DNA from: Acidobacteriota bacterium | GTDB taxonomy: Bacteria > Acidobacteriota > Terriglobia > UBA7540 | Assembly (NCBI GenBank): GCA_021838785.1 | Contig: JAKCCV010000001.1 | Span: 124,001 to 188,000 of the forward strand | DNA length: 64,000 bases | Direction: 5' to 3' | Part shown: in pieces, positions 1 through 64,000 of the stretch | Layout of the letters: every line of letters begins with the position of its first letter | How positions within the stretch are numbered: the first letter of the stretch is position 1 | Program-made: the position numbers and the translations under genes | Notes under the pieces: model-generated | Databases searched by the model: none | The model's input: the letters and a program-made list of their open reading frames with translations, nothing else | What the model was told of the DNA's origin: nothing

Positions 1-313
1 CGCCGCTCTCATTGCGCGTAAAAGTGTTGGAAATCACCGGGAAATACTCCGTTGAACCGCTCAATTTCGAATATTCTCCGAGCACCGTGATGGAATTGGC
101 CGCGTTCCACCAACCCGTCGTCTGCCACAGGCCGGTCGTCGAGTCGTACCACGTTTGCAGTTGCTGGATGCCCAACGCTGCCGCTTGGAGATATCCCGGC
201 ATGGTCGGCGGCGGGCTCGGCAACGCCGGCGATGCGCCTGAACCTCCGCCACATGAGCTGAGCGCCAGCACCGCGCCCGCCAGCATCACCCATTTACCCA
301 TCGAGGCTCGCAT
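1..313 (-). CDS. GH76-like secreted lipoprotein, 3' part outside window
   Basis: The reading frame starts at the ATG at 313-311, preceded by a GGAGGGA ribosome binding site, and runs off the left edge without a stop. The first 24 residues form a lipoprotein signal: basic start, hydrophobic core, then LSSCGGG with the lipobox cysteine. After a Pro/Ser linker comes LQTWYDSTTGLW followed by GWWNAANSITVLGEYSKL, which matches the N-terminal helices of the GH76 alpha-1,6-mannanase (alpha/alpha)6 family. Only 104 residues are visible, and the catalytic Asp-Asp pair lies beyond the edge. Family assignment rests on this pattern alone. The plus-strand frame over the same bases is a shadow. Confidence 0.6.
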   Translation of the reverse strand, partial: MRASMGKWVMLAGAVLALSSCGGGSGASPALPSPPPTMPGYLQAAALGIQQLQTWYDSTTGLWQTTGWWNAANSITVLGEYSKLSGSTEYFPVISNTFTRNESG

Positions 314-374
314 GGTCCCTCCTTGACCCTCCCATTTTAAGAGAAACCCCGCCTCCCGCGCATAAGAATCATCG

Positions 375-1240
375 GTAGCGCCGAGGCGCCTGCCCTTTGC
401 AGCTTTTGTAGCGCCGAGGCGCCCGCCCTTTGCAGCTTTTGTAGCAATGAGGCGTCCGTCCACGGCGGTTTTTGTAGCGATGAGGTGCGCCTTTTGCGCT
501 CCTCAGCGGCTCTTCCTTTTCCCGAACCCAACCGCCAACCCGCGCGACGCGCCGTCAGCAACCAACCAACGTCTATCAAATCAACTCAAACGCCGCAAAG
601 GAAGCCAAACCGCGGCACCCTTTGCGCTACCCCGGTGCGGTAGCGATGAGGTGCGCGTTTTCTGCGCTCCTCAGCGGCCCTTCCCGAGGCGTCGTCGTCT
701 GCGCTCCATGTAGCAATGAGGCGTCCGTCCACGGCGGTTTTTGTAGCGATGAGGTGCGCGCCTTTTGCGCTCCTCAGCGGCTCTTCCTTTTCCCGAACCC
801 AACCGCCAACCCGCGCGACGCGCCCTCGGCAATCAACCAACGTCTATCAAATCAACTCAAACGCCGCAAAGGAAGCCAAACCGCGGCCACCTTTGCGCTA
901 CCCCGGTGCGGTAGCGATGAGGTGCGCACCTTTTGCGCTCCTCAGCGGCCCTTCCCGAGGCGTCGTCGTCTGCGCTCCATGTAGCAATGAGGCGTCCGTC
1001 CACGGCGGTTTTTGTAGCGATGAGGTGCGCGTTTTTTGCGCTCCTCAGCGGCTCTTCCTTTTCCCGAACCCAACCGCCAACCCGCGCGACGCGCCGTCAG
1101 CAACCAACCAACGTCTATCAAATCAACTCAAACGCCGCAAAGGAGGCTAAACGGCGGCCACCTTTGCGCCACCTTCCCACCGTGTCCCACCCCGGGTAGC
1201 GCTGAGGTGCGCGTTTTCTGCGCTCCTCAGCGGCTCTTCC
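375..1240. repeat. Tandem array of about 270-bp intergenic repeats with palindromic subunits
   Basis: Two 33-base copies open the array at 375 and 408. Three near-identical long units then start at 441, 710 and 981 (periods 269 and 271), and a decayed fourth piece ends near 1240. Inside each unit lies an element of about 157 bp (474-630, 743-901, 1014-1172) that begins GTAGCG and ends CGCTAC (CGCCAC in the third). Each element has a left hairpin (arms TGAGG-GCGC and GCGC-CCTCA) and a right hairpin (GCAAAGG/CCTTTGC). A further left hairpin sits alone at 640-677, 911-948 and 1196-1234. Open frames across the array are Arg/Ser/Pro-rich, repeat with the DNA and look non-coding. This accounts for the roughly 1-kb gene-free stretch before the methylase. 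Confidence 0.85.
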
Positions 1241-1339
1241 GGCATTCAACCGCCGCCCGGCTCCGCCGCAGAGACTCGAGAACTGGTCCTGGGTCACCCT
1301 CCGGCAGCGGTTGGCGAAAGTTTTTGGTATCATGCACCG

Positions 1340-4132
1340 GTGCCTCTATCGTGGAATGAAATTCGGCATCGTGCCATCGCCTTCTCCAAGGAATGGACAG
1401 GCGTCCGAAGCGAACGAGCCGAAAAGCAGACCTTCTGGAACGAGTTCTTCAAAGTCTTTGGGATTCCCCGGCGGGCCGTGGCGAGCTTTGAGGAGCCGGT
1501 CAAGGGAATTTCGGGCAGATACGGCTACATTGACCTGTTCTGGCCGGGCGTGGCGCTCGTCGAGCACAAGAGCCTCGGAAAAGACCTCGGCAAGGCAGAG
1601 TCGCAAGCGTTTCGTTATATCCAAGACCTTGCTCGCGAAGGTCGAACCGACGAGATCCCCCGCTACGTCATCGTTTCCGACTTTGCCCGCATCGCTCTGC
1701 ACGATCTCGAGCCCGAAGACCAGCGCCACCTGCCGCTTTTCGACCAATGGCGCGTGGCCACCGTCGAGTTCCCGCTGGCCGATTTCCACAGCAACATCCA
1801 TCACTTCGCCTTTATCCCCGGCTACAAGCAGCACAGATTTGAAGAGCAGGACCCCATCAACATCGAGGCGGTGGAGATCATGGGCCGCCTCCATGACACG
1901 CTCGAAGCCGGGGGCTACAAGGGACACCAGCTTGAGCGCTTCCTGGTTCGCGTTCTCTTCTGCCTCTTTGCGGAGGACACCGGCATCTTTGAGCGCGAGG
2001 CCTTCACGCTCTACCTCGTTAATCGCACCGCCAGGGACGGCTCAGACCTTGGGCTGCACCTCGCACGCCTGTTCGACGTCCTGAACACGCCGCCCGAGGC
2101 GCGACAGACGAATCTCGATGAAACCCTCGCCGCATTCCCCTACGTTAACGGGGAACTTTTTGCCGAAAGGCTCGGCTTCGCCGATTTCAACTTCGACATG
2201 CGCAACGCCCTTCTGGCGTGCGCGCGCTTCGACTGGTCACGCATTTCTCCGGCGATCTTCGGCTCGCTCTTCCAGGCCGTGATGGAGCCGCGAGAGCGGC
2301 GGCAAATCGGCGGCCATTACACCAACGAGCGCGACATCCTCAAAGTCGTCCGCTCTCTTTTCCTTGACGATCTGCGGGCAGAATTTGAGCGCGCCAAAAA
2401 CAACAAGGCGGAGCTGAGGCGCTTCCACGAAAAGCTCTCCCGGCTTCGCTTCCTCGATCCCGCCTGCGGCTGCGGCAACTTCCTGGTCATTACTTACCGC
2501 GAGCTGCGCCTCCTCGAAATCGAAATCCTCAAACTGCTATTTCCGGGCGATCAACCGAACCTCGATGTTGCGCGACTCTCCCTGGTGGACGTGGACGCCT
2601 TCTACGGAATCGAAATCAGCGAATGGCCCGCCCGGATCGCCGAAGTCGCTATGTGGCTGATGGACCATCAGATGAACATCCGCTTGTCAGAGGCGTTCGG
2701 CCAATACTTTGTCCGCCTCCCGCTCAAAAAATCCCCCACCATCGTTTGTGGCAACGCGCTCCGCTTGGACTGGAAGAAAATCCTCCCGCCCGAGAAATGC
2801 AGCTACGTCCTCGGGAACCCGCCGTTTGTCGGGAAGCAATATATGACGGACGACCAGAACGAGGACATGGGTACCGTTTGCGGAAAGACTAAAGGACACG
2901 GCATGCTCGATTACGTAGCAGCGTGGTATTTCAAGGCCGCCGACTACATTCGAGATACACGCATCGTCGTTGGTTTCGTCTCCACGAATTCAATTACCCA
3001 AGGTGAGCAAGTCGGAATTCTCTGGAATGCGCTTTTTCAGCAAGGCGTTAAAATTCACTTCGGCCATCGTCCTTTCGCATGGGAAAGCGAGGCGCGCGGC
3101 AAGGCTCACGTCCACGTTGTCATTATCGGTTTCGGGAATTTCGATACGACGAACAAAAGAATCTACAATTACGAGGTCGGAGATGCCACAGTAACAACCG
3201 CGCGAAATATCAGCCCATATCTTGTCGAAGGAAGCGACAAGGCTATTACGAAATCTTTGACCCAGATTAGCCACGTGCCTGAAATTGTCTTCGGGAGCAT
3301 GCCCAATGACGGCGGCCATCTCTTGCTATCGGATGAAGAGAAACGCGAACTAATTGAGAAGGAGCCCGCCGCCTCTCGATTCTTAAGGCCGTTTATTGGC
3401 TCCGAAGAACTCATTCATGGAATTCCGCGCTGGTGTTTATGGCTCGTGAAAGCGTCGCCACAGGAGCTACGAGCGATGCCCGAAGTGATGAAGAGGGTTG
3501 AGGCTGTGCGCCAGCGACGGTTGAAAAGCACCCGAGAGGCAACGCGCAAGTTGGCGAAAGTGCCGACACTTTTCGGTGAAATTCGGCAACCCACACGGAG
3601 CTATCTCGCCATTCCAGAAGTGTCATCGGAACGCCGCCCCTATATTCCGATTGCCTTCCTCAGCGGAGAAATTATTGCGAGTAACAAGCTCTACACAGTC
3701 TCTCAAGCTGATCTGTTCATCTTTGGTATACTCTCCTCTGCAATGCACATGGCCTGGGTGCGCCAAGTTTCAGGACGACTCGAATCGCGATTCCAATATT
3801 CAGGGAAAGTTGTCTACAACAACTTCTCATTTCCCGAAGCGCCCACCGCCAAACAACGCGCCGCTGTGGAAGCCGCCGCGCAAGCGGTTTTGGACGCCCG
3901 GAAGCAGTTCCCCGATGCGACGCTGGCCGACCTTTACGATCCGCTGGCGATGCCGCCCGTCCTGGTCAAGGCCCACGCCGCGCTCGACCGCGCGGTTGAC
4001 CTCTGCTACCGTCCTCAGCCCTTTGAAAGCGACCGCCAGCGCGTCGAGCACCTCTTCGCGCTCTACGAAAAGCTCACCGCTCCGCTCCTGCCCGCCGGCA
4101 GGAAAAGACGGTCCAGGGCACGTTCAAACTAG
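1340..4132 (+). CDS. MmeI-like single-chain restriction endonuclease / adenine methyltransferase (type IIL/IIG)
   Basis: A 930-residue bifunctional enzyme expected to cut and methylate DNA at one recognition site. The N-terminal nuclease carries a D65...E75-H-K77 (D-EXK) catalytic pattern as in MmeI. A helical linker leads to the N6-adenine methyltransferase: SAM motif I DPACGCGNF at about 373-381 and catalytic motif IV NPPF at about 493-496. The remaining 400 residues fit a target-recognition domain and C-terminal helices. Start is GTG at 1340 with no strong Shine-Dalgarno; the N-terminal residues resemble the family start, so I keep it. Length matches the family (about 900-950). It stands alone, with no separate specificity subunit. 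A partial copy of its 3' end lies at 4842-5131 beyond a toxin-antitoxin pair. Confidence 0.85.
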   Translation: MPLSWNEIRHRAIAFSKEWTGVRSERAEKQTFWNEFFKVFGIPRRAVASFEEPVKGISGRYGYIDLFWPGVALVEHKSLGKDLGKAESQAFRYIQDLAREGRTDEIPRYVIVSDFARIALHDLEPEDQRHLPLFDQWRVATVEFPLADFHSNIHHFAFIPGYKQHRFEEQDPINIEAVEIMGRLHDTLEAGGYKGHQLERFLVRVLFCLFAEDTGIFEREAFTLYLVNRTARDGSDLGLHLARLFDVLNTPPEARQTNLDETLAAFPYVNGELFAERLGFADFNFDMRNALLACARFDWSRISPAIFGSLFQAVMEPRERRQIGGHYTNERDILKVVRSLFLDDLRAEFERAKNNKAELRRFHEKLSRLRFLDPACGCGNFLVITYRELRLLEIEILKLLFPGDQPNLDVARLSLVDVDAFYGIEISEWPARIAEVAMWLMDHQMNIRLSEAFGQYFVRLPLKKSPTIVCGNALRLDWKKILPPEKCSYVLGNPPFVGKQYMTDDQNEDMGTVCGKTKGHGMLDYVAAWYFKAADYIRDTRIVVGFVSTNSITQGEQVGILWNALFQQGVKIHFGHRPFAWESEARGKAHVHVVIIGFGNFDTTNKRIYNYEVGDATVTTARNISPYLVEGSDKAITKSLTQISHVPEIVFGSMPNDGGHLLLSDEEKRELIEKEPAASRFLRPFIGSEELIHGIPRWCLWLVKASPQELRAMPEVMKRVEAVRQRRLKSTREATRKLAKVPTLFGEIRQPTRSYLAIPEVSSERRPYIPIAFLSGEIIASNKLYTVSQADLFIFGILSSAMHMAWVRQVSGRLESRFQYSGKVVYNNFSFPEAPTAKQRAAVEAAAQAVLDARKQFPDATLADLYDPLAMPPVLVKAHAALDRAVDLCYRPQPFESDRQRVEHLFALYEKLTAPLLPAGRKRRSRARSN

Positions 4133-4166
4133 GACTCACCCTCCGGGGGCTCCCCCAACGACGAAT

Positions 4167-4496
4167 TTATTGTCGGTTCTCAAAGGGAATTGACCGTGGG
4201 TTGAACTTCCGCCTCGCGCCGTGGCGGATGTGCAGCACCTCGACGTGCCTCTGTTTTTCCAGAACGCGGTAGAGCACACGATAGACATGAGGCTTGTGGC
4301 CGTAAAGCAAGTGCCGGATCTCGGGCTTCTCGCGCGTCACCGGGCATCGGTTCGGTTGGGCTTCCAGGCTGAGGATCGCCTCCTTGAGACCCTGATACCA
4401 TTTCCAGGCGGCCTCCGAATCCTCGGCGTTGATTTCCTCATACAGGCGCGCCAGGTCGCGCTCGGCGCGGGAAGTAATGTCAACGAGGTAGGCCAT
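4167..4496 (-). CDS. RelE/ParE-superfamily toxin
   Basis: 109 residues from the ATG at 4496. The frame is open for 31 more codons upstream, but those overlap the antitoxin and are not family-like. The sequence MAYLVDITSRAERDLARLYE, the central R-H-L-L-Y-G-HKPHVYRVLYRV strand pattern and the C-terminal VLHIRHGAR are typical of ParE/RelE toxins (mRNA interferases or gyrase poisons). The start overlaps the end of the upstream antitoxin gene by 17 bp, the usual coupled arrangement. It is convergent with the methylase gene, with 34 bp between stops. Which toxin subtype it is cannot be told from sequence alone. Confidence 0.85.
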   Translation of the reverse strand: MAYLVDITSRAERDLARLYEEINAEDSEAAWKWYQGLKEAILSLEAQPNRCPVTREKPEIRHLLYGHKPHVYRVLYRVLEKQRHVEVLHIRHGARRKFNPRSIPFENRQ

Positions 4497-4770
4497 GCTG
4501 GGCTTCGAAGCTGTCGAAGAACTCCTTGGCCGGCCGCACTCTTCCTCTTTTGGCGTCCTCAAGACCCTGGCGGATGCCTTCCGCCGCATCGGCGCGGGCG
4601 GCGAGGTCGAGAAGGCGCTGATAGGCCTCGGCGTCTTGCACGACGGCGGCTGCCTTCCCCCTCACCGTCAGCACCACGGGGCGCTTGCTTTTCTTCAGTT
4701 GCTTCATGAAATCGCCGGACCGGCGGCGGAAGGTGGTCAGGGATTGGATGTCCTTGGCGATGTCGAGCAT
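4480..4770 (-). CDS. Phd/YefM-type antitoxin
   Basis: 96 residues starting at the ATG at 4770, chosen because GGAGG lies six bases upstream; an in-frame upstream start at 4818 lacks this. The N-terminal part MLDIAKDIQSLTTFRRRSG followed by LKKSKRPVVLTVRGKAAAVV is the Phd/YefM DNA-binding and dimerisation fold. The C-terminal tail with AKEFFDSFEAQ would wrap the toxin. It should neutralise the toxin encoded immediately downstream and autorepress the operon. The expected operator lies between 4771 and about 4840, but I see no clear palindrome there. Confidence 0.85.
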   Translation of the reverse strand: MLDIAKDIQSLTTFRRRSGDFMKQLKKSKRPVVLTVRGKAAAVVQDAEAYQRLLDLAARADAAEGIRQGLEDAKRGRVRPAKEFFDSFEAQHGLPR

Positions 4771-4841
4771 GAGTGGCCTCCTATCAAAGCACCTTTTTAG
4801 ATGCCAGTATGATACCACGTCTCTCGGGAGCGAAAAAGGGC

Positions 4842-5131
4842 TCCAGCGCGCTTTAGTCGAAGCCGCCGCGCAAGCGGTTTTAGACGCGCGCAGGCAGTTC
4901 CCCGAGGCGACGCTGGCCGACCTCTACGATCCGCTGGCGATGCCGCCCGTCCTGGTCAAGGCCCACGCCGCGCTCTATGAAAAGCTCACCGCTCCGCTCC
5001 TGCCCGCCGCCAGGAAAACACGGCCCACGAAACGCTCGGGCTGGACCAGCACCGAAAATCTTTCCTTACTTCCCGAACCGGCCGCCGGTCGTCCCCACTC
5101 GAACCGCCGCTCCCACAGCATGGAGCCATGA
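4842..5131 (+). pseudogene. Decayed duplicate of the MmeI-like gene 3' end
   Basis: From about 4842 the sequence repeats the 3' end of the 1340-4132 gene (homologous part about 3853-4112), reading VEAAAQAVLDARRQFPEATL, then LADLYDPLAMPPVLVKAHAA, then LYEKLTAPLLPA. About 25 codons present in the intact gene between AHAAL and ALYEK are missing. Both deletion ends carry GCGCTC, which suggests recombination between short direct repeats. No start codon or upstream gene body accompanies it. The toxin-antitoxin pair lies exactly between the two copies. The frame runs on to a stop at 5131, where a repeat element begins. Confidence 0.8.
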
Positions 5132-5345
5132 GGTGCGCGTCCTTTGCGGTTTTGTAGCGATGAGGTGCGCGTTTTCTGCGCTCCTCAGCGGCCCTTCCCG
5201 AGGCGTCGTCTTCTGCGCTCCATGTAGCGATGAGGTGTCCGTCCACGGCGGTTTTTGTAGCGATGAGGTGCGCGTTTTCTGCGCTCCTCAGCGGCCCTTC
5301 CTTTTCCCGAACCCAACCGCCAACCCGCGCGACGCGCCCTCGGCA
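5126..5345 (+). repeat. Dispersed copies of the 375-1240 repeat family
   Basis: Left-type hairpins with the GTAGCGATGAGG start recur at 5154-5190 and 5256-5294, and a degenerate one near 5126. Between them is the same CGTCCACGGCGG linker found in the tandem array, and the last hairpin is followed by the CCGAACCCAACCGCCAACCC segment. The right-hand hairpin is missing, so this is a truncated relative in the same orientation as the first array. Confidence 0.8.
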
Positions 5346-5540
5346 AACAAAACTGCCATGCTGCTTGGCGCTCAGACGCTTCGCCTATGGCCCTCCCCAA
5401 GCAACATGAGGCATAAACTAAGCCAAGCTGTTACATACACTTACGGGCGCGGCCCAATTCCCTGCCCCCGAGAAGCTCAAGGCTGCTCAGAGGTTCCCTC
5501 GCCCGTCACAAGCCTCGCCCGCGCCTCAGCCTCAGCAAGC
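5346..5540. other. Intergenic stretch without recognisable content
   Basis: About 195 bases between the repeat copy and the convergent end of the sulfatase maturase gene. I see no terminator with a T-run, no RNA gene and no convincing small reading frame. Confidence 0.5.
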
Positions 5541-6875
5541 TCAATCCCGTCTTCCGCAGCACCTCTTGAACTTCTTCCCACTGCCGCATGGACAAGAATC
5601 GTTTCGCCCAGGCGACAATGTTGCCCTCCGCTCGGCATCCTTGAGGGCAACCCACGTCATGACATTGGCCGGTGCTCGAGCTTGCCGAAGCTCTGCGGCC
5701 ATAAACTCCATGCACGCCGCGATGTGGTGGAAAAAGAGCTTGTATCCTGCGCAAAGATAATTCAGCCCACCCTCGCCGTCCGGCGTGCGCAGGAAACGGT
5801 GCTTGGGGCACTCGCCGTGGCAAGCAAACCGCACGTCGCATTCTCGGCAATAACGTGGCAATGAGTCGAGCTTATTTTGCCCGAACCTCTGCTGCTCCGG
5901 CGAGTTGGCAAGCAAACGCAGCGGCTTGTCCATGATGTTGCCCAGCTTGTTCTCCGGGTAAACGTAGTGGTCGCATGAATAAAGATCGCCATTGTGCTCA
6001 ATGGCCAGCGCCCCTCCGCAGGTGGGGCGAAAGATGCAAAGACTCTGGTCAAGACCGAGCCAGCTCTCAAGAGCAACGTCGAAAATCTGAATGAAGTATT
6101 TGCCCACATCCCGCCGCACCCATTCATCGAACACCGCGCAGAGAAATTTTCCGTATTGCAACGGCTCAACCGACCACGCCGCCACTCGCGACGCCTGGGT
6201 GGCCGCGGGGCCAATCAACACTAATCCGTCGCTGTTGGGTTGAACGGCGATGCGCTCCACGACGGGAATGAATTGCATGAAACCGCTGCCGATTTCCTTC
6301 AGGAAGCGATAAACCTTGAGGGGAAACCGCGAGTTCTTACGATGCAGCACCGTCAGGGTGTTGAAATTCACCCCATGCTTTTTCAGATATCCCTGCCCGC
6401 GCAGCACGCGGTCGAAAGTCGGCGCTCCGCCCTTATCCACGCGGTAGCAATCATGTAACTCGCGCGGTCCATCAATGGATAAGCCGACCAAGAAATTGTT
6501 GGCTGCAAAAAACTCGCCCCATTCGTCGTCGAGCAAAACACCGTTGGTTTGAAAAGCATTTTCAATGCGCTTGCCGTTCGCATATTTTTTCTGCCATTCA
6601 ACGATTTTGCGGAAATAATCCACGCCCAGAATCGTGGGCTCGCCACCCTGCCAGCCAAACTGGACAACCGGGACGTCCTGTGCCTCGATGTACTGGCGGA
6701 CATAGCTTTCCAAAACGGGCTCCGGCATTGCCCAGTCGAAATCCGCGGGATACAGCTTCTCTTTTTCGAGGTAAAAGCAATACTTGCAGTCGAGGTTACA
6801 AATCGGCCCCATCGGCTTGGTCATAACATGAAACGCCGAGGGAGAGGACGAAGGGTGGGGTGGCAAGTCGCCCAT
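5541..6875 (-). CDS. Anaerobic sulfatase-maturating enzyme (radical SAM/SPASM) with C-terminal SEC-C motif
   Basis: 444 residues. Radical SAM enzyme that would convert a sulfatase active-site Cys or Ser to formylglycine. The AFHVMTKPMGPICNLDCKYC region gives the 4Fe-4S cysteines C26, C30 and C33; GWQGGEPT and the QTNG / SIDGP motifs follow as in the anSME family. A SPASM domain carries further cysteines (CDHYVYPE, YCRECDVRFACHGECPKHR). The last 20 residues, with DSCPCGSGKKFKRCC, are a SEC-C zinc motif, an uncommon addition to anSME as far as I know. No sulfatase gene lies in the window, so its substrate is encoded elsewhere or differs. An alternative start is Met18. Confidence 0.85.
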   Translation of the reverse strand: MGDLPPHPSSSPSAFHVMTKPMGPICNLDCKYCFYLEKEKLYPADFDWAMPEPVLESYVRQYIEAQDVPVVQFGWQGGEPTILGVDYFRKIVEWQKKYANGKRIENAFQTNGVLLDDEWGEFFAANNFLVGLSIDGPRELHDCYRVDKGGAPTFDRVLRGQGYLKKHGVNFNTLTVLHRKNSRFPLKVYRFLKEIGSGFMQFIPVVERIAVQPNSDGLVLIGPAATQASRVAAWSVEPLQYGKFLCAVFDEWVRRDVGKYFIQIFDVALESWLGLDQSLCIFRPTCGGALAIEHNGDLYSCDHYVYPENKLGNIMDKPLRLLANSPEQQRFGQNKLDSLPRYCRECDVRFACHGECPKHRFLRTPDGEGGLNYLCAGYKLFFHHIAACMEFMAAELRQARAPANVMTWVALKDAERRATLSPGRNDSCPCGSGKKFKRCCGRRD

Positions 6876-7053
6876 GTTGGAAACCCTGCCCAGCGTACTC
6901 GCGCTATTTAGTCTGTGTCAACCATGACGCTCCTGCAATCCATCATCTGAAGCGTCTCTCGTGACTTAACCATGGCCTGTGGAGAAGCTGTGAATTGCAT
7001 AAGGCATATTGTTAGCGTTAATTAAGTTACTGAAAATACGATAAATATAATAC

Positions 7054-7082
7054 TTGACAACAGCACGCTAAATTACGATAAT
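7054..7082 (+). promoter_or_regulatory. Sigma70-type promoter of hsp20
   Basis: TTGACA at 7054-7059 and GATAAT at 7077-7082, separated by exactly 17 bases in an AT-rich stretch, lie 37 bases before the Hsp20 start. A strong AAGGAGGT ribosome binding site follows at 7104-7111. I found no CIRCE or HAIR inverted repeat here, so heat-shock repressor control is not visible. Confidence 0.75.
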
Positions 7083-7119
7083 GCAGATAGGCTAAGACTA
7101 ATGAAGGAGGTAAATAAAC

Positions 7120-7599
7120 ATGGCGATCGTTCGATGGGAGCCGTTCCGGGACCTAATCACGACTCAGGATCGGCTGAACAAGCTTTTCAATGAGACTTTT
7201 TCCCGCTTCTTTGACGAGGGGGATCTTGGCTTCCAGGGCTGGTCTCCGGCCGTAGACATCTATGAGACGGACGACAGCGTTGTGGTGAAAGCCGATCTGC
7301 CCGGAGTGGACCCGAAGGACATCGAGGCCCGAATTCAGGATGGCACGCTCTACCTGAAAGGTGAGAGGAAATTCAAGAATGAGGTAAAGAAGGAAAACTA
7401 CCACCTGGTGGAGCGATCCTACGGCTCGTTTACACGGAGCTTCATCCTGCCGACCTCGGTGGATGCGGACCACGTGAAAGCGGAATATAACGATGGGACA
7501 CTAACGCTGACCATGCCCAAGCACGAGGAGGCCAAGCCCAAGGTCATCAAGATCAGCGCCGCCGCGGAGGAAGCCAAGGCTGCTGGCGCGCGCCATTAA
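7120..7599 (+). CDS. hsp20: Small heat-shock protein, Hsp20/alpha-crystallin family
   Basis: 159 residues, usual length. ATP-independent holdase that binds unfolding proteins in the cytoplasm. The N-terminal amphipathic arm (MAIVRWEPFRDLITTQDRLN) precedes the alpha-crystallin domain: PAVDIYETDDSVVVKADLPG at about 44-63, the conserved DG-T-L-Y-L-K-GE strand, and the FTRSFILPTSVD and YNDGTLTLTMPK motifs near the C-terminus. It has its own promoter and a strong terminator, so it is monocistronic. The disaggregase ClpB lies just downstream with its own start region; the two cooperate in protein rescue. Confidence 0.95.
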   Translation: MAIVRWEPFRDLITTQDRLNKLFNETFSRFFDEGDLGFQGWSPAVDIYETDDSVVVKADLPGVDPKDIEARIQDGTLYLKGERKFKNEVKKENYHLVERSYGSFTRSFILPTSVDADHVKAEYNDGTLTLTMPKHEEAKPKVIKISAAAEEAKAAGARH

Positions 7600-7646
7600 G
7601 GCCTTGGTTGACGGGGCAAATCCCACGAGCCAAAGAAGCATGGCCA

Positions 7647-7684
7647 AACCGCGCCGGCTCAAAAAAGCCGGCGCGGTTTTTTTT
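7647..7684 (+). terminator. Rho-independent terminator after hsp20
   Basis: A perfect 13-bp stem (AACCGCGCCGGCT at 7647-7659 with AGCCGGCGCGGTT at 7666-7678), a six-base loop and a run of eight T through 7684. It isolates hsp20 from clpB. Confidence 0.95.
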
Positions 7685-7807
7685 GGAGGTCACGATCTTG
7701 GAAGGAAAAGGTATAAAATTTCACCGTGAAGATCAGTCGGACCATCACCGTCATGAGGGGGTTCGTGGAGGGGCTGATCATTCTGAGGTGGAAAGCGGGG
7801 TAACTCC

Positions 7808-10456
7808 ATGCCATTACGATTCGACAAATTGACTATCAAAGCGCAGGAAGCGCTGCGCACGACCCAAGAGGTAGCCTCTCGCTATGGAAACCAGGAACTT
7901 CAACCTCTTCACCTGCTCATGGCGCTGGCTGAGCAATCGGAGGGCATTGTTCCCGGCGTGTTGGAGAGGCTTGGCGTTCAGCCGGCTGCCGTTCTGCGCG
8001 AGGCCGAAAAAGCCATCGAGGCGTTGCCCAAGGTAGGCGGCGTCAGCGAGCATTTTCTATCGCCAGCGCTAAAGGACGTTCTGGACCGAGCTTTTAAGGA
8101 AACCGAGCCCTTCAAGGATGAGTTTGTTTCGACAGAGCATCTACTGCTGGCGCTGGCCAAGCTGACCAATGACCCTGCCGGTCAGATTCTGAAGCGGCTT
8201 GGAGTGACCCATGATGCGATTTTAAAGGCGCTGGTGGCGGTTCGGGGGACGCAGCGCGTGACCGATGAGAATCCTGAAGCGAAATATCAGGCGCTAGAAA
8301 AGTACGCGCGCGATCTCACCGAGCTGGCGCGGCGGGGAAAGCTTGACCCCGTTATTGGCCGCGATGATGAGGTGCGGCGGGTGATTCAAGTCCTTTCCCG
8401 GCGGACCAAGAACAACCCAGTACTCATCGGAGAACCGGGGGTTGGCAAGACCGCGATCGTGGAAGGCATTGCGCAGCGTATTGTGGGTGGCGATGTTCCC
8501 GAATCCCTCAAATCCAAACGCATCGTCGCCCTGGATCTTGGCGCCATGGTCGCCGGCTCCAGGTACCGCGGTGAGTTCGAAGATCGCCTAAAAGCCCTTT
8601 TGAAGGAAATTGAGGAATCGAACGGCCAAATTATCCTTTTTATTGACGAACTGCACACACTAGTGGGCGCGGGCGCGGCCGAGGGGGCCGTGGACGCGTC
8701 GAACATGCTCAAACCGGCCTTGGCGCGAGGTGAATTGCGCTGCATCGGAGCGACCACGCTCAACGAATACAAAAAGTATATTGAAAAGGATGCGGCGCTG
8801 GAACGCCGCTTTCAGCCGGTTTTGGTCGGCGAGCCGTCGGTCGAGGACACGATTGCGATTTTGCGTGGCCTGAAGGAGCGATATGAAGTCCATCACGGCG
8901 TGCGCATCAAGGATTCGGCGATTGTGGCCGCGGCCATGCTTTCCCATCGCTACATTAGCGACCGCTTCTTGCCGGATAAGGCCATTGACCTGATTGACGA
9001 GGCGGGTTCTAGCCTGCGAATTGAAATTGACTCTATGCCGTCGGAAATTGACCAAATTGAGCGGCGAATCACCCAGCTCGAAATCGAGCGGCAAGCCCTC
9101 AAGAAGGAGGATGACGCCGCCTCGAAGGAGCGTCTCGCCAAGCTTGAAAAGGACCTGGCGCAGCTACGCGAGCAATCGGACAAACTTAAACTGCGTTGGA
9201 GGAACGAAAAGGAGATCATCACCCGGATCCGCTCTCTTAAAGAGGCGATTGAGCAGGCCAAGATTGACGAGCAACGCGCCACGCGCGAGGGCGATTTGAA
9301 CAAGGCGGCGGAAATTCGCTACGGCAAGCTGGTCACGCTCCAAAAGCAGCTTGCCGAAGCTAATGCCCAGCTCGAAACCAAAGAAAAACGAATGCTGAAA
9401 GAAGAAGTGGACGAGGAAGATGTGGCGCGGATCGTCTCGAAGTGGACCGGGATTCCCGTCACCAAGATGCTGGAAGGCGAGATGGCAAAACTTGCAAAAA
9501 TGGAGGAGCGGCTCCGACTTCGGGTCGTGGGCCAGGACGAAGCGCTGCGCCTGGTTGCCAACGCGGTGCGCCGTAGCCGGGCCGGGCTTTCCGACCCCAA
9601 GCGGCCCATTGGCAGCTTCATTTTCTTGGGTCCAACCGGGGTCGGTAAAACGGAATTGGCTCGCGCTTTGGCGGAATTTCTGTTTGACGACGAGCGCGCC
9701 ATGGTGCGGGTGGATATGTCCGAGTACATGGAAAAGCACGCCGTGGCGCGGCTGATTGGGGCGCCTCCCGGCTATGTGGGTTATGAAGAGGGCGGACAAT
9801 TAACTGAAACCGTCCGGCGTCGGCCCTATTGCGTCATCCTCTTCGATGAGATTGAAAAAGCCCACCCGGATGTTTTCAACATTTTCTTGCAGATTCTGGA
9901 CGAAGGGCGGTTGACCGACGGCAAAGGGCGCACGGTGGATTTTAAGAACACGGTGATCATTATGACGTCCAACATCGCCAGCCAGATGATCCATGAAGCG
10001 CTCGGCGACTCCGCGGACAATCGCCGCAACGGAGGCAAGGCCGGCAAGATTTCTGATGAATTGAAGCGGCGAATTCATGAAACCCTGCTCGAACACTTCC
10101 GGCCGGAGTTCCTTAACCGCGTGGATGAGGTTGTTATCTTCAACCCGCTCGGACAGGCCGAGATCGAGAAAATCATTGATATTCAGCTCCAAAATCTCGC
10201 ACGGCTGCTCGCCGAGCGCAAGGTCTCGATCGAGCTGACCGAACGCGCGCGCCAACTCCTGATTCGAGAAGGCTACGACGCCCAATTTGGGGCAAGGCCG
10301 CTCAAGCGCGCCATCCAACGGCTGATTCAAGATCCACTGGCCCTCAAGCTTCTGGAAGGCGAAATTCTTCCCGGCGAGATGCTCACGGTGGACGCGGACC
10401 TTAAAAAAGGAGAGATGATCTTCACTCCTGCAACAGCCGCGGCTGGCCGAAGATAG
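7808..10456 (+). CDS. clpB: ATP-dependent disaggregase ClpB
   Basis: 882 residues, the normal size for ClpB. Hexameric AAA+ unfoldase that threads aggregated proteins in concert with DnaK. The two N-terminal Clp repeats occupy about 1-150. AAA1 has Walker A GEPGVGKT near 208-215 and Walker [11 protein letters not shown]. The long coiled-coil middle domain (about 410-530), diagnostic of ClpB rather than ClpA/C, is rich in Glu/Lys/Arg. AAA2 has GPTGVGKTE near 608-616 and [15 protein letters not shown]. No ClpP-binding IGF/L loop is evident. The ribosome site is weak (GAGGTGG, about 14 bases upstream). Confidence 0.97.
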
Positions 10457-10720
10457 TCGCTTAAATTAACGGCGCGCGTAACCTCAGCGTCGCCAAGTGA
10501 GGCCTCGAAGCCGGGGCAGGTGGAAGGCTCGCTGCGGCCCCGCCCAAGACCCACAAAGTCTGCGGAGCTTGGTGCTTGACGGCGGCTACGCAGTTTGGCA
10601 ATCTAACTTATCGGGGCAAGACTCCCTGCGGTCTATGGCAGAGGCGCGGGTGCTCCCCAAACCCAACGGGTTGCCGCGCCGGAAGTGATTTGCAAATCTG
10701 GAATTTGACGGAGGTCAACA
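10457..10720. other. Intergenic region between clpB and the Dps-like gene
   Basis: 264 bases. Just before the next gene an ACGGAGGT ribosome binding site is clear. I see no convincing promoter pair, terminator T-run or small gene. Confidence 0.5.
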
Positions 10721-11287
10721 ATGGCACGAGTGGCACGGGAAGTTGTCCAAAAAGCGGGCGTGGACGTGGACAAGCTGTTGGACTTGTTGGTCCGCAACGC
10801 ATCTGCAGAACTCACCACCTACTATTACTACACCATCCTGCGCGTAAATCTGATTGGTCTTGAGGGCGAGGGCTTGAAGGAAATCACTGAAGACGCTCGC
10901 ATAGAGGATCGCAATCACTTTGAGGTGTTGGTGCCTCGGATATACGAGCTGGGTGGGAAAATCCCGGATGATATGAAGGCGTTTCACGACCTGTCCGCCT
11001 GCCCGCCAGCGCACCTGCCCAAAGACCCGACGGACATTAAGGCCATGCTCCAGGTGCTGGTGAGCGCCGAGCGATGCGCCATTGCCGGATACAACGCGAT
11101 TTGCAACATGACGGCGGGCAAGGATCACCGCACGTACGACCTGTCACTCGCCATCTTGCATGAAGAAGTGGAGCACGAATCCTGGTTCAGTGAATTTCTA
11201 GGCGAAGGGCCCTCCGGCCACTTCCGCCGGCAAGGGACTGGCTTTTCGCGCAATTCGCCTTACACCTCAAAATTCCTCATCCCCTAA
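10721..11287 (+). CDS. Dps-like ferritin (DPSL / thioferritin type)
   Basis: 188 residues. A four-helix ferritin-fold protein expected to form a dodecamer that oxidises and stores iron at the expense of peroxide. Ferroxidase ligands are visible as SAELTTYYYY (E30), DARIEDRNHFE (E62 and H66), AERCAIAGYN (E117) and LHEEVEHESWF (E148, E149, H152). Two cysteines, C94 (LSACPPAH) and C119 (AERCA), sit 25 residues apart beside this site, the signature of the DPSL/thioferritin group rather than classical Dps. The ATG has ACGGAGGT at good spacing. It lies about 140 bp before the UGA-containing peroxiredoxin in the same orientation, suggesting a peroxide-defence unit. Confidence 0.85.
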   Translation: MARVAREVVQKAGVDVDKLLDLLVRNASAELTTYYYYTILRVNLIGLEGEGLKEITEDARIEDRNHFEVLVPRIYELGGKIPDDMKAFHDLSACPPAHLPKDPTDIKAMLQVLVSAERCAIAGYNAICNMTAGKDHRTYDLSLAILHEEVEHESWFSEFLGEGPSGHFRRQGTGFSRNSPYTSKFLIP

Positions 11288-11429
11288 CGGACGCTCCGAG
11301 CCATCCGTGGGTGCGCCGATAGGGAAAGGGACAGCAGAAGGCAGTCCGTAACAAAGACGCCGGGGTTCCGTCATGCGGTCAACTTTTACGTCCATTCAGG
11401 CACGATAGCAGCTTTAGCGGAGGATACGA

Positions 11430-11912
11430 ATGGCCCTTAAAGCAGGTGACATCGCTCCCACGTTCACGCTGAAATCCGCAACGGGTGAAACGCCGGGAGA
11501 GTTTAAGCTCTCGGATTACGCCGGTAAGAACTTGGTGATTCTGTTCTACGCGCTCGACTTCACGCCGGTCTGACAGAACGAACTGTCGGCGTTCAACGCG
11601 CAGCTTGCGAAGTTTGCCGACTCCAACGCCCAGGTCGTGGGCGTCAACACGGACACCGTTTTCTCTCACATCGCCTTTCAGAAGTCGCTCGGTGGAATCA
11701 AGTTTCCTCTTGCCACCGACCGTTGGCCTTACGCGGAGACGGCCAAAGCTTACGGCATCTTCCCTCCCGCCAAGCACGATATTCCTTTTGTTAACGATCG
11801 TGCGATTTTTATTGTGGGCAAAGACGGAAAGATTGCGTGGGCCAAGGTTTATGAATTGCGGCAAACGCCGGAGGTCGGAGAGGTTCTGGAGGCTGTCCGC
11901 AAGCTGAAATAA
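11430..11912 (+). CDS. Selenocysteine-containing peroxiredoxin (in-frame TGA at the peroxidatic position)
   Basis: Start ATG 11430 with AGCGGAGGA upstream; 160 codons to the TAA at 11910-11912. Codon 48 (11571-11573) is TGA, exactly where the AhpE/BCP-type peroxiredoxin motif DFTPV-Cys places its peroxidatic residue. Frame and homology continue on both sides: [20 protein letters not shown] before, and [37 protein letters not shown] and the [12 protein letters not shown] strand with its conserved Arg after. The protein has no Cys at all, so without selenocysteine it would lack a redox group. A SECIS-like hairpin follows at 11587-11619. It would reduce H2O2 or alkyl hydroperoxides. The alternative is a point-mutated pseudogene, but the exact position argues against that. 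The sel genes are not in the window. Confidence 0.85.
11587..11619 (+). promoter_or_regulatory. Candidate bacterial SECIS element
   Basis: Within the coding sequence, 13 bases after the TGA, an interrupted stem forms: CGGC/GCCG (11587-11590 with 11616-11619), AAC/GUU (11595-11597 with 11612-11614) and CGC/GCG (11599-11601 with 11607-11609), closing the loop AGCUU at 11602-11606. The loop begins 28 bases after the UGA and has G at its second position, both within what is accepted for bacterial SECIS elements read by SelB. The three short helices and asymmetric internal loops make the structure moderate in strength. It was found by eye; no energy was computed. Confidence 0.55.
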
Positions 11913-11987
11913 GCGGGCCGCTCGGCCGACAATCCCTCACCCGATGGTCCCGGCGCACGCCGAGCCGACGGCGCCGTGCAAGGCCAA

Positions 11988-13664
11988 CTAACGGATGTAG
12001 TCGCGGTAACTCTCGAGCGTCAGTTGAATGTCCGGGGGCTCTTCCTTAATGACCCGCGCGATGATGGCGAGCGTCCGGCGCACGGCTTCCTGCTTGTCAG
12101 GCACACTCGAGTCGCGTTCCAGCGTGGTGTTCAAATCGTAGGTTCGCGCCGCGTTATACAGCACGTGAAAAAGCTCGAATTCCTCTCGCAAAGATTCCGG
12201 CGCGTCTCTGGCTTCATCAAAAAGCGCATCGAGCGGCCGCCCCGGCCCAGCAAGCCTTTCCAGCATCTCAACGTACTGGCGCTCGGCGCGATCGTCCACC
12301 ACGCGATAGGCATTGTACGCCGTCTCGCGCTTTCCCTCGGGCGTTTCACCGATCAGCAACCGCTCCATAAACGGCTCGAGCAAAACATGATTGAGGACGC
12401 TCGGGTCGGCAGGGTTACGTTTGAGGAGGATAACCGCGACCAGCCGCAAGGGTTCGAGCGGATTGCCGAACCGGCGCGCGAGAGGCAGCACCCTGGACAT
12501 ATCGAGCATTGCGCGCGCGTTGTCAAAAGCGATGAGCCGTGCCGCGCGGCGCCGAATCTCGGACTCGGATTCTCCCTGAAAGGCCGGGCAATCAGAATGT
12601 GCCAGCGTGGGGCCCATGGCATCCAGAACATGCGCGTGACGAGCGATGAATTCGGCTGTCACGTCGGGGACGTTCTCGTGTTTGGCAGAGGCCAGCTCGC
12701 AAATCGCCGGTGGAAAGTTCTCCACCAAGTTCGTCCGCAGATAGAAAAACTTTTCCGACGTGTACGCATAAGCCTCGGGAGGATGACCGAGGTCTAACTC
12801 CCCTAGCGACAACGAAAACTCATCTTGGCCAAGGCTCATCACCCGCAAGCGGGCATGGGGAGCCCCGGCGTGTCGCTCGATCCAGCGATGAACTTGGTAT
12901 CCTCGCGCTCGCTCATCGGCTGAATCCTCCGCTTCCAACACGACCACGGGCTCTCCAGAGCGAGTCCTGTAAGCGTAGCGAAGGTAAACCCAATCATCCG
13001 AATGGAATCGCGTGTTGGGATAATCCATCAAGCCGTAAGAGCTGGTGGATTTGCCGGTCCCAGTGGGCGCGATGTAAAGCACGCCTCGGCCATTCATCTC
13101 GACGCAAGCACCGTGAATTGAGTGGATGCCGTACTCCGACGCGAGCCATCGCCCGACAGCCCCGAGCACCCAACTTTTGAGCTGACCGTAGTACGACGTA
13201 TTGAAGAAAATCACCGTGTTGGCCTGGCGGCTGTAATAGGCGGCCTCGGGTTCATTCGGCACCCCCACGAGCGCATAGACCTTAACCTGGGGATCTTTGG
13301 AAACGCGCCCCCCGTACTCCTTCCACTCTTGAACGCTGTGCCAGTTGTCGAGCCAAAAGTCGTAAAGATGGGGGCTGTTGGTCGTGGCTCGGACGCGCAC
13401 GCCGTGGATGACGACATCATGCGTGTGGATGGGTTCCTGGCCGACTCGCCGCTCCAAATGCCGGTACACCGTGGCTAGGAGCTTTTCAAGCAGACCGGGC
13501 GTCGAATCCACGCATTTGTTATGCCGCGCCGTCCGGCCTTTGGTTCGAGTGATGGTGTTGGAGAGGCCGAGCGGCGTGCCCGGCCACTCGGTGGAGGCAG
13601 GATCGGCCGGTTCCGGAAAATAGAATAATTCGTCCGAGGCTAATTGAAACGCAGACATGTCCAT
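11988..13664 (-). CDS. HprK-like P-loop kinase-fold protein, function unknown
   Basis: 558 residues. The centre matches the HPr kinase / PEP-carboxykinase ATP-binding fold: IHSIHGACVEMNGRGVLYIA leads into the Walker A APTGTGKST at about 199-207, followed by FHSDDWVYL near 220-228, equivalent to the conserved acidic motif. The first 170 residues and the C-terminal 200 residues (helical, with LARRFGNPLEPLRLVAVILL) are not known domains to me. HPr kinases are about 300 residues, so this is an extended relative, and no HPr or PTS gene is near. It could phosphorylate a protein or small molecule. It is divergent from the GMC oxidoreductase gene. Confidence 0.6.
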   Translation of the reverse strand: MDMSAFQLASDELFYFPEPADPASTEWPGTPLGLSNTITRTKGRTARHNKCVDSTPGLLEKLLATVYRHLERRVGQEPIHTHDVVIHGVRVRATTNSPHLYDFWLDNWHSVQEWKEYGGRVSKDPQVKVYALVGVPNEPEAAYYSRQANTVIFFNTSYYGQLKSWVLGAVGRWLASEYGIHSIHGACVEMNGRGVLYIAPTGTGKSTSSYGLMDYPNTRFHSDDWVYLRYAYRTRSGEPVVVLEAEDSADERARGYQVHRWIERHAGAPHARLRVMSLGQDEFSLSLGELDLGHPPEAYAYTSEKFFYLRTNLVENFPPAICELASAKHENVPDVTAEFIARHAHVLDAMGPTLAHSDCPAFQGESESEIRRRAARLIAFDNARAMLDMSRVLPLARRFGNPLEPLRLVAVILLKRNPADPSVLNHVLLEPFMERLLIGETPEGKRETAYNAYRVVDDRAERQYVEMLERLAGPGRPLDALFDEARDAPESLREEFELFHVLYNAARTYDLNTTLERDSSVPDKQEAVRRTLAIIARVIKEEPPDIQLTLESYRDYIR

Positions 13665-13799
13665 CCGTTAGTTTAGGCCCACTGCCGGAAAAATCAACGT
13701 GCCCGTGACGGCCGGGAGTCTGCCGACGCTCATGGACACTTGTATCTCGGTCTTGCGTCGCCCTGGGGGAGATTCAACAAAGCGGCAGATTTTCAGTGA

Positions 13800-13828
13800 T
13801 TGACGGACAGCCAACCGACTGTTAGCAT
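13800..13828 (+). promoter_or_regulatory. Possible promoter of the GMC oxidoreductase gene
   Basis: TTGACG at 13800-13805 and TAGCAT at 13823-13828 with a 17-base spacer, about 47 bases before the chosen start. Only consensus similarity supports this. Confidence 0.4.
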
Positions 13829-13875
13829 CAAACGCTTTGGTGGCGGCTTCAAAATATCCTGGAGGGCATGATTCC

Positions 13876-15555
13876 ATGGGGAAAGGCAAATCATATGACG
13901 CAATTGTGGTCGGTTCGGGCGCCACGGGAGGATGGGCGGCCAAACGTTTGGCCGAGGCTGGACTGAAAATCGCCCTTGTGGATGCAGGCAAACAGCAGTC
14001 AGATCAAAATTTCACCGAACACATGCCGGCTTTCCAACTGAAGTATCGGGATATGGCGCCGGAGATCATCCGCAAAACGCGCCCCATCCAAAAAGAATGC
14101 TACGCCTGCATGGAGTATAACTACGACTGGTTTTGCAATGACCTCGACGAGCCTTACACCACGGCGCCCAACATGCCGTTCAGTTGGCAGGGCCGGATGC
14201 GCATCACCGGCGGCCGAACCAACGTTTGGGGCCGTCAGAGTTACCGGTACAGCGATCTTGATTTCAAGGCTGCGTCGTTTGATGGTTACGGCGAAGATTG
14301 GCCCATCAGTTACAAAGACGTCGCCCCTTATTACGACCTTGTGGAAGAGTACGTCGGAATCACCGGACTGCCGGAGGGCGTTTACGAACTCCCCGACGGC
14401 AAGTTCCAGCCGCCCATGGCGTTCACGTGCATTGAGGAGCGGGTTCGCGCCACGGTGAAAGAGAAATTCGGGCGCACCCTGACATTAGGTCGCTCCGCCA
14501 ACATCACCCGGCCCACCAACGGCCGCCCGCCATGCCACTATTGCGGCCCCTGCGAGCGAGGATGCATTACGCATTCCTACTTCAACTCGTATTTCACCAC
14601 GGTCGCCGACGCGCTCAAGAGCGGCCGCTGCGACCACATTCCGAACGCGATGGTGTATCAGGTGCTGATGGATTCCGAGCATAACCGCGCCCGCGGCGTC
14701 CTTTATATTGATCGCATCACGCGCCAGCCTCGCGAGGTCCATGCCCGCGTGGTGGTGCTCTGCGCACAATCGCTCGAGTCCGTGCGCGTTTTGCTGAACT
14801 CGGCCAACCGGCAATACCCGAACGGCCTTGCCAATTCAAGCGGCGTCCTGGGCCACTATCTGATGGATCACATCACGGGAGGCGGCGCCTGGGGCGTATT
14901 TCCGGATTTTCCCGGCAAAGCCTCCATCAACGGCCCGCATCGTCCCGACGGCATTTACGTGATTCGTTTTCGCAACACTCACAACGGCCCGCGATCCAAA
15001 AATTTCATTCGAGGCTACGGCTTCCAGGGCGGCGGCAGCGCCAACTTTAGCTGGAATGCCCCCGGCTTTGGCGCGGCGTACAAGAAGGCGATGCTTGATC
15101 CCGTAACGGGAATGGGGTTCGGCGGCTTTGGCGAGTGCCTGGCGCGCTGGGACAACTATGTCGAAATTGACCCCAACACGGTGGACACCTTCGGCATTCC
15201 CGTCCTCAAGATACACATGAAATATGGCGAGAACGAATTCGCGCTGGTGAAGGACATGGCCGAATCAGCGGCCGAGATGCTGGAAGCGGCCGGGGCGAAA
15301 TACGTCCAACCGCACCAACAGCCCTCCAACCCAGGCTGGGCCATCCATGAGGTCGGCATTGCCCGCATGGGGAACAATCCGAAGACCTCCGTGCTCAATG
15401 CGTTTCAGCAATCCCACGACGTCAAGAATTTGTTTGTTATGGACGGTTCAGGCTTTGTCTCCTCGGCCTGCCAGAATCCGACGCTCACCATGATGGCCCT
15501 CGCGGTCCGCTCCTGCGATTATCTGCTCGACGAGATGAAAAAAGGGAACGTCTGA
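13876..15555 (+). CDS. GMC-family FAD oxidoreductase
   Basis: 559 residues from the ATG at 13876, preceded by GGAGGG about ten bases upstream; 13 further upstream codons are open but lack such a site. The FAD-binding Rossmann motif DAIVVGSGATGGWAAKRLAE is at about 6-25. GRMRITGGRTNVWGRQSYRY matches the GMC signature region. A cysteine-rich stretch CHYCGPCERGC near 215 is shared with gluconate/glucoside-3-dehydrogenase-type members. The C-terminal HEVGIARMG and NPTLTMMALAVRS motifs hold the active-site His and the FAD contact. Substrates are probably sugars or sugar alcohols. No small or cytochrome subunit is adjacent and no signal peptide is visible. Confidence 0.85.
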   Translation: MGKGKSYDAIVVGSGATGGWAAKRLAEAGLKIALVDAGKQQSDQNFTEHMPAFQLKYRDMAPEIIRKTRPIQKECYACMEYNYDWFCNDLDEPYTTAPNMPFSWQGRMRITGGRTNVWGRQSYRYSDLDFKAASFDGYGEDWPISYKDVAPYYDLVEEYVGITGLPEGVYELPDGKFQPPMAFTCIEERVRATVKEKFGRTLTLGRSANITRPTNGRPPCHYCGPCERGCITHSYFNSYFTTVADALKSGRCDHIPNAMVYQVLMDSEHNRARGVLYIDRITRQPREVHARVVVLCAQSLESVRVLLNSANRQYPNGLANSSGVLGHYLMDHITGGGAWGVFPDFPGKASINGPHRPDGIYVIRFRNTHNGPRSKNFIRGYGFQGGGSANFSWNAPGFGAAYKKAMLDPVTGMGFGGFGECLARWDNYVEIDPNTVDTFGIPVLKIHMKYGENEFALVKDMAESAAEMLEAAGAKYVQPHQQPSNPGWAIHEVGIARMGNNPKTSVLNAFQQSHDVKNLFVMDGSGFVSSACQNPTLTMMALAVRSCDYLLDEMKKGNV

Positions 15556-15724
15556 ATCTCGCCGGCGCTTTAGGCGAACCACGGCGCGTCGGCATCGCCA
15601 AGCCCCCTCAACTGTTGATCCGTCGCAGCGTCGCCGCGCGGCGTGGGTTGATGCACCGACGCCGGCAACAGGGGGCAACAACCGCCGCACCTTGAGCGCC
15701 GCCAGGTCTTTTCTCTCTTAAACT

Positions 15725-15753
15725 TCAAGGGGCCCCGTGAAGGAGCCCCTTGA
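15725..15753. terminator. Hairpin between convergent genes
   Basis: A 9-bp perfect stem, TCAAGGGGC (15725-15733) with GCCCCTTGA (15745-15753), lies between the ends of the GMC gene and the convergent RcnB-like gene. There is no proper T-run on either side, so it may be a weak terminator or a 3'-end stabiliser. Confidence 0.45.
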
Positions 15754-15790
15754 GCGCTGCGAACAGAACCATCTTCTGATTTCGCTCGGT

Positions 15791-16351
15791 TCAATTGCCA
15801 AAATTGAAGCCGATGTGAATAAAGTCCTGAACGCGGTAGCCGTTGTCCACCAGGACGACGTTTCCGCCGAAGAAAAAGTAGCGGAGGCCCGGCGGCGGTG
15901 GCGGCATCTCACGGAGCAGAACCACGGGCAATGGCCGGCAATACGGCCGATAGCGCGGGGCGATCACGTAGCCATAGGCGATGGGCGGTTCATCGCCCTG
16001 CGCGTCATCCCCCTGATCGTTGTGGTCCCACCAGCGTTCGCGGAAATCGCGGTCGTCGTGGTGGCGCTGGAAGTAGGCGAAAACCACCCGACGGTCATGG
16101 TCGTCGAAGCGGTAACGACCGCGGGCGTCGCGTTGCCAACCGTCGTGCCGACCACGGTTTTCACGCCAATCCTTACGACCGCGACGTTCGCCACACTCCT
16201 TTCGGCCGTGATGATTGCCTTGGTCTCCCTGGTCGCCTCGGCGAGCCCAAGGCGGCGGCCCGCCATGCGCAAAGGCAAGCGGAGACCATGGAGCCACCAA
16301 AACCACAGAGCCAACCAAAAGCGTTATCATCAAAAGTCGCCGTCTCTTCAT
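15791..16351 (-). CDS. Secreted RcnB/CigR-like protein
   Basis: 186 residues. A basic N-terminus MKRRR and a hydrophobic segment ending LAFAHG form a Sec signal peptide. The mature part starts with a strongly charged, His/Asp/Arg/Gly-rich stretch, followed by PPGLRYFFFGGNVVLVDNGY near the C-terminus. This fits the RcnB/CigR family, where PPG-x-R-W-hydrophobic-x5-LID-x-x-TG-x-V is typical. RcnB is a periplasmic protein in nickel/cobalt homeostasis. The many histidines fit metal binding, but a metal role here is inference. The long plus-strand frame opposite is a composition artefact. Confidence 0.55.
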   Translation of the reverse strand: MKRRRLLMITLLVGSVVLVAPWSPLAFAHGGPPPWARRGDQGDQGNHHGRKECGERRGRKDWRENRGRHDGWQRDARGRYRFDDHDRRVVFAYFQRHHDDRDFRERWWDHNDQGDDAQGDEPPIAYGYVIAPRYRPYCRPLPVVLLREMPPPPPGLRYFFFGGNVVLVDNGYRVQDFIHIGFNFGN

Positions 16352-16614
16352 GGCCGAACCCTCCTTGGAGCGCGTTATCGTCGGGCACGCGCTGCATTAC
16401 GTTTCGGAGCAGGCAGAATGCCAAAACCGTCAAACGAGGGCCAACTCACTTGGAATGAGATAGTTACAGCATGACCACCGAATGTGATGGCGAGAAGCTC
16501 AGGTAAAATCTTCACCCTTAGTGGCGGTTGAAGGGCGGCTCAAACGCGCGAGCGCGCATCAGCATGGCTGGAGCAATCGGGCGCGAAAAGGCCCGCTCGC
16601 CGCGCCAACTCGGA

Positions 16615-16620
16615 TATAAT
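16615..16620 (+). promoter_or_regulatory. Possible -10 element just upstream of the kinase start
   Basis: A perfect TATAAT ends ten bases before the ATG at 16630, with no Shine-Dalgarno between them and no good -35 hexamer at 17 bp. If used, the transcript would be nearly leaderless. Confidence 0.3.
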
Positions 16621-16629
16621 TCTCGGCGA

Positions 16630-19437
16630 ATGAAACACTGCCCGCATTGTAGCGAGACAATTCCCGAGGGGTCGAGGTTCTGCCCAAGTTGCGGCAAGCC
16701 TAGCGCTTCGATTTCCGACCTGCCCACGGCCACCGCCGATGTCATCCCCGCCGAACCGCCAAAGCCCGCATCACCCGCGCCCAAGCGGCCAACTTCCTCT
16801 GCCGCAGCCCGAACCACTTCCGGCGGTCTGACCGATGTTGGCAGCTTCGCGCCGGGCGAAGTGCTGGCGGAACGTTACCGCATCATCGCGCTTTTGGGGC
16901 GCGGTGGCATGGGAGAGGTCTATCGCGCCGACGACTTGAAGCTGGCCCAAGCGGTGGCGCTGAAGTTTCTGCCGCCCAGCATGGCCGAAGACGAGTCCGC
17001 GCTGGACCGCTTTCGCGCTGAGGTCCGCAACGCGCGTCAGGTTTCGCACCCGAACGTTTGCCGCGTCTATGACCTGGGTGAGGTCGCAGGCCGTCCGTTT
17101 CTTTCCATGGAGTACGTGGACGGCGAAGACTTGGCGTCGCTGTTGAAGCGCATTGGGCGATTGCCGCCGGCAAAGGCGCTTGAAATCGCCCGACAGCTTT
17201 GCGCGGGGCTGGCCGCCGCGCACGATAAAGGGCTGATCCACCGCGACCTGAAACCCTCGAATATCATGATTGACGGGCAGGGGCACGCGCGCATCACGGA
17301 CTTCGGCATCGCCGCCCGGCCCGAGGAAACCGCAGACGGGAAAATCGTCGGTACGCCGGCGTATATGTCGCCGGAACAGCTTTCCGGCAAACCCGTTACC
17401 GTCAAAAGCGACCTGTACGCGCTCGGCTTGGTGCTTTACGAAATCTTTACCGGTAAAAAGGCTTTTGAGGCCGCGACGCTCAACGAGTGGCGGCGCAAAC
17501 ACCTGGAAGAGGAACCCACCGCTCCTTCGAGCCACGTAACGGACGTTGACCCGGCGGCGGAACGAGTGATTCTCCGCTGCCTCGAAAAAGACCCCAAGCT
17601 GCGGCCGGCTTCGGCGCTGCAAGTGGCCGCGGGGTTGCCGGGGGGCGACCCGCTGGCGGCGGCGCTCGCGGCGGGCGAAACGCCTTCACCGGAACTGGTG
17701 GCGGCGGCGGGCGAGACGGAAGGGTTCCAGCCGCGCACGGCGCTTGCGTGCCTGGCGTTTGTTATCGTCGGAATCGCCGCGGCCTGCGTGCTGAATAGCA
17801 AGACGGAGATGACCGGCATGGTGCCGCTCGGCGAGCCGCCCGACGTGCTGGCGGCGAAAGCGAGCGATTTCATCAAGCGATTTGGCTACACCGCGCCGCC
17901 GGTGGATTCGGCAGAGGGCTACGTTTACGACAATGACTATCTGCGCTACATCGAAAACCATGACAAATCGCCCGACCGCTGGAAACAATTGAAGCTTGGC
18001 CATCCTTCGGCGATCGAGTTCTGGTATCGGGAAAGCCCGGAATACCTGGAACCCCGGAGCCTGTTCAACGGACCGGCAGGCGGCGTGGTCACTGAGCACG
18101 ATCCGCCGCGAAACTTTTCCGGAATGACCTACGCCGTGCTCGACCCAAGCGGGCGGCTGGAATATTTCGAGGCTGTGCCGCCCGAGCGGGAGCAAGCCAA
18201 GCACGAGGTTGAGGCTAAAGATAATGGAGGCCTAGAGGCCGCCGCTACGGTCGGCCCGCCGGCGAGCGCCGCGCCCGATTGGTCGCCGCTGTTCAAAGCC
18301 GCCGGGCTTGACATGACCCAATTCAAACCCGCGACTCCCGATTGGATTCCGCCCGTGTGGAGCGATACCCGCGCGGCCTGGACGGGCGTGGCACCCGGAC
18401 GAACCAATGTTCCGTTGCGCGTGGAGGCGGCGGCATATCGTGGGAAGCCGGTCTATTTCCAATTGATCTGGCCTTGGACGCAGGCCTCGCGAATGCAGTC
18501 GCCCAAGGAAACGGCGCAAACCAAAGTGCGTCGGGCCGTCGAACTGGCCCTTCTGTTTGCGGTTCTGCTGGGGGCTGCGCTTCTGGCGCGGCGGAATTTG
18601 CGGCTTGGACGCGGCGACCGGCGCGGCGCGTTTCGTCTGGCGATTTTTCTTCTCGTAACCCTTATGCTCGCCTGGGCGATCACCGCCCATCATCTTCCCA
18701 CCATTTATGAGTTCGGCTTGTTTGTGATGGGGGCGAGCTACTCGCTCTTTTTTGCCGCCTTGGTTTGGTTGCTGTATATCGGGCTCGAGCCTTACGTGCG
18801 GCGGCGCTGGCCGAACTCGATCATTTCCTGGAACCGAGTTCTGGCCGGCCAATTCCGCGACCCGCTGGTCGGCCGCGATGTCCTGACGGGAGTGACCCTG
18901 GGGGTGGGCATCAGTCTCTGGTTCAATCTCATGTCGCTTGCCGAAGGCTGGTTCGGCAAGCTTCCGCCCCAGCCGCGGGACACGCCCCTGCTTCCACAGC
19001 TCGGCGCGCGCGGCACGTTCGGGATATTGCTGCTGGTTGCTCCTCACTACTTGGCGTTTGCGCTGGCGGTGTTCTTCTTGTTCTTCCTGCTACGCCTTTT
19101 ATTCCGCCGGGACTTGATTGCGGCAGCAGCGTTCATTCTCATTTTCGTCGCTGCCATCGCCCTGCCGGGGAGTTATCCCCTGGTGGACGCCGTGTTCGTC
19201 GCAGGGGCTTACGGACTCTTGATTTTTATTTTAAAGCGCTTCGGCCTCATGCCGCTGGTCGCATTCTTCGTTACGGACGTTTGGCTAACGCAACTGGCGA
19301 CCACGCCAAATCTTTCCGCATGGTACGCCTTGTCCACTTACATCGGCGTAGCGTTCGTGCTGGGGCTGGCGATTTACGGGTTCAAGGTTTCGCTGGCTGG
19401 CCGGCCAATTTTCACCGGCGCGGCGCTCGATGAGTGA
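16630..19437 (+). CDS. Zinc-ribbon Ser/Thr protein kinase with polytopic membrane C-terminus
   Basis: 935 residues. Start chosen at 16630 because the zinc ribbon CPHC...CPSC (residues 4-21) begins right after it; 34 upstream codons are open but unrelated. A Pro-rich linker precedes a complete Hanks-type kinase at about 83-340: GRGGMGEVYRA loop, K112 in VALKFL, HRDLKPSN with D206, DFG with D224, and GTPAYMSPEQ. One membrane segment near 371-387 is followed by an extracytoplasmic region of about 250 residues, then roughly nine hydrophobic helices to the end. The layout suggests a membrane sensor signalling through phosphorylation. Kinases of this architecture are frequent in Acidobacteriota. 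Ligand and targets unknown. Confidence 0.88.
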   Translation: MKHCPHCSETIPEGSRFCPSCGKPSASISDLPTATADVIPAEPPKPASPAPKRPTSSAAARTTSGGLTDVGSFAPGEVLAERYRIIALLGRGGMGEVYRADDLKLAQAVALKFLPPSMAEDESALDRFRAEVRNARQVSHPNVCRVYDLGEVAGRPFLSMEYVDGEDLASLLKRIGRLPPAKALEIARQLCAGLAAAHDKGLIHRDLKPSNIMIDGQGHARITDFGIAARPEETADGKIVGTPAYMSPEQLSGKPVTVKSDLYALGLVLYEIFTGKKAFEAATLNEWRRKHLEEEPTAPSSHVTDVDPAAERVILRCLEKDPKLRPASALQVAAGLPGGDPLAAALAAGETPSPELVAAAGETEGFQPRTALACLAFVIVGIAAACVLNSKTEMTGMVPLGEPPDVLAAKASDFIKRFGYTAPPVDSAEGYVYDNDYLRYIENHDKSPDRWKQLKLGHPSAIEFWYRESPEYLEPRSLFNGPAGGVVTEHDPPRNFSGMTYAVLDPSGRLEYFEAVPPEREQAKHEVEAKDNGGLEAAATVGPPASAAPDWSPLFKAAGLDMTQFKPATPDWIPPVWSDTRAAWTGVAPGRTNVPLRVEAAAYRGKPVYFQLIWPWTQASRMQSPKETAQTKVRRAVELALLFAVLLGAALLARRNLRLGRGDRRGAFRLAIFLLVTLMLAWAITAHHLPTIYEFGLFVMGASYSLFFAALVWLLYIGLEPYVRRRWPNSIISWNRVLAGQFRDPLVGRDVLTGVTLGVGISLWFNLMSLAEGWFGKLPPQPRDTPLLPQLGARGTFGILLLVAPHYLAFALAVFFLFFLLRLLFRRDLIAAAAFILIFVAAIALPGSYPLVDAVFVAGAYGLLIFILKRFGLMPLVAFFVTDVWLTQLATTPNLSAWYALSTYIGVAFVLGLAIYGFKVSLAGRPIFTGAALDE

Positions 19438-19447
19438 CGGCAGAGCG

Positions 19448-19628
19448 GTAGCGCAAAGGTAGCCGCAGTTTGGCTTCCTTTGCGGCGTTTGGCCCTCCGT
19501 TTGATGGGAGTTCGTTTGTTGCCAAGGGCTCGCCGCTCGGGTTGGCGGTTGAATTCGGAAAAGGCCGCAGGGGAACGCAAAAGACGAGGGCCGCTGAGGA
19601 GCGCAAAGAGCGCACACCTCAGCGCTAC
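19448..19628 (-). repeat. Inverted single copy of the palindromic repeat element
   Basis: Reading on the minus strand this matches the 474-630 type element: left hairpin (GCTGAGG arms, 19591-19627 region), the CCGAA...CCGCCAACCC segment, then the GCAAAGG/CCTTTGC hairpin. It is bounded by GTAGCGC (19448-19454) and GCGCTAC (19622-19628), a 7-bp terminal inverted repeat. It lies alone between the convergent kinase and PAP2 genes. Divergence from the tandem copies is considerable, so it is an older insertion. Confidence 0.8.
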
Positions 19629-19679
19629 AAAACTCTCGGGCGGCGCAGGCGGCGGAGGCTGCGAAGCGCAACCTCTGGG

Positions 19680-20606
19680 CTACCGCGTCCCGCGGAGGAC
19701 GGCGTAGCGGCTGATGGCGTAGCCGAGAAAAGCTCCGGCGAAGACGTCGGAGGGAAAATGGTCGGAGCGCGTGAGGCGGGAAAACCCCACCACGCCGGCG
19801 AGGCCGTAGGCGAGCCAGGGAACCCAGCGATGGCGGCGATAGCGGCGGGCAAAAATCGTGGCGAGCGAAACCGCGCCGATGGTGTGACCGGAAGGAAAAC
19901 CGCCCGGGCCGACGTAAAAGGGCCCTACGTGGCGGTCAAAAAAGCTGTCGGCAAAGTTGCCATTGAGAGGAATATCGCGCGGTGGCAGTCGGCGGGAAAC
20001 ATCGCGCAGGACCAGATTGAGGGCTTCGGAATCGAGCACTGCTTCGCCGGCGAGTTCCACCGTGCGCTGCATATAACCGTCGTGACGAAAATGAGCGATG
20101 GCGTAAAGCGCTCCGGGAACCGCCGCCATGCCCGCCACGGCATTGACGCCGGTGAGCGTGGTGTTGAAAGTATGGAACCGCGTGGTGCGGCGGAAATACG
20201 GCGCGTCGTATTGGTCAAGCACAATCAGGCTGCCCGTACCGAGCACAAAGGCCGTGAAAGGAAGCCAGTGGCGGCCGCGCGCGAGGCTTCGCGGAAAGAG
20301 CCAAATCCGCTTTTGTTGATGCGCGATCTCCGGTAGGAAGCGGCCCCAGCGGGCGGAATCAGCTTCGGGCGAGGCGGCGCAAGCAGCGTCACGGCCTGAG
20401 CCAAAAACCGCAGCGTTTAGGGGCGACCGCTGCGCTGCGGGTGAACCAAGGGCTGCGGCGTTTGAGTGCGAACACGGCGCGGCCAGCAAGCGCGGCGGGA
20501 AAGACATCGCCGCGGCGATCAAAGAGCCAGCCGTCAAGAATACGGTTGCTCGCACGGCGCGGTCAGGACCTTGCGGAAAGTCGCGGGACCAAGAACCGGG
20601 CCCCAT
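19680..20606 (-). CDS. PAP2-family phosphatase, membrane/exported
   Basis: 308 residues from the ATG at 20606, which follows the stop of the upstream radical SAM gene by one base (TAG-C-ATG), so translation is probably coupled. The N-terminal VRATVFLTAGSLIAAAMSF segment looks like a signal or anchor. The PAP2 core is present: FPSGHTIGAVSL near 240 with the conserved PSGH, and GFSRLTRSDHFPSDVFAG with SR-x5-H-x3-D. These residues hydrolyse lipid phosphates such as undecaprenyl pyrophosphate or phosphatidic acid. Residues 40-110 are Ala/Ser-rich and unassigned. Confidence 0.8.
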   Translation of the reverse strand: MGPGSWSRDFPQGPDRAVRATVFLTAGSLIAAAMSFPPRLLAAPCSHSNAAALGSPAAQRSPLNAAVFGSGRDAACAASPEADSARWGRFLPEIAHQQKRIWLFPRSLARGRHWLPFTAFVLGTGSLIVLDQYDAPYFRRTTRFHTFNTTLTGVNAVAGMAAVPGALYAIAHFRHDGYMQRTVELAGEAVLDSEALNLVLRDVSRRLPPRDIPLNGNFADSFFDRHVGPFYVGPGGFPSGHTIGAVSLATIFARRYRRHRWVPWLAYGLAGVVGFSRLTRSDHFPSDVFAGAFLGYAISRYAVLRGTR

Positions 20607-20607
20607 G

Positions 20608-21588
20608 CTATAAGCCGGCGAACCGCTCGCCGATCTTCCGCGAGGCGGAGTAAATGCCGGCGATCGGGATGAAGCCCGCAACCTTGAGCCGAGCGATCGA
20701 CGCCAGCCCGGCGCTCGCCATGCAGCCGCACTCGGAGCAGACGGGCCGGCCGCCGAACTGGCAGGGCGTGATGCGCGTCGAAAGGTCGGCGGAATAACAC
20801 GCGGTCATTTGAGAGAAAACACACTCGTCGGGCGACGCGGGCGGACGCAGATAGGTCTCCAGCACACCCGGTGGAATGTCCACCTTTGAAAAATTCTGAC
20901 GGATGCGAGCCAACTCAGCGACGACTTGGGCGCGGTCGGGCGTCGTCAATCGTTCCTCGCTCTGCTCGCCCTGCTGCGGCGTATAGAGACTGAACCAAAT
21001 CTTGCGGACCTCCTCGCGCGCCGACCAAAAGGCGGCGAACTCTTCGAGGTAACCCGGACGTCGAACCTGCTGCCGCGTAACGGTGCAGTGGACGATGAGC
21101 GAGTGGCCGGCGATGTGCTTCAGAATCCGGTCGTAGGTGGCGGGCGCGCGGCGCTTGTCGTGCTCCGGCTGAAGGCCGTCAATCGAAACCACCAGGTGGA
21201 GATTGGGAAGGTCTCTCCAAGCCAGCGGAATAGGCCGAACTGCGCTCGTGACCAGTTGGACCTCAACACCCATGGCGTCGAGCTGAGGGAGAAGGATTTC
21301 GAGTTCGCGGTAGCGCACGAGCGGCTCACCGCCGACGATGGAAAGAAAAACGGGCCGGTGGCGGCGAACCAGCTCGAGCGCCTTTTCGACCAGCGCATCG
21401 CCCTTGAAGTCGCTGAGCTGGGCGAGCGAGCCGGCCACCCCCAAGTGCTCCGGCTCATAGGCGTAACAGCCCGGACAGCGGAGCGGGCATTCGCGGGTGA
21501 TTTCAATAGAGAGAAGCGGCCGCTGACCGCGTAGCACCCGCCCCCAGGCTTGCACCACTTGTGAGACCGTTCCGCTATTGGAATTCAT
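20608..21588 (-). CDS. Radical SAM protein with cysteine-rich SPASM-like C-terminus
   Basis: 326 residues. The start at 21588 has AAGGAG six bases upstream; two earlier in-frame ATGs are worse placed. The Fe-S motif CPLRCPGC (C34, C38, C41) is followed by the GGEPL motif, SIDG and a C-terminal cluster CVFSQMTAC / ITPCQFGGRPVCSECGCM that could bind one or two auxiliary 4Fe-4S clusters. Coupled to a PAP2 phosphatase downstream, which hints at modification of a lipid-linked substrate, as in the HpnH-type radical SAM enzymes. That is inference; no hopanoid genes are nearby. Confidence 0.75.
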   Translation of the reverse strand: MNSNSGTVSQVVQAWGRVLRGQRPLLSIEITRECPLRCPGCYAYEPEHLGVAGSLAQLSDFKGDALVEKALELVRRHRPVFLSIVGGEPLVRYRELEILLPQLDAMGVEVQLVTSAVRPIPLAWRDLPNLHLVVSIDGLQPEHDKRRAPATYDRILKHIAGHSLIVHCTVTRQQVRRPGYLEEFAAFWSAREEVRKIWFSLYTPQQGEQSEERLTTPDRAQVVAELARIRQNFSKVDIPPGVLETYLRPPASPDECVFSQMTACYSADLSTRITPCQFGGRPVCSECGCMASAGLASIARLKVAGFIPIAGIYSASRKIGERFAGL

Positions 21589-21669
21589 CTTCATCTCCTT
21601 CGCTATAACCCCCGGCAGCAAGTTATCATTGCCCGATGGTTCGCTCGCGCACGGGCCACGCGGCGTGGT

Positions 21670-24600
21670 TCACACCAACTCTGGATCCGTCCCGCGCTTT
21701 TCAAATCTTCCAAAACGCAAGGCCAGCGTGGGCAGCACCAAAAGATTGAGCGCGGTCGAAGTCACCAAGCCGCCAACAATCACGATGGCCATGGGGCCTT
21801 CGATTTCTCGGCCCGGGTCGCCGCTACCCAGCGCGAGGGGCAACAGCCCCAAGCCGGTCACCGTAGCGGTCATCAGAATCGGAGCGAGCCGCTCGGAAGC
21901 ACCCCGCAGCGCCGCTTCCAATCCCCATGCTACCCCTTCCTCTGTAACTAGATGCTCATAATGCGAGATGAGCATAATCGAATTGCGGAGCGTAATGCCA
22001 AACAGCGTGATGAAACCGACCAGCGATCCGAGGGAAAGCGAGCGGCTGGTGGCGAAGGCGGCCAACACACCCCCCACCAGCGCAAAGGGTAAGTTGGCCA
22101 GCACCAGCAGGAGATTTCGCCAGTTCATCATCACGACGGAGAGCAACAGAATAATCAGCAGCCCCACCAACAGCGAGTGGACCAGCAACTCTCGCCGCGA
22201 CCGGGCTTGCGCCTCCGCCGTGCCGCTGAAGTTAAAATAAGTACCTTCCGGCAGCCGCACGCGGGCCAAAAGCTCCCGTCGTGCCTGCCGGATAAAAGAA
22301 TTTAGGCTCCGCCCGGTAACGCTGAGCGTGATGGCCTGCACCCGCTGGGCCCCTTCGTGAAGAATAACGTAACGCCCCGACTGTTCGTCCACATGGGCGA
22401 GTTGACCGAGCGGAACATAGTTTCCCGCCGGGCTCTGGAGCAACAACTCGGCCACGTTGGCAGGGGTTTGCCGCTTTCGCGGGTCGAGCACGACATTGAC
22501 GTTGAAGACCTCGTTACCTTTATATATTTGACCGACATTGACCCCGCCAAAAGCCGTCTGAATCGCATTCAGCACGGAGAGCGGTTCAAAGCCCCAACGC
22601 GCCAAGGCCGCCCGTCGCAAGCGGACAACGACTTGCGGCGTTCCGGGCGGCGACTGGATGCGCACGGCACGGGCACCGGGAATTGAGCGCAGTACCTGCG
22701 CCATTTGTTGCGCTTCACGATCCAGAACGCTGAGATGGGGGCCATAAAGGTTGAGGACCACGGGCGACGTGAAACCGGAAACAATCTCTTCCATCCTTTC
22801 TTTCAGAAAGGTGTTGATGGTAAACGTGAGGCCGGGGAAGTTGCGCAGCGCCCGGCGAATGCCGGCTCGCGCCGCCTCATTCTGTTCACCGTTGAGGTTG
22901 GGCTGGAGGGCGACATCAATTTCGCTCTGGTAAGGGCCGCGCGTCGAAGAGAGGGTGGCGCGCCCGGCCTTTTGCCCCACGGTCGCCACGTAAGGGGCCC
23001 TAAGCAATGCCGCCGTGACGCGCCGCCCGACCCGCAAGGAGTCTTTAAGCGAGCTACCGGGCAAGCCAATCATGTGAACGATATACTCGCCCTCGTGAAA
23101 CTCGGGCAGAAAGGTGCTGTGAAACGACGGCACCACGGCAAGCCCCAGCAGCGTCACCAGCGCAACGCCGGCCATCACCAGCACTGGCCCGCGTTCGACC
23201 ATCAAAAGCACGCGGCGATAAACCGACTTCAGCGCCCGCACGAGCGGAGGCTCCTGTGACGGAAGCGCCTTCTTGCCGAGCAACATCAGGCAGAGCGCCG
23301 GCGTGACCGTCAGGGCCACGCCCAGCGAAGCCAGCACGGAAAGAATGTAGGCAACCCCCAGCGGGCGGAAAAGCGCGCCGGGAATCCCGCTCATCAATAG
23401 AATGGGAACAAAGACCAGCACCACGGCGAACGTGGCATAGACGACAGCGCTGCGGACTTCGATCGAAGCATCAAATATCACACGGATCGGCGGCCGGGGA
23501 TTTTCCGCGTGCCGATTCTCCCGCAGGCGACGCAGGATGTTCTCCACATCAATCACCGCATCATCCACCACCTCGCCAATCGCGATGGCGAGGCCTCCGA
23601 GCGTCATCGTGTTGAGCGAATATCCCAGGTGCTCCATGGCGGCAATCGCCGCCAAAAGCGAGAGCGGAATGGCCGTGCAAGAAATGGCGGCGGTCCTAAA
23701 ATCAAAAAGAAATAGGAAGATGACGATCACCACCAGGATGGCTCCGACGGTCAACGACGCGCGTAGATTGTCGAGCGCCGTTTCGATGAAGCTGGCAGGG
23801 CGGAACAGTCGCTCATCCACGCGAATCCCCAGGCGCTGGAGCGCCGGATGGAGGCCGCTGAGCGCCCGATCAAGCCGCCGAGTCACCGCCAGCGTATTGG
23901 AACCGTATTGCTCGTTAACCCGCAAAATGACGCCCGGCTTCCCATTCACCAAAGCCGCTCCAATGGGGGGCTGCGGGGCTTTCACCACGCGCGCCACCTG
24001 GCCCAGCGTGACGTTGACGCCGTTGTGGTGGACGAGCACCGTCTGGGCCAACTCCGCCGTGGTCAGCGATTGGCCGCGAGGATGCACAATAAAGCGCTGG
24101 TTGGCGGTTTCAATGAAGCCCGCGCCCCGCACGCCGGTGGCCCGGCGCGCCGCTGCCAGGAGGTTATTCAATGCCAGATCGTATTGCATCAGGCGCCGGG
24201 GAATGAACTGAATCTGATATTGTTTGATTTCCCCGCCCCATATGGCCACGTTGGCCACGCCGGGCACGGCTCGCAGCGTCGGCTTGACCAGCCAATCAGC
24301 CACGGTTCTCAACTGCATCAGCGATTCGGAGTTCGAGCTAAGCCCCAACTCCATCACGTCGCCGGTCGAGCTGGTGAGCGGCGTCATGACCGGAGCCTCC
24401 ACGCCCGAGGGTAAATGCCCCTCCAGGGTGGCCAATTGCTCGGAAATCAGTTGTCGGTCCAGGTAAACGTTGCTCGCAGGATTAAAAACCACCTGCACAT
24501 CGGAAAGGCCAGGAATGGATTTCGATCGCAGGGACTCAATGCCGGTCACGCCGTTGATGGCAAATTCTATAGGCTGGGTCACCAGCAGCTCCACCTGTTT

Positions 24601-24774
24601 GGGCGAAAGGCCGGGCGCTTCGGTGCGGATCGAAACGACGGGTGGCGCAAACTCCGGGAAGACGTCATACTTTGCCCGCGTCAACGAATAGACCCCATAG
24701 GCGATCAGCGCGGCGGCCAGCACCAGAACGATTTCCTTGCGCCGCAAAGCCTCGCGAACGATGGCGCGTAACAT
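21670..24774 (-). CDS. RND efflux permease, CusA/CzcA (HME) type
   Basis: 1034 residues, normal for an inner-membrane RND trimer subunit that drives export by proton flux. The N-terminal helix is followed by YDVFPEFAPPVVSIRTEAPG, typical of CzcA/CusA. The TM4 motif AIAIGEVVDDAVIDVEN carries the acidic relay residues, and the heavy-metal-efflux subfamily pattern is clear. Twelve hydrophobic helices can be traced in two sets with large periplasmic loops between. The start lies one base after the adaptor stop (TGA-A-ATG). Substrate may be divalent or monovalent metal; metal specificity is not readable here. Confidence 0.93.
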   Translation of the reverse strand: MLRAIVREALRRKEIVLVLAAALIAYGVYSLTRAKYDVFPEFAPPVVSIRTEAPGLSPKQVELLVTQPIEFAINGVTGIESLRSKSIPGLSDVQVVFNPASNVYLDRQLISEQLATLEGHLPSGVEAPVMTPLTSSTGDVMELGLSSNSESLMQLRTVADWLVKPTLRAVPGVANVAIWGGEIKQYQIQFIPRRLMQYDLALNNLLAAARRATGVRGAGFIETANQRFIVHPRGQSLTTAELAQTVLVHHNGVNVTLGQVARVVKAPQPPIGAALVNGKPGVILRVNEQYGSNTLAVTRRLDRALSGLHPALQRLGIRVDERLFRPASFIETALDNLRASLTVGAILVVIVIFLFLFDFRTAAISCTAIPLSLLAAIAAMEHLGYSLNTMTLGGLAIAIGEVVDDAVIDVENILRRLRENRHAENPRPPIRVIFDASIEVRSAVVYATFAVVLVFVPILLMSGIPGALFRPLGVAYILSVLASLGVALTVTPALCLMLLGKKALPSQEPPLVRALKSVYRRVLLMVERGPVLVMAGVALVTLLGLAVVPSFHSTFLPEFHEGEYIVHMIGLPGSSLKDSLRVGRRVTAALLRAPYVATVGQKAGRATLSSTRGPYQSEIDVALQPNLNGEQNEAARAGIRRALRNFPGLTFTINTFLKERMEEIVSGFTSPVVLNLYGPHLSVLDREAQQMAQVLRSIPGARAVRIQSPPGTPQVVVRLRRAALARWGFEPLSVLNAIQTAFGGVNVGQIYKGNEVFNVNVVLDPRKRQTPANVAELLLQSPAGNYVPLGQLAHVDEQSGRYVILHEGAQRVQAITLSVTGRSLNSFIRQARRELLARVRLPEGTYFNFSGTAEAQARSRRELLVHSLLVGLLIILLLSVVMMNWRNLLLVLANLPFALVGGVLAAFATSRSLSLGSLVGFITLFGITLRNSIMLISHYEHLVTEEGVAWGLEAALRGASERLAPILMTATVTGLGLLPLALGSGDPGREIEGPMAIVIVGGLVTSTALNLLVLPTLALRFGRFEKRGTDPELV

Positions 24775-24775
24775 T

Positions 24776-25840
24776 TCAGTTCCCTTCTTCCTTGGCCAAC
24801 GGCTTCAGGGCAGGATTCATTTCAATCGTCCAAAGCTCTTCCGCGCCGCGCGTCACCACAGGTTCGCCCGGCGCCAAGCGGCGCGTCACGAACCATCCGC
24901 CGGAGGTTGGGATGTTGGTTGCCACCGGAAGTCGGATAAAGCGACCCTCCGCCGTGGCGATATACGCCCATGCCCGGCCATGAGTCCAAACGAGCGCGCT
25001 TGAAGGAACCACCACCCCCGTCCTCGGCCCACCCGCGCGGCCATGGGCCACCAAGTTGGCTCCGGGCGCCAGCCCGGGGCGCCGCTCGGTGAGATAAAGA
25101 AAACTCACCCCTTGAACGCGCGGATCCACTTGCGGAAATGTCGAGACGAACCCGGCCGAAGCGCGGCCCCCGGCGGGCAATTCGAGCTGGATTGTGCGCG
25201 GCGGCCTCAAGGCCATCCCCAGCGGCACCGTCATCTCCACCAGCACGTCCTGGCGGTCGAGAACCCGCCTGAGCGTGGCTGAGCCCCGCCGGACCCATTC
25301 TTCAACCGCTTTGCCCCAGTTCTGGCGGATGGAAGCTGCGGCCAGGGCCAAGGTTTGTCGAGCCGTGTTCACATCAACTTCGTCGCTGTGGTAGATTCCC
25401 GCTTGGGCCTCGACCGCCTTGGCTGAAGCATTGCGCTGATGGCGGTAGAGCTGTTCCAGCCGCACGTATTCGCGACCGGCAACCTGCGCGCCAATCTGCG
25501 CCTTGCGCAACTGGGCCGAGGCGGTTCGATAGGCCGCCACCAAGCTCACCAAACCCTGCGTCGCCACGACGGTTGCCGGCAGAGTAACCTGCGGTCGTAT
25601 GCGAGCCGCCCTAAGCGGTGAAGTCTGAATGCCCAGGCTGGCTCGCGCCCGCGCATTCACTTGAACGATTGCTTGCCCGCCTTGCTCGATGACGCGCGCG
25701 GCGGCTAACGAACCTGGGTCGCCGCTTTTGGAAGGCGGCCCAGTCGCTATGCTCGTTTGCGAGCCACAATGGCAAAGGACGACACCGGCCACCAGTATCC
25801 CAAGCACCATTACAAGCCAACGTCCATTGGTTTTTTTCAT
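24776..25840 (-). CDS. RND periplasmic adaptor lipoprotein
   Basis: 354 residues. MKKTNGRWLVMVLGILVAGV with LCHCGS provides a lipoprotein signal with the anchoring Cys at about 25. The body has the HlyD/CusB plan: beta-barrel and lipoyl halves flanking a helical hairpin rich in Ala/Gln/Arg (AYRTASAQLRKAQIGAQVAG), then a membrane-proximal domain with GVVVPSSALVWTHGRAWAYI. It would bridge the permease and the TolC-like channel. Middle gene of the tolC-adaptor-permease operon. Confidence 0.9.
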   Translation of the reverse strand: MKKTNGRWLVMVLGILVAGVVLCHCGSQTSIATGPPSKSGDPGSLAAARVIEQGGQAIVQVNARARASLGIQTSPLRAARIRPQVTLPATVVATQGLVSLVAAYRTASAQLRKAQIGAQVAGREYVRLEQLYRHQRNASAKAVEAQAGIYHSDEVDVNTARQTLALAAASIRQNWGKAVEEWVRRGSATLRRVLDRQDVLVEMTVPLGMALRPPRTIQLELPAGGRASAGFVSTFPQVDPRVQGVSFLYLTERRPGLAPGANLVAHGRAGGPRTGVVVPSSALVWTHGRAWAYIATAEGRFIRLPVATNIPTSGGWFVTRRLAPGEPVVTRGAEELWTIEMNPALKPLAKEEGN

Positions 25841-25885
25841 GGAATACCCCCGCCAATTCTTATTGCCTACGTGCCGCAGGCCTTA

Positions 25886-27307
25886 TCACCGTGTGAGCTT
25901 TCCTGGCTTCTGTTGCCGGGGAGCTCGCTTGAAACGCGGCGCAACCTCACCCGCTCCGAGCGGCCTTTCCACCGCGGTTTCAAGCTGCCCCAGAGCTTGC
26001 TGGGCGCGGTCAAGAGCTGCGAGCGCGGCTCTCGCCGCGGCTGCGCCCTGAAGCTGGACGCTGGTGAAGGCAAGCTGGTTTGTCTCCCCCACGGTGACGG
26101 ATTGCTTCGACAGCGGCTCGAGTACGTGCTGAATCTCATGCGCCGATGCCTCTGTATCCCGCCATTCGCCGAGCGCGGTTCGGTAGTTCGCCAGAGCCGC
26201 TTCGCTCTGCGAGATCGCCCTAGCCTGGACAGCCATCAACTGCGCGGCCGCCAGCTTGCGCGCCGCCACCGCCTGCGCGATAGGTCCCTGGTTACGATTG
26301 AAGATCGGCAAAACCGCCGCCAAGCCCGTGACTAAGTAATTGTCGGGCTCTTGATAGCTGTATCCCGGCCCGAGCTGGATATTGGGGTGCTGTCGTGCAA
26401 TTTCAAGCTGAAGGGCGGCTTGGGCGGCGGCGTATTGGGCGAGCGCCTGGCGGACGTCCAGACGGTTGAGCACGGCTTGCCGTTGAATTACCTGCGGCGA
26501 CAACGCCTTCTCCGAAGGCAATTGGGCGAAGCTTCGCCACCGCAGTCGAATGCCGTCCAGGGCGTGAGCGGGCACTCCAATAGCCGCCGCCAGCGCGGCG
26601 CGATCTTGCAGAACCTGACCTTCAGCGGCCCGCGCCGCCATTCGAATATTGAAAAGGTTGGCCTCGGCCGCGGCCACCACCGGGCGCGCAATCTCGCCCG
26701 CCCGCCATTGCACTCGAAGGCCCTCGACCTGTTGTGATTGCAGGCGCGCTTGTGCCTGCGCCAGTTCCGCCTGCTTTTGGTCAAAAAAGGTGCTCACCAG
26801 CGCCGCCCGCACGCCGCTCCGAACCCTCCAGGCTGTGCTAGCCAAGTTGAAGCGTGCCGCCTGGGTGAGCGCGACAGCTTGCTTGATTTTGATACCCCGA
26901 CGCCCTGCGGTTTGGATCGGAACATCAAGGCGCAGCGTCAATAAATAAGGGCTGGGAATGCTAGGGCGCAGCGTCACCATGGGGTTTGGCCGCTCGCCGG
27001 CGGTGAGGATGGCAGCCCGGGCTGCTTGCGCTTGGTCGCGTGCCACTTGCATCTGCGGATTAAAGTAATAGGCTGCCAGCGCCAGCTCGTTGAGGTTCCA
27101 AGCCTTGAGCGGCCATTCCGTGAGTTTGTGACCAAGGTTAGCTTCCATAAAGCGTCGCAAACCGGGGTCGTCCAGCGAGCGCGATTCGATCCGCATGGCG
27201 GTCATCGCCGGAGTTATCGGCTCTGGGTGATAGCGCTGAACCGGGGCGCAGGCCGAAAAACCGAGCGCCGCCAGCGCCGCCGCCATGAAAAGGCTCGCAG
27301 ACCTCAT
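25886..27307 (-). CDS. TolC/CusC-family outer-membrane efflux lipoprotein
   Basis: 473 residues from the ATG at 27307, preceded by GGGAGG. The first 22 residues (MRSASLFMAAALAALGFSAC) are a lipoprotein signal. Two long Ala/Gln-rich repeats each give coiled-coil hairpins of the outer-membrane efflux protein family (PTATLRP-like ANPMVTLRPSIPSP in the first; PNIQLGPGYSYQEPDNYLVT in the second). The family signature AVLPIFNRNQGPIAQA is near 330. It would be the exit duct for the adaptor and permease encoded immediately downstream, 45 bp away. Confidence 0.92.
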   Translation of the reverse strand: MRSASLFMAAALAALGFSACAPVQRYHPEPITPAMTAMRIESRSLDDPGLRRFMEANLGHKLTEWPLKAWNLNELALAAYYFNPQMQVARDQAQAARAAILTAGERPNPMVTLRPSIPSPYLLTLRLDVPIQTAGRRGIKIKQAVALTQAARFNLASTAWRVRSGVRAALVSTFFDQKQAELAQAQARLQSQQVEGLRVQWRAGEIARPVVAAAEANLFNIRMAARAAEGQVLQDRAALAAAIGVPAHALDGIRLRWRSFAQLPSEKALSPQVIQRQAVLNRLDVRQALAQYAAAQAALQLEIARQHPNIQLGPGYSYQEPDNYLVTGLAAVLPIFNRNQGPIAQAVAARKLAAAQLMAVQARAISQSEAALANYRTALGEWRDTEASAHEIQHVLEPLSKQSVTVGETNQLAFTSVQLQGAAAARAALAALDRAQQALGQLETAVERPLGAGEVAPRFKRAPRQQKPGKLTR

Positions 27308-27485
27308 AGAAGGTAATTCCTCCCGCGGGAGTATTGGAAACGCCCTCTCGCGCCAAGAGACTGACTCGATACACCAAGGGAAATGCTCGCGCCGTGCGGA
27401 CAAGCGCGCGCCCAGCGGCAACAAGGCAGCAGGAATCTTTGCCGCGCGCCTTCACGCGCGAGCTAAAAGCTGATTGGAGAGGAAA

Positions 27486-27815
27486 CTAAATTCGGAGGGG
27501 AATGGGGGGTGAATGGGCCGCGTCAAAGCGCACGTTGGAGTCGGCCGAAAACACGGTGCGCACGTTCAATCCGCTCTTGGCCTGGCGGCGATGCAACCTA
27601 ATTCGCGGGGCGCGAACCTCGCGCCATTTTCGGGCTGCGGCTAGCCCCAAGCCAAACACCGCAGCCAAGAGCGCCACGCCCCCGCCCGCGTTGGTTGTCA
27701 TGTCGTGAAATTCCTGCCTTGGCGTGTCCCAAAAATCGCAGGTTTCGGCAATCGGCCCGGAAACGTACCACCCAAGCCACAAAAGCACCACCAAACTGAG
27801 CCAACTCACCTTCAC
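27486..27815 (-). CDS. Small two-helix membrane protein, unknown
   Basis: 109 residues. An N-terminal hydrophobic helix (SWLSLVVLLWLGWYVSG) with a CDFWDTPRQEFHD loop, then a second helix (GGGVALLAAVFGLGLAAA) and a basic tail. I recognise no family. Small membrane proteins of this sort can precede metal-efflux operons, and this one is the nearest upstream gene to tolC (178 bp). It also follows the GH113-like gene by 36 bp, so it may belong to either unit. Confidence 0.6.
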   Translation of the reverse strand: MKVSWLSLVVLLWLGWYVSGPIAETCDFWDTPRQEFHDMTTNAGGGVALLAAVFGLGLAAARKWREVRAPRIRLHRRQAKSGLNVRTVFSADSNVRFDAAHSPPIPLRI

Positions 27816-27851
27816 GGCAAAAGGGATGCTATCACGGCGCGCCGAAGTTGG

Positions 27852-29612
27852 CTACCGAAAACTGCTTTCGTACCATTTTTTCAGCACCGTCATGGCGGGC
27901 TTGCCCCACGGGGTTAACGAGCTGTCGCGCGGGCCACCCTCTCCGTTGGTGCCTACTTTCCACCAGTACATGCCTTCAAACCAAGGTTGGCGATAAAAGG
28001 CTTGAAAAATGGCCTCATAACAGCGAGCCTGGAGCGCCAAATCCGCCGTCGCGCGCCCCGAGTCGTTCCACGGCTTTTGGTTTGCGCCAGGCCTGCTGGG
28101 GAAACCAACTTCGGTAAAAATGACGGGCTTATGAAATTTGTTCTCCACCGCTTCAACCTGAGCGACCACCGAAGCGGTGGAAAGATTGGCCGGCAAGGGG
28201 TAGTATTCCTGCAGGCCCAGGTAATCGAGCGCGTCCCAAAATTGAATGTGCTCAAACTCGCCGCCAAAGTTGGCCGCATAGGTCAACGGGCCGGGATAGA
28301 GCTTTCGCACACGGGCGATCACGCGACGCCAAGCCGGCGTATCGGTCGAAAGGTGGACGAATTCGCCGCCCACGCAAAAGATGTCCGCATGAACTTCCGT
28401 AGCCAATCGCGCATAATGGTCAATAAATTTTTGATAGGCGACAAACCACGCCTCCTGACGAGCCCGGGAGGTGAACTTCAAGCTGCCCGCGTACCGCCCG
28501 CCGCGCACCCACATGCCCGGTTTCAACATCACCTTCATGCCCAGCGCATGAGCTACGCGCGCCATTTCGCGGATGCCTTCGTCGCTCTCCCAACTGTGCC
28601 GGCCAAAGCTGCCGATTTTCACCGAGCCGATGCGCGTCCATCCGTAAGGAACCAATGCCACGGCATTTACGCCGTCGCTCCGCAGAGCTTTCAACATGCG
28701 CCAGGCCCCGGCCGAAGCGTAAGGGTCCGGAAACTCGGCTGAGAAATTCACTCCTTTTTGAAAAAAGATTTTGGGGTAAGGCGCCTCGACGGGATTCGGC
28801 GGATAGGCCGCCAAGGCGGCGCGGTTGGCCGCGAGTTGATGCCGGCGAAAGGCTCGATGAATCTGCGGCCCGCACCAGTGCAGGGCAACCGCCAATAGCG
28901 CGGTTGTGATGCCTCCAAAAATGGCCGGTCTCGAGCTGGCATCCCACGCCTCGGCAGACCGGCGCGGTCTTAAACCGCTCACGACCAATGCCGCCACAAA
29001 CATTGCCGCCAAGAGCAGGAAATCCCAATATCGCGGTGGGCCAAAAAACCCGGGACGGAAAATGAAGACGCCGATAGCCGCCGGCAGTCCCGCCGCAGCC
29101 AGCAAACTTGCTACCCGCGCCTCATATCGCGGTAAACACCAGCCGGAAAGCATCCAACTGAAACCCAGGCCGAGGACAGCCAATAATAGAAGGTCGGGGA
29201 GAATAGCGGTAAAGTGAAGCTGGCCAAACGGACTCGGACGGAGTATCGCTGCTTGCGCTTCTTCAGCCCATACCGCGACTCCCAGCCCCACGAGAACTCG
29301 CGCGCCGGCGCGAAGCCGGCGAATCAGCACCGCGGCAAGGAGCGTCACCACCAAGACGACAACCCATAAGTGGTGCGGCTGAAGGAAGCGGAAATCCTGC
29401 GGATGGGCGGCGAAATCTGGGGGAGCACTCCAAACGAACACCCGATGGAGTGAAACATCCACAATCCTCAACCGATAACCCAACAAGAGGGTGGCCGCGA
29501 GCGAAGGCAACGCAAACAGGAAAAATTGGCCGAGCCACCAAAGCGGAAAATAAATCGCCAGGCAAGCGAGCCAGATGCGAACCCACCTCGGTTTTATCCC
29601 ATCCATCTCCAT
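27852..29612 (-). CDS. Membrane-anchored GH113-like glycosidase
   Basis: About 586 residues from the Met at 29612; an earlier in-frame start at 29726 overlaps the preceding gene and its extra residues look non-membrane and unrelated, so the start is uncertain. The first about 290 residues contain several hydrophobic helices (WVRIWLACLAIYFPLWWL, VVVLVVTLLAAVLI and others). From about 300 a TIM barrel reads KGVNFSAEF, AVALVPYGWTRIGSVK, LGMKVMLKPGMWV, DIFCVGGEFVHL, YAANFGGEFEHIQFWDALDY and FTEVGFPSR, matching GH113 beta-mannanase landmarks, including Glu in VGGEF and FTEVG as acid/base and nucleophile. Fusion of GH113 with a polytopic membrane part is uncommon. Confidence 0.7.
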   Translation of the reverse strand: MEMDGIKPRWVRIWLACLAIYFPLWWLGQFFLFALPSLAATLLLGYRLRIVDVSLHRVFVWSAPPDFAAHPQDFRFLQPHHLWVVVLVVTLLAAVLIRRLRAGARVLVGLGVAVWAEEAQAAILRPSPFGQLHFTAILPDLLLLAVLGLGFSWMLSGWCLPRYEARVASLLAAAGLPAAIGVFIFRPGFFGPPRYWDFLLLAAMFVAALVVSGLRPRRSAEAWDASSRPAIFGGITTALLAVALHWCGPQIHRAFRRHQLAANRAALAAYPPNPVEAPYPKIFFQKGVNFSAEFPDPYASAGAWRMLKALRSDGVNAVALVPYGWTRIGSVKIGSFGRHSWESDEGIREMARVAHALGMKVMLKPGMWVRGGRYAGSLKFTSRARQEAWFVAYQKFIDHYARLATEVHADIFCVGGEFVHLSTDTPAWRRVIARVRKLYPGPLTYAANFGGEFEHIQFWDALDYLGLQEYYPLPANLSTASVVAQVEAVENKFHKPVIFTEVGFPSRPGANQKPWNDSGRATADLALQARCYEAIFQAFYRQPWFEGMYWWKVGTNGEGGPRDSSLTPWGKPAMTVLKKWYESSFR

Positions 29613-29716
29613 TTTTGGCGCGCCCCAAAAAGAGTCATGGCTCGACCCTGCCGCCCGGTTGAAGGAACCCAACCCAGGATTCCAAAGTCCAACGGACGTA
29701 CCGCCAACGCCATGCG

Positions 29717-31822
29717 TTACTTCCATTCGACGACGGCGTAGGTCTCAAGCCGGGGCAATGTGAAAGTGAGCCAGCCGTTCCGTGCGGTCGCTTGAAGCTC
29801 GGCTACCTCCGCCGCCTCGGGAGAATAAACGCAGAGACGTGGCGCTGGTGTCGTGGCAGCTAAGCGCGCTGAAACCTTAACGTTTTGGGTTGGCTCGGCA
29901 TCATAGTTAATCAAGTGAAGCAAACAAGCGTGGTTTGTCGGCTGCCGTAGAAGATTGAGGGCCACGGTGCTGGGTGCTTCCACGTTCAAATTCAGGCCGC
30001 GGCCCACCCAACGCACCGCAGCCACCAGTTCGTCGGCATTGCGCGGCAGCTTCCAAAACCGGCTGTGCATCGGCTCGGCGGGCGGCTTTTCGATGGCCGG
30101 GCGCACCTCGGAAAGATAAGCTACGCGGCCCGCTTTGACGCGACGCCGCTCGGAAGCCGGGAACGCCGCTCGCTCGCCCGAGGCAAGAGCCTCCGCCGGA
30201 GCATGAACCCCGAACAAATCCGCCAGTTCAAAGTCCCGGCGAAGGTCGCGGCTCTCGGTATAAAGCGAGGTCCATTCGGTGGCTACCAGTCCACCGCCCC
30301 GTTGGACAAACCGGCGAAGCGTTTCGCCTTCCGCCTCGCTCAGGCATTCCTGATCCGCCAGCACCAGGACGCGATAACGCGAAACGTCTTTCAAATCGAA
30401 AATTATGTCAAACGGGATTTGAGCCTGAATCAGCGCTTGCTCGAAAAGCCAGGTGCTTTGATAAGGCCGGTCGTTGTTGAAGGCCAGCGAGGCGTAGCCG
30501 TGGAGCACAGCCACCTCCGCGGCGCTTTCAACGCCGCGAAACAGTTCGAAGTTTTTTCGGAAAAACTCAAGGTAACGCCGCGGCCCGGCAGGTAACTTCT
30601 GAACACTGAGCACTCCGCCCACCATGCCGAGGCACTGCCGGTTAAAAGCCATCGCCTCCGCCATTTCCAATTTCATTTGGGTTTCGGTCACGGGCAGGCC
30701 GCCGTACCGCACGCCGGTGTAAGTGAAAATGCGATTGCCGAGGCCGGTCGCCGCCAGGTAGGTGCGAATCTTGGAAATCAGGATGCCTTCTGGCGTGACG
30801 CGCGCGTCATTGCCCTCTTCCGTCCAGACGGCTTGAGTATGGGCCAACAGTCGCGGGTAATCCACGCCCTGAAACCAGCAGGTATTCGAGCCGTTCATCC
30901 CCGAACTCGGATTGCACTCAACCGCCGTTGCCGGCCGCAGACTATGGATAAACGCCGCCATCTCCTGGTAGTAGCGGGCGAGCGTTTCGCAACGAAAAGT
31001 GGTCCAATCCTGAAACAGCGGGTCACGAATTTCCCGAAGCGGCCAATCGCACTCGGGAGGGCGGACAAATTGCGGGTCACGAAAACCATAGCGACGCGCC
31101 ATTTCTTCCGGCGCATACTTGGAGCGGAGATAGCGCCGAAAATCCTCCACCGCCAGCGGATGCAGGAAAATCGCGGGCGCTCCTTGCAGGCTGGTGTTAT
31201 CGAAGTGAATCAGGTCGGCATGTACTTCTTCAAGGGCCACCCGCAGCACGCGCCGAATGTACGCGCGATAGCCCGGATGCATGAAATAGACCCGTTGGCG
31301 AAAGGTTTGGTGGTCGTAAATGACGGGCCGACCGAGAAAGTCAGGCACAAACCATTCCTTGGCGTCCGGTTGCTCACGCAAAAAGGTTTCATAAATAATG
31401 GTGCTCCCAACGTACACGCCGACGCGAAGGCCGTGTTGATGGCAAAGCGCGGCCAGACGAATCGTATCCTGGATGTAGGGCCGCTCCGCTTCAAGTCCAA
31501 AACCCTTAAAGAAATGCAGAATCGCCAACGTCACACCCAGCTCTTGGAGCGCTTGCACCGCCGCTTCGGTGTGCTCGCGGCGATATTCTTCATCAAGCCA
31601 TACGGGAATGCCGCCGACGCGCCGCGGGAAGATCGGCGCATCGTCCCAATTGCCCACCAAAATCACCGGACCTTCCGCCATCCAACCCGAAGCGGTCGGA
31701 GCCGCCGGCGGCGCGGGCGCTTGACCCGGCGTCAAGGCAGGTAGCAAGGAAGTGGCAACGGTGGAGGCAAGAAATTCCCGCCGATTCACCGAGCCTGGCG
31801 CGGCTTTGCTATGGTGTCGCAT
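29717..31822 (-). CDS. Tat-exported TIM-barrel glycoside hydrolase with GATase-like trimerisation domain
   Basis: 701 residues. NRREFLASTVATSLLPAL at about 13-30 is a twin-arginine signal, implying export in folded form. A barrel follows (GVTLAILHFFKGFGLEAERP, HQHGLRVGVYVGST, EEVHADLIHFDNTS, PATAVECNPSSGMNGSN) and then a glutamine-amidotransferase-like segment (ISQ- and VLVLADQECLSEAEGETLRR, FVQRGGGLVATEW), the plan of GH42/beta-galactosidase-type enzymes. A C-terminal beta-sandwich ends with YAVVEWK. The catalytic acids are not certain from the sequence alone. It precedes the GH113-like gene directly, so the two may act on the same polysaccharide. Confidence 0.7.
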   Translation of the reverse strand: MRHHSKAAPGSVNRREFLASTVATSLLPALTPGQAPAPPAAPTASGWMAEGPVILVGNWDDAPIFPRRVGGIPVWLDEEYRREHTEAAVQALQELGVTLAILHFFKGFGLEAERPYIQDTIRLAALCHQHGLRVGVYVGSTIIYETFLREQPDAKEWFVPDFLGRPVIYDHQTFRQRVYFMHPGYRAYIRRVLRVALEEVHADLIHFDNTSLQGAPAIFLHPLAVEDFRRYLRSKYAPEEMARRYGFRDPQFVRPPECDWPLREIRDPLFQDWTTFRCETLARYYQEMAAFIHSLRPATAVECNPSSGMNGSNTCWFQGVDYPRLLAHTQAVWTEEGNDARVTPEGILISKIRTYLAATGLGNRIFTYTGVRYGGLPVTETQMKLEMAEAMAFNRQCLGMVGGVLSVQKLPAGPRRYLEFFRKNFELFRGVESAAEVAVLHGYASLAFNNDRPYQSTWLFEQALIQAQIPFDIIFDLKDVSRYRVLVLADQECLSEAEGETLRRFVQRGGGLVATEWTSLYTESRDLRRDFELADLFGVHAPAEALASGERAAFPASERRRVKAGRVAYLSEVRPAIEKPPAEPMHSRFWKLPRNADELVAAVRWVGRGLNLNVEAPSTVALNLLRQPTNHACLLHLINYDAEPTQNVKVSARLAATTPAPRLCVYSPEAAEVAELQATARNGWLTFTLPRLETYAVVEWK

Positions 31823-32083
31823 CGAAGTCTAACTCCTTTCGCAAGGCTGCTCCAGCTTGCCGGCGCGAAGCCTCTCAAAAGACCGCCATCCTATGCGAAG
31901 CCCCGCCCAGATGCCAGCACCTTCTTTGCTGACGATGAGTTTACACAGGCTTTAACTTCTCAGCACCCGAATTAAGTCACAATATGTCCTGGAGGCCAAC
32001 AACGGATATTTCCGCCGGCCTCCCGGAGAGCTTGAAAGATGCGACGTATTCTTCAAGCTGCAAATCAACGCGAGGGAGCAACA

Positions 32084-32668
32084 ATGAAAAGAGCTTTCAG
32101 CAGTTTTGCGATGGTCATTCTGTTGGCGGGTCTAGGGATGGCGCAATCCGGCCCCGGCCCGGCAGGAGGGGCGGGAGCGCGCGTCATTCAACGGCGTGGC
32201 ATGATCATGATGCGCTCCGGCGGGCCGATGATGCGGGCTCGTCGGCGGATGATGTGGGCATCTCGAGGCAGAAGGATGCAAGCCTGGTGGAGAAATCCAT
32301 ATCTTGCCCGGCGGCTGGGCCTAACCGAAGTGCAGCGCCAGCAGCTCGAAAAAATCAATTTCCAAACGCGGCTGCAAATGATTGACCTCCGCGCGGCGGT
32401 CGAGCGGCAGCAACTCCTGCTCCGACCGATGCTCCAGACCGATCACCCCAACGAACAGCAAGTGCTTGCGCAGGTGGATAAGATCGGTCAGGCAAGGCTG
32501 GCGATGGTGCGAGCCAGAATCAAGGCCCTATTGGCGGCGCGCAACGTTCTGACGCCTGAGCAATGGCATCAACTGCGCGAATGGAGAAACCGACCCTTGG
32601 CCATGCGGTTTCGAGCTCGGCCCGTCCGTCCGCTCTCGCCCCCGCCGCCCGCCGGCCACGGCCGATAG
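32084..32668 (+). CDS. Spy/CpxP-like (LTXXQ) periplasmic protein
   Basis: 194 residues. Start at 32084 with GAGGGAG upstream; the first 20 residues MKRAFSSFAMVILLAGLGMA are a signal peptide. The mature part contains LTEVQRQQLEKI and, 80 residues on, LTPEQWHQLRE, the paired LTxxQ motifs of the Spy/CpxP family of periplasmic helical chaperones and metal sensors. The N-terminal mature region is Gly/Met/Arg-rich (MIMMRSGGPMMRARRRMMWA), which could bind metals. A terminator-like hairpin follows at 32693. Confidence 0.8.
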   Translation: MKRAFSSFAMVILLAGLGMAQSGPGPAGGAGARVIQRRGMIMMRSGGPMMRARRRMMWASRGRRMQAWWRNPYLARRLGLTEVQRQQLEKINFQTRLQMIDLRAAVERQQLLLRPMLQTDHPNEQQVLAQVDKIGQARLAMVRARIKALLAARNVLTPEQWHQLREWRNRPLAMRFRARPVRPLSPPPPAGHGR

Positions 32669-32692
32669 CAACCCACAACGCTTGACTCAACG

Positions 32693-32725
32693 CCGGGAGG
32701 CTCATTCCGCCTCCCGGAAGCGTTT
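32693..32725 (+). terminator. Terminator between the Spy-like and GT87-like genes
   Basis: A perfect stem CCGGGAGGC (32693-32701) / GCCTCCCGG (32709-32717) with a 7-base loop, followed by AAGCGTTTTAT. It terminates the plus-strand gene and overlaps the last codons of the convergent minus-strand gene. Confidence 0.7.
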
Positions 32726-33976
32726 TATCTCGGCCACCATCAGCCAACCATAGACCGGCGCATACTCCAGCATCAGCATGAGGGGCGAGTTACGGTAGGC
32801 TTGTCCGGCGGCATAGGCCACGACGGGTGAATAGCCAAGCGCGCAGGTTACGCTCATTAGCAGCAGCGGCAGGCTCGGCTCCAGGCACAAAAAGGGTGCG
32901 AACCACGTGAAGTACCAGGGAAAAGCGTTTGGCGAGAGGAACAGTAAACCCGAAAGAATCACCAGGCAGGCTCGCGCCGGCTTCAGCCGCTCCCGGAGCG
33001 TGAAGCCCACCAGACCTAATGCCAAGGTTACGGCAATCAGTTCCGCTTGCGGCTTGGAATTGCCCGCCCAGCGCAGCAAGCGAAACAGGCTGTCGTTGCC
33101 CTCCCAGCCCCTCGCGTAGTCCGAGAAGCCGCGAATTAAGTCCACGCCGGCGCGACGAAAAGGATAGTAGCCCAGCGCCGCCACAGCCGCAAAAAGCACC
33201 GCATAGGCCCAACGCTTGCCCCGAAGATAGACGGGCAAAAGGATGGCGGCGAACAACTTGGAGAGGAATGACAGCGCCAAAAAAATGATGGCCACGGTCT
33301 GTTGCCCGATTGTGCTAAAATAAAAGCTTACGGCGAGCGTGAACACGGCCAACGCATCGTGGTGCCCGGAGAGCGCGAAGGAGATGATGACGGCGGGGTT
33401 CCACGCATAGATCAGGGAACGATGCAACGGCTGCTTCATGGCTCGAAGGAGCAGCAGAATCACCGCCAGCGTCGCCAAATCCAGCCCCGTGAAGGTCCAC
33501 TTAAAGGCTTGCACGGTGCGAAGGTGGGCAAACAACCACTCGCTGAACGGCGGATAAAGGGTCGGCACAAAACGCCCCGTCGTAATGGGGTGGGCGGCGG
33601 TTTGAAAGCGGGCCAGGCGCTTCATGGCCGGATAGACGGTGTAGGGATTGATGCCCGCCCGTTCCACGCGGCCATCCCACTGGTAGCGGTAAATATCCTG
33701 GGTGAGGGCGACCGGCGCAAGGCACAGCGCGACACGGGCAATGACACCGGAGGCGAGGATTACCGCGAGCGCAACGCCGCCGAGCGGAACATGCTCCACC
33801 AGATAGACTCCGGCGAGATAAAGGATGCCCGCCGCGAGCAGCCAGGTAATCAACTCGGGAACGTGCTGGTTGAGGCGCGGTTCAGCGCCGATGGCAAGAA
33901 AATCGGCTACCAGCCCGCAACCAAGCACCGCAATTCCTAAAGTTCCACGCCAGGGTAAACGATTCATTCTGGGCAT
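32702..33976 (-). CDS. GT87-like polyprenol-phosphate glycosyltransferase (DUF2029)
   Basis: 424 residues with about ten to twelve hydrophobic helices and no soluble domain. Loop motif TQDIYRYQWDGRVERAGINP and NPYTVYPA near the first third are characteristic of GT87/DUF2029 mannosyltransferases that use polyprenyl-phosphate-mannose at the outer face of the membrane. AWNPAVIISFALSGHHDALA and SPNAFPWYFTWFAPF are further conserved loops. Donor and acceptor are not determined. It is divergent from the GT2 gene with only 66 bp between starts. Confidence 0.8.
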   Translation of the reverse strand: MPRMNRLPWRGTLGIAVLGCGLVADFLAIGAEPRLNQHVPELITWLLAAGILYLAGVYLVEHVPLGGVALAVILASGVIARVALCLAPVALTQDIYRYQWDGRVERAGINPYTVYPAMKRLARFQTAAHPITTGRFVPTLYPPFSEWLFAHLRTVQAFKWTFTGLDLATLAVILLLLRAMKQPLHRSLIYAWNPAVIISFALSGHHDALAVFTLAVSFYFSTIGQQTVAIIFLALSFLSKLFAAILLPVYLRGKRWAYAVLFAAVAALGYYPFRRAGVDLIRGFSDYARGWEGNDSLFRLLRWAGNSKPQAELIAVTLALGLVGFTLRERLKPARACLVILSGLLFLSPNAFPWYFTWFAPFLCLEPSLPLLLMSVTCALGYSPVVAYAAGQAYRNSPLMLMLEYAPVYGWLMVAEIKRFREAE

Positions 33977-34042
33977 TGAAGATTTTTTTTAGTTCCGGCA
34001 AATTCAAGATTCTCTTAGCGTCGGTCGAAGGTCGAAAGCTCC

Positions 34043-35671
34043 ATGATGGCTTCATTGTTCGCGGTGATGCTGGTGCCCACCAACCCGGTGGCGCACTATT
34101 TCTATTTGATTTTTCACAAAGACCCCTTTCGCGGCATCTACCAGCCGAACGCCTTTGATCTCTCCATCGAGATTCCTTACTTTACCATCCTTATTCTGCT
34201 TTCAATTTACGGCCTTCATCGGTATTGCCTGACTTACCTTTATCTCAAAAACCGGCGGCGCGCGCCCAAGCCGGCCAAGGAATTTGCCGACTTACCTCGC
34301 ATCACGGTTCAGCTTCCCATTTACAACGAGCGGTACGTGGTGGAGCGGCTGCTGGAAGCGGCCTCGCGCTTTGATTACCCGCGCGATCGGCTGGAAATCC
34401 AGGTGCTGGATGACTCCACCGACGAGACGCGCTTCCTCGCCGCCCGGCGCGCCGCGGAATATGCGCAAAACGGCGTCCCCATCACTTATCTGCACCGCGA
34501 TCATCGGCGCGGGTTCAAGGCCGGCGCGCTTGAAGAAGGGCTGCGGCGCGCGAAGGGCGATTTTATCGCCATTTTTGACGCCGATTTTGTGCCCCCGCCG
34601 GACATTCTCCGCCGCATGGTTCACTATTTTACCGACCCGCGAGTGGGCATGGTGCAAGGGCGCTGGACTTGGATTAACCAGGATTACTCCCCACTCACGC
34701 AAGTCGAAGCCATCATGTTGGATGGTCACTTTATCGTGGAGCACGGTGGGCGGAATTTTTCCGGCCGCTTTTTCAACTTCAACGGCACGGCGGGCATGTG
34801 GCGACGCGCCACCATCGAGGACGCCGGCGGCTGGCAACACGATACCCTCACCGAGGACAGCGACCTCAGCTATCGCGCCCAGCTTCGCGGCTGGAAGTTC
34901 ATCTACGACCCCACCATCACCTGTCCCTCTGAATTACCCGTGGAAATGAACAGCTTCAAAACCCAGCAGGCGCGCTGGGCCAAGGGCCTGATTCAAGTGG
35001 CCAAGAAAACCCTGCCGGAAGTCTGGCGAAGCGATCAGCCCCTGGCCATCAAGCTCGAAGCCACGTTTCACCTCACCTCCAACCTGGCCTATCCGCTGAT
35101 GGTCGCCTTTGCGCTCATCCTCTGGCCGGCCATGATTGTGCGCTTTTATCAAGGCTGGTTCCAGATGCTCTATCTTGACTTCCCGCTCTTCGTGGCCTCC
35201 ACGTGCACGGTGTCCGGGTTTTACATTGTGGCCGAGCGCGAGCTTTACCCGCGCGATTGGTGGAAGCGCATCATTTATGTGCCGTTCCTGATGGCCACCG
35301 GCATCGGCTTGGCCGTCTCGAACGCCAAAGCCGTCATCGAGGCGCTGGCGGGCAAACCGTCGGAATTCGTTCGCACGCCGAAGTATCGCGTGGAGGCTCA
35401 CCTCGAAAGCTGGGAGCGCAAAAAATACGTTCGTCGCAAAATCGGTTGGATTCCCTTCGTCGAGTTGGCCTTGGCGGCCTATTTCTTGATGGTGACCCGT
35501 TACGCGCTCTCGGCGGAGAACTACCTGACGGCGCCTTTTCTCGCTCTGTTTTTCATCGGCTACGCCTATATGGGCTCGATGTCGTTGTTGCAAACGCCGT
35601 TGCGGCGTCTGTGGACCGCTCTGCCCTCGCTCGCCGCCGCGCGAGTCGGCCGCGCCGAGCCGGTCACTTAG
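34043..35671 (+). CDS. Membrane GT2 glycosyltransferase, cellulose-synthase-like
   Basis: 542 residues. Two N-terminal helices, a cytosolic GT2 domain, then four to six C-terminal helices. Catalytic motifs are complete: DDSTD at 123-127, DAD at 179-181, TEDSD at 270-274 and QQARW at 308-312, the processive D,D,D,QxxRW pattern. The closest general resemblance is to CsI/glucomannan-mannosyltransferase-like enzymes, so the product may be a beta-glycan. Start ATG at 34043 has a weak upstream site. No BcsB or PilZ partner is adjacent. Together with the glycosidases upstream it suggests an exported polysaccharide. Confidence 0.85.
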   Translation: MMASLFAVMLVPTNPVAHYFYLIFHKDPFRGIYQPNAFDLSIEIPYFTILILLSIYGLHRYCLTYLYLKNRRRAPKPAKEFADLPRITVQLPIYNERYVVERLLEAASRFDYPRDRLEIQVLDDSTDETRFLAARRAAEYAQNGVPITYLHRDHRRGFKAGALEEGLRRAKGDFIAIFDADFVPPPDILRRMVHYFTDPRVGMVQGRWTWINQDYSPLTQVEAIMLDGHFIVEHGGRNFSGRFFNFNGTAGMWRRATIEDAGGWQHDTLTEDSDLSYRAQLRGWKFIYDPTITCPSELPVEMNSFKTQQARWAKGLIQVAKKTLPEVWRSDQPLAIKLEATFHLTSNLAYPLMVAFALILWPAMIVRFYQGWFQMLYLDFPLFVASTCTVSGFYIVAERELYPRDWWKRIIYVPFLMATGIGLAVSNAKAVIEALAGKPSEFVRTPKYRVEAHLESWERKKYVRRKIGWIPFVELALAAYFLMVTRYALSAENYLTAPFLALFFIGYAYMGSMSLLQTPLRRLWTALPSLAAARVGRAEPVT

Positions 35672-35773
35672 GCGTACCCTCTCGCTCCGCCTGAATCTGT
35701 AATTTCACCTGCCCAGCGCCGTTTCTCGCCAGCTTTTTCCTCTTGCCACCCGGCGAGCAAACTCAGTCTGCCT

Positions 35774-35789
35774 GCGGGCCACGGCCCGC
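35774..35789. terminator. GC-rich hairpin between convergent GT2 and mrfB genes
   Basis: GCGGGCC ACG-type stem: TGCGGGC and GCCCGCA arms around a 4-base loop, no T-run. It lies in a 134-bp convergent gap and could slow transcription from both sides. Confidence 0.35.
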
Positions 35790-35805
35790 ATCCGCGCAGC
35801 CGAGT

Positions 35806-37080
35806 TCAGCCGCGAAGTTGGGCCTTGCGGCGCAGACGCTCCAAGCGGTGCGAAAAGCGACGCAGAAAAGGATAAGGATTGGGGTGCTCGCGAAGGCGTT
35901 CGAGCGCGGCTTCAGTGAATTCGGCGGCTCTGGCAAAATCGCGCTCGCGGTGCTCGTAGTAAATCGCCAGTTGCTCGTAAGCGGCGATCGAATCCGGCGT
36001 CCCTCGACGGACCATTTCCCGCCACAGCTCGACGGCGGCAGAGTAATTGCCTTGACGTTTGTGCTGCGCGGCGAGATGGGCGAGCGCGCGCGGTTCGATG
36101 CTCTCCGGCAGTCCGCGGTCGAGCGCCTTGCGGCAGGCGGCGACGGCGCGCTCGCGCTCGCCGGCGCGATGGAAAATCCGGCTGAGGCTGAAGAGGTCAC
36201 GGCCATCCGTCACCCCCTCGCTGCCGCGTCGCAGCGTTTCGCTGAGCGCCGCCGCCAAGCCGGCCAGCGTCACAATGTCGAGCGCGTTGTGATAAAACAC
36301 CGGCGCCAGCCCGCCGGCATGGCCGCTACGAAGATAATCGAAGTAAAGCCGTGGGATGTCCGCGCCGTCCACGTCGCCCTCACGATGGACCGCCAAGACT
36401 TCCCGCTCCAGCCGCTTAAGTTCGCAGCTCTCCAACCGCAGCTTCCACATCCGCCGCGCCGGGTGCAACAGGTCAAGATGAATGAGCCGCTCGAAGGGCG
36501 AGCGCATCCGCGCCAGCCGATAGCGCGTCTCGAGCAGCGGCACATCGAACGTTTTGCCGTTGAAGGTAACCATTGCTTCGCAGGGCGCGAGCGCCTCTTC
36601 AAGCGCCCGCAGCGCGGCCTTTTCTTCCGTCAACTCGCGCAGAAAAAACTGCTGCACGCGAAACCCGGAACCCTCGGCGCGCCCGACGCCGATCAAGAAG
36701 GCGCACGTTCCTGTGCCGCCGGCAAGCCCCGTGGTTTCCGTATCGAGATAAACAATGGAGGGAGCGGGTGGCAGCGATGCCCCTGCCAGAAACAGGTTCA
36801 GCGGGCTGAGCTCCGCCCACGCGATCTCGCCGATGCGCGTCCTGCCGTAGGGCCGGCCGAACGGAAGCACCTGCTCGGCCAGGAAGCACTCGCCGCCGCC
36901 GTTTTGGAGCGCCCTTCCCTCAACGCAGGCTTCGATGGGGCACCGAGCCCGTTCGGCGGGCAAAACCGCTTGCCGCCTCTCGAGCTTGAGCAGATATTTG
37001 AGCTGATGCTCCAACTCGGCGTTCCGAGCCCCCCGAGCGGCGGGCGCTCGCAGCCACCGCAACTTTTCTTCCAGGGTCAT
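35806..37080 (-). CDS. mrfB: MrfB-like (YprB) DEDD exonuclease with TPR-like tail
   Basis: 424 residues. The RNase H-like DEDD exonuclease domain spans about 105-300: YLDTETTGLAGGTGT (motif I Asp/Glu), MVTFNGKTFDVPLL (motif II) and FYHNALDIVTLAGL (motif III). The remaining about 120 residues are helical repeats (GERERAVAACRKALDRG, QGNYSAAVELWREMVRRG) typical of TPRs. The start overlaps the end of mrfA as ATGA. In Bacillus subtilis MrfA and MrfB form a repair pathway for mitomycin-C damage; by pairing and domain order this looks like the same system. Confidence 0.85.
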   Translation of the reverse strand: MTLEEKLRWLRAPAARGARNAELEHQLKYLLKLERRQAVLPAERARCPIEACVEGRALQNGGGECFLAEQVLPFGRPYGRTRIGEIAWAELSPLNLFLAGASLPPAPSIVYLDTETTGLAGGTGTCAFLIGVGRAEGSGFRVQQFFLRELTEEKAALRALEEALAPCEAMVTFNGKTFDVPLLETRYRLARMRSPFERLIHLDLLHPARRMWKLRLESCELKRLEREVLAVHREGDVDGADIPRLYFDYLRSGHAGGLAPVFYHNALDIVTLAGLAAALSETLRRGSEGVTDGRDLFSLSRIFHRAGERERAVAACRKALDRGLPESIEPRALAHLAAQHKRQGNYSAAVELWREMVRRGTPDSIAAYEQLAIYYEHRERDFARAAEFTEAALERLREHPNPYPFLRRFSHRLERLRRKAQLRG

Positions 37081-39536
37081 GACGCTTCACGCTCTGCCGT
37101 CGCCTCGGAGGAAGCAACCTCGCTTGGCCCATTCATCCGCCTCAAAATTTCGAGCGCCACTTCCTTGCCCTTTTCACCCACTTCACCTACCGGCCCCACG
37201 CAGGAGGGGCAACCCGCGGCGCAGCGGCAGGCTTCAATCAGCCGTCGGGCATTCTCCGCCAAGGTTCCCCACAGTCGAAACAGCGGCTCGCTGAGGCCAA
37301 TGCCGCCAGGGTAATGGTCATACAGGTAAAGGTTAGGCTCATAGAGCGGCGTCGCTCCGGCGCCGCGGCGGAGAGTTTGCGTTTCCTCCGGGACGGCTGG
37401 CGAAACGATGGTTTGATTTTCACCCAACGTGACGCCCAAATCGCGCGGGTCGCACATCAGCAATAAAGAAGCCATGGCTTGAAGCGCGTTCGCCAGCCCC
37501 CGCAGACCGTTTTGCCGCTCTTCCGGCGTAAAAGGCAAGCGAGCAAAAAATGGTTGCGGCAGCGTCAGCCAAAACGCCGTGGTATGCATCTCCTGCTCGG
37601 GCAGCATTAGGTCGCCCGAGCCGGTATTTTCCAAGGTATAGAACTTGATTTTTTTGAAGCCCACCACCTGCGTGTTCACTCGAACCTCGCCGTGGTGCTT
37701 GCTGGGCGCCGGGCTCGAGTCGAACGGCTTCCCTTCCCGGACCGGCGCGGACTCAAACGTTTCCAGAATCTTGATTTGCGTGTAAGAGATGGCGTCCGTG
37801 AAATAGTCCGAGTCGCATTGCCGCACAAAAGCTTTTCGCTCGGCGTAATCCAACCGCTCCACGTGGTATTGCTGGCCGTCTTGGAGATAAATCGCCTTTT
37901 CGTGAACCGTTGAGAGGGCGCTTGAAAAGTCCACCTCGCCAATCACTTTGGGCTCGCGCGTCGTGTCCACAATCACAAAATTGTCAGAGGAAACCGACCG
38001 CAGACTGATGGCGTCGGCAGGATAACTTTCGGAGATCCAATGCCAGCCGGCGCTCGTTTTATGCAGAAAACCCAACTCAGCCAAATGCTCCAACAAGACG
38101 GGCAGATCGGGCGAGCCAAATCTCTCCTCCTCGCGTAACGGCAACTCAAACGCGGCGCACTTCAGGTGATTCAAGAGGATGGACAGGTTGTCCGGGTTGA
38201 CGTAGCCATGTTCGGGTGAGCGCCCAAAGAAATAATCCGGATTCTGCACCATGAATTGATCCACGGGAGCGCTTGACGCCACCAGCACGGCGGCCGAAGC
38301 GCTGCCGCGGCGCCCGGCGCGCCCGGCGCGCTGCCGCGTGGAGGCAATTGTCCCCGGATAGCCTGCCAGCACCGCAGCGTCCAAGCTGCCAATATCAATC
38401 CCGAGCTCGAGCGCGTTGGTTGAAACCACCCCGCGCAGCCGGCCCTCCCGCAGGTCGCGCTCGATTTCCCGCCGTTCCAGCGGCAAATAGCCGCCCCGAT
38501 ATCCCCGCACCACGTCCGGGCCAACCGGCCCTTGGGCCAAATCCTCCTTCAAATACGTCACCAGGATTTCCGTGGCCAAGCGCGAATTGGCAAACACCAC
38601 CGTGCCGAGTCCACGCTCGAGAAAGGTTCGCGCCAAGCGCCGCGCCTCGTGCAAATACGATCGTCGAATCCCCAGTTGCGCGTTGACGACGGGCGGGTTG
38701 TAGAGCACAAAATACCGCTCGCCCGACGGCGCGCCATTTTCAGAAATCAACGTCACTTCCTCTTCGAGGATGCGTCCGGCCAACTCGTCAGGATTAGCAA
38801 TCGTCGCCGACGTGCAGATGAACTGTGGCCGGCTCCCATAAAACGCCGCAATGCGCTTCAGCCGCCGCAACACGTTCGCCAGATGGCTGCCAAATACCCC
38901 GCGATAAGAGTGCAGCTCGTCAATCACCACGAAGCGCAGATTCTCAAACAACCGTTCCCACTTGGTGTGGTGCGGCAGAATGCCGGCGTGGAGCATGTCG
39001 GGATTGGTAATCACCAGGTTGGCGCGTGAGCGAATGGCCTTTCGCGCGTCCTGCGGCGTATCGCCGTCGTAGGTGAAGGTGCGCAGCGCTTCGCCCAACT
39101 TCTCCCGCCAACGGTCAACTTCGGCCAGTTGGTCCTGGGAAAGCGCTTTGGTGGGGAAAAGGTAGAGGGCGCGGGTTTCTGGATTCTCCGCCAAAGCGGA
39201 GAGAATCGGCAGGTTGTAGCACAACGTTTTGCCCGAGGCCGTCGGCGTCACCACGACCAAGTTCCTTCCCTCTCGCGCCCGCCGCATCGCTTCTGCCTGG
39301 TGGAAATAGAGTTGGTCAATCCCCCGGGCGCGCAAGGCTTCGGCGACCCGGCTTGGCAGAAAATCCGGCAAAGGCTCCCATCTCGCCTCGCGTGCCGGTT
39401 CGTGCCGAATGGCGGTCACACCACCGCGTCCCGATGCAGCCCTAAACCTCTCCTGAATCTCGGTCAGCGCCCGTTCGAGAGGCGCCCCCAAGCCCTCAGC
39501 CTGCGTCATGGTTCGATCGAGGAATTCAGTGACCAT
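37077..39536 (-). CDS. mrfA: MrfA-like (YprA) DEAD/DEAH-box helicase with DUF1998
   Basis: 819 residues from Met at 39536; an in-frame ATG 27 codons earlier is possible. SF2 helicase: VVTPTASGKTLCYNLP gives Walker A near 96-104, VIDELHSYRG the DEAH-type box, then GRAGRRG motif VI. The C-terminal DUF1998 region carries a four-cysteine site CRCAAGCPSCVGP near the end, a zinc or Fe-S site in MrfA. Fits the mitomycin repair helicase and is coupled to mrfB. Divergent from the E1 gene. Confidence 0.88.
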   Translation of the reverse strand: MVTEFLDRTMTQAEGLGAPLERALTEIQERFRAASGRGGVTAIRHEPAREARWEPLPDFLPSRVAEALRARGIDQLYFHQAEAMRRAREGRNLVVVTPTASGKTLCYNLPILSALAENPETRALYLFPTKALSQDQLAEVDRWREKLGEALRTFTYDGDTPQDARKAIRSRANLVITNPDMLHAGILPHHTKWERLFENLRFVVIDELHSYRGVFGSHLANVLRRLKRIAAFYGSRPQFICTSATIANPDELAGRILEEEVTLISENGAPSGERYFVLYNPPVVNAQLGIRRSYLHEARRLARTFLERGLGTVVFANSRLATEILVTYLKEDLAQGPVGPDVVRGYRGGYLPLERREIERDLREGRLRGVVSTNALELGIDIGSLDAAVLAGYPGTIASTRQRAGRAGRRGSASAAVLVASSAPVDQFMVQNPDYFFGRSPEHGYVNPDNLSILLNHLKCAAFELPLREEERFGSPDLPVLLEHLAELGFLHKTSAGWHWISESYPADAISLRSVSSDNFVIVDTTREPKVIGEVDFSSALSTVHEKAIYLQDGQQYHVERLDYAERKAFVRQCDSDYFTDAISYTQIKILETFESAPVREGKPFDSSPAPSKHHGEVRVNTQVVGFKKIKFYTLENTGSGDLMLPEQEMHTTAFWLTLPQPFFARLPFTPEERQNGLRGLANALQAMASLLLMCDPRDLGVTLGENQTIVSPAVPEETQTLRRGAGATPLYEPNLYLYDHYPGGIGLSEPLFRLWGTLAENARRLIEACRCAAGCPSCVGPVGEVGEKGKEVALEILRRMNGPSEVASSEATAEREAS

Positions 39537-39686
39537 TTTTGCGTCTCGCTTTCCGGCCAAGCTACTTCGCTTTTTGTTCGCTCCCGCCAGCATACCCCGT
39601 TTCACATTCAGGAGCAAATTTTTCTAGACCCCGATGGGGATTTGCGCGGACATCTCTCAAGCTCCGGCGCGTCGGCCGTTTGGCCG

Positions 39687-39716
39687 TTGACTTTGCCCAA
39701 AGACAATCGAATAATT
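39687..39716 (+). promoter_or_regulatory. Possible promoter of the E1 gene
   Basis: TTGACT at 39687-39692 and ATAATT at 39711-39716 separated by 18 bases, about 75 bp before the E1 start, in the divergent region with mrfA. Consensus similarity only. Confidence 0.35.
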
Positions 39717-39790
39717 TCCGAGGGAACGTAACGTGAGGCTCGACGGACGATCCGGCCTCGAGGGTATTGGCATCGAGAGGCTAAAGCTGC

Positions 39791-41902
39791 ATGGCAACCA
39801 CCACCTTCGCGGTTAAAGGGTTCAATGTCTCGAAGGAGCTGCTCGTCGGCGCCTACCGGACGATGCTTCTTTCTCGGCGCCTCGACGACAAGGAAATCCA
39901 GCTCAAGCGGCAAAACCGTGCTTTCTTCCAGATTAACGGCGTCGGCCACGAGTGCATCAACGTGGCGGCGGCGCTGCACTTGCGCCCCAGCTATGACTGG
40001 TTCTATCCGTATTACCGTGACCGCGCCTTTTGCCTGCAACTCGGCATGACGCCGCTCGACATGTTGCTGGGAGCAGTCGGCTCAAAAGACGACCCGTGCT
40101 CGGCGGGGCGGCAAATGCCCTCGCATTGGTCGTCGAAAACGCTCCACATCGTCTCCGGCTCCAGCCCTACCGGAACCCAGATTCACCAGGCTGTCGGCTC
40201 GGCGGAAGCGACCCGTTATTTTTCGCTCGTGCGCGAGGCCGCGGAACTCGCCCACAGCTTCCACGCCGACGAAATCACGTACACGTCGCTTGGCGACGGC
40301 GCCACGAGCGAAGGCGAGTTTTGGGAATCGCTCAACTGGGCTTGCGTGGAAAAGCTGCCCGTCGTCTATGTCGTGGAGGACAACGGCTACGCCATTTCCG
40401 TTCCGGTGGACGTGCAAACGGCTGGCGGCAACATCTCGCGCCTGGTTCGCGGTTTCCCGAACCTGTTGACGCTTGAATGCGACGGCACCGAATTTTTGGA
40501 AAGCTATGAGGCCATGCGCCAGGCCGTCGAATACGCTCGCCAGCGTCGCGGCCCGGCGCTCGTCCACGCGCACGTCATCCGGCCTTACTCTCACTCTCTT
40601 TCCGATGATGAACGGCTTTACAAACCCGAATCCGTGCGACAGGAGGAGGCCAAGCGCGATCCGCTGCCCCGCCTCGCTCATTTTTTGCTGGCCCAAAGTC
40701 TGGTGACCGAAAAAGACCTGAAGCATATGGAAACCGAGGTGGACCACGAAATTCGCCGGGCCGCCGACCAAGCCCTGGCCGCGCCGCCTCCCGAGCCAGA
40801 AAAGGTCATGCTCTACCTTTATTCGCCCACCGTGGATCCGACCTCGGAGCAATTTGACCGGCCGCCTAAGTTTCACGGCGAGCCCCGCACCATGGTGGAT
40901 TTAATCAATGCCTGCCTGCGCGATGAGATGGCGCGCGACCCGCGCGTGGTGGTTTTTGGCGAGGATGTGGCCGATTGCAGCCACGAAGAGGAGTTACCCA
41001 AAGTCAAGGGCAAGGGCGGCGTGTTCAAAGTGACCCACGGCCTGCAGCGGCAATTCGGCAGCGCCCGCTGCTACAACACGCCCATCGCCGAAGGAGCCAT
41101 CGTGGGCCGCGCTATGGGCATGGCCACGCGAGGATTGAAGCCGGTGGTGGAGATTCAGTTCTTCGATTACATTTGGCCGGCCATGATGCAGATGCGGGAC
41201 GAAATCCCCACCCTGCGCTGGCGCTCTCATAACGAATTCTCTTGTCCTATGGTCGTGCGCGCGCCGATTGGCGGTTATTTGGCGGGCGGCGCCATTTATC
41301 ACAGTCAATCAGGGGAATCCATCTTTACGCACTTGCCCGGCTGGCGGGTCGTCATGCCCTCGACCGCGCTCGACGCCAACGGCCTGTTGCGCGCCGCCAT
41401 TCGGTCGGACGACCCAGTCCTCTTCCTTGAGCCGAAACACCTCTACCGCCAAACCCACAATCGCAGTCCTTATCCCGGCCCCGATTACATGATTCCGTTC
41501 GGCAAGGCCAAGCTGGTGAGGGAAGGCACCGATTTGACCATCATCACCTACGGCTCCTTGGTCATTCGTGCCGTGCATGCCGCCAAAGAACTCGAAGCTG
41601 CCGGCCTTCGCGCGGAGATTCTCGACCTTCGCTCGCTTCAACCCTATGATTGGGAGCTCATTGCCGCCTCGGTGAAAAAAACCAATCGCGCTTTAGTTCT
41701 GCACGAGGACTGTATTTCCTGGGGTTACGGCGCGGAAATCGCGGCGCGCATCGCGGATGAACTGTTTGAATTTCTCGACGCGCCCGTCAAGCGTCTGGCA
41801 GGAAAAGACATCTATGTTCCCTATCATCCCATCCTTGAAGAGGCGGTCTTGCCTCAACCGGCGGATATTGTGCGCGTGGCGCGGTCATTGGCGGAGTACT
41901 AA
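39791..41902 (+). CDS. 2-oxoacid dehydrogenase E1, fused alpha and beta subunits
   Basis: 703 residues. Thiamine-diphosphate-dependent decarboxylase component. The alpha half (to about 345) holds [17 protein letters not shown] and [13 protein letters not shown], the TPP/Mg motif GDG-x26-N. The beta half begins near 365 ([20 protein letters not shown]) with [11 protein letters not shown] and [12 protein letters not shown], ending with the transketolase C-terminal domain ([16 protein letters not shown]). In branched-chain and pyruvate systems these are often two proteins; here they are one. No E2 (lipoyl) or E3 gene is in the window, so the acyl acceptor is encoded elsewhere. Branched-chain 2-oxoacid use is likely but not proven. 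Confidence 0.88.
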
Positions 41903-41983
41903 GCTCCAACCGGCGGATTACGGCCTAATTCGTCTTTGGGAGTTGTCGGAAATTCCTTAAACTCCAAAAGGAGGGTCACCACG

Positions 41984-42259
41984 ATGCCAAGATTCATCAT
42001 CGAGCGTGAAATCCCCGGGGCTGGAAGATTTTCCCGCCAAGACCTGCACGCCATTTCGCAAACATCGTGCGGCGTACTCACGAAGCTGGGGCCGCAAATT
42101 CAGTGGGTGGAAAGCTACGTCACGGACGACAAAATCTATTGCGTCTATATCGCCCCGAACGCAGAGATGATTAAGGAGCACGCGAAGCAAGGCGGTTTTC
42201 CCGCCAACCGCGTCTCGGAAGTGAGATCCATGATTGACCCGACCACGGCGGAGGGATGA
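41984..42259 (+). CDS. DUF4242 (SCO4226-like) small protein
   Basis: 91 residues with a strong AAAAGGAGG site upstream. MPRFIIEREIPGAGRFSRQD, then SYVTDDKIYCVYIAPNAEMI and EHAKQGGFPANRV match DUF4242, ferredoxin-like dimers of which SCO4226 binds nickel. Function here unknown. Follows the E1 gene by 81 bp in the same orientation. Confidence 0.75.
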   Translation: MPRFIIEREIPGAGRFSRQDLHAISQTSCGVLTKLGPQIQWVESYVTDDKIYCVYIAPNAEMIKEHAKQGGFPANRVSEVRSMIDPTTAEG

Positions 42260-42294
42260 GCCGGAGGCAATTCCCCGCTCGGCCTTTCGAGACA

Positions 42295-42450
42295 TCATCC
42301 GATGCCCAGCTCATCTATTTTCTCGAGCACGCTCCCGCAGCGCCGGCAGATGATGGCGGCGCAGTCGCCGCAGACCAGCGGGTCGTCCACTTCACGGTCG
42401 CAGGTCGGACAGTAGAAAGGCCCTTTTTCCGGATCCTCAATTGACGGCAT
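42295..42450 (-). CDS. 51-residue zinc-ribbon protein
   Basis: A small gene starting at the ATG at 42450 with GGGAGG six bases upstream, ending at the TGA at 42295-42297. It encodes MPSIEDPEKG then YCPTCDRE, VCGDC and ICRRCGS: three CxxC pairs at C14/C17, C27/C30 and C35/C38, enough for one or two zinc sites. Short proteins of this kind often act as regulators or ribosome-associated factors, but I cannot assign a role. It follows the alpha/beta hydrolase gene by 87 bp on the same strand and is convergent with the DUF4242 gene. Confidence 0.75.
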   Translation of the reverse strand: MPSIEDPEKGPFYCPTCDREVDDPLVCGDCAAIICRRCGSVLEKIDELGIG

Positions 42451-42537
42451 TCTGCCTCCCAGGTTGACTCGCCGCGGCGGCCATCACCATCCGACCGGCG
42501 GCGTCGCGCGACGAAGTCCTGCCGCCGCGCCCTCGTG

Positions 42538-43182
42538 TCATTGCCCTACGGCAACACGCTGCAGAAATTCCTCAACGGCGCCTTCGACCTCCTCCAGCTT
42601 GCCGGTAAAGAAGTGATCCACGCCCTCCACCCAGCGCAGCTCTTTCGGCGGAGCAAATCCGTCGAATACTTCCTGCAATTTCTCTCGCGGACCAAACTGG
42701 TCGAGCGTGCCCTGAACAATCAATTTTGGCTTTGGGCAATCGGCCAGAAAACTGAAGTCGGTGGACTCAACCGGGAGACCCAAACCCACCAGCCATTGCG
42801 CTCTCGCTTCGCTCGCCCCGACCGCTAGAGCCACCGCGGAGCCAAAAGAAAATCCCATCATCGCAACCGGCAGGTGCGGAAAGCGCCGACCGAGCTCGTC
42901 CAGCGCGGCGCGAGCGTCGTCGCGTTCACCTCTTCCGGCATCGTAAGTCCCCTGGCTTTTTCCCGCCCCGCGGAAATTGAATCGCAGCACCACTGCCCCG
43001 CTGGCAAGGGCCGCCTTGGCGGCTCGATACACCACCTTGTTGTGCATGGTCCCGCCGAACAGCGGATGCGGGTGGCACACCATCGCCGCCAAGCTCGCGG
43101 GCCGCAAGGCATCCCACTCCAGCAGCGCTTCCAACTCGCCCGCTGGACCCGGAATCATAAGCCTCTCGATTTTGACCGCCAT
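42538..43182 (-). CDS. Alpha/beta hydrolase (COG2945 type)
   Basis: About 214 residues from Met at 43182; an ATG four codons earlier is equally possible, and the open frame extends much further upstream with atypical sequence. MVCHPHPLFGGTMHNKVV is the hallmark of the COG2945 esterase/acyl hydrolase group, followed by FNFRGAGKSQG, the nucleophile elbow GFSFGSAVA, then GTLDQFGP (acid) and GVDHFFTG (His). All three catalytic residues are in place. Probably a cytoplasmic esterase; substrate unknown. Confidence 0.85.
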   Translation of the reverse strand: MAVKIERLMIPGPAGELEALLEWDALRPASLAAMVCHPHPLFGGTMHNKVVYRAAKAALASGAVVLRFNFRGAGKSQGTYDAGRGERDDARAALDELGRRFPHLPVAMMGFSFGSAVALAVGASEARAQWLVGLGLPVESTDFSFLADCPKPKLIVQGTLDQFGPREKLQEVFDGFAPPKELRWVEGVDHFFTGKLEEVEGAVEEFLQRVAVGQ

Positions 43183-43372
43183 CCCTTCCAGCATACCGCG
43201 AAAGTTCGTCCCTCGGGCCCGGTTTGGTGCCGACCTTCGCGCCGCTCGATGCCTTGAAGATTCTCTTTTTGTATCCCGCCGAACCTCCTCGGCCTCAAAT
43301 GACGGCGATGGTGTAAAATGAGACAGGAAGCCGGCGCGCGCGAAGCATCCCTTTGGCGCGTGTCCGGCTCGG

Positions 43373-44401
43373 GTGCGGGGCGAGGTCGAACGCCGGGCGC
43401 GGAGGCCCGCAACCTGCACGGACGTCGTGGTGGGAGAGGGGCTGCTGATTAAGCGAGTTCTGTTCGTCCTCGGCATTCTGGCGGTGATATTGGGCGCGGC
43501 CTATTATGAATGGTTTTACCGCCCACAGCATCGCTCCCCGGTGGGCTTTGCCTACGTCATTTCGCCTTCGCTCGATGTTTTAAGCACCTTTGCCCCCGTC
43601 CACACCACGCTCGACATCCTCAAATCCGGCGACCGCGTGGCCGTGCTCCGCGAGGAAGGCCAATGGGATGAAGTGCGCTCGCCATCCGGCATCGTTGGTT
43701 GGGTGCTGGCCAACCAATTGATTGCACCTTCCGTCTATGATGCGGGCCAACAGCTTCTCCGGCGCGTTGCCGGCGAACCGGTGCAGGCCGTCGGCAACAC
43801 CGTCGGTACCGTCAACATGCACGATGCCCCTTCCGTGCAAGCGCCGCGGCTGGCGGTGCTCGCGCCCGATGATCCGGTCGAATTTTACGAAAGGCGCGTC
43901 ATCCCGCGCACGGCGGCAGCCGCTACGACCGCCGTTTCCTCTTCCGACGTGTGGTATCTGGTTCGGTCAAAAAGTCACGCTGGCTGGGTTTTGGGACGCT
44001 TGATTTCGCTCGACATTCCTCCCGCCATCGCCCAGTACGCGGCTTCCTACAACATGGTGGCGTGGCTTGTGCTGACCACGGTTCAAGATAACGGCCGCAG
44101 CGTGCCGGAATACCTGGTGGCGGATCGGGTCGGGACCGCGACGGTAGATTTCAATCACATCCGCGTGTTCACCTGGTGGGCCAAGCGTCAGCATTATGTG
44201 ACGGCCTTTGTGGAGAGCGGTTTGGACGGCACTTTCCCCATTCGAGTGGAGCATATCGGCGGTGTTCCTTATTTTCGTCTTCGGTTGAAGGATAAGGCCG
44301 GGCACAAATTCCAAAAAATCTACGGCCTATTTGACACCATTGTCCGGCCTGTGGGCATCGTGGAGGGGTGGTCGAGCAACGCCATGCCGGCTCGACGATA
44401 G
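43373..44401 (+). CDS. Membrane-anchored SH3-domain protein
   Basis: Up to 342 residues; the true start is probably further in (around 43427-43448), where GGGAGAGGGG precedes the frame, but only GTG, CTG or ATT codons are available there. IKRVLFVLGILAVILGAAYY is an N-terminal anchor. Outside it a bacterial SH3 fold is visible: LKSGDRVAVLREEGQWDEVR, then GIVGWVLANQL, and a second, weaker one ending SHAGWVLGRLI. Such domains often bind peptidoglycan. The C-terminal about 130 residues are beta-rich and unassigned. Adjacent to the next gene by about 15-20 bp, so same operon. Confidence 0.65.
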   Translation: MRGEVERRARRPATCTDVVVGEGLLIKRVLFVLGILAVILGAAYYEWFYRPQHRSPVGFAYVISPSLDVLSTFAPVHTTLDILKSGDRVAVLREEGQWDEVRSPSGIVGWVLANQLIAPSVYDAGQQLLRRVAGEPVQAVGNTVGTVNMHDAPSVQAPRLAVLAPDDPVEFYERRVIPRTAAAATTAVSSSDVWYLVRSKSHAGWVLGRLISLDIPPAIAQYAASYNMVAWLVLTTVQDNGRSVPEYLVADRVGTATVDFNHIRVFTWWAKRQHYVTAFVESGLDGTFPIRVEHIGGVPYFRLRLKDKAGHKFQKIYGLFDTIVRPVGIVEGWSSNAMPARR

Positions 44402-44416
44402 TCTCGCAAGGAGCCC

Positions 44417-45799
44417 TTGAGCTTGGAACCGAACGCATTTCCTGAGCCTCCGCGCGTTTACCGTTGGCTGCGGCGACTGGCGTGTCTTCGCCTTTATTTT
44501 CGTCAAATTCGTGTGCTTGAATCCCGCCGACTGGATGACCATCCTGCCGCTGTGTTGGCCGTCCACGCGCCCGAATCGTTGCCCACGGCCTTGTTGTTGA
44601 CAGCCGCGTTTGAGCGGCCCGTGCTCTGGGTTTTTGACGCCGCCGCCACCCGCACCACAGCCGGACGATGGGCGGCTCGGCTCTTCGGCGCGGTCACTTG
44701 GAACGATTCTGCCTCGGGTGGTCGCGCTTTCGAGCGGATTGCCGACGCCCTTCGCACCGGCTGGTTGGTCGCCTGGTTCCAAGCGCGAACTTCCGTCTCG
44801 CCGCCCGATGCGGTGCCCTCATGGGTCAATCTGCTGCTGGCGCTTGGCGAGCGATGGCCTCATCCGGCCGAGCTGGCCGTCTTTCCGGTGGACGTCTTTG
44901 TTCCGCCTCGGCACTTCGCTCATTGGGAGACGCTCGTCGCTTTCGGCGAACCCATCTATCCCGCCGAGCACCTGCATCGTGCTCAGGGTGAGGCGCCCAT
45001 CGCTGCCGAATCGCTCCATGCCTCGCTCGAAGAATCCTGGGCGCAAAACCCTTTTGGCTTGCTTCCCGGTTCGCTCGAGCACGCCGAGGCTGAACTCGAA
45101 GACCTACTTCGCGCCGAACTTCAGGACACCTGGTCCAGCCGCGCTCATTCGCGGGAAAACCCGGCGGACTTCGAGCTCAGCGAAGAAGTGAAGGATTGGA
45201 TGCAGTGGGCGAACGCCTCCGACCCCGCTCGCTTGGTCGTGCTGACGGAATCCGTGGCCTCCTATCGCCGCGCCCATCGTCTCCATGCCGAGCGCCAGTT
45301 CGCCGTCGAGACGGCGGGGGATTGGCTTGTCTCCTCGCTTGGTCGCGCCGTCGCGTGGGCGGAGGCCGTGGCGGGTTTGCCCATAGCCTTGTACGGCGCC
45401 CTTACTCACGCCCCGGCTCTCGTGGGATTATTTGCCCTCCGCCGCGCGAGGGCCGGCGAGCGTCCCGACCGGCGTGTTGAATGGTCGCTGCGCGCGGCCA
45501 TCGTTCTGGCGGTTTACGCGGTTGAGATTGTGGTTTGCGACCGCTGGTGGGGGCGCGCCGCGGCCGGCTATTATGCGCTCACGCTGCCGGTTTCCGGAGC
45601 CTATCTTTGGCGCTACGTCCGATTGTGGCAGACGCGCATTCGTGTCCTGTGGTTCAAGGTGTGGGCGCCGATGGCGACGCGCCACCTGCAGCGTCTCCGC
45701 CGGCGCGTCACTCGGCAGCTCGACCAAGAAATCAACCGTCCCCGTGAAGGCCCGCGCTCGGTGAATGAGGGTTCCTTGCGCGGCCTTCGAGCCTCCTGA
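44417..45799 (+). CDS. Probable acyltransferase-like membrane-associated protein
   Basis: 460 residues starting at TTG 44417 (or TTG 44423) after AAGGAG. The first about 200 residues have the alpha/beta layout of glycerol-phosphate acyltransferases (AVLAVHAPESLPTALLLTAA, VPSWVNLLLALGERWP, LAVFPVDVFVPPRHF), yet I do not see the usual HxxxxD catalytic pair, so it may be inactive or a different family. The C-terminal half has two or three hydrophobic helices (SLRAAIVLAVYAVEIVV, YYALTLPVSGAYLWRYV). Between an SH3 protein and a creatininase; role unknown. Confidence 0.4.
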   Translation: MSLEPNAFPEPPRVYRWLRRLACLRLYFRQIRVLESRRLDDHPAAVLAVHAPESLPTALLLTAAFERPVLWVFDAAATRTTAGRWAARLFGAVTWNDSASGGRAFERIADALRTGWLVAWFQARTSVSPPDAVPSWVNLLLALGERWPHPAELAVFPVDVFVPPRHFAHWETLVAFGEPIYPAEHLHRAQGEAPIAAESLHASLEESWAQNPFGLLPGSLEHAEAELEDLLRAELQDTWSSRAHSRENPADFELSEEVKDWMQWANASDPARLVVLTESVASYRRAHRLHAERQFAVETAGDWLVSSLGRAVAWAEAVAGLPIALYGALTHAPALVGLFALRRARAGERPDRRVEWSLRAAIVLAVYAVEIVVCDRWWGRAAAGYYALTLPVSGAYLWRYVRLWQTRIRVLWFKVWAPMATRHLQRLRRRVTRQLDQEINRPREGPRSVNEGSLRGLRAS

Positions 45800-45801
45800 C
45801 C

Positions 45802-46788
45802 ATGTCGGAAACCATCGCCCATTCCACCGACGTCCCGGCCGCGTCGCGCGATGTCGGCCAAATCCTTCGGCTCGACGAGATGAGCTTTGTCCGGATTCGC
45901 TCGCTTGATTTCGAACGCACGGTGGCATTGTTTGCCGTCAGTCCGCTGGAGGAGCACGGCCCCCACCTGCCGGTTGGAACCGATGTTCTCACGGCCGAGT
46001 TCTTTACGCTCGAGTTGGCTCGCCGCATCCTTCAGGCCAAACCCGACTGGACGGCCGTCATAGCGCCCACGGTTCCTTTGGGCGCTTCCGTCTTCGACGC
46101 TCCGGGAACGCTGCGCGCTCGCCCGCGAACCGTTCGCCATCTCGCGCTTGATTACGGCGCGGCGCTCGCCCGTCACGGCTTCCGTTACATTTTGCTGACC
46201 AACGGTCATGCCGGCCCTTTTCACGTGCTGGCGCTTGAGGAAGCTGCCGCCACCGTTTCCCGCCGCTATGGAGTGCGAATGCTCTCCGTCAGCGGCCCGG
46301 TGTTGTGGAAGTTTCTGCGCGCTCGTTACCATCACCGCATTGAGCCGTTGCTGGGGCGTCCGCTCACCTGGCAGGAACGCGTTGCCCTTCGCGGCGACAC
46401 GCACGCGGGTCTTTGGGAGACTTCCCTCCTTCTCCTGATTCGCCCCGACTTGGTGGACGGCGCCTACGCCACACTCCCGCAGGTGACGTTCACCTTACAG
46501 CAGGCTGCCCGAAAGAATTATCCTTTACGCCTGGGCAACCGCATGGGATATATCGGAACACCGCAAGCGGCTCGCGCGGAGTTCGGCGAGGTGGCTCGAA
46601 CCATCCTGAACGATGCCGCCTGGGAGATTGTCCGGCCCGTTCTTGAAGCGCCGGACGATTCCTGGCAGCAGACCTCGTTTTTGTACAAAATTCCTTTTTT
46701 GCGCACCGGCTTTCCCTACGCCGTGGGCGCATTCGGATTGATCCTGCTCGGCTGGATCTTGGCGCGGCTGCTCCTGCGTTACCCGTGA
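45802..46788 (+). CDS. Creatininase-family amidohydrolase with C-terminal membrane helix
   Basis: 328 residues, starting two bases after the preceding stop. ALFAVSPLEEHGPHLPVGTD holds the conserved Glu and His metal ligands, LLTNGHAGPFH the second set, and GDTHAGLWETSLLL the third. The family hydrolyses cyclic amides (creatinine, and intermediates in riboflavin and pqq/mycofactocin pathways). Unusually, a hydrophobic segment (VGAFGLILLGWILARLLL) ends the protein, suggesting membrane attachment. The following gene is a mu-crystallin/ornithine-cyclodeaminase relative. Confidence 0.8.
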   Translation: MSETIAHSTDVPAASRDVGQILRLDEMSFVRIRSLDFERTVALFAVSPLEEHGPHLPVGTDVLTAEFFTLELARRILQAKPDWTAVIAPTVPLGASVFDAPGTLRARPRTVRHLALDYGAALARHGFRYILLTNGHAGPFHVLALEEAAATVSRRYGVRMLSVSGPVLWKFLRARYHHRIEPLLGRPLTWQERVALRGDTHAGLWETSLLLLIRPDLVDGAYATLPQVTFTLQQAARKNYPLRLGNRMGYIGTPQAARAEFGEVARTILNDAAWEIVRPVLEAPDDSWQQTSFLYKIPFLRTGFPYAVGAFGLILLGWILARLLLRYP

Positions 46789-46893
46789 CGTGTATTGAAG
46801 GCGAGGGCCGGTGCCACCCTGCGCCAAGCGAACACCCGCGGCGCTGCCGGCTTTACGCCAAGCGTCCCGAGGCTCTCAAAAAGGAGGTCAGCA

Positions 46894-47853
46894 ATGACGC
46901 TTTTTCTCACGGAGGCAGAGGTTCAACAACTGCTGCCCATGTCCGCCGCGCTCGAGCAAATCGAGGCGAGCTTCCTGGCGCAGCAGCAAGCCCAGGCGGT
47001 GAATCGCCCACGCCGCCGGATTTTCCTTCCCCACGCTTCCTTTCATTACATGGCGGCCGCTTGGTCGGAGAAGGAATGGGTTGGGCTTAAGGCCTACACG
47101 GTGACGCCGGCGGGAATGCAATTTGTCGTGCTGCTGTTCAGCGCCGCCCAGGGAAATCTCTTGGCGGTAATGGAAGCCGATCATCTCGGGCGCATTCGCA
47201 CCGGCGCGGCCAGCGGCGTGGCTACCAAATTCCTGGCCCGCCTGGAATCGTCAACCGTCGGACTGATTGGCGCCGGTCGCCAAGCGCGCACTCAACTGGA
47301 AGCCGTAGCTTGTGTGCGCAAGCTGAGCGTGGCCCGCGTCTATTGCCGGGATGAAAGCCGTCGTCGAGAATTTTCCCGTGAGATGCAGCAGCGTCTGGGC
47401 GTGGCCGTCGAGCCGGCGGTGACGGCCGAAGAGGCGGCGCGTTCCGCTGACATTGTTATCACCGCCACCAACGCCCGCGAGCCCGTGCTGCGCGGCGAGT
47501 GGCTCCGCCCCGGCACGCACATCAACGCCATCGGCTCCAATATGCCGAATCGCCGCGAAATGGATGACGCGGTGCTGGTGCGCGCCGGCGTTTTGACCGT
47601 GGATTCCGTCGAGCAGGCACGCGAGGAAGCTGGCGATTTGATTCAGGGTCTGCCGGCTGCGGGCCGCGCTTGGGATCAACTGGTGGAATTGCGCGAGGTG
47701 GTAGCCGGTGCCCGCCCCGGCCGACGCACCCCGGAGGAAATCACCTTGTTCAAGTCTTGCGGCCTTGCAGTGTGGGATATTGCCGTGGGCGGTTACGTCT
47801 ATCGCCGCGCGCTTGAGCAAGGCGTGGGACACCCACTCCCGGCCTCGGCCTAG
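46894..47853 (+). CDS. Ornithine cyclodeaminase / mu-crystallin family protein
   Basis: 319 residues from the ATG at 46894, preceded by AAAAAGGAGG; an in-frame start 33 codons upstream has no such site. SAAQGNLLAVMEADHLGRIR and TGAASGVATKF match the substrate-binding half. The NAD-binding Rossmann motif TVGLIGAGRQARTQLEA is near 122-138, and DIVITATNAREPVL follows. Members act as ornithine cyclodeaminases, alanine dehydrogenases or ketimine reductases; which one is not determinable. Confidence 0.85.
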   Translation: MTLFLTEAEVQQLLPMSAALEQIEASFLAQQQAQAVNRPRRRIFLPHASFHYMAAAWSEKEWVGLKAYTVTPAGMQFVVLLFSAAQGNLLAVMEADHLGRIRTGAASGVATKFLARLESSTVGLIGAGRQARTQLEAVACVRKLSVARVYCRDESRRREFSREMQQRLGVAVEPAVTAEEAARSADIVITATNAREPVLRGEWLRPGTHINAIGSNMPNRREMDDAVLVRAGVLTVDSVEQAREEAGDLIQGLPAAGRAWDQLVELREVVAGARPGRRTPEEITLFKSCGLAVWDIAVGGYVYRRALEQGVGHPLPASA

Positions 47854-47883
47854 CGCTCGTGGCCGCTCGACTTGGCGACCGGC

Positions 47884-48279
47884 CTACGCCCCCGGTTGAG
47901 CAGAATCCTTTCGCGGCGGCTTCTTCTCCTTGGCCGCTTGCAGGCGAATAGTCTTGGCCAGCACGTCGCCATTCTCAGCCAAGTCGCCTTTGACGTCCAC
48001 CCGCGTACCTGTCCGCAGGTCGGAGCTATTGCCGGCGCTGCCATCGGCCCGAGTAATCCGTGTGGCCGAGCTGTAGCGCACCACAAAAAACACGTTGCCG
48101 CCTGTGTCAAGCTGGAATTTCCCTGCGGAAACGGTGCCGATTTTGCCGGACACCGTGAAGGGCATGTTGGGGCTTGGTCCGGAACTCTGAGCCCCAGCGC
48201 CGACGGCAAAGCCCGCCAGAAGCAGCGTGGCGCCCATCATCACCCGGCCACCACAGGTTCGATGACGCTCGGCTTTCAT
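47884..48279 (-). CDS. Secreted DUF5666-like protein
   Basis: 131 residues. A signal peptide (VMMGATLLLAGFAVGAGA) precedes a small beta-barrel-like domain: TVSGKIGTVSAGKFQLDTGG, TRITRADG, LRTGTRVDVKGDL, ENGDVLAKTIRLQ. This is the OB-like DUF5666 pattern. Lysine-rich tail. No function known. Confidence 0.6.
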   Translation of the reverse strand: MKAERHRTCGGRVMMGATLLLAGFAVGAGAQSSGPSPNMPFTVSGKIGTVSAGKFQLDTGGNVFFVVRYSSATRITRADGSAGNSSDLRTGTRVDVKGDLAENGDVLAKTIRLQAAKEKKPPRKDSAQPGA

Positions 48280-48348
48280 TCGGTCTCCCCCCTCTGCCGT
48301 TCGGCCCCGCGGCTGTCTTCAACCCCACTGGTGACCCGCGGCAGATGC

Positions 48349-49182
48349 TTATCCATTATCGGCCGCCAGAAAATGAATCGCAACCCCGCCCGCGTGGCCT
48401 TCAACTGAGCGGTCAAGCCGCACCACCTTCGCCGGCACGGGAATGGCAAGCTCGCCCTCCTTGAAAGGGAGAACAACTTCCACGATTTCGCCCAGTTGAT
48501 AGTGCTGGCAGGTAAAGAAATAGGCGCCGGTGCGCGAAACGTTCTCTGTTTCGCAGATGTCGTCGCTCGCGGCGCCGAAAGAGCGCCGGACGACTTTGAT
48601 CCGCAAGCGCAGCGGAGCGCGGCCTTTGGCGCGCTGATCCACGCCGGGCTTTTTCCCAATTTCGGGCGCGGTCTCCGTCTCCGGCATCGTGAATTCCCAT
48701 CCCGTCGTGCTCCGGCATTGTTCGCAGGGCCGCGCCACGCGGAAGCCTTGGCGCAAGAATTCAGCTTCGGCTTCCGGAACCGTGGTAAAGATTTTCTGCC
48801 CGCAGCGCCGGCAGGCAAGCCAAGTTTCCGCCAAGGTTTCTTGCTCGGTCGGCGCAGGCGGCGGGAAGGTAATTTCCCAAAGATCGCCTTCTGGCTCCAC
48901 GATTTCCAACCCCAATTCGTAATAGCCGTCGCGCGGCTCGGCATTGAGCCACGCCACGTGGTACGTTCCGCCCAACCCGTTTTTCAGCGAAGTAACGTGA
49001 ACATCTGAGTCCAGTTCCGGCAGGCTCCGAAGCCGCGTCATCACTTCATGCGGGCTTAAAAGGAGGGTTTCGGTTTCTTCATCAAAAAACTTGCTTTGCG
49101 CATTCATGCCGCGCACACGAATCGGAAACGCGACACGCACGCGATGCGGCCGCTGCGGGCCGGGTTCAGGGCTCATCTCCAT
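48349..49182 (-). CDS. PilZ-type protein with an internal zinc ribbon
   Basis: 277 residues. Both ends are beta-rich; the C-terminal domain (APLRLRIKVVRR...ENVSRTGAYF...GEIVEVVLPFKEG) has the PilZ barrel layout, with SRTG as a degenerate D/NxSxxG motif. The N-terminal part (RVRVAFPIRVRGM) looks like a second, weaker PilZ half. In between, CRRCGQKIF and CEQCRS form a four-cysteine zinc ribbon. c-di-GMP binding by the first RxxxR is not obvious. It may couple a metal or nucleic-acid-binding site to a PilZ fold. A PilZ-only gene follows. Confidence 0.55.
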   Translation of the reverse strand: MEMSPEPGPQRPHRVRVAFPIRVRGMNAQSKFFDEETETLLLSPHEVMTRLRSLPELDSDVHVTSLKNGLGGTYHVAWLNAEPRDGYYELGLEIVEPEGDLWEITFPPPAPTEQETLAETWLACRRCGQKIFTTVPEAEAEFLRQGFRVARPCEQCRSTTGWEFTMPETETAPEIGKKPGVDQRAKGRAPLRLRIKVVRRSFGAASDDICETENVSRTGAYFFTCQHYQLGEIVEVVLPFKEGELAIPVPAKVVRLDRSVEGHAGGVAIHFLAADNG

Positions 49183-49203
49183 CCTCGAAGCGTTGAGGGA
49201 AAA

Positions 49204-49524
49204 TTACGGAAACCAGATCCCCAGGAGATTTGACACCTTGACATACTCGATGCCCGCCTCGCCCTCGCGCAACGTCCCCGGTCGGCCCGTCCACACCACG
49301 CGAAACTCCGCCGCCTCTTTCCGCAATTTGGGCTTCACCGTAACCTGCATGCCCGTCTGCAACCGCGATTTCGTTTTGAGCTTCGCCCCATGCTTGCTGA
49401 CAGTGAGGACAAAAGTGTCCTCCGTGAAAGGCTGCCCTTCGGGAAGCGTTCCCGAGACGGTCACCGGAATTCTCACTTGCACCCTCGTGCTCCGACGTAA
49501 CGCGGGCTGGCTACCTTGGGCCAC
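49204..49524 (-). CDS. PilZ-domain protein
   Basis: 106 residues: one PilZ barrel, with RRSTRVQVRIPVTVSG at the start (RxxxR-like) and LTVSKHGAKLKT replacing the D/NxSxxG motif, then EFRVVWTGRPG. It could bind c-di-GMP or be a degenerate partner. Transcribed toward the zinc-ribbon PilZ gene, whose start lies 21 bp downstream. Confidence 0.65.
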   Translation of the reverse strand: MAQGSQPALRRSTRVQVRIPVTVSGTLPEGQPFTEDTFVLTVSKHGAKLKTKSRLQTGMQVTVKPKLRKEAAEFRVVWTGRPGTLREGEAGIEYVKVSNLLGIWFP

Positions 49525-49694
49525 GGCTCATCACCTCATCCGAGCGGCGCTATTTGAGGACAACCGGTGCGCCCCGTCGTTTCATGGCGTCGCGCTTCAT
49601 GCCCCGGAAACCTCCGCCTGAATCCGGCCATGACGCGCGCAGCCCCTTCCCTCGGAGCTCTGCCCCGAGCAGCGTAGTGAGGATTCTAACAAAT

Positions 49695-50624
49695 CTATTC
49701 TGACGGCGGGGTGGATTTCTTTTCAAGCAGCGCCACGAACCGCACGTTGCAATTCGGGGCAATCCGTTGTCGGTTCGAGAGAAAATAGAGGGTCAGCGTC
49801 ATTCCATGCAAGTTCTTCGCAATGCGCGAGACCAACTTGGCCACGCTGTAAAGCCGGCCATGACGGTTGCCATAACCCTTCCAGCAATAGAGCACGGCAT
49901 CGGGCTCGAACGCGATGCCGGTCCGAGGCAGAGCCACGGGGTCGGTAACAATCGTGTAGGTCGGATAGAGATAAAGAGGGATAATGCAAACCTTCCCTCC
50001 GGGCTTCAGCACGCGGGCCGCCTCCCTTATAAACTCGATGTCAGCCGCGCCCTCAAAATGCTCGAACGAACAGTGCAGGCCCAGCTTTGTGGCGAAGCCG
50101 TCCGCAACAGGCATGGCCACCGCGCTCCCGCCGATCCGGTCCCCGTGGACCCCCTCCGGATACGCTAGATCCTGGCGGTAGGCGCGACACCCGTAAATAG
50201 AACGGTAAATCTCCGGCGTCGGCGAATCGGCGCTGGCCACATCAATGTAAGTGTCACCGGACTCGAGAGCCAGCAGCCTTGCCGCGAGATAGTGTTGGAC
50301 CGCTTTGGAAGGGAAATCCCGCGATCTGCCGCCTCGGTAATAGCCGGGAAATCGGTTATACCCGGCGGCCCGTAAATAGGCGCGATAATCCTCGAGATCC
50401 AGTTGGTAATCCAATGGCCCCAGCCCCGCCTGCCTCAGTTCGAGGATAAGTTGCCGGTCAATTTCATCGCTTTGGGGAAGCACCGTGGTCTTCGGCCCTC
50501 GCAGACGCGCGTAGCGACGCTTCCATAAAAAGGTCTCCCGCAACCTGCGCCGCGCATACCGCGGAACCTTTCCCGGATGCGCCGCGGCTCCCCGTATCTC
50601 CGCGAGCATCATGGAGAAATCCAT
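49695..50624 (-). CDS. Class I SAM-dependent methyltransferase-like protein
   Basis: 309 residues. A SAM-binding core is seen as DTYIDVASADSPTPEIY (motif I, degenerate), YPEGVHGDRIGGSAVAMPVA, LHCSFEHFEGAADIEFI and EAARVLKPGGKVCIIPLYL (typical post-motif III of Methyltransf_11). The N-terminal 120 residues are Arg-rich and may be substrate-binding. Possibly modifies glycolipid or sugar; not known. Next to a second methyltransferase. Confidence 0.65.
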   Translation of the reverse strand: MDFSMMLAEIRGAAAHPGKVPRYARRRLRETFLWKRRYARLRGPKTTVLPQSDEIDRQLILELRQAGLGPLDYQLDLEDYRAYLRAAGYNRFPGYYRGGRSRDFPSKAVQHYLAARLLALESGDTYIDVASADSPTPEIYRSIYGCRAYRQDLAYPEGVHGDRIGGSAVAMPVADGFATKLGLHCSFEHFEGAADIEFIREAARVLKPGGKVCIIPLYLYPTYTIVTDPVALPRTGIAFEPDAVLYCWKGYGNRHGRLYSVAKLVSRIAKNLHGMTLTLYFLSNRQRIAPNCNVRFVALLEKKSTPPSE

Positions 50625-50798
50625 TTTGCTTTCCAGTCTGTCATCCCTGTTCGATAGGCGACAACAGCCCTTCCCTTCCGGTCAAGCCTCTAGCCCGTTG
50701 CGTGCGGAGGCGAAGGCGGAGAATCTCCCGGGAGCCGAAGTTGAACGCTTCCAGCCTCCCCGCCCCACCGTCGCCGCGCCGCCTCGTACTATCGTGAA

Positions 50799-51572
50799 TC
50801 AGAATTCCGCGAAAAAGTTCCACGCCGGCTCCCAATCAGCCAGCTTTCGAAAGTAACGGTCCTGCGTCGGGGCGCCGAGGACTCGCCGCGCCTGGCTTCT
50901 CAGAGGACTGCGAGCATCGTAGGTTCGCTTCAAACCAACCTCAATCTCCGCGTACTTCCGATGGCGGGTCACGAACTTTAAGACTTTATGCACCGCGCGC
51001 CACCCCGCATCGTTGAATCCGACAATGCCCCCGGGCACGAGCACCTTGTCAATGTAAAAGAAGTCCAGGAATACATAATCGAAGGTGTGCCGCCCGTCAA
51101 CATAGGCCAGTTCGACCCGCAGGCCGGAGTTGAGCAACTCCGGCAGCGCAAGGTAGTCCGGCTTTTCAACCAGGACATGTCGCCCCGCAAAACCGCACGT
51201 GGCGACGTTGGCAATCCCAATGCCCCTCCATTTTTCGCCGGCTTGCTCCGGGTCAATCGAGATGAGCTTACCGTCACCCCCGATCTCTTCCAGGGCGGTC
51301 AGAATGGCCAACGAGGATATGCCAAACGCCATCCCAATCTCAAGAACCGTCGCCGGAGCATATTTTAAGATTGTCTGGTAAAGAGCGTCGGCGTAAAGGG
51401 CGGAAATGTTGTTGGCGTCGAGCGGAATCTCAGCCCCGCTCGAGTCCCGCACGCGGTCGGAGCGTAAGATTTCCGCCAGGACGGGATTCTTAGCTTCTAG
51501 CCGCGAGCCCACGCTCGGCACCTCCGAAGGGACACGACAAACGGGTAACCGTGGATTGAAGCGTACCCACAC
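50799..51572 (-). CDS. Class I SAM-dependent methyltransferase (Methyltransf_24 type)
   Basis: Up to 257 residues with a GTG start at 51572 and no good ribosome site, so the N-terminus is uncertain. ATVLEIGMAFGISSLAILTA is motif I, GDGKLISIDPEQAG motif II, ELAYVDGRHTFDYVFLDFFY the acidic motif. C-terminal stretch is basic and aromatic. Related enzymes act on O-antigen sugars or secondary metabolites. The GTACCCA/TGGGTAC inverted repeat (51563-51581) overlies the start. Confidence 0.7.
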   Translation of the reverse strand: MWVRFNPRLPVCRVPSEVPSVGSRLEAKNPVLAEILRSDRVRDSSGAEIPLDANNISALYADALYQTILKYAPATVLEIGMAFGISSLAILTALEEIGGDGKLISIDPEQAGEKWRGIGIANVATCGFAGRHVLVEKPDYLALPELLNSGLRVELAYVDGRHTFDYVFLDFFYIDKVLVPGGIVGFNDAGWRAVHKVLKFVTRHRKYAEIEVGLKRTYDARSPLRSQARRVLGAPTQDRYFRKLADWEPAWNFFAEF

Positions 51573-51581
51573 GATGGGTAC
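51563..51581. repeat. Small inverted repeat at the methyltransferase start
   Basis: GTACCCA (51563-51569) and TGGGTAC (51575-51581) around five bases, directly over the proposed GTG. Could be an operator or translational hairpin, or chance. Confidence 0.3.
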
Positions 51582-51736
51582 CCCCAGGCGCAGGTACCCG
51601 GCACACCGCCCCGCCTTGCACGCTTACGCCCCGGGACCAACCCGGCCCGGGCCCCGTCGCATGTGCCAAATCATAGCCTGTGCGCGCGGGCTGGCGCAAG
51701 CCGCTCTGTTTGGCAGTCGGCAGTTTCACGCCGTGA

Positions 51737-51769
51737 TAGGGCCTCGTCCGCGCCGGTATCGAGGCCCTA
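51737..51769 (-). terminator. Hairpin at the end of the tail-like cluster
   Basis: A perfect 10-bp inverted repeat TAGGGCCTCG (51737-51746) / CGAGGCCCTA (51760-51769), whose right arm includes the stop codon of the beta-helix gene. No T-run follows on the minus strand, so termination is possible but not certain. Confidence 0.5.
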
Positions 51770-53785
51770 CTTCACGTCACTCCAGGCGCCACCGACGCAG
51801 GCGTAGAGCGTCGAGCCGCTCGCGCCGGCGGTGTTGGAGTACAGGCTGGCGTTGGTGCAGCTTCCGCTCGGCGCGCCGGAACCCGAAGTCCACGTCGGCC
51901 CGCTCGAACTACCAAGCTGAAATTTCGTCGTGCTCAACACACCACCCAGGGACGAAAGAGCGACCCAGTTTGCTTGGCCGACCCCAATCGTCATCTCTCC
52001 GTCGTTGCCGCTGTCCATCTCAATGCTCGGAGTGCTCCAGCCGCTCGAGAGGAAGTTAATGTCATTAGGTGAGTTGATATTGAGATTGTTCGAGCCGTCC
52101 AGCCACAGAGATTTCCAGGCGCTCCCTGACGTTTCTAACCACTGAAGCGGCATATTGTTGTAATAGGTTTCCGGCGTCGAGGCGCTCTGATAAGAGTTCG
52201 AGACCCAATTCGAGCTGAGCGTGTTCGCGGCGCCGTTCGGATTGTTGATTCCGCCGCCCGAAGTCACGTTGTTCAGCCCCATCAGGCTATTGCCCACAAC
52301 CGTGTTGGAGCTGGCGCCGGTGTCCAAATTGATCGAGTAGCGGTACTCATTCGACGGCCCAAACTGGAAAATGTTCCCCTCGATCATGTTCCATCGGCCA
52401 TCGCAGTAGATGCCGTCGGCTGTGCCGGCCGACTGCGTGCCCGTGAACTGGTTGCCGATAATCGTGTTCTGATTGCTGGTTCCCAGGTTGATGCCGTCGC
52501 CCTGGTTATCAATCTGCGAATCTTCAATCCAGTTGCCTCCGCTGCCGCTGTCCAGCAGGATGCCGGCGCCGCTGTTCCCGCCAAAATCGTTCTGCACCAT
52601 GCGAATGCCGCCGCCAGAAATCTCGACGCCGTTAGAACCGTTGTCCTCAAACTGCGACTGCTGAATGAATAAATCCGTGGTGCTCGTCACATAGAGGCCG
52701 TCACCTTTGTTCCCAATCGAAAACACGCCTCGCATCAGAGCGCAGCAGCTATTTTCCACCTCAATGCCGTCGCTCGCCGCTTGCCGCGTAGTCACGCCAT
52801 CCAGAAGGAAGTCGCCCACGCTATTGAGCAGCAGGCCCACCTGGGCTCCCGCCTGATTGTTGCCGTCAATCGTCACGTAGCGCAGGGCTTGATTTTGCTC
52901 GCCGACATCCTGCGTTCCATCCACCAGCACGACTTCCGGCAAGTTCGCGCCGGCCTTGGCCATAATCACGGAAGCATTGGGCATGAAGGTGTTGGTGCCT
53001 TGCGGCATCCCCGTAATCGAGGAGCTGTCATAGACGGTCACGTTGGACCCCACAATCAGCGTCTCTCCGCCCAGCCGGAGCGCGACGGGCTTGTTATCCG
53101 TGCCCACAAGACTGACCTTAACGCCCGTGGTGGTGATGCCGGTCGAGGCTTCGGTCCAGTTGGTTCCAATGGGGATTGGCGCCATGTTCGTGCTCCCTTG
53201 CAAGATAGTCGAGGGACCGGTATTTTGCAGCGTCTCCGTGCCGCTCGACGTGGACACATAGACGTTCCATCCTTGGTCCGAAAGCACGCCGCCCGAAGGC
53301 GGTGAGGTCACGACGAGAAGGTTGTCCGCCGGCACCGCCAGGCTCGCCTCCGCCGACGCCAGCGACTCCCCAGCCGAGTCCACCCACGTCACCTTCACGT
53401 AGTACGTCGTGGCAGCGAGCGTTCCCCCTGCTACATAGGAAAGCGTGGGCGCGGCAGAAGGGCCATTGTACGGCAACGTTCCCACAGTAAAACCGCCTGC
53501 GCACACTTGCGTGCCCTGAAAGTTGGCCACCACCACGCCGCCCGTGGCCGGCAGATCGTTCACCGCATTCTGAATCTTTTGGCAGGCGTCCGCGCCCGGA
53601 AAAGCGTCCGCGTAGCGAATGTTGTCGCGGTTCGCCTGCACGCTCGCCACGCTCTGGCCGAGGAGCAGTGACGAGTGACAAGTGGCCAGAGAGAACAGAA
53701 GAACCGTCCCGGCCACAACACTTGCCACATTCCGCTTGCGGCTTGCTACTCGCCGCCGGTCATTTGTCATCTTTCCGCTCACCAT
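51767..53785 (-). CDS. Secreted right-handed beta-helix protein, tail-spike-like
   Basis: About 672 residues from the ATG at 53785, which overlaps the upstream stop (ATGGTGA). RKRNVASVVAGTVLLFSLA is an export signal. The next part, ADACQKIQNAVNDLPATGGV, is a pectate-lyase-superfamily/tail-spike N-terminus. Then a fibronectin-like stretch, then NosD-type beta-helix coils (GDFLLDGVTTRQAASDGIEV, IRMVQNDFGGNSGAGI, NWIEDSQIDNQGDGINLGTS). The C-terminus ends in a Gly/Ser region and YACVGGAWSDVK. The last gene of the tail-like cluster, the position of a host-recognition fibre. Confidence 0.7.
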   Translation of the reverse strand: MVSGKMTNDRRRVASRKRNVASVVAGTVLLFSLATCHSSLLLGQSVASVQANRDNIRYADAFPGADACQKIQNAVNDLPATGGVVVANFQGTQVCAGGFTVGTLPYNGPSAAPTLSYVAGGTLAATTYYVKVTWVDSAGESLASAEASLAVPADNLLVVTSPPSGGVLSDQGWNVYVSTSSGTETLQNTGPSTILQGSTNMAPIPIGTNWTEASTGITTTGVKVSLVGTDNKPVALRLGGETLIVGSNVTVYDSSSITGMPQGTNTFMPNASVIMAKAGANLPEVVLVDGTQDVGEQNQALRYVTIDGNNQAGAQVGLLLNSVGDFLLDGVTTRQAASDGIEVENSCCALMRGVFSIGNKGDGLYVTSTTDLFIQQSQFEDNGSNGVEISGGGIRMVQNDFGGNSGAGILLDSGSGGNWIEDSQIDNQGDGINLGTSNQNTIIGNQFTGTQSAGTADGIYCDGRWNMIEGNIFQFGPSNEYRYSINLDTGASSNTVVGNSLMGLNNVTSGGGINNPNGAANTLSSNWVSNSYQSASTPETYYNNMPLQWLETSGSAWKSLWLDGSNNLNINSPNDINFLSSGWSTPSIEMDSGNDGEMTIGVGQANWVALSSLGGVLSTTKFQLGSSSGPTWTSGSGAPSGSCTNASLYSNTAGASGSTLYACVGGAWSDVK

Positions 53786-54444
53786 ACCATCACCTTCCCT
53801 GTCACGCCGGCGCCCGAGGACACAAGATACAAATTCGTTCCGTCCACGTCGGTCGGCGACTGAAACCAAATCGCGCCGCCGGAAGTCATTCGCAATGCGA
53901 CGCCCACCGGCGCCCGGCCAAGAAAATGCTGCACCGTGAAGTTGCCCGGCGCAGCCGGCGCAAGCGCAATCGCGCCAAAAATCTTCGTCGCTGGGGTCAC
54001 AGCCGTCACCGCTGTGGCGCTGGTGACCACCTGCCCAATCAGCGCGTCGCCCGTCGCGTTGGGCGTGGGGTTCGCGCTGTAATAAAATCCGCTCGTCGAG
54101 TTGTACCAGAGATAACTCGTGGCGCTGGCCGCTGCCGCCGTGAGCGCCGGCGCGGACGTGGGCGCGTAGCGTTGTCCCTGTGCGTAGAGCGCTCCGGCCG
54201 TCAACCCCGGCGTCAACGTCGAGGAAACCGACAGCGCAAAGCCGCCGGTCACGCCCGAAATCCCCAAATCGGTGAACAGCGGCCCCAGGACGCCCGCCGC
54301 CTGGATGGCCGTTTGAACGTCGTTCGCATCCTGCAGCAGGCTGTCAATGATTTGCCAGTTGGTATCGAGATCGCTTTCGTAGTTTTCGCCGTGCTGCGGC
54401 TCAATGATGCCCTTGCGCGGCAGCACGGTTCGGACAATCGCCAT
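53779..54444 (-). CDS. Tail-fibre-like protein
   Basis: 221 residues. Start MAIVRTVLPRKGIIEPQHGE followed by YESDLDTNWQIIDSLL resembles phage tail-fibre N-termini that attach to the baseplate. The remainder is Ala/Thr/Ser-rich, low-complexity beta structure (SATSYLWYNSTSGFYYSANP) such as is found in fibre shafts. No signal peptide. Overlaps the start of the beta-helix gene by 7 bp. Confidence 0.6.
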   Translation of the reverse strand: MAIVRTVLPRKGIIEPQHGENYESDLDTNWQIIDSLLQDANDVQTAIQAAGVLGPLFTDLGISGVTGGFALSVSSTLTPGLTAGALYAQGQRYAPTSAPALTAAAASATSYLWYNSTSGFYYSANPTPNATGDALIGQVVTSATAVTAVTPATKIFGAIALAPAAPGNFTVQHFLGRAPVGVALRMTSGGAIWFQSPTDVDGTNLYLVSSGAGVTGKVMVW

Positions 54445-54447
54445 AGA

Positions 54448-54951
54448 TTAATCTCCGCCTGTTCCGGGTGTGAGCGTCTGGGTCAGTCGCTTGGCGCGGA
54501 CGCGCACCTTCACCATGCCGTCGTTGGTGATGGTTTCGGCGCCGCCCGGCTGGTAGTAGCTCACCCGCGTTGCGACCTTGCCGGTCGAATCGTCAATATC
54601 GAAGTTGAACCAATAAAGCTCGCCGGGTCCGCTGTTCGAGCTTGCCTGCACGGGTTCGGCTTGCTGGCCCGGCACAAAGCCCGGCGCCGGCGCGCGCGAG
54701 GCAAAACCCACGATGTTAAATTCGCACTCGAGCAGCGAATAGATGTAGCCATCGGCCACGCTCACGGGCGTGGGCACCGTATCCCCGTTCGCAAACCAGC
54801 CCATATAAAACCGCTCGTCGTTCACCACGCCGAACTTGGCGTTGTTGGAGATTTTGGTCATCACGTAATCGGTGACCGGCTGTCCCGCCGCCAAATCCGC
54901 GTCCGGCAAATCGAAAAACCCCGGAATTTCCGCCAGCGTCAACTGACTCAT
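54448..54951 (-). CDS. Tail-cluster protein of unknown fold
   Basis: 167 residues with an AAGGAGC site. MSQLTLAEIPGFFDLPDADL, then GVVNDERFYMGWFANGDTVP and ELYWFNFDIDDSTGKVAT; no family recognised. The beta-rich composition and place between the giant tail protein and fibre suggest a baseplate or fibre-attachment component. Gap to the next gene is three bases. Confidence 0.5.
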   Translation of the reverse strand: MSQLTLAEIPGFFDLPDADLAAGQPVTDYVMTKISNNAKFGVVNDERFYMGWFANGDTVPTPVSVADGYIYSLLECEFNIVGFASRAPAPGFVPGQQAEPVQASSNSGPGELYWFNFDIDDSTGKVATRVSYYQPGGAETITNDGMVKVRVRAKRLTQTLTPGTGGD

Positions 54952-54963
54952 CGTCGAAGCTCC

Positions 54964-57900
54964 TTAAAAAATCTCGTTGCCGGGCGAGCCGTCGGCATTC
55001 TCGCCGCCGGTCGCCGAAGCCGAGATGAACATGTACTGCTCGCGTTGGGCCGCCGTGGCGCTTGACCAAGCGGGCACGTTCGCCGACGCTGCCGCAACCT
55101 GATAAGCCTTGGTGAGGCTCATAAATCGCGTATCGAGCAGCGTGAATTGCATTTGGCCTTTGGCGTAGTCCGGCTTCCGCTCGATCACCTCGCACAGCAC
55201 GTTGGAGAGGCCGAGCGCCCCTTGTCCCTCGTCGGAAAAGTCCGGCACTGCCGAGTGCGTCAGCGTTACGTAATCGCCAATCTCGACCGGCAACGAACTC
55301 AAAAACGCCGTCACGTGATAGCGCACGGTGTTGAAGGCGTAGCGGCTGAACATCTGGCTGGCCAGCAAAAACCCGCGTAAAAAGCCGCCTCGCGCTGATT
55401 GCACGCCGGTGGATTCAATCTGCGCATTCGAGATTTTGCGAAACTGATTGATGGAAGCCTGATTCTGCTCGGTCACCTGCTTGCCGTAGGCGCGCGACGC
55501 CATCGTCGGCAACGCGTCGTTCACGTCCATCCGCAGCGTCAGCATGTTGACGAGCGGCGCTCGATCCACCTTCGGAATCCCTATCACGTTGGCGGGGGTG
55601 AAGCTCCCGACCGGCGTCTGATTCACCGGATTCTTCATCGGCTTGAGGCCAATGCGCCCGTCCGCGTGAACGATGGTGACGAGGCCCAACGGCCGCAACA
55701 AATACATTTCAAGCCACGATTTCGCCTGCATGGGGCTGGTCATCTTGAACTCAAACCAGTCTCCACCAAACATCCCGTCGCGCAGCGCCAAAATTCCCGG
55801 CACGTCAATAAATTGGTTCGGGTTGATGAGCGTTTCTGGCTGCCCCGGAACGTATTTTTTCCAAAACGGATTCGACGCCACCAAGCCGAGCGAGGATGAG
55901 CTTGACGGCGTAAGAATCGGCGCAAGCGCGGGGTCTTGTCCCACGCCCAGCTCGTTTTGCAGTGCCGCCAAAAAAATATCCAGCGGATTGCCTTGCACAA
56001 ACCGCGGGTTCTGATCTGAAACTGGAAAAGCGTTCGGCAGCCACTGCGGCCCGGCCGGGGTGAACATCTTCGTTCCCGGCAAGTATTCGCCCGGTCCGCC
56101 CATCGCCCAGACGATGCTGCCCGCGATCCAGCGCTGCAAGTCGGCGCAGGTCAGGGTCACGCGCCCGCTCGAGTCCCAGCCCACTTCGGTGATTTGCACA
56201 GTGTGGAGCGGGACAAAATCGCCGTAAGAAAGCCCCGGAAAACCCATCTTTAGTTGCGCCGTCGCGCCAATCAGCGCTTGCTCGGCGGCGAGCGCCTTGA
56301 GCGTCCCGCTCGGATCAATCGCCGTCACTTGAAACGTTCCTACGCTCGATGAGCCGCTTTGATCGTCCACCGTTTGCGACGCGCCTTCAGGAATTTGCAG
56401 CACCGGCAAGGTGGCGGGCAGCAGGTTGGTAGAAAGCGGCAAGCTCGGCTGCATCGCCGCAAGCCACATCCACGCAGTTCCGGCCACTGCCGCCCAGACG
56501 TCGAATTCCCACGGCAAGTCCCGCGAGGCCAGCGAATACTCGACGAGCGACCCATCGCCGGTCACGAGCGAAACCGTGTATTGACCCGCGACGAGTTCGG
56601 AAAGCACTGCATCGAGGGATGTTCCGAGACCGGAGAAATAGTCGGCCAAGCCCGTGGCGTTATAGAGCCGCAAGAGCGCCAGAATCATGCTCCAGGTCAT
56701 TTCCTGGCTCACGGAAAGCGGCGAGCCGGAGTAGCCACCCGGCGAGTCGTTGTAAAACTTCATCCCTGAAAACGGCGTGGTTTCGGAATACGCCTCATTC
56801 CAGGAACTCGTCTGGTTGGAGAGCTGAATGGTCTGATTCGTCAGCAGAAATTTCTGATAGGCGAACTTCAGGCACTCGACGGCTGCCGTGTCGTTGCCCT
56901 CCGCATCGGCCAACAGCGCCGCCCAAACGCCGCTCGCGTCGCACGCTTCGCCCACATCAAGGACGGCGGGAGGGCCGGAAGTCTGCGGGTCAATTCCTTG
57001 CGCAAAGTGCCCCGGATCGCCGGCCATGCCGGTCAGCTCCCAGGTCGCGGTGCCGTCCGTGACCGTTGCGCCAAGCGTGGTTGGCCACGCGGGCTGCGCC
57101 GTGCCGCTCGTTCCCGCCACAATGCACTTTTGCTGGTTGCCGTTCGAGTCTTGAACCTGGGCGCCCAGCGGATAGGCCGTCGAAGCGCCCCACGCCGAAG
57201 CCGTCGGCGCCGTGTAGAGATAAGCCAGCAGGTTCGAGCCGACGGTCTCCGCGATGTCCCCAATCTGCGTGGCGAGGTTTTGGTACGAGCTCGCCGTCGC
57301 CTGGGTAATCGCCCCGACCTTGAGCTGCTGCGTCGCCGCCAGCGTCAGAATTTGACTCGCCACGTAGAAGGCAAAATAAACGTCGAGGTTGTGTTCCGTG
57401 GAGCAGGACTTTTCAAGCCCAGGGACAAACTGATAGCCAGGGTTGATGTATTCGCCGTAGCCGAGGTAGAAGAAGCCCTTTCGCAGGTCGTTGTCCGCCG
57501 ACTGAAGCGTCAGCAGAAACTCTATCATGCTGATGAGCGTCGGCACCGGCGAGAAGTCCTGCGTGAACTGGATGTACCGCGCCATCGCGTAAACCACCCA
57601 CGCCATCGCGCCCGTGCGAATGTAAGCCTCGCCGACTTGGCCGTAATAAACGTCGTAGGAAAAGCTGAGGGAGCCGGTCGGCTGCGGCGTGCCCACGCTC
57701 AAGTTATCGAGATACATCACGTCGCCCGCGTCGCCGAGCGTGATTTTGAAGCTCGTGATCGAGGTGAGCGTGTCGCCCGCCAACTCGGAAATCAGTGAGG
57801 CGATTTGAACCTGAGTGGTTCGCCACTGGCCGCCCCCGAAGCCGATGGGCAGCGTGATGGTCGTCCCAGAAAGCGACGCCGGCGCGACCGCGCCGTTCGT

Positions 57901-59637
57901 CACCTCAATCAGCGTGACTTTGCCGTTCTTCGTGGTGACGCCGATCTGCGCGTTCCAAGTGGAGGTACTGGACGTAGGGTCGTAATGCTCAAATTGAAGC
58001 AGCGTGTCGGTTGAATCCGGTAGCCCGCTGCCGACATATGTGAATTCATCCCCGGCCGCAGCGGCTTGGAACTCAATCACCTCGCCGGTGCCGTACGGTG
58101 GCTCCTCCGGCGTCATGGAGTTCGCGCTGACGTTGGCAATCGTGGCGCTCGCGTCTGACTTCGACCAGTTGGCCGTCCCGCCTTCCTCGGCGTTCTCCAA
58201 AATCAGTGACGGCAAATAGCCGGGGTTTTGAATCAGCTCCTCGATCTGCTCGATGATCTCGAGCGCCGCCGAGGTGTTGCCCGAGCCGATGAACGCCAAG
58301 ATGGCCAGCGCGTCGTCATAGATGAAGCTGCGGTTCTGGAGCGCCCCGGCATTGGTCGCCGTGGGATCCGGCACGTAAAGCGGGTCCGACGTCGGCACGG
58401 CGAGCGACCGCACCATGCCCTCAAACGCCGCCGACTGCTCGAGCGAAGAATACACTTGCGTCCAGCCATTCACCGGATCGTCGTAAAGAATGTGGACCGT
58501 GGGCGTGCCGGCGCTCGGCCACACGCTTGAGCCGGCCCGCGCATGCCACTCATCCGCCTCCACCATCAATGGCACGTTATCTTCCTGCAGGTACTCGATG
58601 TCTGTCTTGACGAAAATCTGCGCCTTGTAGCCTGAGAGCTTGTACCCCAAGCCCATGTTCGAGTGCGCGGACCAACCGGTCGGGATTTGGCTGCCGTACC
58701 AGCCGCTCGCGGGCTGTGGCGCCGTCGAAGGATAAAGCACGGCGAGAATCTGCCCCGGCGCAACTCCGGCCACGCTGAAGGTTCCCGCGTTCGCCAAAGC
58801 GTCGTTGCCAAGCGCCGTCTCATAGAGCGCGGAGCTGCCCATGTAATAAAAAACGTCGGTATGAACAAACACATCCACGCGGTAATCGGAGCGCGGGTTG
58901 AGCAAGTTGAAGCAGTAGCCGAGCGCCGCCCAGCCGGTATATTTGTAGCCGAGCGCAATCAGTTTCCACACCTGCGTGTTGTCGGCCGTCAACGCGCCGA
59001 GCGTGGTGGGCCAGTTGGGCGGATTGTTGTTCCCGCCGCAGCCGGTCACCGACGCCGAGCACGTCACCCCGTCCACCAGCGCCATCTGCGTGTTGCCGTT
59101 GCCATCCACAATCATTTGCCCGAAGGTGTAGCGCGTGCCCGGCTGCCACTTGGCTATCACCCCGGCAATCTGCGGCGAGCCTGCCGTGATCCAATTGCTC
59201 GAAGCGTTATAGAGCAGCGTCTCCTGCGCCTGCTGCATTTGGCTCGTCACTTCATACGAGTTCACGAGCAGATTGCCCCACGGCAGCGCAATCGGCGAGG
59301 CATTGATGGGATATCCGTCCGGCCCCTGCTGATTATCCGGCAGCAAGCCGGCCGGCAGCGCCAGCACGATGTTCTCAACCTGCTGCTGAGGAAACGGCTG
59401 CGCTTGCGCGCCCGAAAGTGTTTGCCCGGTGGCAAAGTTGATGAGCGACTCAATCCCGCACTCGATGAACCCGGAGGCGGGAGCCGGGGTCGTCGGATAC
59501 GGCGTTGCCCCGGCCGTTAGGAGGGCGTTCGCCAGCCAGTTGCCGACGGCCGAACCTTGCCGCGATAAAAGCCAGCGCAGCGTCCGGTTCATGTCCGTCC
59601 ACATCCGTCCGGGCCAATATGTGCTCAGCGTCGCCAT
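54964..59637 (-). CDS. 1557-residue tail protein with glycosidase-like and carbohydrate-binding-like modules
   Basis: The C-terminal about 400 residues fit a phage tail-tip protein: a region with VDRAPLVNMLTLRMDVNDAL then SLPVEIGDYVTLTHSAVPDF and LCEVIERKPDYAKGQMQFTL. Residues about 164-230 and 814-870 are two copies of a W-x-TxY-x2-G...DSNGN-Q...PxWPTTLGA-x-T-x-D-x-TxxW module, a carbohydrate-binding-like fold. Between about 436 and 1060 the helical pattern IYDDALAILAFIGSG, EAYIRTGAMAWVVYAMARYI and CSTEHNLDVYFAFY resembles an (alpha/alpha)6 glycosidase, interrupted near 478-650 by a beta-sandwich (NAEEGGTANWSKSDASATI). Start ATG at 59637 has a weak ribosome site. Confidence 0.6.
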   Translation of the reverse strand: MATLSTYWPGRMWTDMNRTLRWLLSRQGSAVGNWLANALLTAGATPYPTTPAPASGFIECGIESLINFATGQTLSGAQAQPFPQQQVENIVLALPAGLLPDNQQGPDGYPINASPIALPWGNLLVNSYEVTSQMQQAQETLLYNASSNWITAGSPQIAGVIAKWQPGTRYTFGQMIVDGNGNTQMALVDGVTCSASVTGCGGNNNPPNWPTTLGALTADNTQVWKLIALGYKYTGWAALGYCFNLLNPRSDYRVDVFVHTDVFYYMGSSALYETALGNDALANAGTFSVAGVAPGQILAVLYPSTAPQPASGWYGSQIPTGWSAHSNMGLGYKLSGYKAQIFVKTDIEYLQEDNVPLMVEADEWHARAGSSVWPSAGTPTVHILYDDPVNGWTQVYSSLEQSAAFEGMVRSLAVPTSDPLYVPDPTATNAGALQNRSFIYDDALAILAFIGSGNTSAALEIIEQIEELIQNPGYLPSLILENAEEGGTANWSKSDASATIANVSANSMTPEEPPYGTGEVIEFQAAAAGDEFTYVGSGLPDSTDTLLQFEHYDPTSSTSTWNAQIGVTTKNGKVTLIEVTNGAVAPASLSGTTITLPIGFGGGQWRTTQVQIASLISELAGDTLTSITSFKITLGDAGDVMYLDNLSVGTPQPTGSLSFSYDVYYGQVGEAYIRTGAMAWVVYAMARYIQFTQDFSPVPTLISMIEFLLTLQSADNDLRKGFFYLGYGEYINPGYQFVPGLEKSCSTEHNLDVYFAFYVASQILTLAATQQLKVGAITQATASSYQNLATQIGDIAETVGSNLLAYLYTAPTASAWGASTAYPLGAQVQDSNGNQQKCIVAGTSGTAQPAWPTTLGATVTDGTATWELTGMAGDPGHFAQGIDPQTSGPPAVLDVGEACDASGVWAALLADAEGNDTAAVECLKFAYQKFLLTNQTIQLSNQTSSWNEAYSETTPFSGMKFYNDSPGGYSGSPLSVSQEMTWSMILALLRLYNATGLADYFSGLGTSLDAVLSELVAGQYTVSLVTGDGSLVEYSLASRDLPWEFDVWAAVAGTAWMWLAAMQPSLPLSTNLLPATLPVLQIPEGASQTVDDQSGSSSVGTFQVTAIDPSGTLKALAAEQALIGATAQLKMGFPGLSYGDFVPLHTVQITEVGWDSSGRVTLTCADLQRWIAGSIVWAMGGPGEYLPGTKMFTPAGPQWLPNAFPVSDQNPRFVQGNPLDIFLAALQNELGVGQDPALAPILTPSSSSSLGLVASNPFWKKYVPGQPETLINPNQFIDVPGILALRDGMFGGDWFEFKMTSPMQAKSWLEMYLLRPLGLVTIVHADGRIGLKPMKNPVNQTPVGSFTPANVIGIPKVDRAPLVNMLTLRMDVNDALPTMASRAYGKQVTEQNQASINQFRKISNAQIESTGVQSARGGFLRGFLLASQMFSRYAFNTVRYHVTAFLSSLPVEIGDYVTLTHSAVPDFSDEGQGALGLSNVLCEVIERKPDYAKGQMQFTLLDTRFMSLTKAYQVAAASANVPAWSSATAAQREQYMFISASATGGENADGSPGNEIF

Positions 59638-59686
59638 GCTCTACCTGTCGCGCCTTATCGGTAGCCCTTGTCCCGCTCTGGCGGGA

Positions 59687-60265
59687 TCAGTAATTCACCG
59701 TCCAAGTCAACGTCAGCGTGTCATTCGCCTGCAAGCTGACCGACGTAAACGTGTTTTCAAAGCACATCGTGCCGCTGCTGGCGGCGTTGAACATTCCCGC
59801 CGCGTCCGCCGATTGCGCGGCCGTCGCCGTCCAAGTATGGGCAACCGAATAGCTGGATGCGCCCGTGGTGTGCGAATACGTTCCTTGCGCGCGCGCCAGG
59901 CCATTCGTAGTGATCTCCCCCGAAAGCGACGTGTCCGTGGCTGCCGGCGTGATGGCCGTGGCGGTCAGCGCCAAGTAGTTGCACGTCGCGGGCGGCGTCG
60001 AGGTGTTGCCCATCACGCTCGCTTGCCAATCGAGTCCCGCGTTCGTCTCCAAGTTGTGCCCGCGCCAGCGATAAAAGACTTTTCCGTCGGGATGCCGCGC
60101 CACAATCGTTACCACGTCTTCGCGCGGTCGCGCCCGCTCGCTCAGCTTTCTGCCTCCACTCGCCAGCACCATCCCGCAGAGCGAGAGCACGCCAATCCAT
60201 CCGCCCCAAAACGCCTTGCGCGCCCATGAGCTTGCCATTCGCCACCTCTCGTTTCTCTCCCTCAT
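59687..60265 (-). CDS. Exported tail-cluster protein
   Basis: 192 residues from ATG at 60265 (AGGAGGAGC upstream), overlapping the preceding stop (ATGA). KAFWGGWIGVLSLCGMVLAS is a signal segment. The mature part has RHPDGKVFYRWRGHNLETN and a Thr/Ala-rich beta domain ending TFTSVSLQANDTLTLTWTVN, of a type found in phage/virus-like structural proteins. Unknown function. Confidence 0.55.
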   Translation of the reverse strand: MRERNERWRMASSWARKAFWGGWIGVLSLCGMVLASGGRKLSERARPREDVVTIVARHPDGKVFYRWRGHNLETNAGLDWQASVMGNTSTPPATCNYLALTATAITPAATDTSLSGEITTNGLARAQGTYSHTTGASSYSVAHTWTATAAQSADAAGMFNAASSGTMCFENTFTSVSLQANDTLTLTWTVNY

Positions 60266-60570
60266 TGCTCCTCCTCTTGCACCTGCAAGTCCACCGTGCC
60301 TTCCAAGCTTCGATTGGCCGAGGTCGTCACCCGCGCCGAGATGACATGCTCCTCGCCGACCACGCCGCCCTGATACCAAAAAATCACCTGCGTTCCGCTC
60401 ACGTAAGGCGCTGGCGACGTGGCGACAATTTCGGCGGTTGAGTCGAGCCCCGTCGCCATGTTGACGCTGGTCACTGAAACCAGCGCGATCGTTTCTCCGG
60501 TTGCCAGCCGCTCCACAAAGTCCACATAGTAGCTGTCTATCTCGTAAGGCGTTTTCGTGATGAGCGCCAT
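60262..60570 (-). CDS. Small tail protein (fibre-tail-adaptor-like)
   Basis: 102 residues. MALITKTPYEIDSYYVDFVE and ALVSVTSVNMATGLDSTAEI, then GGVVGEEHVISARVTTSANR resemble short phage structural proteins with an Ig-like fold and an SARVTTSAGR-type strand. Fits a fibre-tail adaptor. No signal peptide. Starts after a GAGGG site. Confidence 0.5.
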   Translation of the reverse strand: MALITKTPYEIDSYYVDFVERLATGETIALVSVTSVNMATGLDSTAEIVATSPAPYVSGTQVIFWYQGGVVGEEHVISARVTTSANRSLEGTVDLQVQEEEQ

Positions 60571-60582
60571 CGAATCCCTCGC

Positions 60583-61953
60583 TTATTGCGGCTTTTGCAA
60601 AACCGTTCCTGCGCCATGCCCGCTGACGGCCGCGCCTTGCGTCTTTGCGCCCAGCGTCGCGCCCTGGCGGCGCGGGGAGATCGCTGCGCCGCCAGATTGA
60701 GCGCCGAGCGTTGCTCCATGGAGCGGCGCCACGCGCGCCCCGGAGCGGTAAAACGATGTGACCGCATCCATCAGCGTTTCCGCTTCTGTCGCCGCGCGAC
60801 CAAAGGCCGCGAGACGCGCCAACGAGTCCGACTGCGCCAGCGTTTCTGATGGCGCTCGCGTGATGGCTGTCTGCCGAGCCAGCGCGTCGGCAAGCGCTTG
60901 CGACTCGCCGAGCGCAACCACCGCGCCGAATGACCGGCCGACAGCATCGCTCACGCTCTCCGACTCCGACGCCGTGGCAATGTAGCCTGCGCTTCGCGTG
61001 GGCGCGTCCGAAACGGTTTCCGCCTCGGCGAGCGTCCTGCCAAAAGCTCCCAGGCGCGAGACCGTATCCGATTGCGAAAGCGTTTCGCCGGGCGCGCGGG
61101 AATATGCCGCGAGTCGCCCGAGCGAATCCGAAACCGGCTCCGTCTCCGCGAGCGTCACGGCCACGCCGAACTGCTGCCCAAGCGAGTCGGAAATGCTTTC
61201 GTTTTCCGCCAGCGTTACCGGAAAGCCTTCGCTTTGGGCCACGGAATCCGAAGTCGTCGGCGTGTCCGTCACGCCCCGCCCAAATCCCGCCACGCGCGCA
61301 ATCGCGTCGGACTGCGAGAGTGCTTCAGAAAGCGAGACGCTGTAAGCATTCGCCCCCGGCATCGTCACAATATCGTTCGTCGCGTTGCCGGCGTCGAAGG
61401 TCACCGATTCATTCTGATGTGCGGCGCTATTGGTAATTTCTACGATTACCTGCACCCGGTCCGTCGAGCTCGTCCCCATCAGCGCCCCGGAGATCGTCAT
61501 ACTCTGGACGCCCGTCGCGCCGAGCGAGATATTCTGCCCCGTCAGGCTGCCGACTTCTCCCAAATTGCTTCCGGTGCTCGACACCCGGACCACGCAGGTC
61601 GCGGTCCAGGACAGGTTCGTATTGGCCGTGGTCACATCGAGCTGGACTACCCAGTTGCCGGCCGGCCAGGAGGTTAAGCCAGGGACTCCGCTCGCGGAGT
61701 TGAGCACCAGCTCCTCGGTTGAGCCCTTCGCAATCGTGGTCGCATAGCTTCCCGTTGTTGCCCCGCTTGAAACGAGCGCCTGCGGCGGAAGGGAGCCGAG
61801 CGCCGTGGCGTTGGAGCACGATCCCGGGTAGCCCGTCAAGTCGCTCGCCGCCGCCGACTCGACCAGCGTCGAGCCGCGCAGCCACCCGGTCAGGCCCAAG
61901 AATGCCAGCCCCAGCCATGCGGTCCGGCGCGCGATTTTCCCTATTCGGTCCAC
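60583..61953 (-). CDS. Exported protein with nine perfect-register 20-residue repeats
   Basis: 456 residues, GTG start at 61953 overlapping the upstream stop by 13 bp, GAGGTGAG site. ARRTAWLGLAFLGLTGWLRG is a signal peptide; residues 30-200 form a Ser/Thr-rich beta-domain. Residues 209-400 consist of 20-residue units in exact register, of form (S/A/G)E-x3-(S)D-S/A-L/V-(G/A)R-x-A-x7, with the E at 210, 250, 270, 290 ... 390. A short GATLGA-x5-GAA repeat closes the chain. Regular acidic/hydrophobic spacing suggests a fibre or stalk. Function unknown. Confidence 0.55.
   Translation of the reverse strand: MDRIGKIARRTAWLGLAFLGLTGWLRGSTLVESAAASDLTGYPGSCSNATALGSLPPQALVSSGATTGSYATTIAKGSTEELVLNSASGVPGLTSWPAGNWVVQLDVTTANTNLSWTATCVVRVSSTGSNLGEVGSLTGQNISLGATGVQSMTISGALMGTSSTDRVQVIVEITNSAAHQNESVTFDAGNATNDIVTMPGANAYSVSLSEALSQSDAIARVAGFGRGVTDTPTTSDSVAQSEGFPVTLAENESISDSLGQQFGVAVTLAETEPVSDSLGRLAAYSRAPGETLSQSDTVSRLGAFGRTLAEAETVSDAPTRSAGYIATASESESVSDAVGRSFGAVVALGESQALADALARQTAITRAPSETLAQSDSLARLAAFGRAATEAETLMDAVTSFYRSGARVAPLHGATLGAQSGGAAISPRRQGATLGAKTQGAAVSGHGAGTVLQKPQ
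60754..61329 (-). repeat. Coding tandem repeat, 60-bp period
   Basis: The DNA encoding residues 209-400 of the 60583-61953 protein, nine and a half units of 60 bases that are diverged in sequence but keep one frame and length without indels. Confidence 0.8.
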
Positions 61954-62498
61954 TCGATGCTCACCTCTAGGCTCGCTGCCGCGCTCACGTTAATCGCCAG
62001 GCTCTGCCCGGCGCTCTCGAGCGTGGGGGCCTGGTCGCCCGCCGTCGAAAAGTTCTGCGTAAACGTGCCGCCGGCCGCGACGGTGGCAATGGCAATCGTT
62101 CCCGCCGCCGTGCCCGCGGTGGGCGCGACAGTGTAATCGGCGAGCGTCGCCGTCGCCGGTGGGTCGCTCGAGCTCATTGCCACCGCGGTCGGCGCCGTTC
62201 CCGCCGTTCCGCCGCTGTCGGCGCTTGTCCGCTCGATCAGCGACACCACCACCTGAGCGCTCGCGCCGCTCACCGTCACCTGCTCCACGCGCACAACCTC
62301 CGAGCCAAAGGAAATGGTCGCGCAGTCGCCCGTCCCGCCGCAGGAAACCGTAAAAGCCGCGCGATAGGTCGGCGCCGGAACGCCTCGCTGGGTCACCGTC
62401 TGGGCGCGCAACATCGGCCCGCTCAAAGCGGCCAGCACCGCCGCCAGCCATCCTGCCGCCCGCACCGCTTTCGTCTTGCTTCTTGTCGTTGTTCTCAT
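61941..62498 (-). CDS. Exported tail-cluster protein, unknown
   Basis: 185 residues from ATG at 62498, chosen because AGGAGG lies 11-16 bases upstream. RAAGWLAAVLAALSGPMLRA is an export signal. Remaining chain is a Ser/Thr/Ala-rich beta protein (FGSEVVRVEQVTVSGASAQV, GTIAIATVAAGGTFTQNFST). Overlaps the 58-residue gene before it (ATGA). No homologue recognised. Confidence 0.55.
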   Translation of the reverse strand: MRTTTRSKTKAVRAAGWLAAVLAALSGPMLRAQTVTQRGVPAPTYRAAFTVSCGGTGDCATISFGSEVVRVEQVTVSGASAQVVVSLIERTSADSGGTAGTAPTAVAMSSSDPPATATLADYTVAPTAGTAAGTIAIATVAAGGTFTQNFSTAGDQAPTLESAGQSLAINVSAAASLEVSIEWTE

Positions 62499-62671
62499 TG
62501 TCCATAGCCTCCTATCCCGTATCCCAAAACCCCGTAGCCGCCCGGCGGCGCCAAAAGCGCCGGATTGAAGCTCGAAAGAATCACCCCGGCCGTCGGAATC
62601 TCCAGCGCATAAAGCGGCTGCTTTTCGAGCTGCCCCAGTTGCGTCAGCCACGTTTGGTTGCCCTGAATCAT
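62495..62671 (-). CDS. 58-residue tail-cluster protein
   Basis: Short gene from ATG at 62671 to the TGA at 62495-62497, overlapping the next start by 4 bp. Sequence MIQGNQTWLTQLGQLEKQPL then YALEIPTAGVILSSFNPALL and a Gly/Tyr-rich end. The tight overlap and codon use support expression. Function unknown; likely a structural adaptor. Confidence 0.55.
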   Translation of the reverse strand: MIQGNQTWLTQLGQLEKQPLYALEIPTAGVILSSFNPALLAPPGGYGVLGYGIGGYGQ

Positions 62672-62723
62672 TCTCGTGGCACGGCTATCCTGGCCGTGGC
62701 CCCTCCTGAGCGCGAAGCCCCTG

Positions 62724-63107
62724 CTACGTCACCACCTGGCGAAACTTCAGCTTGAATTTGTAAAGCCCCGGCGCGCGGTACGCCGCCTGCCACGTCGTCC
62801 CTTCGAGCCAATAATTCGTGAAGCTCGATTGCGAGCTGTCCGGGTAATAGCTGAACTGGCCGCCTTGAAGCGCGTACTGCATGAACGTGTTCCAGTTCTG
62901 CACGTCGGTGCCTGAGAGCACCGCCGCCATCGTGATTTCCAGGAAATTGTCAATGCGTTCCAGGATGGATTCCCGCACGCCGCTCGAGCTGAGGTTGTCG
63001 TGCCGCGTCGCCACCGCGTTGTACGCCGCGACGCCCGTCGGCGGATACGTGAACGGAAGCGTGTTCACCGCGCCGCCCACCGTGTAAGTGATCTTCGGAT
63101 AAGCCAT
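62724..63107 (-). CDS. Tail-associated protein, distal-tail-like
   Basis: 127 residues. MAYPKITYTVGGAVNTLPFT, ILERIDNFLEITMAAVLSGT, DVQNWNTFMQYALQGGQFSY and APGLYKFKLKFRQVV. Starts one base after the stop of the tape-measure-like gene, the usual place of a distal tail or tail-completion protein. No signal peptide. Confidence 0.55.
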   Translation of the reverse strand: MAYPKITYTVGGAVNTLPFTYPPTGVAAYNAVATRHDNLSSSGVRESILERIDNFLEITMAAVLSGTDVQNWNTFMQYALQGGQFSYYPDSSQSSFTNYWLEGTTWQAAYRAPGLYKFKLKFRQVVT

Positions 63108-63108
63108 C

Positions 63109-64000
63109 TCAATGTCCTACCGGCGCGCCGCGCTCGACGGTGGTGGCGTGCAGATTCACGCTGCCGCTGCGCACCGCCTCAGAAATCGAAGGCACCAGCG
63201 CCGCCGCCGCCTGCCGGCCGTCAATGTGCAGATTCACCACCAGCGACGGCCCCATCGAGCCGGGCGCGAGCCCGGGAGCAATTTCTCCGCCGCCGTATTC
63301 CCCGCTCGTCTCGCCGCCGTATTCGCCCCGGCCGCGCTCGCGTCGCCCCGCTCGCTCCCCAAGCGGGCGCCCGCGACCTCCCGCGGCTCCGCGTCCCGCT
63401 CCCGGAATCGCCGCGCCCAGCCCTCCAGCGGCTCCCGCCACGGCGTAAAACAGCGCCGCCGACTCAAACGCCGCCGTCGCCGCCGGAGGATTCCAAAACA
63501 ATTCCGCAAACCCCACTGCCGTTTCGTAGATGGCGTGGACCAGCGCCTGCGCCGCAATCGAGGCCAGCGTTGCCTTCAACGCCTTCTCCATCGCCGCGCC
63601 AATCGAGCTGCCATAGACAATCGCCTGCGCCACGCTGGTGCCCATGGCCGAAGAGAACTTCATCAGCGAAATGCCGGACATTTCCGTGGCTTGCCGAATC
63701 TGCATCAGGCGCAGTTCCATCTCCGTGAACGCCGGCGCCGCGCTCTTCGCGTAATCCGTCGTCTGGCGCAATTGGAGATTGAACTGCCGCAGCGTCTCGC
63801 CGAGCGGCCCGTAGCCCCGCTGCGCGTTGCGAGTGAAGTTTTCAAGCGCCGCCGTCACCACCGCGAAATGCCGATGACTCTGCCGCGCCCACTCCGTCAA
63901 ATTCAGCCCCGCGTCCGCCCATCGCCCGCCAGAACTCGTCTGAAAATTGCGGACGTGTTCTTCCGCGTGGGCCGGGTCGGAGGCTATTCGAAATAACAGA
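63109..64000 (-). CDS. Tape-measure-like tail protein, 5' part outside window
   Basis: The open frame runs off the right edge; a TTG at 63900 could be a start, but in-frame codons continue upstream to the edge (DPAHAEEHVRNFQTSSGG), so it is partial. Visible 297 residues are helical (GETLRQFNLQLRQTTDYAKS), then a hydrophobic segment (ALVHAIYETAVGFAELFW), an Ala/Gly stretch, and a Gly/Arg/Glu-rich linker. This is the pattern of the C-terminal part of tail tape-measure proteins. The following gene is one base away. Confidence 0.6.
   Translation of the reverse strand, partial: LLFRIASDPAHAEEHVRNFQTSSGGRWADAGLNLTEWARQSHRHFAVVTAALENFTRNAQRGYGPLGETLRQFNLQLRQTTDYAKSAAPAFTEMELRLMQIRQATEMSGISLMKFSSAMGTSVAQAIVYGSSIGAAMEKALKATLASIAAQALVHAIYETAVGFAELFWNPPAATAAFESAALFYAVAGAAGGLGAAIPGAGRGAAGGRGRPLGERAGRRERGRGEYGGETSGEYGGGEIAPGLAPGSMGPSLVVNLHIDGRQAAAALVPSISEAVRSGSVNLHATTVERGAPVGH

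Follow-up and report, generated by a model that had tools for sequence, protein, structure and literature searches.

A selenocysteine peroxiredoxin gene of Acidobacteriota with a probable SECIS hairpin distal to its UGA codon

The window, a 64,000-nucleotide stretch of DNA from a soil acidobacterium, contains a peroxiredoxin gene (11430–11912, forward strand) with an in-frame UGA at its peroxidatic position, codon 48 (11571–11573). We propose, with a probability of about 0.83, that this codon is translated as selenocysteine (Sec) by SelA, SelB, SelC and SelD, that the Sec serves as a peroxidatic selenolate, and that recoding is directed by a distal SECIS hairpin (11626–11644) with a second helix absorbing the distance from the UGA. 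The novelty is in the recoding signal, that is the distal hairpin with a helix between, and not in the protein. Sec-containing peroxiredoxins are an established family (PMC1088965, PMC5029168), and the protein encoded here is therefore a new member of the known TxxU peroxiredoxins. Searches of open-access papers brought up no account of a bacterial SECIS that is distal or built of tandem hairpins. Bacterial selenoproteins are predicted partly by means of a SECIS model in which the distance between UGA and loop is limited. According to the parts of two papers drawn upon here (PMC13188914, PMC12013277), some bacterial selenoprotein genes do not fit the model and there may be other classes of SECIS. 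The distal hairpin is a concrete and testable candidate for such a class. It is conserved across the phylum, and sister genes in these genomes carry the proximal type.

The reading frame comprises 160 amino acids including Sec48, and is preceded by a Shine–Dalgarno-like GGAGG (11419–11423, forward strand) located 6 nt upstream of the ATG. A sequence-only reading of this DNA had noted exactly one in-frame TGA, at codon 48 following the sequence DFTPV, and this is what is seen in the frame. The 112 codons that it counted downstream are borne out, while the number upstream is 47 and not 48. The same reading anticipated that a gene caller would split the gene, and a mechanical ORF lister indeed returns only the in-frame segment 11637–11912 (91 amino acids). 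The read-through protein matches Pfam AhpC-TSA over residues 6–137, spanning the TGA (3.3e-31). As had also been stated, it contains no cysteine, and therefore a cycle of the 1-Cys type is expected; the Sec selenolate would be the peroxidatic residue, and the resulting selenenic acid would probably be reduced by an external thiol. In 61 related genomes searched with the protein, most of the family yielded orthologues. Among the distinct family orthologues codon 48 is TGA in 21 and TGC or TGT in 12.

The RNA downstream of the UGA is predicted to form two hairpins, for which positions are numbered with the U of the UGA as 1. Hairpin 1 pairs nucleotides 15–21 with 45–51, corresponding to arms at 11585–11591 and 11615–11621 of the forward strand (the whole element spanning 11585–11621). 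Hairpin 2 (11626–11644, forward strand) pairs 56–62 with 68–74, and is closed by a loop of the GGUNN kind. In the window gene hairpin 2 has a 7-bp stem, the loop GGUCG (11633–11637) and an energy of −11.6 kcal/mol. The minimum free energy structure of the window RNA, refolded to 11646, consists of both hairpins; folds that stopped at or before 11640 truncated hairpin 2 and so showed no signal. The fold z-score of hairpin 2 alone is −3.4, but that of the whole 76-nt fold is only −1.0.

The published bSECIS model (PMC13188914) places the apical loop 16–37 nt past the UGA, with additional rules for a loop G, the stem length and an energy of at most −7.5 kcal/mol. Hairpin 2 conforms to all the rules except that of distance, its loop lying 59 nt past the UGA and thus beyond the canonical spacing. 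Hairpin 2 resembles the canonical bSECIS in its energy, in the length of its stem and in the size and GGU sequence of its loop, and differs in the position of that loop and in the presence of an intervening second hairpin. The best proximal hairpin in the window gene reaches −2.0 kcal/mol, short of −7.5 kcal/mol. A candidate for a proximal SECIS in the mid-region, GGCG-GACCU-CGCC, was rejected; it is plausible in some orthologues and weak or absent in most.

Hairpin 2 is restricted to the Sec genes. Under all the rules bar spacing it is present in every one of the 24 Sec genes that the protein search identified and in none of 14 Cys genes, and occurs in 3.9% of shuffled sequences. These counts follow the strict rules; lenient labels on the tree, which allow slips of register, were left out of them. 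RNAalifold applied to 20 TGA genes gave −15.5 kcal/mol, compared with −2.2 kcal/mol for column shuffles (z −7.5), and found nothing in the set of Cys genes. Hairpin 1 is broken in some Sec genes (L024, L028 and L029). Since the Cys orthologues lack hairpin 2 they offer a natural comparison. An independent-pairs test of Sec or Cys state against the hairpin is underpowered, since the tree has no more than 2 to 4 switches between the two states.

Selection at the RNA level was assessed by synonymous constraint, taken as codon identity among gene pairs that share the same amino acid. For codons +14 to +23 after the Sec, identity in the Sec genes is 0.89 where 0.43 is expected, a ratio of 2.06 against a baseline in these genes near 1.0–1.2. 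Further peaks at TCG(+5) and GCC(+15) correspond to the two arms of hairpin 1. In the Cys genes the ratio over hairpin 2 is near 1.0, and on this codon-level comparison the constraint at hairpin 2 is specific to the Sec genes. Both helices covary. Over 39 genes 90% of the pairs are standard, with 40 double-changed cells compared with 14.9 in shuffles (none of 500 as high); slid controls reach no more than 8. Within the close family stem 2 is almost invariant, and its covariation there is confined to one pair, 57–73. In a wider set pair 58/72 is G-C in 45 cases and A-U in 17, and pair 57/73 is C-G in 34 and U-A in 29, with the Cys genes not matched; these counts are biased because the loci were partly found with the RNA model.

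These observations can be accommodated in the following mechanism. SelB carrying Sec-tRNA would bind the GGU loop of hairpin 2, and hairpin 1 would fold away most of the extra distance, so bringing hairpin 2 near the ribosome entry. The single-stranded remainder would be about 11 nt before hairpin 1 and 4 nt after it, near the canonical path length; the start of hairpin 1, 11 nt past the UGA, is similar to the start of the stem in selD of the source genome. If this is correct, SelB can act across a longer stretch of mRNA when that is bridged by a helix. The assignment of roles could be exchanged, with hairpin 1 an ordinary proximal SECIS and hairpin 2 an accessory element for pausing or enhancement. 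Hairpin 1 is at the canonical position and covaries, and several genes have a G in its apical loop (for example GACCU). Yet a proximal hairpin conforming to the bSECIS rules, including −7.5 kcal/mol, is found in only 2 of 24 Sec genes (and 0 of 14 Cys genes), the loop of hairpin 1 is not conserved, and five genes have no qualifying hairpin there. The GGU loop of hairpin 2, by contrast, is nearly invariant, and the distal hairpin is absent from genes in which a proximal SECIS, at 23 nt, is clear. We therefore regard the exchanged assignment as unlikely, and retain hairpin 2 as the proposed SECIS with hairpin 1 as the helix that spaces it from the UGA.

A covariance model comprising the UGA and both hairpins was used to follow the distribution of the element. 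Strong matches (E below 1e-10) occur in 46 genomes of the class, from five families. A selA gene is present in 42 of these, and the other four genomes are each <90% complete. Matches in other classes are again TGA-peroxiredoxins, having the same layout with different stem sequences. A search of the phylum by protein alone confirmed the spread of the two hairpins free of model bias. It gave 60 TGA-peroxiredoxins, from which five of the PrxQ type were set aside. The remaining 55 divide into 17 with a proximal hairpin (loop 23 nt past the UGA), 33 with the distal arrangement, none with both and five with neither, at least one of the last (L166) dropping out by threshold only. The mutual exclusivity of the two types follows phylogeny in part. 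Both occur within the AFTGG subfamily, in different lineages, and therefore the position of the SECIS differs between relatives. An AFTGG-type Sec-peroxiredoxin (L065 on contig C31 of the source genome, and others in Acidobacteriota) has its TGA at the peroxidatic position, as does the window gene, but L065 differs from it in that its hairpin is proximal, the GGC loop lying 23 nt past the UGA, and in the absence of a distal one. Taken together, a class of tandem-hairpin SECIS in Acidobacteriota, where the loop for SelB lies around 60 nt past the UGA and a helix restores the geometry, is probable, and the 16–37 nt rule would then not be universal.

The L065 gene is the second TGA-peroxiredoxin of the source genome (G000); it has an AFTAG motif, and its proximal hairpin is conserved (GGCGUAUCAGGCUGAUAUCGCC). 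The TGA genes of PrxQ/BCP type (L066 on contig C9 of G000, together with L072, L073, L082 and L083) have neither proximal nor distal SECIS. They share a large-loop hairpin, CCAGUUC-(about 16 nt)-GAACUGG, possibly a third form of SECIS.

The source genome (3.42 Mb, 98% complete), whose named relatives are Acidobacteriota/Terriglobia metagenome-assembled genomes, was searched for the selenocysteine machinery, the absence of which the sequence-only reading had named as grounds for refutation. The set is complete. There is a tRNA-Sec with anticodon UCA (74.9 bits, also found by ARAGORN), selA (569.6 bits), selB (641 amino acids, 352 bits) and selD (374 bits). The selD gene has its own in-frame TGA (L018, 1501–2427) followed by an 8-bp SECIS, GAGUCCAA-GGAUU-UUGGACUC, with the loop 19 nt past the UGA. 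Two further matches to SelB, on contigs C29 and C19, are probably not a second SelB. Both resemble copies of EF-Tu; one adjoins an EF-G gene and the other is truncated at a contig end near a tRNA-like match.

That UGA48 is decoded as selenocysteine, as had been claimed, is very well supported by this machinery, by orthologues with TGA or Cys codons and by TGA acting as a normal stop in the rest of the window. Decoding by some other tRNA, either a Cys or Trp suppressor or through a reassigned code, is very improbable. A suppressor role has been suggested for unusual acidobacterial tRNAs, which is a point in favour of such decoding. Against this, of the 34 long open frames in the window 17 end in TGA, so that the genetic code is standard and TGA is not a sense codon; the full Sec machinery including tRNA-Sec(UCA) is present; and in selD itself the in-frame TGA is accompanied by a canonical SECIS. 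No convincing TGA read-through gene was found within the window besides the peroxiredoxin.

The alignment with peroxiredoxin homologues that had been proposed as a check places U opposite C in 12 close orthologues. In the tree the Cys forms fall inside the Sec forms; the state changes 2 to 4 times, according to which genes are included. The occurrence of TGA and TGC/TGT at the same codon, with Cys nested in Sec, is standard evidence for a selenoprotein and excludes error or decay. The chance of a pseudogene, or of a misread TGC/TGT codon as the earlier reading had considered, is negligible, since the TGA is kept, in intact frames, by 21 orthologues of the family that come from separate assemblies (about 20 in assemblies other than this one) and throughout the phylum. 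In one related genome the Sec-peroxiredoxin occurs twice, in highly similar copies (G001, contigs C64 and C100; L022 and L067). A partial orthologue match with an internal TAG (L081, contig C20 of G015) is possibly broken or frameshifted; the two-hairpin model also matches there. No relative was found on viral contigs, and all plasmid matches are of <60% identity.

The AlphaFold model of the protein has a pLDDT of 88, and its top matches in the PDB are Prx1. The description as an AhpE/BCP-type peroxiredoxin was only loosely right; among solved structures the nearest are 2-Cys Prx1-like, and AhpE follows closely. Mycobacterium tuberculosis AhpE (1XXU, 4X0X) is a small peroxiredoxin of similar length that matches in sequence (E 2e-14), but has Cys in place of Sec, and the 2-Cys Prx1-like structures score slightly better. 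The protein scores below every NCBIfam subfamily cut-off, including that of PrxU (NF040737; 67.3 bits compared with 270). The AhpC/TSA fold, TxxU and peroxidatic Sec are shared with PrxU of Eubacterium acidaminophilum and the Sargasso Sea family (PMC1088965), while the low PrxU score and an alanine at the proline of PxxxTxxU set it apart.

The PxxxTxxC motif is common to peroxiredoxin enzymes. In the window gene the strict form, with either C or U, is broken at the proline position seven residues upstream, which is Ala. The threonine at −3 from the peroxidatic residue and an arginine 65–90 residues past it are present in all 33 family rows. The placement in the superfamily stands despite the missing proline, on domain and fold. 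The proline position is Ala, Gly or Val in 19 of 21 Sec orthologues and Pro in every one of the 12 Cys orthologues (Fisher 2.6e-7, uncorrected for relatedness). From this sequence comparison Sec may tolerate the loss of the active-site proline, a hint that Sec relaxes this feature of the peroxiredoxin active site.

The adjoining gene upstream (10721–11287, forward strand) encodes a Dps-like ferritin of the archaeal-DPS/thioferritin type, passing NCBIfam Arch_DPS with 305.8 against a cut-off of 250, and the earlier label of thioferritin fits. Such a ferritin lies near the peroxiredoxin at several TGA loci of the family and at L103 of another family, and at none of the Cys loci among those examined. 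As neighbours, the Dps-like ferritin and the Sec-peroxiredoxin may share a role in the handling of peroxide and iron. On the other strand, 11988–13664 encodes a 558-amino-acid protein without a Pfam match that is kept near the peroxiredoxin in several relatives.
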